From an uncultured Oscillospiraceae bacterium (lineage in GTDB: Bacteria > Bacillota > Clostridia > Oscillospirales > Oscillospiraceae), in NCBI GenBank assembly GCA_944386985.1, contig CALXDD010000032.1:1-32601 (forward strand): a stretch of 32,601 nucleotides of DNA. The letters run 5' to 3'. Positions 1 to 32,601 of this stretch are shown here, one piece after another (the first letter of the stretch is position 1; each line of letters begins with the position of its first letter). Position numbers and translations under genes: made by a program. The notes under the pieces are model-generated. The model worked only from the letters and a program-made list of their open reading frames with translations. It was not told the DNA's origin and made no database searches.

Positions 1-37
1 GGAGGATACTTTTTTGTGCATAGCTAAAGCTTTTTGG

Positions 38-62
38 AACCACCGGCACAGCCGGTGGTTTT
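38..62 (+). terminator. Intrinsic terminator of a gene left of the window
   Basis: A perfect 10-bp stem (AACCACCGGC / GCCGGTGGTT) with loop ACA is followed by a short T-run on the plus strand. The window's first 37 bases contain no recognisable gene. They are probably the 3' tail of a transcription unit that starts outside the window. Confidence 0.7.
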
Positions 63-69
63 CGCTTAC

Positions 70-105
70 AAAAAGGAAGCCGGGGAAGCGGTGCGCTTCC
101 CCGGC
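70..105 (-). terminator. Terminator of the efp / CD1247-like unit
   Basis: Read on the minus strand, a 10-bp GC-rich stem (GCCGGGGAAG / CTTCCCCGGC, 7-nt loop) is followed by TTCCTTTTTG. It lies just after the stop of the CD1247-like gene and fits as the end of the minus-strand efp transcription unit. Confidence 0.8.
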
Positions 106-128
106 CTGTGTCGTGTCATGGAGAAAAC

Positions 129-572
129 TTACTCCTCGTCGCCGCCGCAGCCGCAACCGCCGCAGCAGCCGCCCTCCTCCAGGGAGGACAGGTCAAACTC
201 CAGCTTCTCGCCGCAGTTGGGGCACTCCACGCTACCGTCGGCCAGGATGTCCTCATCAAAATAGATGGGCTCCTCACAGTTGGGGCAGGTGGTCTCGTAG
301 ACAGGCTCGTCATCGTCCTCGTCCTCATCCTCGTCGTCTTCCTCATCGAAAGCCTCGTAGATAAAGGACTCCACATCGCTGAGATCGTCGCTGACCGCAT
401 CCAGGCCCTCTTCGATCTCATACTGCTCATCCCTGAGGTCCTGCATCTCCAGAGCCATGTCGTCCAGGATGTCCATCATCACCTTGAGGATCTTGCCCTC
501 CTTGGTGCTGTCCTCCAGACCCAGGCCCTCGGCCAGACCCTTCAGATATGCTACTTTTTCCAGAATTTCCAT
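129..572 (-). CDS. CD1247-like acidic protein with C-terminal zinc ribbon
   Basis: The protein has 147 aa. I start it at the ATG at 572 (MEILEKVAYLKGLAEGL) because AAGGAG lies just upstream; a longer in-frame reading to 686 would overlap the end of efp. Residues 1-60 resemble the N-terminal domain of clostridial CD1247-type proteins. A very acidic Glu/Asp stretch covers about 77-91. Two CPNC motifs, about 38 residues' region apart within the C-terminal half, form a likely zinc ribbon, and the protein ends in a Cys/Gly-rich tail (CCGGCGCGG). It is soluble, with no signal or membrane segment. The function of the family is unknown. It lies 70 nt downstream of efp on the same strand, an arrangement I recall from other Clostridia. 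The assignment to the family rests on motif memory only. Confidence 0.85.
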   Translation of the reverse strand: MEILEKVAYLKGLAEGLGLEDSTKEGKILKVMMDILDDMALEMQDLRDEQYEIEEGLDAVSDDLSDVESFIYEAFDEEDDEDEDEDDDEPVYETTCPNCEEPIYFDEDILADGSVECPNCGEKLEFDLSSLEEGGCCGGCGCGGDEE

Positions 573-642
573 AGCGTAACTCCTTTCTTGCGGACGCTTG
601 TCCGCCGTCAATGGCGCTGTTTCCTGCCTGTGATCCGTGTCC

Positions 643-1212
643 TCAGTTCTTGGAACGGCCCAGATACTCGCCGGTACGGGTGTCAATGGAGATCTTGTCG
701 CCGATGTTGATAAACAGGGGCACCTTGATCTCCGCGCCGGTCTCCAGAGTGGCGGGCTTGGTCACGTTGGTGGCGGTATTGCCGGCAAAGCCGGGCTCGG
801 TATCGGTGACCTCCAGGTCCACAAAGTTGGGGGCCTCCACGCCGAAGACGTTGCCCTTGTAGCTGAGGACCTTGCAGGTCATGTTCTCCTTCACAAAGCG
901 GAAGGCTTCGCCCAGGACATCCTTGCCGATGGGCAGCATGTCGTAGGTCTCCATGTCCATAAAGTAATACAGGTCACCGTCGTTGTAGCTGTACTCCATA
1001 TCCTTGCGCTCCACAAACGCCTGCTCAAACTTGGCGGTGGGGTTGAAGGAAGTCTCTGTGACAGCGCCGGTCACCACATTCTTCATCTTGGTGCGGACAA
1101 AGGCCGCGCCCTTGCCGGGCTTCACATGCTGGAACTCCACCACCTGCATGACCTTACCATCCATTTCAAAGGTGACGCCGTTGCGGAATTCACCGGCAGT
1201 AATCGTTGCCAT
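643..1212 (-). CDS. efp: Translation elongation factor P
   Basis: EF-P binds the ribosome between the P and E sites and relieves stalling at consecutive prolines. The protein has 189 aa, close to the family's usual 185-188. The N-terminal KOW-like domain carries the loop KPGKGAAF, whose Lys34 is the position modified in other bacteria; two OB-fold domains follow, ending in the typical [11 protein letters not shown]. The ATG at 1212 is preceded by AGGAGGA. It is the first gene of a short minus-strand unit with the CD1247-like gene, transcribed from a near-consensus promoter at 1251-1279. No genes for E. coli-type Lys modification (EpmA/B) are in the window. Identification is secure. Confidence 0.98.
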
Positions 1213-1250
1213 ATTTCATATCCTCCTATCGGAAAAATCTTCCGTTGGGT

Positions 1251-1279
1251 ATTTTACCCCATCTTGGTTGTAATTGCAA
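1251..1279 (-). promoter_or_regulatory. efp promoter
   Basis: On the minus strand, TTGCAA (1274-1279), a 17-nt spacer and TAAAAT (1251-1256) form a near-consensus sigma-A promoter. Transcription would start about 30 nt before the efp ATG. It interleaves with the plus-strand promoter of the divergent pseudouridine synthase gene. Confidence 0.75.
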
Positions 1280-1296
1280 GGGCTTTATGATAAAAT
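1268..1296 (+). promoter_or_regulatory. Promoter of the RluA-family gene
   Basis: On the plus strand, TTGTAA (1268-1273), a 17-nt spacer and TAAAAT (1291-1296) form a plausible sigma-A promoter ahead of the ATG at 1334. Its -35 overlaps the -35 region of the divergent efp promoter. Confidence 0.55.
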
Positions 1297-1333
1297 CCTG
1301 TTACCTTATCCTTACTTTTGGCAGGTTGTCGAT

Positions 1334-1990
1334 ATGATTCCCATTTTAGCGGAAAATGATTCTGTGATTCTGTGCGAAAAACCCGCCGGGGTGCTGTCCC
1401 AGCCCTCTCCCACCCAGAGGGAGAGCATGCTCTCCCTCTTGGAGAAGCAATGCCGCTGCGCCGTCTATCCCATCCACCGGCTGGACCGTGAGGTGGGCGG
1501 CGCTATGGTTTTCGCCAAAACGGCCTCCTCTGCCGCCGTCCTCTCCGCCGCCGTACAGCAGCGGACCCTGCAGAAAGAATATCTGGCCATTGTCCAGGGG
1601 CGACCAGAGGAGGCGGAGGGCATCTTCAAGGATCTCCTCTTCAAGGACAGTGCCCGGGGCAAGACCTTTGTGGTCACCCGGATGCGGAAGGGAGTGAAGG
1701 AGGCTTCCCTCTCCTACCGCCTCCTGGCAGAGCGGGAGGGGCGGTCCCTGGTATGGGTCCGGCTCCACACCGGCAGGACCCACCAGATCCGGGTCCAGTT
1801 CTCCTCCCGGGGCATGCCTCTCATAGGCGATCGGAAATACGGCGGCCTCCCCGCTTCCGGCACAGCCCTCTGGAGCTTCCGCCTCTCCTTCCCCGGCGGG
1901 AAAGGGGTTCCGCCATTCACTGTCTCCTCTCTGCCCTCTGGAGAACTCTGGCTGGCGTTTCAGGACGTATTGGCAGATCTTACCTTATAA
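1334..1990 (+). CDS. RluA-family RNA pseudouridine synthase
   Basis: The enzyme isomerises uridine to pseudouridine in rRNA or tRNA. The protein has 218 aa and is a catalytic core without an S4 domain. The motif HRLDREVGG holds the catalytic Asp51; downstream are the conserved HTGRTHQIRVQF and GDRKYGG motifs of the RluA family. I chose the ATG at 1334 (MIPILAENDSVILCEKPAG) since homologues begin at this position. A TTG-initiated extension from 1274 would overlap the promoter, so it is unlikely. The ribosome-binding site is weak (GCAGGT). The gene is monocistronic and ends at a strong hairpin. Which RNA and which site it modifies cannot be told from the sequence. Confidence 0.92.
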   Translation: MIPILAENDSVILCEKPAGVLSQPSPTQRESMLSLLEKQCRCAVYPIHRLDREVGGAMVFAKTASSAAVLSAAVQQRTLQKEYLAIVQGRPEEAEGIFKDLLFKDSARGKTFVVTRMRKGVKEASLSYRLLAEREGRSLVWVRLHTGRTHQIRVQFSSRGMPLIGDRKYGGLPASGTALWSFRLSFPGGKGVPPFTVSSLPSGELWLAFQDVLADLTL

Positions 1991-2001
1991 ATGAAGAGGC
2001 G

Positions 2002-2035
2002 AACAGCGCGGCCCGCTCCTGGGCCGCGCTGTTTT
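2002..2035 (+). terminator. Terminator between convergent units
   Basis: A 13-bp perfect stem (AACAGCGCGGCCC / GGGCCGCGCTGTT, loop GCTCCT) is followed by TTTT on the plus strand. It terminates the pseudouridine synthase gene. It also lies 18 nt after the aminopeptidase stop on the other strand and could end the long minus-strand operon, though that side has a poorer T-run. Confidence 0.85.
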
Positions 2036-2052
2036 ACTGTGAATTCCGGAGC

Positions 2053-3438
2053 TTACCGCTCGTAGATCGCCTTCATGGCCTTGTAGGTCATATAGCAGTC
2101 CAGCTTGCTGACCGTCTCAAAGGGGGCGTGCATGCTGAGCACTGCCACGCCGGCATCCAGGGTGTCAATATTCCGGTTGGCCATGAACTTGGCCACGGTG
2201 CCGCCGCCGCCGGCGTCCACCTTTCCAAGCTCCGCCATCTGCCAGAAGGCACCCGCTTCATCGAATACTCTCCGGACAAAGGCCACCACCTCGGCGCTGG
2301 CGTCGGAGGCGCCCCCCTTGCCCCGGGAGCCGGTGTATTTACAAAGGCCGATGCCATAGCCCAGCCGGGCGCTGTTGCGCTTCTCATATACATCCCCAAA
2401 GTTGGGGTCGTAAGACGCCGTCACATCGGCGCTGAGGCAGAAGGACCGCTCCAGGCAGATCTTCAGCGGCGTGCCCAGGCCCTCGCAGAGATCGTCCATA
2501 AAGGTGTCAAAGGCCGCCGTCTGCATACCGGTGACGCCGTCGGAACCGATCTCCTCCTTGTCCGCCAGCACGCACACTGCCGTCTTCTCCGGCGTCTCCT
2601 CCATGTCAAAGAGGGCCTTCAGCGCCGCGTAGGCACAGACGCGGTCGTCGTGGCCGTAGCTGCCGATCATACTCCGGTCCAGACCGATGTCAGTGGCATT
2701 CACCGCCGGCACCGCCTCCAGCTCCGCGGAGATGAAGTCCTCCTCTGTGAAGCCGTACTTCTCATAGAGAATCCGCAAAATGGCCGTCTTCACCCGCTCG
2801 GTGTCGTCCCCCTCCATAGGGCGGCTTCCCACGAGGATGTTCAGCTGCTCGCCGCCGATGCCCTCGGCCAGGGTCTTTTTGCTCTGCTCACCGCCCAGGT
2901 GGGGCAGCAGATCGTTGATCACCAGCTTGGGCTCCTCCCCCTCGCCAATGGTCACCTCGATCACCTGTCCGTCCCGAAGAGCCACCACGCCCCGCAGCTC
3001 CAGGGGAATGGTCACCCACTGGTACTTGCGGATACCGCCGTAGTAGTGGGTCTTCAGATACCCAAGCTCTGCCTCCTCATAGAGGGGGTTTGGCTTCAGA
3101 TCCAACCGGGGTGCATCGATGTGGGCGGCGGTGATCCGGGCCCCTTTCTCCATGCCCGCCGTGCCGATCACCGCCAGCATCAGCATCTTGTCCCGGTTAT
3201 TATGGTAAACTTTATCCCCGGCTTTGAGGGCCATGCCCCGCTCATAGGGCCGGAAGCCCCGGGCCTCAGCCAGACGGATGGTCTCCTTCACACAGCAGCG
3301 CTCCGTCTTGCCCGCGTCCAGAAAGGCCTTGTATCCCCGGCAGTAGTCCTCCAGAGGCCCCTCCTCCTCCTTGGGAAGACGGTCCCAGCCATTTTTCGGG
3401 CTGTAAAGCAATTTTTCTTTCCACTCCTTGATGTCCAT
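2053..3438 (-). CDS. apeA: M18-family zinc aminopeptidase
   Basis: This cytosolic aspartyl-aminopeptidase-like enzyme removes N-terminal residues using two zinc ions. The protein has 461 aa, normal for the ApeA branch. Metal ligands visible are His106 (AAHIDAPRLD), Asp264 (YGHDDR), the Glu295-Glu296 pair (KEEIGSD, with the general base), a later Asp in SADVTASYD and a C-terminal His in SMHAPFE. The insertion domain of M18 enzymes lies between about 110 and 250. It is the last gene of the long ddl-to-apeA operon and starts 3 nt after the coaE stop, so translation is likely coupled. The family call is firm; substrate preference (Asp/Glu or neutral) is not determined. Confidence 0.93.
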   Translation of the reverse strand: MDIKEWKEKLLYSPKNGWDRLPKEEEGPLEDYCRGYKAFLDAGKTERCCVKETIRLAEARGFRPYERGMALKAGDKVYHNNRDKMLMLAVIGTAGMEKGARITAAHIDAPRLDLKPNPLYEEAELGYLKTHYYGGIRKYQWVTIPLELRGVVALRDGQVIEVTIGEGEEPKLVINDLLPHLGGEQSKKTLAEGIGGEQLNILVGSRPMEGDDTERVKTAILRILYEKYGFTEEDFISAELEAVPAVNATDIGLDRSMIGSYGHDDRVCAYAALKALFDMEETPEKTAVCVLADKEEIGSDGVTGMQTAAFDTFMDDLCEGLGTPLKICLERSFCLSADVTASYDPNFGDVYEKRNSARLGYGIGLCKYTGSRGKGGASDASAEVVAFVRRVFDEAGAFWQMAELGKVDAGGGGTVAKFMANRNIDTLDAGVAVLSMHAPFETVSKLDCYMTYKAMKAIYER

Positions 3439-3441
3439 AGC

Positions 3442-4038
3442 TTATTCCTCCGTATCTAATAGAATATCCGCAAAGAATTCCCGAATGAGCGCTTCAAATT
3501 CTGCCCGGCTTCCCGCCCGGTTCTCCAGAAGGAAGCTGCAGTGCTTGCGGTAGTAGGCGTCCTTCTTCTGGGCGTCGATGCGCTTTTGAGCGTAGGACTC
3601 GTTGATGCCGTCCCGCTCCATGATCCTTCTGAGGCGGACCTGAGGCGGCGCTGTGATGGCCACCGTCACATCGCACCGGCGGCCGAGGCCGCTCTCAATG
3701 AGGTTGATGGCGTCGATCACCACGCCCCGGCCCCTGCAGGCCGCGATCCTGGCGGCCACAGCCTGGTCCATGGCAGGGTAGATGATGGCGTTGAGCCGCC
3801 TGAGCTGGCCGCTGTCTTCAAAGACTATAGTGCCCAGGGTCCGCCGGTCTAACTGTCCATCTGGCAAAAACACATTGCCAAATGTTTCCACCAGCCGGCG
3901 GCGCAGCTCGCCGTCCGTCTTCAAAAGTTCGTAATACAAAGCGTCACAGTCGATCACCATAAAGCCCATGCCCTCCAGTACCCGGAGGGCCGTGGTCTTT
4001 CCGGACCCGGTGGGGCCCGTGAGGCCGATCACCGTCAT
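3442..4038 (-). CDS. coaE: Dephospho-CoA kinase
   Basis: The enzyme carries out the last step of coenzyme A synthesis, ATP-dependent phosphorylation of the 3'-OH of dephospho-CoA. The protein has 198 aa. The P-loop GPTGSGKTT is at residues 8-16, followed by VIDCDALYYEL (CoA-binding Asp). FGNVFLPDGQLDRRTLGTIVF is the signature stretch of the family, and a lid-like helix RIDAQKKDAYYRKHC follows. The usual 'PLLFE' motif reads AINLIESGL here, a divergence I associate with clostridial copies. Its start overlaps the stop of the upstream membrane-protein gene by 4 nt (ATGA), and the aminopeptidase gene follows after 3 nt. The identification is good despite the divergent middle region. Confidence 0.92.
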   Translation of the reverse strand: MTVIGLTGPTGSGKTTALRVLEGMGFMVIDCDALYYELLKTDGELRRRLVETFGNVFLPDGQLDRRTLGTIVFEDSGQLRRLNAIIYPAMDQAVAARIAACRGRGVVIDAINLIESGLGRRCDVTVAITAPPQVRLRRIMERDGINESYAQKRIDAQKKDAYYRKHCSFLLENRAGSRAEFEALIREFFADILLDTEE

Positions 4039-4745
4039 ACCGCCGCCTCCTCTCTCTCAGCTGTCGTCCGGCGCATCAGCTGCCACAAAAGCCGCCCGGC
4101 ACAGATCAGATTCAGCACCGGGACAAAGCCCAGCAGCAGATAGGCAATCCATTTCCACACCCGTTTTTTCATCCACAGCAGCGCCCGGATCTCCCCGTGG
4201 ATCAGAAAGCTGGCCTGGGCAATCCACATGGCGCCGAGGCACATGCCTGCCAGCAGCAAAAGCGGGTCAATCACAATGGCCGCCGGAACCACATGAAATA
4301 CCAGGTGCATAACGGGCCACAGCACCATCATTACCGGCGGGTAGAGGGGCGCCGTCCAGAGGGGGCCGTCTACCATATCCTGAAGCATCACCGCCGCGGC
4401 GATATACATCCCGCCTAAAGTCCCCTGGACCAGAAGGCCCAGAATCATCCCTCCGGTGAGGAGCCTGCGGCCCGTCTTCTCCCCGCTTTTCAGGAAGGGG
4501 CGCACATGGGAGACTCCCAGCACATAGACGCTCAAAAAACCGATGGGTGCAAGCAGCAGACTGCCGGGCGGCGTACCACCCCCCAGCAGACGCACTGTCA
4601 GGCACAGCCCCGACCAGCAGAAGCCAATAGGAAACAGCACCCCTGTCACAGCGATCCAGACGGGGTGGTCCAGCCGCAGCTTTCCCAGCCCATCCAGTAC
4701 GATCAGCAGCACTACGACAATGATGGCCAGCAGCTCCGGCAGCAT
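4035..4745 (-). CDS. Polytopic membrane protein of unknown function
   Basis: I do not recognise the family. The protein has 236 aa. I start it at the ATG at 4745 (MLPELLAIIVVV), preceded by AAAGGAGGA, rather than at an in-frame codon 30 nt upstream that would overlap the sua5 stop. About seven hydrophobic stretches are visible, at roughly residues 3-20, 30-50, 63-80, 95-118, 132-155, 158-180 and 203-222. The tail is basic then acidic (LMRRTTAEREEAAV), so the protein is an integral membrane protein without a cleavable signal. It lies between sua5 (13-nt gap) and coaE (4-nt overlap) in the operon. No catalytic motif is evident. Confidence 0.8.
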   Translation of the reverse strand: MLPELLAIIVVVLLIVLDGLGKLRLDHPVWIAVTGVLFPIGFCWSGLCLTVRLLGGGTPPGSLLLAPIGFLSVYVLGVSHVRPFLKSGEKTGRRLLTGGMILGLLVQGTLGGMYIAAAVMLQDMVDGPLWTAPLYPPVMMVLWPVMHLVFHVVPAAIVIDPLLLLAGMCLGAMWIAQASFLIHGEIRALLWMKKRVWKWIAYLLLGFVPVLNLICAGRLLWQLMRRTTAEREEAAV

Positions 4746-4758
4746 ACCCTCTCCTCCT

Positions 4759-5772
4759 TTATACCTCCACCACATGGAACCCCGCCGCCTTTTTCAGGCG
4801 GTTGGCCACAGCAAGGCCCAGGCCCGCCTCGTCGGGACACTGGGCGTAGATCTCCGTCACATCGGTGGCGTCGAAGGCCCGGAGTGCGTCAAATACCCGG
4901 CGGGCCTGCTCCCCCTTGTCTCCGGCGGGGCCGATCCTCTCCACCACGCAGTCCTCGGTGAAGAGATCCGCGTACTCGTCAAAGCAGATGACCCCCATTC
5001 CCCTGCCCTGCCGACGGATGTATCGGGCGGACCGGGTGGGATCGCCGGTGACCACCGTCACCGGGGCTTTGGGGGCGTAATGGCGGTACTTCATGCCGGG
5101 GGCCTTGGGCTTCTCCCCGGCCCCCAGTGGCCGGATCACCGCCTTGTCCACGGCCACCTCCCCCAGCACCTCCCGGAGGGACTCCAGGGGCAGCCCGCCG
5201 GGCCGCAGCAGCCGGGGCGGGCGGCAGGTCAGATCAATGATGGTGCTCTCCACCCCCACGCCGCAGGGCCCCCCGTCCAGAATAGCATCGATTTTCCCGT
5301 CCATATCCTCCCACATGTGCTGGGCACAGGTGGGGCTGGGGCGGCCGGAGGTGTTGCCGGAGGGGGCGGCAATGGGCACGTCCGCCTCCCGGATCACCTC
5401 CAAAGTCAGGGGGTGGTTGGGGCAGCGGACCCCCACGGTGTTCAGCCCCCCGGTGGTGACGTTGGGCACAATCTCCCGCCGCTGGAGGATCATGGTGAGA
5501 GGCCCCGGCCAGAACCGCTCCGCCAGGGCGTAAGCCGCGGCGGGGATGTTCCGGCAGTAGCGGCTGAGCCAGGAGGCGTCGGGCACATGGAGGATGAGGG
5601 GGTTGTCCTGGGGACGGCCCTTGGCCTCGAAGATATGCCGCACCGCTTCACTGTTTAATCCATTGGCCCCCAGACCGTACACTGTCTCCGTAGGGATGCC
5701 CACAAGGCCTCCCGCCCGGAGGATGGCGGCGGCCTCGCCGATCTCCTTTTCCGTCAGATACTTTGTTTTCAT
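4759..5772 (-). CDS. sua5: L-threonylcarbamoyladenylate synthase (long Sua5 form)
   Basis: It makes threonylcarbamoyl-AMP from Thr, bicarbonate and ATP, the first step of t6A37 synthesis in ANN-decoding tRNAs. The protein has 337 aa. The YrdC/TsaC domain covers about 10-205, with PTETVYGLGAN, KGRPQDNPLILHV and APSGNTSGRPSPT as substrate and nucleotide motifs. A linker follows (PGMKYRHYAPKAPV), then the extra Sua5 domain to the C-terminus; this distinguishes it from short TsaC (also called YwlC in Bacillus). The start at 5772 lies 1 nt after, or overlaps, the stop of the small membrane ORF upstream, depending on which frame that ORF uses. The partners TsaB/D/E are not in the window. Confidence 0.95.
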   Translation of the reverse strand: MKTKYLTEKEIGEAAAILRAGGLVGIPTETVYGLGANGLNSEAVRHIFEAKGRPQDNPLILHVPDASWLSRYCRNIPAAAYALAERFWPGPLTMILQRREIVPNVTTGGLNTVGVRCPNHPLTLEVIREADVPIAAPSGNTSGRPSPTCAQHMWEDMDGKIDAILDGGPCGVGVESTIIDLTCRPPRLLRPGGLPLESLREVLGEVAVDKAVIRPLGAGEKPKAPGMKYRHYAPKAPVTVVTGDPTRSARYIRRQGRGMGVICFDEYADLFTEDCVVERIGPAGDKGEQARRVFDALRAFDATDVTEIYAQCPDEAGLGLAVANRLKKAAGFHVVEV

Positions 5773-5933
5773 TTTATCGTCTTCTTTGTTTGTTTCTTTT
5801 TCTTATGCAAGTAACGACCAAGGCCAGAAGCAGCAGGAACACAGACAGCAGGCCCAGGGCAAACAACCCCGCCGGCCGCTATGGTTCCGGCCCAAGCGAG
5901 AGCGCAGAGCAGAGCCCTTCCCCACCACCTCAC
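5769..5933 (-). CDS. Small membrane ORF between prfA and sua5, apparent frameshift
   Basis: Right after the prfA stop there is TAAAGGAG and, 7 nt later, GTG (5933). This frame (54 codons) begins MRWWGRALLCALAWAGTIAA and is GC-rich at third positions, but after a GGGG run (5867-5870) it turns proline/cysteine-rich with low GC at third positions. From there the +1 frame gives a much better continuation: GLFALGLLSVFLLLLALVV followed by a basic tail RKRNKQRRR and TAA at 5774-5776. That frame has a TAG upstream, so it cannot be the whole gene. Joined, the two give a 52-aa two-helix membrane protein. As written, the intact frame ends in an ATGA overlap with sua5. Either the GGGG run carries an indel (mutation or assembly error) or the first frame is real. 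Confidence 0.5.
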   Translation of the reverse strand: MRWWGRALLCALAWAGTIAAGGVVCPGPAVCVPAASGLGRYLHKKKKQTKKTIK

Positions 5934-5945
5934 GGCCTTTCTCCT

Positions 5946-7013
5946 TTACTCTTCGCCGCTCTGGAGCCGCTCCGCCTGGTCGGCGGTGACCAGGGCGTCG
6001 ATGAGAGGGTCCAAGCTGCCGTTCATGATCTGGTCGATGTTGAAATTTTTGTTGTCCCCGGTGAGCCGGTGGTCCGTCACCCGGTTCTGGGGGAAGTTGT
6101 AGGTGCGGATGCGCTCACTGCGGTCGCCGCTGCCCACCTGGCTCTTTCGCTGGGCGGCAATGGCGGCATTCTGTTTGGCCTGCTCTGCCTCGTAAAGCTT
6201 GGACCGCAGAATTTTCATGGCCCGGTCCTTGTTTTTATACTGGCTTCGCTCGTCCTGGCACTCCACCACCACCCCGGTGGGCAGGTGGGTGATGCGGATG
6301 GCGCTCTCCGTCTTGTTTACATGCTGGCCGCCGGCGCCGGAGGAACGGAAGGTGTCGATCTGCAGGTCCTTGGGGTCGATGGTGAACTCCACCTCCTCCG
6401 CCTCCGGCAGCACCGCCACCGTGGCCGCGGAGGTCTGAATGCGTCCGCTGCTCTCAGTCACCGGCACCCGCTGGACCCGGTGGGTCCCGCTCTCAAACTT
6501 CAGCCGGGACCAGGCGCCCTCGCCTTCCACCACGAAGCTGATCTCCTTGATGCCTCCCAGCTCCGTTTCGTTGGCATTCACCACCTCTAACTTCCAGCCC
6601 TTGCTCTCGGTGTACATGCTGTACATCCGGAAGAGGTCGGCAGCAAAGAGCATGGCCTCCTCGCCGCCTACGCCGCCCCGGATTTCCATGATGACGTTCT
6701 TGTCGTCGTTGGGATCCCGGGGCAGCAGCAGCACCTTCAGCTCCTCCTGAAGCCGCTCCAGCTCCGCCTTGGCGGTCTGGATCTCCTCCTGGGCCATCTC
6801 CTTCATCTCCGGGTCTCCCAACAGCTCCTTGGCCGCCTCCAGATCCGACTCCGTCCGGACGTAGGCCCGGTAGGCCGCTACCACCGGCTCCAGCTCCTTC
6901 TGCTCCCGGCTCAGCTTTTTCAAAAGGGCGGCGTCGGCATACACCGCCGGGTCCGCCAGCTGATCCTGGATCTCCTGAAACCGCTTTTCAATGCCCTTCA
7001 GCTTTTCCAGCAT
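5946..7013 (-). CDS. prfA: Peptide chain release factor 1
   Basis: RF1 recognises UAA and UAG in the ribosomal A site and triggers hydrolysis of the peptidyl-tRNA. The protein has 355 aa, a normal length. An N-terminal helical domain covers about 1-100. The codon-reading PxT motif is at 184-186 (PVT, in RVQRVPVTESSGR), and the universal GGQ is at 228-230 (GAGGQHVNKTESAIR). The start lies 6 nt after the flavodoxin stop within the long operon. In many Firmicutes the RF-modifying methylase gene prmC follows prfA directly; here that place is taken by the small membrane ORF and sua5, and prmC is not in the window. Confidence 0.98.
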   Translation of the reverse strand: MLEKLKGIEKRFQEIQDQLADPAVYADAALLKKLSREQKELEPVVAAYRAYVRTESDLEAAKELLGDPEMKEMAQEEIQTAKAELERLQEELKVLLLPRDPNDDKNVIMEIRGGVGGEEAMLFAADLFRMYSMYTESKGWKLEVVNANETELGGIKEISFVVEGEGAWSRLKFESGTHRVQRVPVTESSGRIQTSAATVAVLPEAEEVEFTIDPKDLQIDTFRSSGAGGQHVNKTESAIRITHLPTGVVVECQDERSQYKNKDRAMKILRSKLYEAEQAKQNAAIAAQRKSQVGSGDRSERIRTYNFPQNRVTDHRLTGDNKNFNIDQIMNGSLDPLIDALVTADQAERLQSGEE

Positions 7014-7019
7014 ACCTCT

Positions 7020-7511
7020 TTACTCCTTCTCCAGGATGCGCCGCACTTCCTTGACAAACTCCGCGCGCCAGAAGGGCTCCCCCACGTCGCCGCCCTTAAG
7101 GGAGACGGCGCACAGGTGGGGCTGGACAGTATACAGATCCATCTGCTCATAGACCTGCTCCTGCTTGTTCTTCTCATCCTGACGGGTGATGACATAGGCT
7201 ACCTTCCGGCAGTCCTTTCCATATTTTTTCAAAAACTCCCGAATGATACTGCTGCAGCGGCCCGCCCACACGGGAGTACCTACGATCACCAGGTCGTAAT
7301 CCTTCACCGGCCTGGGGGTGGTGAAGGGCTCCAGATACCGGGTGCTCTTACGCACCGCATCAAAGCCGGAGCGGAGGAATCCCCCCAGTCCTTTCCGGTC
7401 CACCCCGTCGGTGATCTCCACCAGGTCCGCCTCCAGCTCCTTGGCCACCGCTTCCATGGTGGTTCGGGTCTTTCCTGTGCGGCTGTAATACACGCATAAA
7501 ATGTCAGCCAT
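7020..7511 (-). CDS. Flavodoxin family protein
   Basis: This is an FMN-binding electron carrier or quinone/iron reductase-like domain. The protein has 163 aa, starting at the ATG at 7511 (MADILCVYYSRTGKT), preceded by GAGGAGA; the longer in-frame reading runs back into ydcF. The phosphate-binding loop is S10-T15 (SRTGKT). VGTPVWAGRCSSIIREFL is the second flavin-contacting loop. This is the Flavodoxin_4/5-like type rather than a classical short-chain flavodoxin. It lies between the ydcF-like gene (44-nt gap) and prfA (6-nt gap), so it is co-transcribed with housekeeping genes. The redox partner is not evident. Confidence 0.88.
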   Translation of the reverse strand: MADILCVYYSRTGKTRTTMEAVAKELEADLVEITDGVDRKGLGGFLRSGFDAVRKSTRYLEPFTTPRPVKDYDLVIVGTPVWAGRCSSIIREFLKKYGKDCRKVAYVITRQDEKNKQEQVYEQMDLYTVQPHLCAVSLKGGDVGEPFWRAEFVKEVRRILEKE

Positions 7512-7555
7512 TGCTGCATCTCCTCTCTTGTCTGAAATGTACGCCTCTCTGCTTC

Positions 7556-8299
7556 TTACTGTCCGAATACCAGGAGAGCCGCCGAGGCGAATGCCTCCCG
7601 GATATAATAGTTGACGGTCAGGGGCCAGAAGCGGTCTGGCATATGGGCCGCCACCGGCACCATCCACGGCACTCCCCACAAGAGGGATGCCCGATAGAGG
7701 TGGTAGTCCGATGTGACTACGGCAATGTTGTCTGTAAGGTCAATTCCCTTGTCAGCTAAAAGTTTTTGGGAGAATTGAATGTTCTCCACCGTGTTGTCCG
7801 CCTGCTCCTCCAGAAGGATGCGGTCCTCCGGGACTCCCCGGGCAATGAGCCAGTCAGCCATGCACCGGGCCTCAGAGATCTCCTCCCCCGGTCCCCGGGA
7901 GCCGGTGACCACAATGGGGATATCCGGCTTGTCCCGGAGATAATCAAGAGCCGCCTCCAGCCGTACCTGGAGGCTGAGGGAGGGCACGGTACCGTTGACC
8001 CCCGCCCCTAAAATCACCACGGCGGAGACCTCGGTCTCCCGATCTGTGCGGCTATAGCGGATCACCTGGGCCTCCAGGAAGGCAAAAAAGCCCACACCCA
8101 AAACAAGACACACAAGGATGAGCCGCCAGAGAATCCGACCGACCCTTCCCTGTCTCCCGGCCAGGAACCCCCACACCAGCAAAACCGCTGCCGCGGCAAA
8201 GAACAAGTAGCCGGAAAAGCGCATGGGGGTGTACCCAAAGACGAAGAGGGCTCCCAGAAGAACGGCTGCCGCCGCCGGAATCCAGTAGCGCTTTTTCAT
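7556..8299 (-). CDS. YdcF/ElyC-like DUF218 membrane protein
   Basis: The protein has 247 aa, starting at MKKRYWIPAAAAV (ATG at 8299, which overlaps the ABC-F stop by 4 nt). Three hydrophobic segments lie in residues 5-80, and the DUF218 domain covers about 85-230, probably outside the membrane. Family motifs are AVVILGAGVNG, VVTGSRGPGEEISEA, DNTVENIQFSQ and AVVTSDYHLYRA. Members such as ElyC in E. coli affect envelope polysaccharide and peptidoglycan metabolism, which fits a location after ddl and murF. The substrate is unknown. The family assignment is good; the cell-wall role is inference from neighbours and relatives. Confidence 0.88.
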   Translation of the reverse strand: MKKRYWIPAAAAVLLGALFVFGYTPMRFSGYLFFAAAAVLLVWGFLAGRQGRVGRILWRLILVCLVLGVGFFAFLEAQVIRYSRTDRETEVSAVVILGAGVNGTVPSLSLQVRLEAALDYLRDKPDIPIVVTGSRGPGEEISEARCMADWLIARGVPEDRILLEEQADNTVENIQFSQKLLADKGIDLTDNIAVVTSDYHLYRASLLWGVPWMVPVAAHMPDRFWPLTVNYYIREAFASAALLVFGQ

Positions 8300-10188
8300 T
8301 CTCCAGCCTCCTCGCTGAGCGCCTCCCACTTCTCCATCAGCTCCAAAAGCTGGCTGTCCATCTGCTCCTTCTCATTGTATAGGGCGCTGTACTTCTCATA
8401 GTCGCAGGCGTTTTCCTCCATCTCCGCTTCTTTCGCCCTGATAGCCTCCTCCAGCTTATCGATCTCCCGCTGGACGATGGTGAGCTGTTTCCGGGCTGCC
8501 TGCTGGGCCCGGCCTCCCTTGGGCTGGGGCTTAGGCTTCTCCTCCTGGTGGTGGGGGTTCGCCGCCGGCACCTTCTCCTCCAGAGCCTTCAGATCCCGGT
8601 AGCGCTGGAAGGTGACAGGGTAGTCTGTGATGACGCCATCCTCCAGCTCCCAGATCCGGGTGGCGAAGCGGTTGATGAAGTAGCGGTCGTGGCTGACAAA
8701 GAGGAGCGCTCCCTCATAGGCCTCCACCGCCTCCTCGATCCACTCCCGGCTGGCGATGTCCAAATGGTTGGTAGGCTCGTCCAGAATGAGGAAGTTGATT
8801 TCCTCGTCCATGAGCATGCACAGCCGAAGACGGCTCTGCTCCCCGCCGGAGAGCACCGACACCGGCTTGAACACGTCCTCCCCCCGGAACTGAAAGGCCC
8901 CCAGCCGGTCCCGGGCGGCCTGGGTGGTCATTCCCCGTTTGGCGTAGAGCATCGTGTCCACCAGGCTCCGGGAGGGATCGTCAAAGTGGATGATCTGGGG
9001 CAGATAGGCCGTCCGCACCGAGGGGCCGTATTTGATCTTCCCCCCGTCGGGCAGTTCCTCCCCCAGGAGGATCTTCAGAAAGGTGGACTTGCCGGTCCCG
9101 TTGTCCCCGATGAGGGCGATCCGCTCGCCCCCCTCCACCCTCAGGTCCACGTCGTGAAACAATTGCCTCGTGCCGTAGGACTTGTCAAGGTGTTTGACCT
9201 CCAGCACCTCGTCGCCGAAAAACTCCTTCTCCCCAAAGCGGGTGGTCATGGCCTTGGCCTTCACGGGCCGGGCGGCCTGGCTCTGACGGATGCGCTCGAT
9301 GCGCCGCTCAATGGAGAAGGCCCGCTTGTGGAGAAGCTCCGTGTTGTGCTCGTGCATGGACCGTGCCGTCTCCGTCAGGCGCTGGATCTCCGCCTGCTCC
9401 TTCTCATAGCGCCGCATCCGCTCCAGTTCCCGCTTCTCCTTCTCAATGGCGTAGAAGCTGTAGTTGCCGCTGTAGAACTCCGCTTTGCCGTCCTGGATCT
9501 CAATGACCCGGGTGATGGTCCGGTCCAGGAAGTACCGGTCGTGGCTGATGGCCACCACAGTGCCCTTGAAGCGGCTCACATACTCCTCCAGCCACTCCAC
9601 AGCATGGAGGTCCAGATGGTTGGTGGGCTCGTCCAGCAAAAGGATATCCGTGTCCTCCAGCAGAAGCCGCCCCAGGTTCACCCGGGTCTTCTCGCCGCCG
9701 GAGAGGCGGTCGAAAAGCTGGGCGCGCATCTCCGCAGGGATAGACAGGCCGTTTGCCACCTTGTTGACGGCGGTGGCGGTGTCATAGCCCCCCAGGCCCT
9801 CAAACCGGGCGCTGAGCTCCCCGTACCGCTTTAACGTGACCTCGGAGCTGTCCCCGGCAGCCATGGCGGCGGTGAGCTGCTCCATCTCCTCCTGGAGCTT
9901 CCGATGGCGGGCAAAGGCGGTGTTCAGCACGTCCTCCACCGTGTAGCCCTCCGGATACACCGGGATCTGGGAGATGAGGCCCAGCCGCCGGTTCCGGCCT
10001 ACGATCACCTCGCCGCTGTCGTAGTCCATCTCCCCGGTGAGGATCTTGAAGAGGGTGGATTTCCCCGCCCCGTTGCGGCCCAGAAGGCCCACCCGCTCCC
10101 CCTCCTGGATCTGGAAGGTGAGACCGTCCAAGATGTTGTTCCCGATCTCAAAAGATTTGACTAAGTTGTTGACTGCAATATCGATCAT
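8296..10188 (-). CDS. ABC-F family ATPase
   Basis: This is a cytosolic tandem ABC ATPase without membrane segments; ABC-F proteins act on the ribosome E site (translation rescue, sometimes antibiotic resistance). The protein has 630 aa. Walker A motifs are at 37-45 (GRNGAGKST) and 361-369 (GDNGTGKST). Signatures are LSGGEKTR and LSGGEQSR, Walker B LLLDEPTNHLD and LILDEPTNHLD. The interdomain linker (P-site tRNA-interaction motif) is at about 240-325 with dense charge, and a C-terminal coiled coil at about 575-630 makes it Uup/YdiF-like. Start and stop both overlap neighbours by 4 nt (murF, ydcF). I see no leader peptide or attenuator before it, which argues for a housekeeping rather than an inducible resistance role. 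Confidence 0.95.
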   Translation of the reverse strand: MIDIAVNNLVKSFEIGNNILDGLTFQIQEGERVGLLGRNGAGKSTLFKILTGEMDYDSGEVIVGRNRRLGLISQIPVYPEGYTVEDVLNTAFARHRKLQEEMEQLTAAMAAGDSSEVTLKRYGELSARFEGLGGYDTATAVNKVANGLSIPAEMRAQLFDRLSGGEKTRVNLGRLLLEDTDILLLDEPTNHLDLHAVEWLEEYVSRFKGTVVAISHDRYFLDRTITRVIEIQDGKAEFYSGNYSFYAIEKEKRELERMRRYEKEQAEIQRLTETARSMHEHNTELLHKRAFSIERRIERIRQSQAARPVKAKAMTTRFGEKEFFGDEVLEVKHLDKSYGTRQLFHDVDLRVEGGERIALIGDNGTGKSTFLKILLGEELPDGGKIKYGPSVRTAYLPQIIHFDDPSRSLVDTMLYAKRGMTTQAARDRLGAFQFRGEDVFKPVSVLSGGEQSRLRLCMLMDEEINFLILDEPTNHLDIASREWIEEAVEAYEGALLFVSHDRYFINRFATRIWELEDGVITDYPVTFQRYRDLKALEEKVPAANPHHQEEKPKPQPKGGRAQQAARKQLTIVQREIDKLEEAIRAKEAEMEENACDYEKYSALYNEKEQMDSQLLELMEKWEALSEEAGE

Positions 10189-11528
10189 ATCGTCTGTAAA
10201 TACTCCGTAATGCGCTCAAAGTGCATGGCGTGGCTGGCCTTCACCAGCACCACCGCTCCATCGGTAAAGGCGGCGGCGATCTCCGGCAGAGCCTCCTCCA
10301 CATCGGCAAACCATCGGGCGTCCATGCCCGCGGCCCCCAGCGCCATGTCCCGGGACTTCTCCCCAATGGCAAAGAGAGTGCCGATGCCGAGACGGCGGGC
10401 CAGCTCCCCCATCTGCCGGTGGCCCTCCCGGCTGAGATGGCCCAACTCCCCCATGTCGCCCAGCACCGCCACGGTGACAGGCTCCTTGCTCAAAATTTCC
10501 AGGGCGGCACCCATGGATTGGGGGTTGGCGTTGTAGCAGTCGTCCAAAATCACCCGGCCGCGGCTGCAGGGGATCAGCCGCATCCGGGAACCGGCGGGGC
10601 GGTAATCCGCCACCCCGGCGCAGATCTCTTCCGCTGTCATGCCCATCTCCTCGCCGATGGCCACGGCCATAGTGGCAGGATAAATCATATGCTCCCCCAA
10701 AGCGGGGATCTGGAGATGATACTCCCCTTTTTCCGTAGTCACTGTGCAGGAGATCCCCTTCACGCCCTTATCCACCACCCGGCTCACCCGGACGCCGCAG
10801 TTCTCCCCCCGGCCGCAGTGGATGGTATGGAAGGAGAGGTCCAGGGTGTTCAGCATGGCATCGTCGCCGCTGAGGACGGCCACACCGTCCTTGTCCAGAT
10901 TCTCAAAGATCTCCGCCTTTGCCTGGAGAATCCCCTCCCGGCTGCCCAAAAACTCAATATGGGCATCGCCGATGTTGGAGATCACCGCATAGTGGGGGCG
11001 GATCATCTCCCCCAGATAGCGGATCTCCCCGAAGTGATTCATGCCCGTCTCGATCACCGCTGCCTGGTGTTCCCGCTCCAGACCGAAGAGGGTAAGAGGC
11101 ACCCCAATGTCGTTGTTGAAGTTGCCGGCGGTGCGGTGGACCCGAAAGTGCCGGGACAGCACCGCAGCGATCATCTCCTTGGTGGTGGTCTTCCCCACGC
11201 TGCCGGTGATCTGAATGAAGGGAATGTCGAATTTGTCCCGGTAGTGGGAGGCCAGGGCCTTCAGGGCCAGGCGGGTATCCGCCACTTTGATGTAAAACCG
11301 GTCCTCCCGCAGTACCTCCGGTAAAGTGCTGCAAAGGCACCCCGCCGCCCCCTTCTCCAGAGCGGCATCCATGTAGGCGTGTCCATCGAACCGCTCCCCC
11401 TTCAAGGGAACGAAAAGGCTTTTTTCCGGAATAGACCGGCTGTCGGTAGACACTGCCTCCACGGTTCCGCCGCCGTAGAGGACACCCTCCACTGCCAGCG
11501 CCACCTCGCTTGCCGTCATGGGAATCAC
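10185..11528 (-). CDS. murF: UDP-MurNAc-tripeptide:D-Ala-D-Ala ligase
   Basis: It adds the dipeptide D-Ala-D-Ala to UDP-MurNAc-tripeptide, the last cytoplasmic step of the pentapeptide precursor. The protein has 447 aa. The N-terminal Mur domain has STDSRSIPEKSLFVPLKGERFDGH, the ATP loop GSVGKTTTKEM is at 109-119, and the central domain has TAGNFNNDIGVPLTLF and GMNHFGEI. The C-terminal domain carries DDCYNANPQSM and VLGDMGELG. It overlaps ddl upstream and the ABC-F gene downstream by 4 nt each. Because ddl makes its dipeptide substrate, the pair is a functional unit. Confidence 0.97.
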   Translation of the reverse strand: MIPMTASEVALAVEGVLYGGGTVEAVSTDSRSIPEKSLFVPLKGERFDGHAYMDAALEKGAAGCLCSTLPEVLREDRFYIKVADTRLALKALASHYRDKFDIPFIQITGSVGKTTTKEMIAAVLSRHFRVHRTAGNFNNDIGVPLTLFGLEREHQAAVIETGMNHFGEIRYLGEMIRPHYAVISNIGDAHIEFLGSREGILQAKAEIFENLDKDGVAVLSGDDAMLNTLDLSFHTIHCGRGENCGVRVSRVVDKGVKGISCTVTTEKGEYHLQIPALGEHMIYPATMAVAIGEEMGMTAEEICAGVADYRPAGSRMRLIPCSRGRVILDDCYNANPQSMGAALEILSKEPVTVAVLGDMGELGHLSREGHRQMGELARRLGIGTLFAIGEKSRDMALGAAGMDARWFADVEEALPEIAAAFTDGAVVLVKASHAMHFERITEYLQTI

Positions 11529-12592
11529 AGCCGCTCCTCCTTCCGCGCCGCCAGAGACAGGCGGACAATCTCATCACACAGCTCCTCATAGGGCAGTCCC
11601 ACAGCGGCGGCCTCCTTGGGCAAGAGACTGGCGGGAGTCATACCCGGCAGCGTGTTCACCTCTAAGCACCAGGGGCGGCCCGCCTCATCCACAAGGAAAT
11701 CTGTGCGGGAATAGACGGAAAGGCCAAGCGTTTTGTGGAGCCGCAGGGCGTACTCCCCGATCTCATGCCACAAGGCATCATCAATGTGGGCGGGGCAGAT
11801 CTCCAGGGAGCCGCCGTCCTGATATTTTGCCACATAGTCAAAATACCCACCTGTCTGAGGGATGATCTCCACCGCCGGCAGGTACCTTTCTCCCAGAACG
11901 CCCACTGTCAGTTCCCGGCCCCGGATTTTCTTCTCCACAATCACATGGCTGCCATAGTGGAGAATCTCCCGGAGGGCCGCCTCCAGCTCCGCCTTGGTGT
12001 CCGGCAGGGACACGCCAATGGAGGAACCGCCGTTGACGATCTTTACGGCGCAGGGGACTTCCAGCTCTTCCACCAGCTGGGGAATATCTGCCTCAGTGTA
12101 GGCGGTGATATCCCGCCAGGGCGCAGTAGGCACGCCGCAGCGCTCCATCGCGTATTTGGTGAGCGCTTTATCCATAGCCATACCGCTGCCGAGATACCCG
12201 GCGCCGGTATAAGGAATGCCCAGCAGATCGAAAGCGGCCTGAACTCTCCCGTCCTCGCCGCAGGCGCCGTGAAGTCCCAAAAACACCACGTCAGCCATGG
12301 CACAGACAGCCAGCACATCCTTACCAAAAAGGCTGGGGCTCTGGTCTTTCCGGCCAGCCCTCACCGCATCCAGGTCCGGGGCGCTGGTCTCGATGGCAGC
12401 TGTACCAATGAGGCCGTCGGGAGCGCTGAAAACCTCCTGGAGATCTCCCTCCCAGTTCTCAAGCCCCAGGAACATATCCACCAGCACTGCCTGGTGTCCA
12501 CGGCTGCGAAGGGCTTTACAGATGCTGCTGCCGGAAACCAGGGATACATGGCGCTCAGAGGACAGTCCTCCGCACAAAACAACGATTTTCAT
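11525..12592 (-). CDS. ddl: D-alanine--D-alanine ligase
   Basis: It makes the D-Ala-D-Ala dipeptide for peptidoglycan. The protein has 355 aa, a long Ddl of the VanA-like size class. Motifs: CGGLSSERHVSLVSG (N-terminal Gly-rich), HGACGEDGRVQ, NGGSSIGVS (ATP-grasp), YFDYVAKYQ (omega loop, in which the Tyr typical of D-Ala specificity is kept) and EVNTLPGMTP (metal ligands). Van-type D-Lac ligases have His in the omega loop, and no vanHX-like partners are near, so this is a housekeeping Ddl. It is the first gene of the 11-gene minus-strand operon, with its promoter at 12650-12678. A GC-rich hairpin (12613-12629) sits in the leader. Confidence 0.96.
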   Translation of the reverse strand: MKIVVLCGGLSSERHVSLVSGSSICKALRSRGHQAVLVDMFLGLENWEGDLQEVFSAPDGLIGTAAIETSAPDLDAVRAGRKDQSPSLFGKDVLAVCAMADVVFLGLHGACGEDGRVQAAFDLLGIPYTGAGYLGSGMAMDKALTKYAMERCGVPTAPWRDITAYTEADIPQLVEELEVPCAVKIVNGGSSIGVSLPDTKAELEAALREILHYGSHVIVEKKIRGRELTVGVLGERYLPAVEIIPQTGGYFDYVAKYQDGGSLEICPAHIDDALWHEIGEYALRLHKTLGLSVYSRTDFLVDEAGRPWCLEVNTLPGMTPASLLPKEAAAVGLPYEELCDEIVRLSLAARKEERL

Positions 12593-12649
12593 TTCGCTTA
12601 CTCCTTACTTGACGCGGGAGGCCCCCGCGGACGTAGTCATACAGATTAA

Positions 12650-12678
12650 AGTATAGCACTAACCTTATAGAAATACAA
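12650..12678 (-). promoter_or_regulatory. Promoter of the ddl-apeA operon
   Basis: On the minus strand, TTGTAT (12673-12678), a 17-nt spacer and TATACT (12650-12655) with an upstream TG (extended -10) form a strong sigma-A promoter. The leader is about 50 nt. The short CGCGGG/CCCGCG hairpin in it lacks a T-run, so it does not look like an attenuator. Confidence 0.8.
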
Positions 12679-12837
12679 CCATTCTCCAAGAAAGGACGTC
12701 CTCTTCAGGAAAAATTTACAGCTGCTGCAGAGCTCCGACTGTTCCGCGACGGCTCTTCCTTTTGTCCCTTTTGTCATGCAGAATAGAAAACCAGTCCCTC
12801 GTCAGGAGAAAAAGCGCCGCCCCGGCTGGCGGACAGG
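12679..12837. other. Intergenic spacer without a recognised gene
   Basis: This is the space between the ddl promoter and the terminator of the NTP-transferase/HTH gene. Short overlapping ORFs on both strands (around 12774-13009) lack good ribosome-binding sites, cross the terminator and resemble nothing. I see no gene, tRNA or repeat. Confidence 0.5.
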
Positions 12838-12875
12838 AAAACAGAGCCGCCGCAGAGCAAATCGCTCCGCGGCGG
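12838..12875 (-). terminator. Terminator of the NTP-transferase/HTH gene
   Basis: A 12-bp stem (CCGCCGCGGAGC / GCTCTGCGGCGG on the minus strand, one G-T pair, 5-nt loop) is followed by CTCTGTTTTCC. It lies 43 nt after the stop of the gene at 12919. Confidence 0.85.
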
Positions 12876-12918
12876 TTTCATCTGAATCGTCGATTCGCAG
12901 GACGGGAACTCCATCCCC

Positions 12919-13845
12919 TCAGCAGATAGGACCGGAGCCGTCCCCCGGAAAATACTTGCGGAACAGCTCCTCCAAACAGGCGGCGGCCTCGCCGCAGAAC
13001 GCATCATAGCTTTGCATCAGCCGGCGGCCCGGTTCAGTGACCACAGAGGCGCCGCCTGTCCGTCCGCCCCGGCTGCTGGCAATAACCTGTGCTCCCAGCT
13101 GCTCCTCTAAATTGGCGATAATCTTGCGGCCCTTGGAGTAGGAGATGCCCATGCGCCGGCAGGCGTCCAGAAGGGAGCCGGTCTCCTCTGTCAGGTGCAG
13201 CAGCTGGTGGGCGCCGGGTCCGTAAAACACCTGCTCCCGCATCAGCTGGAAACGGAAGGCAGGGCGCAGTGCCGCCAGGTCGTGGCGGTCCACCAGACGA
13301 AGATAGTCCTCCTCCGACCGCTGAATATTGGCGAGAATCCCCTCATCCTCCACCTCCACCAGCTGACGATGAAGCCCCGCAGAGCGGATGGCCCCGGCCA
13401 ATCCCTGCTGTCCGGTGTAGGAGAGAATGGTAGAAAACTGTTCGGCGCGCAGCAGCAGCGGATGGCCGCCCCGGCCCTGACAGCAGGGGACGCACACCTC
13501 GCCGTCAGCCTCTAAAAGGCGGCGGACTGTGGAGACGGAGAAGAGGGGCACGTCGGTATGAGCGATCAGCACCGCATCGCATTTATCCTGCAGATAGGCG
13601 AGACCGGCCTTTACTCCAGCCAGCATTTCCCCGCCTGCAGGGCTCCTCAGAAACTCCAAATTCATGTGGGGCACCAGCTTCTCCGCCCGGTCGTCGTCGC
13701 AGACCACCGCAATACGGCGGACCCCGGCCTGCTGAAAAACCATGACGATCCGCTTGAGTGCTGTGATGGTGCCGATCTTCTTTTCCGGTTCAAACCGCGC
13801 CTTTCCTTCCGTCTGTCCGGCGGCGATGATCAATGCAGCGGTCAT
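12919..13845 (-). CDS. MobA-like nucleotidyltransferase domain fused to ModE/LysR-type winged helix
   Basis: The protein has 308 aa. Residues 1-190 form a Rossmann NTP-transferase fold of the MobA/MocA type: LIIAAG at the N-terminus, a central HTDVPLFSVSTVRRLL (Asp of the metal/NTP site) and CQGRGGHPLLL. The family signature after LIIAAG (G-x-S-x-R-M-G-x-x-K) is replaced by QTEGKARFEPEKKIG, so activity may be lost or altered. Residues about 200-290 are a winged helix of the ModE/LysR type: LLDACRRMGISYSKGRKIIANLEEQLGAQVIASSRGGRTGGASVVTEPG can be recognised in pieces. I recall NTP-transferase/HTH fusions of this kind (DVU_1551-like) from anaerobe clusters. It has its own promoter and terminator and lies beside a type II importer locus. 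The likely role is a sensor/regulator or cofactor nucleotidyltransferase tied to that uptake. Confidence 0.82.
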   Translation of the reverse strand: MTAALIIAAGQTEGKARFEPEKKIGTITALKRIVMVFQQAGVRRIAVVCDDDRAEKLVPHMNLEFLRSPAGGEMLAGVKAGLAYLQDKCDAVLIAHTDVPLFSVSTVRRLLEADGEVCVPCCQGRGGHPLLLRAEQFSTILSYTGQQGLAGAIRSAGLHRQLVEVEDEGILANIQRSEEDYLRLVDRHDLAALRPAFRFQLMREQVFYGPGAHQLLHLTEETGSLLDACRRMGISYSKGRKIIANLEEQLGAQVIASSRGGRTGGASVVTEPGRRLMQSYDAFCGEAAACLEELFRKYFPGDGSGPIC

Positions 13846-13877
13846 ATCCTACCTCCAAGCCTCTCTCCGTTTTTTTT

Positions 13878-13886
13878 ATTATATCA
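13878..13886 (-). promoter_or_regulatory. Extended -10 promoter of the NTP-transferase/HTH gene
   Basis: On the minus strand TGATATAAT is an extended -10 with a consensus hexamer (TATAAT, 13878-13883). No good -35 lies at 17 nt. The start codon at 13845, preceded by GGAGGTAGG, follows after about 25 nt. Confidence 0.6.
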
Positions 13887-13934
13887 TGGACCGTCAACCT
13901 GGAAAGAAAAACATGAGAAAAACGCACCCAAAAG

Positions 13935-13960
13935 AAAAGGCACGCAAAAGCGTGCCTTTT
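13935..13960 (-). terminator. Terminator of the binding-protein gene
   Basis: A perfect 11-bp stem AAAAGGCACGC / GCGTGCCTTTT encloses an AAAA loop (TTTT on the minus strand). It is symmetric, so it can work in both directions, and lies 22 nt after the stop of the solute-binding protein gene. Confidence 0.85.
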
Positions 13961-13981
13961 CTCAGGTGCGAAGGAAAATCG

Positions 13982-15109
13982 TCAGGCTTGCAGCGTTCCG
14001 TTGTAGAGCTGCTGCAGCTGCTCATCGGTGAGATCCACATGGTAGAACAGCTGGAAGAACTCCTTGACCTCCTCATCCACATCATAATTGAGATACTCCG
14101 GATAGATGAGACCGGCAAGCCATCGCATTCCCACGATACGGTTGGGCCCCGGGGGACGGTCCACCCAGCTGAAGGGAGCGTTGGGGGTGCCGTACACTGC
14201 GCCGTTCTGCACCGCCTTCAGGGTGGCGTAGGTGGGATCGTTCAGGATCTTCTCCGCCGCCGCGCTGCCGGTCAGGTCGGCCTTGGGCTCACCGTTGACC
14301 ACGATCACATCGGGGTCCCAGGCCAACAGCTGCTCTGCGGAAATCTGCACCCGGGAGCCGTCGCCCAGTTCCAGATCCGCAACGTTGACGGCGTTCACCA
14401 AATCGATGATCTGACCGTGGGAGGAGCCGGCGGGAGCGGTTTCCAGGGAGTCCTCCCCGTTGCCGTAGTAGATGCGGACTTTCTCCTCCTCGGGGATGTT
14501 CAAACCGGAGATGGCGTTAAAGGTCTCCTCCGCATAAGCGGCCAGAGCTTCAGCCTGCTCCTCCACGCCGAAGAGATCCCCCATGAAGCAGTAGACCTCC
14601 GGCGCGTCCAGCAGATCGGAGCTCACCACCACCACCGGAATGCCCAGCTGCTCAGCCATGGTGTCCGCCTCGTCAATGGTGCCGTCGTTGATGGCGGCCA
14701 CATGGAAGGCGATGGTGGGATTGGCGGCGATCACCGCCTCGTAGTTGATGGCGTCTCCCTGTCCGAAATTGGGCAGGTCGTGGTACTGCTCCAGAATGAC
14801 GCTCTTTTCCAGGTCGTTGAGCTCATAGTTCCATCCCAGCAGCTTATCCGGCACCAGGGTGTACAGATAAATGGCCGAAACGGAGCCGGTGGAGAAGGCG
14901 GAGTCGATCTCCTCGGGCACCGTCATGGTGCGCCCCGCCATATCCGTGATCTCCCGCTGCCCGGAGCCGGTCTCCTCCTCGTCCGCGGCGGAATTCTCGC
15001 CGGTCCCGCCGTTTGGGGCGTTGTTCTGTGTCTGTCCGCAGCCGCTCAGCAGGCTGAGCGCCAAAAGAAGGGCCAGCACCAGAGCCAACAGCCGTTTCGT
15101 TTTCTGCAT
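13982..15109 (-). CDS. Type II ABC importer solute-binding lipoprotein
   Basis: This extracellular binding protein of the FecB/BtuF (Peripla_BP_2) class has 375 aa. The ATG at 15109 is chosen for GAGGTG 9 nt upstream; the longer frame has no ribosome-binding site. The signal peptide ends in lipobox LLSGC, Cys24, so the protein is lipid-anchored. An acidic low-complexity linker covers about 25-48, then two alpha/beta lobes joined by a long helix: ITDMAGRTMTVPEEI opens lobe 1 and WDPDVIVVNGEPKAD opens lobe 2. The C-terminal part (NRIVGMRWLAGLIYP ... EFFQLFYHVDLTDEQ) is the form I associate with oxyanion/siderophore binders such as MolA (HI1472). The gene is divergent from its permease and ATPase. 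The ligand is unproven. Confidence 0.93.
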   Translation of the reverse strand: MQKTKRLLALVLALLLALSLLSGCGQTQNNAPNGGTGENSAADEEETGSGQREITDMAGRTMTVPEEIDSAFSTGSVSAIYLYTLVPDKLLGWNYELNDLEKSVILEQYHDLPNFGQGDAINYEAVIAANPTIAFHVAAINDGTIDEADTMAEQLGIPVVVVSSDLLDAPEVYCFMGDLFGVEEQAEALAAYAEETFNAISGLNIPEEEKVRIYYGNGEDSLETAPAGSSHGQIIDLVNAVNVADLELGDGSRVQISAEQLLAWDPDVIVVNGEPKADLTGSAAAEKILNDPTYATLKAVQNGAVYGTPNAPFSWVDRPPGPNRIVGMRWLAGLIYPEYLNYDVDEEVKEFFQLFYHVDLTDEQLQQLYNGTLQA

Positions 15110-15178
15110 GCTATGCAACACCTCGCTTTTCTTTCCGTCTGTCTTCCTGTTTCTCGTCCTTCCAGCCAAAAGCTGAAA

Positions 15179-15207
15179 TTGACTTTTCTCTCACAATGTG
15201 AGATACT
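15179..15207 (+). promoter_or_regulatory. Promoter of the permease operon with palindromic operator in the spacer
   Basis: On the plus strand, TTGACT (15179-15184), a 17-nt spacer and GATACT (15202-15207, with extended TG) form the promoter of the permease-ATPase-methyltransferase-NTPase operon. A palindrome TCTCACA-A-TGTGAGA (15189-15203) fills the spacer and touches the -10. This is a classical place for a repressor to block RNA polymerase. It also lies about 80 nt upstream of the divergent binding-protein start and could control both directions. Confidence 0.7.
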
Positions 15208-15221
15208 GACGATAGATTTCC

Positions 15222-15238
15222 AAAAGCGAATAGCTTTT
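15222..15238. repeat. Short inverted repeat in the permease operon leader
   Basis: AAAAGC (15222-15227) and GCTTTT (15233-15238) flank a 5-nt spacer just downstream of the predicted transcription start. It could be a second operator or a small leader hairpin. With no long T-run it is not a convincing terminator. Confidence 0.4.
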
Positions 15239-15318
15239 AAAAAACCATCGGGTATGCTGTGAAGGTACCACAAATTTTTCCATTTGTCAAGTGGAGGAGA
15301 AAGGGAGGGCGTGACGGT

Positions 15319-16353
15319 ATGGAGCTGCGTGTGCGGGAGGCGGCAGCCCGGAGGCGGCGGTATTTCCGGCTGGTGCTGCTGGCACTGGCCCTGGTACTGC
15401 TGGGGTCGGCTCTGTTCTCTTTCTGGGTAGGCTACTACCCCCTGACTCCCGACCAGGTGGTAAAGGCGTTCCTCTCCCGTTTCGGATGGGAGGGAGAACT
15501 GCCCGATCAGGCGGTGACGATTTTCTGGAAGATCCGTCTGCCCCGGATTCTGTCGGCCCTCTTCATCGGTGCTTCTCTGTCGGTGGCGGGTGCCACCTAC
15601 CAGGGAATGTTCCGCAATCCTCTGGTGTCCCCGGACATCTTAGGGGTGTCCTCCGGGGCCAGCCTTGGGGCGGCTCTGGCTATTCTGCGTGGCTCCCCCA
15701 ACTGGCTTATCCAGGTGTCCGCCTTTGTGGGCGGGGTGGCCGCTGTGGCATTCTCCTATCTGGTGAGCCGCAAGTCCGTCCACAGCCAGATCCTCAGTCT
15801 GGTGCTCACCGGCTCCATGGTGATGGCGCTTTGCAATGCCGGGGTCACCATGATCAAGTATGTCTCCGACCCCAACGACGTACTGCAGCAAATCACCTTC
15901 TGGCTCATGGGCAGCCTCACCAAGGCGGACATGGACTCCTTCCGCTGGAGTGTGATCCCCATGGCGGTGGGGCTGGCGGTGATTCTGCTGCTGCGCTGGC
16001 GGCTGAACCTTCTCACTTTGGACGAGGAGGAGGCCCGAACGCTCGGGATCAATGTCCGGGGATACCGGATTCTCTTTATTGCCGCCTCCACCCTCCTCAG
16101 TGCCGCCGCCGTATGTCTCGGAGGCCTCATCGGCTGGGTGGGGCTGATGATCCCCCACATGGCCCGGGCTCTGGTGGGGGTGGACTACAGCCGGCTTATT
16201 CCGGCCAGCGCCATGCTGGGAGCGGCTTATCTGGTGCTGATGGACGACCTGGCCCGGTCCGTGCTGTCCATGGAGCTGCCTCTGGGGGTAGTCACCAGCG
16301 TGATGGGGGCCCCCTTCTTCATCTATCTCATCCTCAAACGAAAGGAGCGGTGA
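15319..16353 (+). CDS. BtuC/FecCD-family ABC importer permease
   Basis: This is the membrane subunit of a type II importer (vitamin B12, siderophores, haem or oxyanions). The protein has 344 aa. The start at ATG 15319 (MELRVREAAARRRRYF) has GGGAGG about 10 nt upstream. About ten hydrophobic segments are present. The first family block is RLPRILSALFIGASLSVAG, followed by TYQGMFRNPLVSPDILGVSSGASLG. The ATPase-coupling region is LGINVRGYRILFIAAS, then GLIGWVGLMIPHMARALVG near 280. The C-terminus ends in GAPFFIYLILKRKER, as usual. The ATPase gene starts 4 nt after the stop. The binding-protein gene is divergent. Substrate specificity cannot be read from the sequence. Confidence 0.95.
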   Translation: MELRVREAAARRRRYFRLVLLALALVLLGSALFSFWVGYYPLTPDQVVKAFLSRFGWEGELPDQAVTIFWKIRLPRILSALFIGASLSVAGATYQGMFRNPLVSPDILGVSSGASLGAALAILRGSPNWLIQVSAFVGGVAAVAFSYLVSRKSVHSQILSLVLTGSMVMALCNAGVTMIKYVSDPNDVLQQITFWLMGSLTKADMDSFRWSVIPMAVGLAVILLLRWRLNLLTLDEEEARTLGINVRGYRILFIAASTLLSAAAVCLGGLIGWVGLMIPHMARALVGVDYSRLIPASAMLGAAYLVLMDDLARSVLSMELPLGVVTSVMGAPFFIYLILKRKER

Positions 16354-16357
16354 CGCC

Positions 16358-17146
16358 ATGCTGCTGGAAGTGGAATCCGTGTGGGGCGGATACGGGAGCA
16401 AGGACGTGGTCCGGGGCGTCAGCTGCGGCGCGGAGGCGGGAGAGATTCTCTGCCTGGTGGGGCCCAACGGCTGCGGGAAGACCACCCTCTTCCGTCTGAT
16501 GCTGGGCATCCTGCCCATCCGGCAGGGGCACATCCGTATCGACGGGCGGGAGGTGAGCGGTCTCAGCCCCAAGGAGCTGTCCGGCCTTATCGCCTATATC
16601 CCCCAGTACCACAACCCAGTGTACGCCTACACCGCCCTGGACGTGGTGGTCATGGGCCGGGCAGCCCGTTTCTCCGCCTTTGACACCCCCCGGGAGGACG
16701 ACCGGGAGGCGGCCTTTGCCGCCATGGAGAAGCTGAACGTGCTCTCCCTGGCCAACGAGAAGTACACCGCCCTCAGCGGTGGGCAGCGGCAGATGGTGCT
16801 CATTGCCCGGGCCATCTGTCAGTCGGCCCGGATCTTTGTGCTGGACGAACCGGCGGCCAATTTAGACTACGCCAACCAGCAGCGGCTGATGGAGGCCCTG
16901 AGGGATCTGGCGAAAAAGGGCTACTGTGTGGTCATGTCCACCCACAGTCCGGAGCACCCGGCCTCCATCGGCAACAAAGCCCTGCTCATGCGGGAGGGGC
17001 AGGTGGCAGCCTTCGGCACCCCGGCCCAGGTGATCACTTCGGCCCACCTGGAGGCGGTCTACGGCATCCCCATCGACGTGGTCACCGTTCAGGACAGCCG
17101 TGGCGTCAAGCGGACCATCTGTCTGCCGGTGGGCGGAGGAAAATAG
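16358..17146 (+). CDS. Type II ABC importer ATPase
   Basis: This is the nucleotide-binding subunit of the importer, FepC/BtuD type. The protein has 262 aa. Walker A GPNGCGKTT is at 35-43; the Q-loop is in IAYIPQYHNPVYAYTALDVVVMGRAA, the signature is LSGGQRQM, Walker B IFVLDEPAANLD and the switch His is in VMSTHSPEH. The C-terminal stretch PIDVVTVQDSRGVKRTICLP is an added small domain often seen in this group. It begins 4 nt after the permease stop and precedes the methyltransferase gene by 17 nt. AAAGGAG upstream supports the start. Confidence 0.95.
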   Translation: MLLEVESVWGGYGSKDVVRGVSCGAEAGEILCLVGPNGCGKTTLFRLMLGILPIRQGHIRIDGREVSGLSPKELSGLIAYIPQYHNPVYAYTALDVVVMGRAARFSAFDTPREDDREAAFAAMEKLNVLSLANEKYTALSGGQRQMVLIARAICQSARIFVLDEPAANLDYANQQRLMEALRDLAKKGYCVVMSTHSPEHPASIGNKALLMREGQVAAFGTPAQVITSAHLEAVYGIPIDVVTVQDSRGVKRTICLPVGGGK

Positions 17147-17163
17147 AGAGGAGCGGCGGTTCT

Positions 17164-18090
17164 ATGGCGAGAAGAGAATATGATCTTACCAGCCTCCAAA
17201 ACCGACGGGACATGGCCCACTTCATTGCCTTGACAGAGGACCGGACTTCGGAGACCTCCCCCCAGTCACGGGCGCGGTGGGACCGGCGGGCGGAAGACTG
17301 GGAGCGCAAACGTCTCCGGGAGCCCGGTGACAACTGGCGGGTGGAACAGGCGGTGGCTTTCCTGCAAAACCGGGGGCTTCTGGAGCCGGGGATGGATGTG
17401 GCGGATATTGGCTGTGGGCCGGGGCGGTTCGCGGCGGCCTTTGCCCCCTTTGTTCGGCAGGTAACGGGGTTCGATCTCTCGGAGCGGATGGTGGCCTACG
17501 GCGTGGACCAGGCCCGGAGGGAAGGGGTGGACAACGTATTCTTCCGGGTCTGCGACTTTCAGTCCCTGGACGTAGCGGGTGAGGGGCTTGCCGGAGCCTT
17601 CGACCTGGTGTTCAGCTCCCTGACTCCCGCCGTCCGGAGCCTGGAGGGGCTTGAGAAAATGATGACCATGAGCCGGGCCTACTGCTGCCACATCACCCAT
17701 TTGTCCGGGGAGGAGCCTCTGCTCCGCCGGGCCATGGAGGAGGCCCTGGGCCGGTCTCCCCAGCCACGGTGGAACGGCCGGTGGTTCTACGCCCTCTTCA
17801 ACCTTCTCTTCCTCCTGGGCTACGACCCGGAGGTAAGCTACGACCGCCGCGTCCGGGAGCGGCGCCTCCCGGCAAGCCGGGATCAGGCAGCGCTTCTGCT
17901 GGAGCAGCTCCTTCCGCTGGCGGAGCGGGGGAAGAAGGAGACGGAGGCGCTGTACCGCTGGCTCCAGGAGAACGCCGAAGAGGACGGCACCGTCCTGCAG
18001 CACAGCGAGACCTGCTACGGCCGGGTGGTATGGGACGTGCGCCTGCGGACGGAGCGGCCGGGCTACGGCGCAGGAGCATGGGAGGAATGA
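17164..18090 (+). CDS. Class I SAM-dependent methyltransferase
   Basis: The protein has 308 aa; ATG at 17164 is preceded by GAGGAGCGGCGG. The N-terminal 70 residues are charged and helical, with SQSRARWDRRAEDWERKR-like sequence. The SAM motif I is VADIGCGPGRFAAAF (79-93), motif II is VTGFDLSERMVAYG, and the post-motif region is FDLVFSSLTPAVRSLEGLEKMMTMS. The C-terminal half (about 190-300) contains a hydrophobic WFYALFNLLFLLGYDPEV and is not typical of small-molecule methylases I know. It sits between the importer ATPase and the NTPase gene, so it may modify the imported ligand or a cofactor derived from it. The methyl acceptor is unknown. Confidence 0.85.
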   Translation: MARREYDLTSLQNRRDMAHFIALTEDRTSETSPQSRARWDRRAEDWERKRLREPGDNWRVEQAVAFLQNRGLLEPGMDVADIGCGPGRFAAAFAPFVRQVTGFDLSERMVAYGVDQARREGVDNVFFRVCDFQSLDVAGEGLAGAFDLVFSSLTPAVRSLEGLEKMMTMSRAYCCHITHLSGEEPLLRRAMEEALGRSPQPRWNGRWFYALFNLLFLLGYDPEVSYDRRVRERRLPASRDQAALLLEQLLPLAERGKKETEALYRWLQENAEEDGTVLQHSETCYGRVVWDVRLRTERPGYGAGAWEE

Positions 18091-18092
18091 GC

Positions 18093-18596
18093 ATGGCAGA
18101 GCATCTGTTTTTCACAGGAGAGAAGGGTGTTGGCAAAAGCACTCTGGTGGGAGGACTTCTGGCGTTACATCGGGGCAGCCTGGGGGGCTTTTTTACTGTA
18201 AAGGCCAGGGATGTCATTCCGGGAGAGACCACGGTTCACCTCCTCCGTGCGGATCTGCGGGAGATCCCCTGCCGGAAGAATCTGCTCTTTTGCTGCGGGA
18301 GACGGGGTCAATCCGCAGCGGAAAGATTTGACCGCCTGGGCTGCGCCGCTCTGGCGGTCCCTGTACCGGGTCTCTTTGTGATGGACGAGTTGGGTCCCCA
18401 CGAGGTGCAGGCGGAGGCCTTCTGCCGGGCGGTGCTGAACGTTCTGGACGGCCCTGTGCCGGTGCTGGGGGTACTGCAGCGTGCGGACTCCCCCCTCCTC
18501 CGGCAGGTAGCGAGCCACCCCCGGGTGCGGATGGTGGAGGTCACCAGAGAAAACCGGGACGGTCTGGCCCGCAGTCTTGCAGGGTGGTGCGGATAA
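18093..18596 (+). CDS. THEP1-like nucleoside-triphosphatase
   Basis: The protein has 167 aa. Of two nearby ATGs (18087, 18093) I take 18093 because GGAGGA (18081-18086) is 6 nt before it, while the other would have no spacing. P-loop GEKGVGKST is at 9-17. The Walker B-like motif FVMDELGPHEVQAEAF matches the DEIGxxE signature of the NTPase_1/THEP1 family (P-loop NTPases of unclear physiological role). The start follows the methyltransferase stop by 2 nt, so the genes are coupled. It is the last gene of the importer operon, which ends at the hairpin at 18624. A MobB-like GTPase was considered, but the DELG motif favours THEP1. Confidence 0.82.
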   Translation: MAEHLFFTGEKGVGKSTLVGGLLALHRGSLGGFFTVKARDVIPGETTVHLLRADLREIPCRKNLLFCCGRRGQSAAERFDRLGCAALAVPVPGLFVMDELGPHEVQAEAFCRAVLNVLDGPVPVLGVLQRADSPLLRQVASHPRVRMVEVTRENRDGLARSLAGWCG

Positions 18597-18623
18597 AAAG
18601 GGAACCACACAGAGAGGAAATAA

Positions 18624-18668
18624 GAGCCGGAGGGCATCCGGTTTTGATGGATGCCTTCCGGCTCTTTT
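18624..18668 (+). terminator. Terminator of the importer operon
   Basis: A 16-bp stem (GAGCCGGAGGGCATCC / GGATGCCTTCCGGCTC, one G-T pair, 9-nt loop) is followed by TTTTCTTC on the plus strand. It closes the operon that starts at the permease gene. Confidence 0.9.
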
Positions 18669-18686
18669 CTTCTTCCGGCAAAGGAA

Positions 18687-19571
18687 TTACGACGCCTCCT
18701 TCAGCTTCCGTGAGGGAAGTGATACCTCATTCCAGAGCGTAAAGCCCAAAATCAGAGCGCCTCCCGCCAGCTGTGAGACGGTGATGGCCTCATGGAGCAC
18801 CAGCACGGAGACCAGTACCGCCACCAGCGGGTCCACATAGCTCAAAATGGCCGCCTTCTGTCCCGGCAGCTCCTTCAGGGAGGAGAAATACATGCAGTAG
18901 GTCACGCCGGTGTGGAGAAGACCCACGATCAGAAGGCAGATCCAGCCGGTAGGGTCCATAGTTCCCAAAGTCACGCCGCTGGTGGCCGCCACATAGGGGA
19001 TCAGCGTCAGGATGGCGGCGAGAAACTGCAGAAAAGTGCGGTGAATGCCCTCTACATTTTTGATGAACTTGTTGAGCAGCACCACGGCGGCATAGAAGGC
19101 GGCGGCCCCAAAACCAAAGAGAATACCGATGAGATCCGTACCGCCCTTCCCTACCTCCCCTGTACCGGTGATGAGTACCAGCCCCAGAGTGGACATGGCA
19201 AAGCAGAGGATCTGCTTTGCCGTCAGCTTCTCCCGGAACAGAACCGGGCAGACGGCGGTGACGATCACAGGAGCGAAGTAGTAGCTGAGGGTGGCCACGG
19301 AGACGGTGGTATACCGATATGCCTCAAACAGCAAAATCCAGTTGATCCCCATGGCTACCCCGGAGAGCAGCAGAAACGGCAGTTCCCGGCGGATATGCCC
19401 CAGAGGAATGGGCTGCTTTGTTACCAATAAATAGCCTCCGATCAAAGCCGCCGCCAGAATGGCCCGGTAGAGGGCCAGCTCGCCGGAGGAAACGGAGATG
19501 TTCCGGACAAAGGGTCCTAATGTTCCAAAAATCGCCATGGATGCCACCAGCATCAAACGTGCACGCTTCAT
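18687..19571 (-). CDS. EamA-family (DMT) transporter
   Basis: The protein has 294 aa, with ten hydrophobic segments in two repeated EamA halves (about 5-137 and 150-282). Typical motifs are GTLGPFVRNISVSSGELALYR in helix 1-2, FEAYRYTTVSVATLSYYFAPVI in the first half and SYVDPLVAVLVSVLVLHEAIT in the second. The basic tail is SLPSRKLKEAS. DMT proteins mostly export metabolites or amino acids; the substrate is not predictable. It is monocistronic, convergent with the importer operon and driven by a consensus promoter at 19637-19665. The start ATG at 19571 has AGGG plus a short spacer before it. Confidence 0.93.
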   Translation of the reverse strand: MKRARLMLVASMAIFGTLGPFVRNISVSSGELALYRAILAAALIGGYLLVTKQPIPLGHIRRELPFLLLSGVAMGINWILLFEAYRYTTVSVATLSYYFAPVIVTAVCPVLFREKLTAKQILCFAMSTLGLVLITGTGEVGKGGTDLIGILFGFGAAAFYAAVVLLNKFIKNVEGIHRTFLQFLAAILTLIPYVAATSGVTLGTMDPTGWICLLIVGLLHTGVTYCMYFSSLKELPGQKAAILSYVDPLVAVLVSVLVLHEAITVSQLAGGALILGFTLWNEVSLPSRKLKEAS

Positions 19572-19636
19572 TTGTAACCTGCTTCCCTCACAATCCCGCG
19601 GAAAACCTCCGCAAAATGATATGCAAATTCATGGGA

Positions 19637-19665
19637 AGTGTACCAAATTCCCCCGAGGATGTCAA
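19637..19665 (-). promoter_or_regulatory. Promoter of the EamA gene
   Basis: On the minus strand, TTGACA (19660-19665), a 17-nt spacer and TACACT (19637-19642) form a strong sigma-A promoter. The leader of about 60 nt holds a small GCGGA/TCCGC hairpin near the start codon. Confidence 0.8.
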
Positions 19666-19698
19666 CGCCGGAAAATCCTGCCTCCTATGGGACAGGCG

Positions 19699-19730
19699 GA
19701 AAAAGGCCGGCATGGCCGCGGCCATGCCGG
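19699..19730 (-). terminator. Terminator of the ene-reductase gene
   Basis: A perfect 24-nt palindrome (arm CCGGCATGGCCG, 19707-19730) is followed on the minus strand by CCTTTTTCC. It lies 25 nt after the stop of the gene at 19755. Confidence 0.85.
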
Positions 19731-19754
19731 TCCTTTCGGATCAATTGTTTACTC

Positions 19755-21701
19755 TCAGATATCCAATGCGGCGTGGTAGCCCCAATAGACGGCGTTGGTG
19801 ATGGTGGACACCTTGGCCGCGTCGCCGATGACCCGGACAAAGGGGGCGGCATCCCGAAGGGTCTCCACCATGTCGGTCCGGGAGCGCTGGCCCAGGGCAC
19901 AGATAACAGTGGTACCGGGAATCAGCACCTGCTTTCCCTCCTTGTCCTCACAGAGAACGCCGTTCGGCCGGACCTCCAGGCCCTTGCAGCCGGTGTGGAC
20001 GGTGACATACTTGTCGATCTCCTTGAGGAGCAGAGGACGGTGGCGGACGTTGGCGTCGGGGGCCAGCTCATCCCGCATTTCCACCAGATGGACCTTTTTG
20101 CCCTCCATACCAAGGTGAACGGCACACTCGCAGCCCGCGAGACCGCCGCCGAAGACCACCACGTCGTCGGTAACCTTGTCTTTCTCCATGTAGTAATTGT
20201 TGACGATCACCACATTGCCGCCCTTGATGCCGGGGATCGGCGGCACCAGCGGCGTGGAACCCACGGCGATGATGAGGGCGTCAGCCTTCTCACGCTCCGC
20301 GTACTCCGCTGTCACCTCCGTGTTCAGCCGGATTTCCACCCCGGCCTTCCGGGCCAGCAATTCATAGGTTCCTGAGAGCTGGTACATCTCGTACTTGAAG
20401 GGGATGGCCTGTTCGCTCTTGAGGATGCCGCCCAGAGCAGACTCCTTCTCGCAGAGGATCACCTGGTGTCCCCGGCGGGCGGCGGTGTAGGCAGCGTAGA
20501 GGCCGCCGGGGCCTCCGCCGGCCACCAGAACCTTCTTTTTCACCGGTGCGGGCTGGATCTCCACCCCGTCCAGCTCCCTGCCGATGAGGGGGTTCACCGT
20601 GCAGCGGCGGGTGGAGGTGGCCGCCCGCTCCGCCATACAGGTGAAGCACCGGAGGCACCGAACAATCTCCTCATCCCGGTTCTCCGTCACCTTTCGCGGC
20701 AGCTCCGGGTCCGCCAGCAGCGCCCGGGCCATATACACCACATCCGCCTTGCCGGAGGCAATGATCTCCTCCATCTGGGCCGGGTCATTGAGGCCGCCCA
20801 ATGTGGCCACAGGGACGGATACATGCTTTTTGATCTCCGCCGCCAGATACACGTTGCAGCCGTGAGGCTTGAACATGGAAGGGTGGGTATCCCCAAAGCC
20901 CCGCTGGTAGGTGCCGGCGGACACATGGAGCAGATCAATGCGGCTCTCCAGCTGCTGGGCGATGCGGACGCCCTCTAAGAGGTCATAGCCGCCGTCGAAG
21001 AGCTCGGAGCCGCTGATGCGCAGCTCGATGGGGAAACGGGAACCCACCGCCGCCCGGACACTGTCCAGCACCTCTTTGGCAAAGCGGCACCGGTTCTCCA
21101 GGGAGCCGCCGTACTCGTCGGTGCGCTTGTTGAAGTAGGGGGAGAGAAACTGATTGATGAGCCAGCCGTGACCGGCGTGGATCATCACCATTTCAAACCC
21201 CGCCCGCTTGGCGAGGCCCGCCACCCGCCCGTAAGCGGCCACGATGTCGGCGATCATCTCCTTCGTCAGCTCGCCCACCTCCACGCCGTCGGGACGGACG
21301 CAGGCGGAGGGCCCCCACTGACTGAGGCCGTGCTGGCGGTTCTTATCCGTCATATAGGTGCCGGAGTACATGCCCGAATGGCTCAGTTCCAGACTGGGCA
21401 TGGCCCCGTGGCGGCGGATGGCGTCGGCGGTATAGGTGGCGGCGGCCAGGGAGTTGAGGATGGAAGTATCAAGATGGTAAGCGTGGGAGCCGTCAGTCTG
21501 TGGGTGAACCATGCACTCGCTGACGGTGACGGCACCGGCGCCGCCTTTGGCCCGCAGCTCATAAAAAGCTGTGGACTTGGGGCCGATGCAGCCGTCATTG
21601 GTGATGTCGGTTCCGCCCATGGGGGCGGAGAACATGCGGTTGCGGAAGGTCACACCGGCTATGGTGATGGGCGTACACAGATGGGGATATTTACGTTCCA
21701 T
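19755..21701 (-). CDS. Old-yellow-enzyme / FAD-dependent ene-reductase (FadH/BaiCD-like)
   Basis: The protein has 648 aa. An FMN-binding TIM barrel covers about 1-370. The 4Fe-4S cluster Cys are C349, C352, C355 and C367 (CLRCFTC ... C), and an FAD/NAD(P)H domain starts with GGGPGG (396-400) and has a second GGGLAG loop near 500. The active-site His pair is in IHAGHGWLINQFLSP (H175, H178); the Tyr found next to it in 2,4-dienoyl-CoA reductase is Trp180 here. Enzymes of this layout reduce activated C=C bonds (2,4-dienoyl-CoA, enoates, bile-acid intermediates). No bai or fatty-acid genes are near, so the substrate is open. It is monocistronic, with an operator-like repeat at its promoter. Confidence 0.93.
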   Translation of the reverse strand: MERKYPHLCTPITIAGVTFRNRMFSAPMGGTDITNDGCIGPKSTAFYELRAKGGAGAVTVSECMVHPQTDGSHAYHLDTSILNSLAAATYTADAIRRHGAMPSLELSHSGMYSGTYMTDKNRQHGLSQWGPSACVRPDGVEVGELTKEMIADIVAAYGRVAGLAKRAGFEMVMIHAGHGWLINQFLSPYFNKRTDEYGGSLENRCRFAKEVLDSVRAAVGSRFPIELRISGSELFDGGYDLLEGVRIAQQLESRIDLLHVSAGTYQRGFGDTHPSMFKPHGCNVYLAAEIKKHVSVPVATLGGLNDPAQMEEIIASGKADVVYMARALLADPELPRKVTENRDEEIVRCLRCFTCMAERAATSTRRCTVNPLIGRELDGVEIQPAPVKKKVLVAGGGPGGLYAAYTAARRGHQVILCEKESALGGILKSEQAIPFKYEMYQLSGTYELLARKAGVEIRLNTEVTAEYAEREKADALIIAVGSTPLVPPIPGIKGGNVVIVNNYYMEKDKVTDDVVVFGGGLAGCECAVHLGMEGKKVHLVEMRDELAPDANVRHRPLLLKEIDKYVTVHTGCKGLEVRPNGVLCEDKEGKQVLIPGTTVICALGQRSRTDMVETLRDAAPFVRVIGDAAKVSTITNAVYWGYHAALDI

Positions 21702-21759
21702 ACGGGCATTATCCTTTCTCTCGTATTGCGGCCTCAGACGGCCGCTTTCTTATGTCCTT

Positions 21760-21789
21760 ATTATAAAACACACCCTATTCTTGAAACAA
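21760..21789 (-). promoter_or_regulatory. Promoter of the ene-reductase gene
   Basis: On the minus strand, TTGTTT (21784-21789), an 18-nt spacer and TATAAT (21760-21765) fit a sigma-A promoter. The leader of about 50 nt contains a GCGGCC/GGCCGC hairpin (21728-21745). The -35 touches the inverted repeat at 21788-21818. Confidence 0.7.
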
Positions 21790-21818
21790 CCGTCAGCTTG
21801 TCGCAATCTATGACGGTT
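21788..21818. repeat. 8-bp inverted repeat at the ene-reductase -35
   Basis: AACCGTCA (21788-21795) and TGACGGTT (21811-21818) are perfect inverted arms with a 15-nt spacer. The repeat abuts the -35 from upstream, as expected for an activator such as a LysR or MerR-type protein. No such regulator gene is adjacent. Confidence 0.5.
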
Positions 21819-21907
21819 TCGGCGCAGATTTGCAGGAGTTGCCGTCTGCTTTGCCGCATAAATCCCATAACCAGTCAGACTGAAGAAGGAAATTTACGCA
21901 GTCCCTC

Positions 21908-21936
21908 TTGACAGCTGCGTATCTATCGTATATACT
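21908..21936 (+). promoter_or_regulatory. Promoter of the GntR-ABC operon
   Basis: TTGACA (21908-21913), a 17-nt spacer and TATACT (21931-21936) form an almost perfect sigma-A promoter ahead of the GntR-family gene. The -10 runs into the operator-like palindrome at 21934-21958. Confidence 0.88.
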
Positions 21937-21958
21937 GTTCATATCAGATATGTACAGT
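21934..21958. promoter_or_regulatory. 25-bp imperfect palindrome, likely GntR (YtrA-type) operator
   Basis: ACTGTTCATATC and GATATGTACAGT (21934-21945 and 21947-21958) are inverted arms around a central A with one mismatch. It covers the end of the -10 and the expected transcription start. A dimeric GntR repressor bound here would block its own operon; autoregulation is inferred from position. Confidence 0.65.
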
Positions 21959-21978
21959 CTGGAAAAGTGAGGTATCTC

Positions 21979-22356
21979 ATGGAAGTATACATCAGCAACA
22001 GCAGCGGCGTGCCTATTTACGCCCAGATCACTGAGCAGATCCGCGCCAAGATCCTCACCGGGGAGCTGAAGGAGGGGGACGCCCTTCCCAGCATTCGGGT
22101 GCTGGCCAAGGAGCTGCGGATCAGCGTGATCACCACCAAACGGGCCTACGAGGACCTGGAGCAGGCGGGATTCATCAACACCCTGCCCGGGAAGGGAAGC
22201 TTTGTGGCCGTCCAGAACCCGGAGATCCACCGTGAGGAGGCCCTTCGGAAGGTGGAGGCACACCTGACGGAGGCTCTGGAGGCCGCCCGATTGGGAGGTA
22301 TCGGACCGGAGGAGGTCCGGGAGACATTGAACCTGCTCTTGGAAGAAGGAGAGTAA
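21979..22356 (+). CDS. GntR-family regulator, YtrA subfamily
   Basis: This DNA-binding repressor has 125 aa. I start at the ATG at 21979 (MEVYISNSSGVPIYAQI), with TGAGGT 6 nt upstream; a GTG 12 nt earlier overlaps this site. The winged helix covers about 10-75, with the typical QITEQIRAKILTGELKEGDALPSIR split over two stretches, then LAKELRISVITTKRAYEDLEQAGFI (recognition helix). PGKGSFV is the wing. The effector domain is only a short C-terminal helix pair, as in YtrA-type regulators that control neighbouring ABC transporters. The ATPase gene follows after 4 nt. It probably represses the operon until an inducer, often a cell-wall-active compound in relatives, relieves it. Confidence 0.93.
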   Translation: MEVYISNSSGVPIYAQITEQIRAKILTGELKEGDALPSIRVLAKELRISVITTKRAYEDLEQAGFINTLPGKGSFVAVQNPEIHREEALRKVEAHLTEALEAARLGGIGPEEVRETLNLLLEEGE

Positions 22357-22360
22357 AACG

Positions 22361-23218
22361 ATGAGCAATCTTGTTGCGGTACAGGGGCTGGTAAAGCACT
22401 ACAAGGGCTTCACCCTGGACCAGATCGATCTGACGGTCCCCGAGGGGGAGATCGTGGGTCTGATCGGCGAAAACGGCGCCGGAAAGACCACTACCATCAA
22501 GGCAATTTTAGGGGTGATCCATCCTGACGGCGGCACCATCCAGGTGATGGGAAAGGACCCGGGGGACCGGACGGCTCTGGAGAAGGTAGGTGTGGTGTTT
22601 GAGGACAGCTATTTCTACGGCGGTCTCAATGCCCACCAGGTGGACCGGATTCTGTCCGGCATCCGGCGGGACTGGGACAGCGACAAGTTTCGGAAGGACT
22701 GCAATGCCTTTGACCTTGACATGAAAAAGCCCATCAAGGACTTCAGCCGGGGCATGCGGATGAAGCTGAGCCTCACCACGGCTCTGGCCAGCCATCCCCG
22801 ACTCCTCCTGATGGATGAAGCTACCAGCGGCCTTGACCCGGTGATCCGCGGGGAGATTCTGGATATTTTTCTCACCTTTATTCAGGACGAGGGCTGCGGC
22901 ATCCTGCTGTCCAGCCACATCACCACGGATCTGGAGCGGGTGGCGGACCAGATCGCCTATATTCACAGAGGGAAGCTGCTCTTCCAGCAGGGCAAGGATG
23001 CGCTGCTGGAGGAGACGGCAGTGGTGAGGGGCAGCGCAGCGGTGCTGGACCGTCTGCCGCAGGAATTGGTGCTGGTACGGCGGGACGGCGGTCTCAGCGG
23101 AAGCGCGGCTCTTGTGAAGGACGGCGCGGCGGCCCGGCGGCTGCTCCCCGACGCGGTGATCGACCGAACCAGTATTGATGAGATGATGCAGCTGTATGGC
23201 GGGAGGGAAGAGGCATGA
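22361..23218 (+). CDS. ABC transporter ATPase (YtrB-like)
   Basis: The protein has 285 aa. Walker A GENGAGKTT lies near 38-46, and the Q-loop region is VGVVFEDSYFYGGLN. The signature is FSRGMRMKLSL, a variant with SRGM instead of SGGQ that is common in this exporter class; Walker B is LLLMDEATSGLD and the switch His is in LLSSHITTDLERV. The last 70 residues form a domain rich in Leu/Arg/Gly. It overlaps the permease gene by 4 nt and follows the GntR gene by 4 nt. The three genes form a GntR-controlled ABC exporter; the substrate is unknown, with antibiotic or envelope-stress responses possible from relatives. Confidence 0.93.
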   Translation: MSNLVAVQGLVKHYKGFTLDQIDLTVPEGEIVGLIGENGAGKTTTIKAILGVIHPDGGTIQVMGKDPGDRTALEKVGVVFEDSYFYGGLNAHQVDRILSGIRRDWDSDKFRKDCNAFDLDMKKPIKDFSRGMRMKLSLTTALASHPRLLLMDEATSGLDPVIRGEILDIFLTFIQDEGCGILLSSHITTDLERVADQIAYIHRGKLLFQQGKDALLEETAVVRGSAAVLDRLPQELVLVRRDGGLSGSAALVKDGAAARRLLPDAVIDRTSIDEMMQLYGGREEA

Positions 23219-23862
23219 GAGGACTTCTGCGAAAAGAACTGAGCGGGCTGTGGAGCCTCTACCGGAAGACGCTGCCCATGCTTGCGATATTGTATGCTGT
23301 CTTAAATTTAGCCACAAAAAATGACTTCTTCCTCTATTTTGGCGTATGGATGATGCTGTTCTACTCCCTCAGCGGCATGTCCCTGGACGAAAGCTGCGGT
23401 TGGGGGCGGTATGCCCGAACCTTGCCGGTAAACGACTGGCAGGTGGTGGGGGCCAAGTTTCTGGTGAGCCTCATCTATTCCGGCGGCGCGGCCCTCTACG
23501 GTGCGGTGCTGGGAGTGATCCAGCGTCTCTTCACCGGGGAGACGGGATACGCCGATCTTATCGGCGGATTACTGGCAGTGCTGGTGGTGTCTATGATCAT
23601 GGTGTTCGCCATGTATCCGGTAGCCTTCCGGTTCGGCCTGGAGAAGGCTCGCAACGGCTTTTTGGTGGTATGGGTAGCGCTGTTCGGCGGCTTTATGCTC
23701 TTTGGCTCACGGCTGGCAAAGGTCCTTCCTCTGGAGGCAGTAGTGGAGAGCATGGCGGCGCGGCCGCTCCTCTGGGCAGGAGGCGCCCTGCTGACGGCGG
23801 TGGCTGTGATGGTGCTGTGCTATATAGCCAGTGTCTTGATCTATCAGAAAAAAGAATTTTGA
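23215..23862 (+). CDS. ABC-2 type permease
   Basis: This is the membrane partner of the YtrB-like ATPase. The protein has 215 aa with about six hydrophobic segments, at roughly 20-38, 42-58, 80-100, 112-140, 148-170 and 185-207. The conserved-looking motif DESCGWGRYARTLPVNDWQVVGAK lies between helices 2 and 3 (seen in ABC-2 permeases of this small class, where it reads DE..GW..Y...LP). It starts inside the ATPase gene (4-nt overlap) and ends just before a terminator. Only one permease is present, so it may act as a homodimer. Confidence 0.88.
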   Translation: MRGLLRKELSGLWSLYRKTLPMLAILYAVLNLATKNDFFLYFGVWMMLFYSLSGMSLDESCGWGRYARTLPVNDWQVVGAKFLVSLIYSGGAALYGAVLGVIQRLFTGETGYADLIGGLLAVLVVSMIMVFAMYPVAFRFGLEKARNGFLVVWVALFGGFMLFGSRLAKVLPLEAVVESMAARPLLWAGGALLTAVAVMVLCYIASVLIYQKKEF

Positions 23863-23880
23863 CACCCTTGTGGTGTAGAA

Positions 23881-23920
23881 GCCTTTGCGGAGGAACATTC
23901 TTCCGCAAAGGCTCCTTTTT
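23881..23920 (+). terminator. Terminator of the GntR-ABC operon
   Basis: An 11-bp stem GCCTTTGCGGA / TCCGCAAAGGC (10-nt loop) is followed by TCCTTTTTGCTTTTT on the plus strand, 18 nt after the permease stop. Confidence 0.9.
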
Positions 23921-24026
23921 GCTTTTTCGACAGGGGAATTCCTCGCTTTGCCGGTAGCCGGCGGTATTCCGGTATGTGGTTTACCGTTGGAGGCAGAACA
24001 CCAGCCAGCAACCGTCGGGCGCCGGC

Positions 24027-24055
24027 AAAAAGCCTCCTGCCCTCGTCAGAGAGGC
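24027..24055 (-). terminator. Weak terminator candidate of the YqfO-like gene
   Basis: On the minus strand a 5-bp GCCTC/GAGGC stem with an inner TGCC/GGCA pairing is followed by TTTTT (24027-24031). It lies within a 170-nt stretch rich in inverted repeats that carries no recognisable gene. Confidence 0.4.
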
Positions 24056-24090
24056 AAGTCTCCGCAGCCCCCAACCGGAGGGACACTTCC

Positions 24091-24429
24091 CTACTTCTCT
24101 TTCAGGCTGGTGCGATAGAGCGGAATCGCCTGGATCACCGGCTCCTCGTAGGGGTGCACCCGCCGCACTGCCTCAATGACCGCCTCCACCTGCTCCGTCC
24201 GGCAGGTAACCTCCACCTTCAGTTCTGGCTGGGTACACAGCTCCCCTACGCTGCCAAGATAGGGGCGGGTTCCCTCCAGCGGCCGCCAGCAGCTGGTCAC
24301 CTCGCTGTAAGACAGGCAACTGTCATAGCTGCCGATATGCCCCGCGTCCGTCTCCCGCAGCGCCTGCCGCACCGCCTCCAGATGGCTGGCAGGGAGAAAA
24401 ATCTCCAATTTGCAATGAGTAAATTCCAT
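24091..24429 (-). CDS. YqfO/NIF3-middle-domain-like small protein
   Basis: The protein has 112 aa, starting at ATG 24429 (MEFTHCKLEIFLPASH), preceded by GGAAGGAGAGAG. It matches the insert domain of YqfO-type NIF3 proteins, a PII/CutA-like fold: LEIFLPASHLEAVRQALRE, GHIGSYDSCLSYSE, WRPLEGTRPYLGSVGEL and EAVRRVHPYEEPV. The surrounding NIF3 domains with metal-binding His are absent, so this is the stand-alone version. Its cellular role is unknown; relatives are called cyclic di-AMP- or metal-related without firm proof. It is monocistronic, with an extended -10 promoter at 24483-24511, divergent from the yitT-like gene. Confidence 0.85.
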   Translation of the reverse strand: MEFTHCKLEIFLPASHLEAVRQALRETDAGHIGSYDSCLSYSEVTSCWRPLEGTRPYLGSVGELCTQPELKVEVTCRTEQVEAVIEAVRRVHPYEEPVIQAIPLYRTSLKEK

Positions 24430-24482
24430 CCGGTTCTCTCTCCTTCCCTTTTTTCAAAAAAATCAATTTTTTGTTAAGAAAC

Positions 24483-24511
24483 AGTATAGCATGCCGCAGC
24501 TTTCCCCGCAA
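24483..24511 (-). promoter_or_regulatory. Promoter of the YqfO-like gene
   Basis: On the minus strand, TTGCGG (24506-24511), a 17-nt spacer and TATACT (24483-24488) with TG one base upstream (extended -10). The AT-rich leader contains runs of A and T before the ribosome-binding site. Confidence 0.65.
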
Positions 24512-24595
24512 CAGAGACAAGTTTTCTGTTTCCCATGGATTTTCATGCCGGCGTATGGTATGATAATTGCAACATATCAGATTGGAGCGTAAAGA

Positions 24596-25561
24596 ATGAA
24601 ACATCCCCCCAAATTTCTTCAGGAGCTGCGGGACCTCAAACCTGTCAACTTCCTTTTACTGACGGCGGCAGGCCTCATCAATGCCTTCGGCATCACCATT
24701 TTTCTGGCCCCGGTGAAGCTGTACGACAGCGGCATCTCCGGCACATCCATGCTGCTGGCCCAGATCACCCCGGAGGCGTGGAGCCTCTCTCTCTTCCTGA
24801 TCCTTCTGAACATCCCCCTCTTTCTCTACGGCCTGAAGCGCCAGGGCCTGGCCTTCACCGTTTACGCCATCTACGCCGTGGCCATTTACTCCCTGGGCGC
24901 CTGGCTCATCACCGATGTGCTGCCGGTGGATGTGACCATGGCTTCTCCTCTGGCCGGGTCGGACCTTCTCCTGTGCGCCCTCTTCGGCGGTCTCATCTCC
25001 GGTCTCGGCAGCGGCCTCGCCATCCGCAGCGGCGGCGCCATGGACGGCATCGAGGTCATGGCCGTTATCTTCGCCAAGCGGCTGGGATTATCCGTAGGCA
25101 GCTTCGTCATGGCCTACAACGTGGTGCTTTATGTGATCTGCGGCATTGTGATCCACAGCTGGATTCTCCCTCTCTACTCCATCGTCACCTATATGGCGGC
25201 TCTCAAAACAGTGGATTACATCGTGGAAGGTCTGGACCGGTCCAAGGCGGTGTTTATCGTCACCACGCAGCCGGATGCGGTGTGTGCCTCCCTGTCGGAG
25301 GTTTTTGAGCAGGGCATGACCACCATTGAGGCCCGGGGCTTCTACTCCGATTCTCAGCGCACCATGGTATACATCGTTCTCAACCGCTTCCAGATCAGCC
25401 GCATGAAGGATCTGGTCCACTCTATTGACCCCGCCGCTTACATCACCATCCACGATGTGGCCGACGTGTTCAAGATGAACCAGGATCTGGCGGCCTCTTT
25501 CCCCTCCTCCGCCCCCGGTCAGACGACTCCCGATACCGCCCCCTCCTCACAGGAATCCTAA
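24596..25561 (+). CDS. YitT-family membrane protein with DUF2179 domain
   Basis: The protein has 321 aa. Five to six membrane segments lie in residues 18-205, including FLLLTAAGLINAFGITIFLAP at the start of the YitT domain and SGLGSGLAIRSGGAMDGIEV, a strongly conserved loop of the family. A cytosolic DUF2179 domain (about 240-300) has VFIVTTQPD, FEQGMTTIEARGFYS and IHDVADVFKMN. The C-terminal tail is low-complexity (Ser, Pro, Thr). YitT proteins are of unknown function. The start ATG at 24596 has GGAGCGTAAAG upstream. It is followed after 26 nt by the IS3 remnant, so its original terminator may have been displaced. Confidence 0.93.
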   Translation: MKHPPKFLQELRDLKPVNFLLLTAAGLINAFGITIFLAPVKLYDSGISGTSMLLAQITPEAWSLSLFLILLNIPLFLYGLKRQGLAFTVYAIYAVAIYSLGAWLITDVLPVDVTMASPLAGSDLLLCALFGGLISGLGSGLAIRSGGAMDGIEVMAVIFAKRLGLSVGSFVMAYNVVLYVICGIVIHSWILPLYSIVTYMAALKTVDYIVEGLDRSKAVFIVTTQPDAVCASLSEVFEQGMTTIEARGFYSDSQRTMVYIVLNRFQISRMKDLVHSIDPAAYITIHDVADVFKMNQDLAASFPSSAPGQTTPDTAPSSQES

Positions 25562-25587
25562 AAGCAGAAAAAGGACCCGACGTGTTT

Positions 25588-25624
25588 TGAACTGCCCCAA
25601 GTTGTGCGGACAGTACAAAAAAGA
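25588..25624 (+). repeat. Left terminal inverted repeat of the IS3 element
   Basis: It starts TGAACTGCCCCAAG and continues with CGGACAGT, then a run of A. It matches the right end (26431-26467) in reverse complement at TGAAC, G at 7, CCA at 10-12 and CGGACAGT at 20-27. Confidence 0.8.
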
Positions 25625-25648
25625 ACCCCTGGCAGGAAAGAATGCGTT

Positions 25649-26391
25649 TTAAGCGGAGAGGCGCCGCTGGCGCGGCGCCTCTCCCGTCTTTAACTGGGTG
25701 CGTTCATAGTTGTAGAAGTAAATATAGCGGTCAATCAACTCATTGGCCTGTGATAAGGTAGCCGGTTTGTGGCGGTAAATACATTCTGCTTTAAGAATAG
25801 AGAAGAAATTCTCCGCCATTGCATTATCATAAGGGGGTTCCACGCCTTGACATAGACGGCGTAATGCCGTATGTTTTCGTTAGCTCAGAATATGCTTGTG
25901 AGGCGTACTGAGCACCCTGGTCGCTGTGGAGCTGCAACTCCGCAGCGACCTTTTTTCTCCTGCTTCATTGCCAAACGAATGGTGTCCAGAACCAGATTCA
26001 CCCTTTGTTCCGTTCCGGTTTTGTAAGCCACAATGCTATTGTCATAGAGGTCCCGGATCATGGAGTGGATGTAAGAGTTGTCCGTTACCCATTTGCTGTT
26101 AGGCTTGTCCGCATGAAAGTCCCTGTTCAGCAGATTCTTATGCTTGTATACCTGCTGTCCCATCTGCCGCCATTCCCTGCGCCGGCGGATTTCAGACAAC
26201 AGGTCATACTTCTTCATAATCCTCAGCACTGTTTTGGGATTACAGAAAATATTCTGACGTTTCAACCATAACCACATCCGCCGATAACCGTAGGTGTAAG
26301 AATTGCGTTCCCGCTGCGTTTTCCCCTCTGCCAGCATAGCCTTGATTTCAGGCAGCAGTGCTTGAACGTGTGTGTATTTCCTTTCCCCATG
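25649..26391 (-). pseudogene. IS3-family transposase remnant (orfA start fused to orfB)
   Basis: Read on the minus strand the remnant begins with an OrfA N-terminus (GERKYTHVQALLPEIKAML), then jumps at TQRE to the OrfB helix-turn-helix (NSYTYGYRRMWLWLKRQN), so about 400 bp are missing. The rve integrase domain follows with KWVTDNSYIH (first Asp). After GAGAAAAAAGGTC the frame shifts by one, and the other frame continues with LHSDQGAQYASQAY (second Asp region) and SMSRRGTP. A second shift in the CCCCCTT run leads to PYDNAMAENFFSILKAE (catalytic Glu) and the normal C-terminus ending at 25649. Two frameshifts plus the deletion make it non-functional. Confidence 0.88.
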
Positions 26392-26437
26392 AAAAGGCCC
26401 CCTGATGTAGTCTATTTTCCTACATCAGGGGGCTTTT
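26392..26437. terminator. Long hairpin at the right end of the IS remnant
   Basis: Perfect 14-bp arms GCCCCCTGATGTAG / CTACATCAGGGGGC (26397-26410, 26420-26433), extended by AAAAG/CTTTT outside, enclose a 9-nt loop. With T-runs on both sides it can terminate in both directions. It may now serve as terminator of the aminotransferase gene. The inner arm also appears to be part of the transposase reading frame's 5' region. Confidence 0.75.
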
Positions 26438-26467
26438 GTCACTGTCCGTTTTTACTGGACCTGTTCA
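26431..26467 (-). repeat. Right terminal inverted repeat of the IS3 element
   Basis: In reverse complement it starts TGAACAGGTCCAG, then CGGACAGTGACAAAAG, matching the left end at the same spacing. TTT follows outside as the putative target duplication. Confidence 0.8.
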
Positions 26468-26505
26468 TTTTTAACATGCGCCGGTGCTTTTCCTTTTGTC
26501 CGAAA

Positions 26506-27783
26506 TCAGAGGGCCAGCAGCTTCTCCAGAGCCGCCAGCTTAGCGCAGACGCACAGCACCTCCACAGCGGCCTCCAGCTCCGCCTTGGGGGGCAGAGACG
26601 GGGCAATACGGATATTGCTGTCCTTGGGGTCCTTGCCGTAGGGGAAGGGGTTGCCCGCAGGGGTCATCACCACGCCGGCCTCCTTGCACAGCGCCACCGT
26701 GCGCTTGGCGGTACCCTCCATCACGTCCAGGCTGATGAAGTAGCCGCCCTTGGGGTGGCTCCAGCTGGCAATGCCCAGAGGAGCCAGCTCCCGCTCCAGG
26801 CCGTCCAGCACCGCATGGAACTTGGGAGACAGTACGCCGGCGTGCTGCTTCATCAGGGCCAGGGTATGCTCCTTGTCCTTCAGGAACCGGACGTGGCGCA
26901 GCTGGTTCATCTTGTCGTAGCCGATGGTCTGGAAGCTCATCAGCTTCATGATGCGCTTCATATTGGCCTCGCTGGTAGCCATGCAGGCCACACCAGCGCC
27001 GGGGAGTGTCACCTTGGAGGTGGAGGCGAACTCTACCACCATGTCGGGGTTGCCGTGCTTCTCGCAGAGACTCAGGATGTCGGGGAAGGGCACAAAATCG
27101 CCGTCAAACTCGTGAATGCAGTAGGCATTGTCCCACATGAGCAGAAAGTCGGGAGCCGCGGGCTTCAAAGCGGCGATGCGCTCCACCACCTCCTGGGAAT
27201 AGATGCAGCCGGAGGGGTTGGAATACTTGGGTACGCACCACATCCCCTTCACGGCGGGGTCCTTCACCAGCTCCTCCACGGCATCCATATCGGGGCCGTT
27301 GTCGTCCATGGCTACCGGGATCATCTCGATGCCGAAAGTCTCGCAGATGAAGAAATGGCGGTCATAGCCGGGTACCGGGCAAATCCACTTGATTTTGTCC
27401 AGCTTGCACCAGGGCTTCTCGCTGTGGAGCATGCCGTGGGTGTATGCCTTTGCCACGGTATCGTACATCAGATTGAGACTGGCGTTGCCGGCGACCATCA
27501 CCTGCTCCACCTTCACCCCAAGGATGTCAGCCCACAGCTGACGGCAGGAGGGAATGCCCATGGGGGTTCCGTAGTTGCGGCAGTCCAGCTTGCCGTCAAA
27601 GCAATCCTCGTTGGTCTTCAGAACAGACTGCAGATCGATCACCAGATCCAGCTGCTCGGCGCCGGGCTTGCCCCGGGACATATCCAGCTGCAGGCCCTTG
27701 GCCTTCATCGCCTCAAAGTCCGCCGCTGCCTGGGCGTGGGCGGCGGTCAGCTCCTCGCGGGTCATTTCGCTATACGCTTTCAT
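26506..27783 (-). CDS. Class I/II PLP-dependent aminotransferase (AspT / PF12897-like)
   Basis: The protein has 425 aa, starting at ATG 27783 (MKAYSEMTREELTAAHAQA), with GGAAAGGAGAC upstream. N-terminal LDMSRGKPGAEQLDL is typical of the group once called MocR-type but characterised as aspartate aminotransferase. Other motifs are VMVAGNASLNLMYD (PLP phosphate region), VPKYSNPSGCIYS, LMWDNAYCIHEF (Asp and Tyr at the cofactor) and FASTSKVTLPGAGVA, which carries the Schiff-base Lys. The C-terminal RIAPSLPP has the substrate-carboxylate Arg. It probably uses aspartate and 2-oxoglutarate. It is monocistronic. The IS remnant lies 38 nt downstream. Confidence 0.92.
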   Translation of the reverse strand: MKAYSEMTREELTAAHAQAAADFEAMKAKGLQLDMSRGKPGAEQLDLVIDLQSVLKTNEDCFDGKLDCRNYGTPMGIPSCRQLWADILGVKVEQVMVAGNASLNLMYDTVAKAYTHGMLHSEKPWCKLDKIKWICPVPGYDRHFFICETFGIEMIPVAMDDNGPDMDAVEELVKDPAVKGMWCVPKYSNPSGCIYSQEVVERIAALKPAAPDFLLMWDNAYCIHEFDGDFVPFPDILSLCEKHGNPDMVVEFASTSKVTLPGAGVACMATSEANMKRIMKLMSFQTIGYDKMNQLRHVRFLKDKEHTLALMKQHAGVLSPKFHAVLDGLERELAPLGIASWSHPKGGYFISLDVMEGTAKRTVALCKEAGVVMTPAGNPFPYGKDPKDSNIRIAPSLPPKAELEAAVEVLCVCAKLAALEKLLAL

Positions 27784-27834
27784 GTTCGTTGTCTCCTTTC
27801 CAGCACCGGACAGACCAGCTCCCCGGCGTGACGC

Positions 27835-27846
27835 TGTGATATCACA
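27835..27846. promoter_or_regulatory. 12-bp palindrome at the aminotransferase transcription start
   Basis: TGTGATATCACA is a perfect palindrome lying 5 nt downstream of the -10, where transcription should start. It could be a repressor site. A second palindrome GTTGCGCAAC (27890-27899) lies 10 nt upstream of the -35. Confidence 0.45.
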
Positions 27847-27850
27847 CCTT

Positions 27851-27879
27851 ATATTAACGGCGCGGCGGAAAATTTGCAA
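27851..27879 (-). promoter_or_regulatory. Promoter of the aminotransferase gene
   Basis: On the minus strand, TTGCAA (27874-27879), a 17-nt spacer and TAATAT (27851-27856). It leaves a leader of about 60 nt before the ATG at 27783. Confidence 0.65.
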
Positions 27880-27913
27880 CTGTTTTTCTGTTGCGCAACG
27901 GGTAATTTTGCAC

Positions 27914-27955
27914 AAAAAGCAGGGGAAACCGGGCGAATTTCCCGGTTGTCCCCTG
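27914..27955 (-). terminator. Terminator of the SLOG-dinB operon
   Basis: On the minus strand a stem CAGGGGACAACCGGG / CCCGGTTTCCCCTG (one bulge, 7-nt loop) is followed by CTTTTTG. It lies 38 nt after the dinB stop. Confidence 0.9.
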
Positions 27956-27993
27956 TCTGCGGTCCAATTACCGTCTCTGTGTCCGCCGTTCTC

Positions 27994-29211
27994 TTACGGC
28001 AGCGTTCCTCCGCCTTTCCTCTCTCCGGGCCGCCCGAAAGCAATGGCATCATGGCCGAATTTCCCCCGGATGGCGTCCATAGCCTGCTCCAGCTTCTCCT
28101 GGCGCTGCTGCCGCCGCTCTCCCTCCGGATCGGCGAAGAGATCCGTTTGGCAATAGGTCTCCCCCTCCTCCGTCAGATGAATGGCAGTGACGGTGATAAG
28201 CCGGATGGGACTGGGTGGCTTCCAGGCCGAGAGGATCAGTTCCATAGCCGCCGCCTGAATCTCTCTCATCAGGTGGGTGCTCCGAGCGAGCTGCTTTTGC
28301 CGGGAGATCACCCGGAACTGGGGATCCTTCAGCGTCACCTGAACGCCGCCGCAGTAGAGCCCCTGGCGGCGAAGGCGCATGGCCACGCTGTCGGAGAGGA
28401 GGGCGGTCCCCGCCCGAACCTGATCCAGGGTGGTCAGATTCCGCGGAAAGGTGGTACCGTTGCCCACGCTTTTCACCGTCTCCTTCTGGTGCCAGGGCCG
28501 CACCGGGGATGGGTCGTGGCCGTTGGCGTAGTCATGAAGCTGGCCCCCCAGCTTGCCAAGGCGCTCCAGCAGCAGCCCCCGGTCCACCCCGGCCAGCTGA
28601 CCGATGGTGCGGATACCGTACTGCCCCAGGGCCTCCTCTGCCGCCCTTCCAACGTAGAGAAGGCTCCCCACCGGCAAAGGGTACAGCAGATCCCGCCAAT
28701 TGTCCCGTCCAATGCGGGTGGTGGCGTCGGGCTTTCGGTAGTCGCTGCCCAGCTTGGCAAAGACTTTGTTGAAGCTGACGCCCACCGACAGCGTCAGTCC
28801 CAGCTCCCGCCGTACCGTATCCCGGATGTGGTCGGCCAGCGCCACCGGATCGCCGCCGAAGAGGTGGAGGGAACCGGTGACGTCCAGCCAGCTCTCGTCG
28901 ATGCCGAAGGGTTCCACAAGATCGGTGAACCGAAGGTAAATGGCGTTGACCTTTTTGGAGTATTCCCGGTAGCGCTGGTGGTGGGGCGGCACCAGCACCA
29001 GTTCCGGGCACTTCTTTTTCGCCTGCCACACCGTCTCAGCGGTCTTTACACCAAAGCCCTTGGCCCGTTCGTTTTTGGCCAGGATGATGCCGTGGCGGGA
29101 GGCAGGGTCCCCGCACACCGCCACCGGCAGCTTCCGCAGCCTTGGCAGACTCAGGAGCTCCACCGAGGCGAAAAAACAATTGAGGTCGCAATGGAGGATG
29201 GTCCGGTCCAT
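27994..29211 (-). CDS. dinB: DNA polymerase IV (Y-family)
   Basis: This error-prone translesion polymerase has 405 aa. The palm catalytic residues are Asp9 (HCDLNCFFASVE), Asp105 and Glu106 (FGIDESWLDVT). The fingers carry AKNERAKGFGVKTAE and YREYSKKVNAIY. The thumb helix-hairpin-helix is YGIRTIGQLAGVDRGLL, and the little-finger domain runs from about 245 to 350. The last 55 residues are charged with no clear beta-clamp motif that I can name. The second Asp of the usual DMDAFFASVE motif is Asn11 here, as in other clostridial members. It starts 3 nt after the SLOG gene and shares its promoter with an SOS-like box. Confidence 0.95.
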   Translation of the reverse strand: MDRTILHCDLNCFFASVELLSLPRLRKLPVAVCGDPASRHGIILAKNERAKGFGVKTAETVWQAKKKCPELVLVPPHHQRYREYSKKVNAIYLRFTDLVEPFGIDESWLDVTGSLHLFGGDPVALADHIRDTVRRELGLTLSVGVSFNKVFAKLGSDYRKPDATTRIGRDNWRDLLYPLPVGSLLYVGRAAEEALGQYGIRTIGQLAGVDRGLLLERLGKLGGQLHDYANGHDPSPVRPWHQKETVKSVGNGTTFPRNLTTLDQVRAGTALLSDSVAMRLRRQGLYCGGVQVTLKDPQFRVISRQKQLARSTHLMREIQAAAMELILSAWKPPSPIRLITVTAIHLTEEGETYCQTDLFADPEGERRQQRQEKLEQAMDAIRGKFGHDAIAFGRPGERKGGGTLP

Positions 29212-29214
29212 GGT

Positions 29215-29727
29215 CTATCCTCCCTCCACCGGCCTGAGGTCCACAAAGGAGACTCCTCGGCGCAGGGCGTACTCCAGCGTCTGGCGGGTCCCTCCGGGCA
29301 TACCATCGTAGACGGCGATGACCAGGGCGCTGTGGTCCACCATATAGCGGTTCCGCCGCTGCATACACCCGGGACTGTACCGGTGCTGGACCATAGTCTC
29401 GTAATCGCAGGCCGCCAGCAGCATCCGATACCGCTGCTGCTCCTCCTCCATCCAGTGATCCGGCTGAGTGGGACAGGGGATCGCCGCCTCCAGCGTCACG
29501 TCTCTCCCCCGGAACCGGAGGTCCAGCACCGCCTCCGCAAAATAGAAGTCACATCCCAGGGCCATGCCGCAGATGAAATGACGGAAGCCCTCCTCATAGG
29601 CGCTGTCCACCGCATCCTGAATGCGGCGCTTGAGGTCCAGGCAGCGGGCGTCCGACTCATCCGTTCCCCAGGGCAGTTTGGAGGGCCGGTGCCCGGTAAA
29701 GCAGCAGGTAATGGGACGTGCGCGCAT
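29215..29727 (-). CDS. SLOG-family (DUF1273/YpsA-like) protein
   Basis: The protein has 170 aa, starting at MRARPITCCFTGHRPSKL (ATG 29727), preceded by AGGAGG; a longer frame to 29781 has no ribosome-binding site. It has a Rossmann-like fold: CCFTGHRPSKLPWG is the signature nucleotide loop, GFRHFICGMALGCDFYFAEAVL the second block, and VDHSALVIAVYDGMPGGTRQTLEYAL the C-terminal GGT motif. SLOG proteins are thought to bind nucleotide-type ligands; YpsA in Bacillus affects cell division. Position upstream of dinB in one operon suggests co-induction with DNA damage, by inference. Confidence 0.88.
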   Translation of the reverse strand: MRARPITCCFTGHRPSKLPWGTDESDARCLDLKRRIQDAVDSAYEEGFRHFICGMALGCDFYFAEAVLDLRFRGRDVTLEAAIPCPTQPDHWMEEEQQRYRMLLAACDYETMVQHRYSPGCMQRRNRYMVDHSALVIAVYDGMPGGTRQTLEYALRRGVSFVDLRPVEGG

Positions 29728-29788
29728 AGGTACCCCCCTCCTTTCTCTGACTGCCGCATCCGTTTGTTCTGTCCAGTTCACAGCCCAT

Positions 29789-29817
29789 ATTATAGTTCAT
29801 TTGTTCGAATATGTAAA
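29789..29817 (-). promoter_or_regulatory. Promoter of SLOG-dinB with SOS-like box
   Basis: On the minus strand, TTTACA (29812-29817), a 17-nt spacer and TATAAT (29789-29794). The spacer holds CGAACAAATGAACT (29794-29807), whose first ten bases fit the Gram-positive LexA box CGAACRNRYGTTYG while the last four deviate. LexA control would suit dinB. Confidence 0.6.
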
Positions 29818-29842
29818 GGGGACACGGCTGGAAATTTCACCG

Positions 29843-29871
29843 TTGACTTCCCCTTTCTCCCAGACTATCAT
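29843..29871 (+). promoter_or_regulatory. Promoter of the membrane-protein gene at 29910
   Basis: TTGACT (29843-29848), a 17-nt spacer and TATCAT (29866-29871) on the plus strand. It is divergent from the SLOG-dinB promoter, with about 25 nt between the -35 elements. Confidence 0.75.
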
Positions 29872-29909
29872 ACTGTTGATCTGTAATTTTTTATAAAGGA
29901 GGCAAAAAA

Positions 29910-30428
29910 ATGGGTACAAACACCCGAAAGCTGACATTGTGTGCCATGATGGCGGCTTTGGCTACCGTATTGCTGATGGCGGGAGCTCTGCCTCTGGCCA
30001 CTTATTGCGGCCCTATTCTGGCTATGCTGCCCCTGGCAGTGACAGCAGAAGAAGCAGGATTCAGCTGGGCTGTGGGAACATATGCCGTCGTCACGGTTCT
30101 GGGGGCCGTAGTTGTACCGGAGCCGGAGGCGGTGCTGGTGTTCGCCTGCACCGGATCCTATCCTGCTTTGAAGGGGCCTTTGGACCGTATCCATCGCCGG
30201 TGGCTGCGGCGCGCAGCAAAGCTGGCTCTCTGCCTTATCGCACTCTCCCTCTCTTACGGTCTGGCGGTTTCCGTCCTGGGGCTCCCCAGAGAGACTCCCG
30301 GTATGCTGGCACTCCTGTTGGTACTGGGTCTTTTCACCTTCCTGCTGCTGGACCGGCTGCTGAGCCGTCTGATCCTTTCATGGCGGCGGAAATGGCGCCG
30401 TCTCCTGGGCTTTGACCGGAGGAAATAG
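29910..30428 (+). CDS. ECF S-component-like integral membrane protein
   Basis: The protein has 172 aa; ATG at 29910 has AAAGGAGG upstream. Hydrophobic segments are at about 8-30, 33-48, 55-75, 106-125 and 132-152, separated by a basic loop (DRIHRRWLRR) near 95-103 and ending in a basic tail with RRKWRRLLGFDRRK. The N-terminus RKLTLCAMMAALATVLLM resembles that of energy-coupling-factor S components (Arg-Lys-Leu followed by AAL), but the length and the positively charged middle loop fit only loosely. No ECF ATPase or T component is near. The function is unknown; a vitamin or nucleobase uptake role would be a guess. Confidence 0.75.
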   Translation: MGTNTRKLTLCAMMAALATVLLMAGALPLATYCGPILAMLPLAVTAEEAGFSWAVGTYAVVTVLGAVVVPEPEAVLVFACTGSYPALKGPLDRIHRRWLRRAAKLALCLIALSLSYGLAVSVLGLPRETPGMLALLLVLGLFTFLLLDRLLSRLILSWRRKWRRLLGFDRRK

Positions 30429-30521
30429 GTACAGCCCCGTCTCCCTCCATGCTCCTTTTTCCTCCATGCCTGCACACAGAAGCCGTTTTTGAATAATATC
30501 TTACCATTTCTTACACATCTA

Positions 30522-30551
30522 TTGACAATAGTTTGACGGTGAGGGTATTAT
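30522..30551 (+). promoter_or_regulatory. Promoter of the CHAP-SLH gene
   Basis: TTGACA (30522-30527), an 18-nt spacer and TATTAT (30546-30551) lie in an AT-rich gap after the ECF-S-like gene. The start of translation is about 50 nt downstream. The gap from 30429 holds no gene. Confidence 0.65.
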
Positions 30552-30599
30552 TATACGGATTCTATTTATATTATACAAAAGGAATGGAGATGGACAACT

Positions 30600-32126
30600 T
30601 TGCTGAAGCAATTGTCTGCTGTACTGATGATCTGCCCAGTGATTCTGTCGGTTTTAAGCACCAGCGCCCTTGCTGCACAAGGAAGCTCCATCCGGGTAGT
30701 TTCTACTGCCCTATCCCAAGTAGGGTATACCGAGGCCTTAGACGAATACACCAAATACGGCCAGTGGTACGGTTTTTCCCACGGTTACTGGTGTGATATG
30801 TTTATCTCCTGGTGTGCCGATCAGGCCCAAATCTCCGAAGATATCTTCCCGCTCTCCGCCTCCTGTACCGCCCATGTCAGTTCCTTCAAAAAGCTGGGGC
30901 GGTATATGCCCAGCGCCGCCTGGGGCGGCAGCTATGTCCCCCAGCAGGGAGACCTGATCTTCTTTTACAAACCCCATCTCTCTCCCAGCGGCGCTGTCGT
31001 ATCTCATACAGGGATCGTTTTATATACGGAAAATGGATATGTATATACCATTGAAGGCAATGCGCTGCCCAACCGGCTGGATTGCGACTACATTTTGCTC
31101 AGTACCCTGCGGGATCAGGACGGAGATCTGGAACCTCCGGATTATGTGACTGTCAATTACTATCCCTTAGATGCCGTTCAGATCCACGGCTATGCCTCCC
31201 CGGACTACGCCGACCGCCAGCCCCTGGCGCTGAACGGCTTTGTGGATCTGGGCCGCCACGCTGCGCTGTCCGGCCAGTTTACCCGCCTGTATGAGGAGGG
31301 AATCATGTTCCCTACCAGCAGCCATACGTTTTCTCCCCGTCACGGCATGTTCCGCGGGGAGTTCCTCCAGTCTGTCATGACACTCTGCGGCCTCTCCGGC
31401 TGGAATGAAAGTACCCAGCCCTTTGCCGATGTTCCGCTGGACAGTCCCTGGTATGACGCCGTGATGACTGCCCGCTGTGCCGGCATCATTCAGGGGACTG
31501 GAAGCAATACCTTCTCTCCCGATACCTACATTTCCGGCACTGCCGCCCAGACCATTCTCTCCAATGCCCTGGCCTATCTCGGCCTGGAGGACCGCACCTT
31601 CTCCTTCTCCAAGGGGGACATTTCCTATGTCTGCGGTACCTATACCATCCGGGCCGATCTGGCTGCAGCACTGTACGCCCTGCGGACCGATATTCCCCTG
31701 CCCGCCGCCTATGACGCGGCCATTGATCTCAACGGTAAGGCACTGGAATGGTCCCCTGTCCAAATCAATGGCTCCTGCTACATATCCCTGGAGGAACTGC
31801 AGCAGCAGTTCCCTGCGCTGACCGCTGAGCCTCAGGAGGAGACGGAAGCAGCCGGAGATACGGCGGCCAATCCTGAGGAGGAGCCCCCCTTCTCTGCGGA
31901 CGCTGTCGATCCCGACACTGGTCTCCCCATTCCTCTGGCCGCCTGCGGCCGGGTCATCCCCGAGGAGATAACTTACGCCTATGGGGACGGCTGTGCCGCC
32001 ATCTCCACCTTCGCCTGGGAGGGGAAGCAATATCTGGCTCTCCGCAGCACTGCGGCACTTTTGGGGCTGGATCTCACTTGGCACGGAGATACCTTCTCCA
32101 TCTCTCTGACAGAGCCTGCGGAATAA
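30600..32126 (+). CDS. Secreted CHAP amidase/peptidase with SLH-like repeats
   Basis: The protein has 508 aa. It begins at TTG 30600 (MLKQLSAVLMICPVIL); GGAG lies 10 nt before and no in-frame ATG fits. A signal peptide ends near STSALAA (residues 21-26). The CHAP (NlpC/P60-like) domain covers about 35-180: Cys65 in YWCDMFISWC is the nucleophile, His136 in VVSHTGIV and Glu152/Asn154 in YTIEGNA complete the site. Two S-layer-homology-like repeats follow, about 228-272 and 278-327, each with F..V/F...Y.....GI and FSP motifs. A linker rich in Glu/Ala precedes a C-terminal copper-amine-oxidase-like stretch (about 440-505). It probably cleaves peptidoglycan cross-bridges at the surface. It is monocistronic. 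Confidence 0.87.
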   Translation: MLKQLSAVLMICPVILSVLSTSALAAQGSSIRVVSTALSQVGYTEALDEYTKYGQWYGFSHGYWCDMFISWCADQAQISEDIFPLSASCTAHVSSFKKLGRYMPSAAWGGSYVPQQGDLIFFYKPHLSPSGAVVSHTGIVLYTENGYVYTIEGNALPNRLDCDYILLSTLRDQDGDLEPPDYVTVNYYPLDAVQIHGYASPDYADRQPLALNGFVDLGRHAALSGQFTRLYEEGIMFPTSSHTFSPRHGMFRGEFLQSVMTLCGLSGWNESTQPFADVPLDSPWYDAVMTARCAGIIQGTGSNTFSPDTYISGTAAQTILSNALAYLGLEDRTFSFSKGDISYVCGTYTIRADLAAALYALRTDIPLPAAYDAAIDLNGKALEWSPVQINGSCYISLEELQQQFPALTAEPQEETEAAGDTAANPEEEPPFSADAVDPDTGLPIPLAACGRVIPEEITYAYGDGCAAISTFAWEGKQYLALRSTAALLGLDLTWHGDTFSISLTEPAE

Positions 32127-32140
32127 CCGCACTCAATAGG

Positions 32141-32177
32141 AAAACGCCTTGAAACCAACCGGTTCCAAGGCGTTTTT
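32141..32177 (+). terminator. Terminator of the CHAP-SLH gene
   Basis: A 16-bp stem (AAAACGCCTTGAAACC / GGTTCCAAGGCGTTTT, one mismatch, 4-nt loop) is followed by TT on the plus strand, 15 nt after the stop. Confidence 0.9.
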
Positions 32178-32490
32178 TCTATCACGAGAGGAACAGGGGG
32201 AGGGACTCCTTCAGATCCGTGATCCAAGTATAACAGGAACAACTCCACCGTCTCCCCCACATTATCCTCCACAGGATATCAAAAGCGTACAACGGCTGGG
32301 ATATCCAACTTTTCCGGACTGGCCGTCCGAATAGAGAAGCCGGAAAAGGTGGGTGCCGCGCCTGCGCCAGTCCTGTACTCCATAGCAAAAGAGACTGATT
32401 GGGAACGGTACGATAGAGCTTCTCTCCCCCTTTCGCTTATTTGATATGATATCGGTTACATTCTGAAATTTTTCATAGGTCCAAAGAATA
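32178..32490. other. Intergenic region between CHAP-SLH gene and 5S rRNA
   Basis: There is no gene I can support in these 313 nt. Short minus-strand ORFs (to 32510) lack good ribosome-binding sites. A nested pair of inverted repeats, CTTTTCCGG (32309-32317) with CCGGAAAAG (32340-32348), encloses CGGAC/GTCCG, so the region can fold. It may be a spacer element next to the rRNA operon. Confidence 0.5.
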
Positions 32491-32523
32491 AAGGAAAAGC
32501 GCTCAGCCAAATGGCTGAGCGCT
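32491..32523 (-). terminator. Terminator of the rRNA operon
   Basis: A perfect 11-bp stem AGCGCTCAGCC / GGCTGAGCGCT, with AAAT loop, is followed on the minus strand by TTTTCCTTT. It lies directly after the 5S rRNA 3' end and closes the rRNA operon that enters from the right. Confidence 0.9.
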
Positions 32524-32526
32524 CTG

Positions 32527-32601
<75 letters not shown>

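Follow-up and report, generated by a model that had tools for sequence, protein, structure and literature searches.

What a BtuCD-like importer carries when its genes lie among those for a methyltransferase, a THEP1-like NTPase and a MobA-like winged-helix fusion is the question raised by six genes in a 32,601-nucleotide stretch of DNA (the window) from an uncultured Oscillospiraceae bacterium. We read the cluster, tentatively, as a BtuCD-type importer of molybdenum cofactor (Moco; Mo-molybdopterin or a close relative) with the fusion as its regulator, a reading that could quite well be right and whose substrate we infer. Computed directly were the gene order, its conservation, the operator, the Mo-hydroxylase context and the lack of those synthesis genes that were sought.

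Organization of the locus

The features, with strand and basis, are as follows.

12919..13845, minus: fusion of a degenerate MobA/MocA-like NTP-transferase domain and a ModE-type winged helix, probable regulator (domain matches, loop alignment)
13878..13905, minus: promoter-like site of the fusion gene, TTTCCA-16-TATAAT (consensus match only)
13935..13960, minus: stem-loop with T-run 3' of the binding-protein gene (perfect inverted repeat)
13982..15109, minus: substrate-binding lipoprotein (SBP), Peripla_BP_2 (domain, homologues, structure-database matches)
15179..15207, plus: promoter-like site of the permease operon, TTGACT-17-GATACT (promoter scan)
15222..15238, no strand: putative operator, 17-bp palindrome AAAAGCGAATAGCTTTT, 1 mismatch to AAAAGCGAATCGCTTTT (recurrence in relatives)
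15262..15290, minus: weak promoter-like site of the SBP gene, TTGACA-17-TACCTT (by eye; promoter scan silent)
15319..16353, plus: permease, BtuC/FecCD type (FecCD 300 bits; start from homologues)
16358..17146, plus: importer ATPase (domain matches)
17164..18090, plus: class I SAM methyltransferase (domain match, homologue alignment)
18087..18596 (or from ATG 18093), plus: THEP1-like P-loop NTPase (domain match, Walker motifs)
18622..18666, plus: terminator-like hairpin closing the operon (sequence scan)

Domain searches recovered the six ORFs and the domains listed in an initial annotation of this DNA. The permease, ATPase, methyltransferase and THEP1 genes form one operon, and the 2–17 nt spacing reported earlier was found again as gaps of 4 nt (permease–ATPase) and 17 nt (ATPase–methyltransferase), followed by an ATGA overlap if the NTPase starts at ATG 18087 or by 2 nt if it starts at ATG 18093. 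The operon had been drawn to include the SBP gene; that part did not hold, as the SBP and fusion genes diverge from the permease operon and are each separately terminated. The fusion gene is set off from the SBP gene by the stem-loop with its T-run and has its own promoter-like site. Homologue N-termini favored a permease start at ATG 15319 and an SBP start at ATG 15109.

Importer, methyltransferase and NTPase

A FecCD permease, an ABC ATPase and a Peripla_BP_2 lipoprotein (80 bits; lipobox Cys24 conserved without exception across 12 homologues) occur together, as in type II ABC importers of the BtuCD/FecCD class. The SBP is homologous to MolA of the MolABC system: its profile recovered MolA HI_1472 (3psa) with E 5e-46, and its single sequence did so with 9.5e-13. 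MolA HI1472 is among the nearest solved relatives of the SBP and the closest of those with a known oxyanion ligand; 4pag, 4hn9 and 4ovk, named in their files as periplasmic or iron-complex binding proteins, are nearer. Matches to BtuC (225 vs 461 and 217 vs 334) and BtuF (21 vs 234) missed the cut-offs, the haem and siderophore models matched by the SBP (IsdE, FepB, SstD and others) all scored under their cut-offs, and Rfam at gathering threshold gave no match over the window and no cobalamin riboswitch. A single-sequence structure model of the SBP had a mean pLDDT of 35, too low for use.

The methyltransferase motif D(I/V)GCGPG was retained in 14 of 14 aligned homologues. Order-wide, its profile (E ≤ 1e-15) identified the protein in at least 3 of 394 genomes, each one belonging to the family of the window genome; this is a lower bound because six candidates at most were scored per genome. 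The NTPase matched THEP1 (PF03266, NTPase_1) at 68.6 against a gathering score of 23.9 and keeps Walker A (GEKGVGKST) and Walker B (MDELG) motifs; it scored under the cut-off of the NCBIfam NTPase model PRK13695 (54 vs 156). Searches of open-licence papers listed none that names a link of THEP1 to molybdenum.

Fusion protein and putative operator

The NTP_transf_3 domain of the fusion scored 79 bits against a Pfam cut-off of 27. Its winged helix matched the ModE-type model TIGR00637 at 55 bits, under the cut-off of 98.5, and no MOP domain match was found in the fusion. Scores were likewise under the cut-offs of the MocA/MobA nucleotidyltransferase model TIGR03310 (61 vs 186) and the DVU_1551 family model NF045665 (102 vs 315). 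Where the nucleotide-binding loop AAGxSxRMGxxK is expected, the fusion has AAGQTEGKARFEPEKK, whereas AOR-linked homologues (L104–L107) retain the loop. This loss fits sensing better than catalysis. The fusion is probably the regulator of the cluster, in line with the role of sensor suggested initially. Structure prediction for the fusion and one relative gave a mean pLDDT of 50, again too low for use.

The palindrome sits between the divergent units and is conserved: operator-like copies occur in three sister operons, those of G136 (0 mismatches), G051 (2) and G097 (3). It also precedes an MFS-fusion operon in G042 (2 mismatches), the only one of 21 further intergenic regions checked with three mismatches or fewer. 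We take the palindrome to differ from the ModE box.

Molybdenum hydroxylases without the searched synthesis genes

The window genome encodes two Mo hydroxylases, one of which reached 1306 bits on the selenium-dependent XDH model TIGR03311 (cut-off 830), and a YqeB over cut-off. Profile searches of this genome gave no match to MoaC, MoeA_N, MoaE or ModA, and the best MoaA match (E 1.8e-12) stayed under cut-off. The survey covered ModA for oxyanion uptake, the other four of these genes for synthesis and, among Mo/W enzymes, the Mo hydroxylases; MoaE is a poor marker, matching weakly in 29 of 150 genomes.

Among 150 same-family genomes, 97 contain Mo hydroxylases, and 32 of these lack both MoaA and MoaC ("orphans"); all five genes are absent from 24 of the 32, the window genome included. 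ModA was found in 4/32 orphans vs 56/65 others (p=1.4e-12). THEP1 (any match with E ≤ 0.001) was commoner in orphans, at 23/32 vs 25/65 (p=0.0025), and occurred in 6/53 genomes without a Mo hydroxylase. These counts come mostly from draft genomes, and the sole correction for kinship, one genome per genus, gave 15/21 vs 18/48 (p=0.017). The enrichment was seen post hoc among YqeB-positive genomes (12/15 vs 7/32, p=0.00028) and was absent among YqeB-negative ones (11/17 vs 18/33). The C-terminal GE motif of the hydroxylases, which has a catalytic role, was kept in 8 of these enzymes whose genomes have no synthesis genes and likewise in 3 whose genomes do. Poor assembly is an unlikely general cause of the missing genes, because G128, G125 and G132, listed with 1, 2 and 6 contigs, lack all five too; it is a possible one for single drafts.

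Neighbourhoods in related genomes

We read THEP1 loci in 51 of the 54 THEP1-matching genomes, including the window genome, and found FecCD or SBP genes within six genes of THEP1 in 21/51. The families co-occur beyond the window, as the initial annotation would have it, and together with the conserved operator this argues for a layout that is more than chance. Genes in GC-rich related loci were called by codon usage, since ORF-length calling missed most; the SBP and ATPase of L116, missed by the codon-usage caller, had tblastn identities of 68% and 68%. A scan of genome contigs found a single relative.

Related loci contain XdhC-like, ModE-type, SelD/YqeB or MoeA-like genes, and this recurrence of molybdenum-gene neighbours makes the link between cluster and molybdenum, also suggested initially, a strong one. 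The order is methyltransferase-permease-ATPase-SBP-THEP1-ModE-type helix-SelD-YedF-YqeB in G145 and permease-ATPase-methyltransferase-XdhC-like-THEP1 in G031. L039 has a window-type SBP followed by a fusion and an XdhC-like gene, the last label resting on clustering into family f6, named via its L105 member. In G132, THEP1, SBP, permease, ATPase, XDH-type FAD, FeS and Mo subunits and a MocA-like gene follow each other on one strand. In a tree of 27 permeases, from loci picked by matches to cluster genes and so lacking an unbiased outgroup, the window type falls in a clade of 4, and a clade of 17 takes in the majority of the THEP1-linked permeases. The G145 permease shares a supported clade with 16 others of the set; those of G132 and G022 stand apart on long branches, which means that the G132 operon does not derive from a window-type orthologue.

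What the importer carries

The main rival to Moco import, which we consider unlikely, is a MolABC-type importer of molybdate, tungstate or a Mo/W chelate, with accessory enzymes and a Mo-sensing fusion as regulator. The SBP match to MolA, the ModE-type regulators, the DUF364 and CobW-like neighbours of the importer in G111 and G105 (with a PBP_like regulator in G105) and the occurrence of the importer in genomes with Moco synthesis all argue for it. However, three solved structures are nearer to the SBP than MolA, and all five searched genes (MoaA by cut-off) are missing from the window genome and from 23 others that encode Mo hydroxylases. An oxyanion alone would then have no known route into the cofactor, so that import of a finished pterin cofactor fits better; the earlier proposal of molybdate or tungstate import keeps its MolA relationship and is weakened by the missing synthesis genes. 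A carrier of another chelate or cofactor (iron-siderophore, haem, corrinoid or tetrapyrrole) with molybdenum genes merely nearby seems improbable: the FecCD/BtuC fold family, weak BchM/CbiT-like matches of a second methyltransferase type and nitrogenase-like genes near some FecCD loci (G087; G064 by clustering) would suit it, and the B12, haem and siderophore scores, the lack of Rfam matches and the recurrence of Mo-gene neighbours in different genera argue against it. We give very little credence to import of a purine-like Mo-hydroxylase substrate or a selenium compound. A related importer is joined to an XDH-type enzyme in the G132 operon and SelD/YqeB are neighbours in G145, but the partners vary (XDH type, XdhC-like, selenium system, Moco operon) and what they share is molybdenum, and we know of no FecCD importers for purines. 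We rejected selenium uptake as the main function, since genomes with YqeB do not have THEP1 more often than those without it (19/47 vs 29/50).

Several observations also count against Moco import. Of the 65 genomes retaining MoaA or MoaC, 25 also have THEP1, and importer and THEP1 were together in 10 of 23 loci read there; THEP1 is absent from 9/32 orphans and shows no enrichment in YqeB-negative genomes. Genomes lacking MoaA and MoaC show no enrichment of the window-type methyltransferase (5/32 vs 10/65), and in G007 a MoeA...MoaA-MoaC run follows it after ~500 bp. G061 has importer and THEP1 and no PF02738 match, and the distance of the G132 importer from that of the window in the tree lowers our confidence.

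If Moco import is correct, the lipoprotein would capture Mo-molybdopterin or a close relative outside the cell and the BtuCD-like pair would bring it into the cell. Its completion and its insertion into xanthine-dehydrogenase-type enzymes may then fall to the YqeB/YqeC/SelD selenium system together with a MocA-like cytidylyltransferase whose gene adjoins a Mo hydroxylase gene elsewhere in the genome. As in corrinoid salvage, THEP1 and the methyltransferase would probably repair the cofactor or remodel it after import, and the fusion would probably sense the cofactor or a nucleotide form and bind the palindrome at 15222–15238. With slightly more reserve, we suggest dedicated bacterial Moco uptake and salvage, in which several anaerobic lineages would repeatedly have exchanged molybdate uptake and Moco synthesis for import of the finished pterin cofactor, under a repressor derived from a dead Moco nucleotidyltransferase.

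To our knowledge, Moco is generally regarded as a cofactor that each cell makes for itself. Searches of open-licence papers listed no bacterial Moco importer; dietary Moco transfer is reported for C. elegans in the text available to us (PMC9793310). If true, a bacterial importer would account for at least some orphan molybdoprotein organisms, make Moco a shared vitamin of anaerobic communities and open the orphan question to a binding and complementation experiment.

Comparison with known systems

The importer fold is common to BtuFCD, from which the window system differs in missing the BtuF and BtuC cut-offs and in having no cobalamin riboswitch in the window. B12 and haem are cofactors carried by FecCD-type importers, and corrinoid auxotrophs take up the cofactor ready-made and then alter its nucleotide portion. 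The fusion shares the winged-helix DNA-binding part of ModE and has an N-terminal MobA-like domain in place of the MOP domain. With MocA/MobA and DVU_1551 NTP transferases it has the NTP_transf_3 fold in common, and homologues lie in Mo-hydroxylase clusters; unlike them, it is under the family cut-offs, has lost the nucleotide loop and carries a winged helix.

MolBC-A of Haemophilus influenzae (HI1470-1472) is likewise type II and BtuCD-like, with a homologous binding protein and a molybdenum context. The available portion of its account describes a low-affinity molybdate importer and mentions no methyltransferase, THEP1 or fusion regulator, unlike the window cluster (PMC4031551). The window genome further differs in having no match to ModA or to the searched Moco synthesis genes (MoaA only under cut-off). 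According to the part of Peng 2018 available to us, several hundred organisms have molybdoproteins with an incomplete Moco pathway, as in the window genome, and most lack known Mo transporters; the explanation was left unsettled among unsequenced or new synthesis parts, pseudogenes and Mo-independent forms (PMC6147048). For these organisms, the window cluster is a candidate answer.

Organization of the cluster and a candidate operator

The window corresponds to contig C32 in a 2.99-Mb draft genome (completeness 95.5%). The six genes named in the initial annotation are present as described, but the binding lipoprotein (SBP) does not share the importer operon: its gene lies on the minus strand, whereas the operon, in the order permease, ATPase, methyltransferase, THEP1 (a P-loop NTPase), lies on the plus strand. 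The fusion gene, encoding a MobA/MocA-like domain joined to a ModE-type winged helix, has its own promoter-like site.

12919-18596, both strands: six-gene cluster
12919-13845, minus: fusion gene
13935-13960: stem-loop with a T-run, between the SBP and fusion genes
13982-15109, minus: SBP
15222-15238: palindromic candidate operator AAAAGCGAATAGCTTTT, between SBP and permease
15319 (ATG), plus: permease, first gene of the operon
18622-18666, plus: hairpin ending the permease-to-THEP1 operon

None of the flanking genes (MurF-like/D-Ala ligase, EamA transporter, OYE-type flavoenzyme) has an evident link to the cluster; the OYE-type protein, OYE/BaiCD-like and located at 19755-21701, reaches ~400 bits with the models for BaiCD, mycofactocin OYE and bilirubin reductase, below cut-off each time.

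A promoter-like site (TTGACT-17-GATACT) directly precedes the palindrome. In the equivalent regions of genomes G136, G051 and G097 the consensus AAAAGCGAATCGCTTTT recurs with between 0 and 3 mismatches, and a further site, with 2 mismatches, lies upstream of an MFS-fusion operon in G042. Scanning 94 loci (1.47 Mb, with a few overlaps) with ≤3 mismatches gave 10 sites, 5 coding and 5 intergenic, the latter being those of the window and these four genomes; a block-shuffled control gave 1 site, and the chance expectation within the window is 0.02. The fusion is the natural candidate for binding this element, but the only homologues of it in G051 and G136 are distant (39% and 36%), so this assignment stays tentative. 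The G042 fusion is 54-55% identical to that of the window; it and the MFS transporter form an apparent operon under the same operator (locus L101, 9605-11971). MoaA and ModA are present in G042, which has no PF02738 (Mo hydroxylase) match.

Conservation and molybdenum-gene neighbourhoods

Among 150 same-family genomes, matches at E≤0.001, many of them partial or distant, were found for the fusion in 78, the methyltransferase in 56 and THEP1 in 54; the window-type methyltransferase at E<1e-30 was found in 16. One genome (G003, L142-L146) holds five methyltransferase-profile matches. At loci from 51 of the 54 THEP1 genomes, FecCD or SBP lay within 6 genes of THEP1 in 21. The association drawn in the initial annotation recurs: importer, methyltransferase and THEP1 occur together in G051 (L115), G136 (L116), G111 (L102) and G110 (L127). 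In G097 (L100) importer, THEP1 and fusion adjoin, with no methyltransferase alongside, and a second methyltransferase type replaces the window type in G145, G088, G054, G108 and G031. In a tree of 27 permeases, a biased FecCD sample because loci were picked through matches to cluster genes, the window permease groups with those of G097, G051 and G136 (support 97/100); a clade of 17 (94/87) holds most other THEP1-linked permeases, and the G132 and G022 permeases sit on long branches that belong to neither clade.

Molybdenum genes recur at these loci. Several fusion homologues adjoin a molybdopterin aldehyde oxidoreductase (AOR), which scores 1502 bits against a cut-off of 1100, together with an XdhC-like factor that, at 318 bits, falls below its cut-off of 350. 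G145 reads methyltransferase-permease-ATPase-SBP-THEP1-ModE-type helix-SelD-YedF-YqeB-cysteine desulfurase, and G031 permease-ATPase-methyltransferase-XdhC-like-THEP1. An XdhC-like gene lies directly by THEP1 in G125 and G063, and is separated from it by a methyltransferase in G052; in G122 a Mo hydroxylase lies directly by THEP1. G132 (6 contigs, 99% complete) carries on one strand THEP1, SBP, permease, ATPase, XDH-type FAD, FeS and Mo subunits and a MocA-like gene, spaced by <35 nt or overlapping bar one 140-nt gap; its XDH and MocA scores are below cut-offs, and its importer is only distantly related to that of the window.

FecCD importers and their SBPs adjoin nitrogenase-like proteins in G087 (L128, 3666-9999; by Pfam two Oxidored_nitro proteins and a NifH homologue, with a window-type methyltransferase adjoining) and in G064 (L112, 1966-8105; identified by sequence clustering, with a MoeA-like gene and a fusion adjoining). 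Neighbours of the importer in G111 (L102, 405-2863) and G105 (L130, 11484-14349; L131, 3-788) include DUF364 'heavy-metal chelation', a CobW/HypB-like GTPase and an odd ABC ATPase, with a PBP_like regulator additionally in G105.

Cofactor synthesis genes and THEP1

The window genome encodes two Mo hydroxylases, one over the TIGR03311 cut-off, and YqeB over cut-off with SelD-like and YqeC-like genes alongside. The second hydroxylase adjoins a MocA-like protein (136 bits, below the cut-off of 186) with an intact AAGQSRRFGGDK loop. MoaC, MoeA_N, ModA and MoaE gave zero matches in this genome, and MoaA nothing over cut-off. Its congener G086 is the mirror image, with MoaA, MoaC, MoeA and MoaE present and PF02738, methyltransferase and THEP1 unmatched. 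The window genome also encodes a stand-alone 115-aa ModE-type winged helix (contig C24; L178, 9482-9829).

PF02738 is present in 97 of the 150 genomes. MoaA was scored as present at E<1e-50, which gave 79 genomes (77 pass the model cut-off; the other two, G074 and G126, have fragments), and MoaC at any match (80 genomes); G136 was counted with synthesis because of its partial MoaC match. Neither gene was found in 32 of the 97, and in 24 of these MoeA_N, ModA and MoaE were absent too. ModA, leaving aside the matches in G008 and G139 (20 and 22 bits), occurs in 4/32 compared to 56/65 of the other PF02738 genomes. THEP1 occurs in 23/32 genomes without MoaA and MoaC, 25/65 with at least one of them, and 6/53 without Mo hydroxylase. 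When each genus is represented by a single genome, the first two become 15/21 and 18/48 (p=0.017). In 8 same-genus pairs differing in synthesis state, THEP1 is solely in the non-synthesis member in 4, solely in the synthesis member in 2, and in both in 2. The hydroxylase C-terminal GE motif is intact in 11/11 aligned proteins (8 without synthesis, 3 with), and thus these hydroxylases are probably real molybdoenzymes.

Cofactor import or oxyanion import

With no searched molybdopterin route and no ModA, such a genome has no evident use for molybdate, and the simplest reading is that a BtuCD-type importer with such partners supplies the cofactor itself. MocA transfers CMP onto Mo-MPT; Mo-MPT is therefore the likeliest form to reach MocA. 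THEP1 and the methyltransferase might, as guesses, act in trimming of the nucleotide, in phosphorylation or in repair. Importer-linked fusions (window, L039, L100, L102, L112) have lost their nucleotide loop, as have MFS-linked L101, L108 (adjoining XDH-type genes) and L111; the loop is intact in AOR-linked L104-L107 and also in L109; L103 and L110 are incomplete in the gene calls used. Loss of the loop would suit a sensor role.

Several observations weigh against cofactor import. Importer-THEP1 pairs occur at 10/23 loci in genomes with intact synthesis, so a pair is no proof of auxotrophy; B12 importers are likewise found in B12 makers. The window-type methyltransferase is not enriched without synthesis (5/32 vs 10/65) and lies upstream of a Moco operon in G007. 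THEP1 is missing from 9/32 genomes without MoaA and MoaC, shows no difference among YqeB-minus genomes (11/17 without synthesis vs 18/33 with), and is paired with an importer in G061, which has no PF02738. Carriage of molybdate or tungstate remains the main rival because MolA is the nearest SBP relative with a known oxyanion ligand; we consider it rather unlikely.

No bacterial Moco importer was found in a search of open-licence papers. Peng (2018; PMC6147048) describes several hundred organisms with a partial Mo trait, mostly with molybdoproteins and an incomplete pathway and most lacking known Mo transporters, and leaves the cofactor source open. MolBC-A is described in PMC4031551 as a low-affinity molybdate importer.
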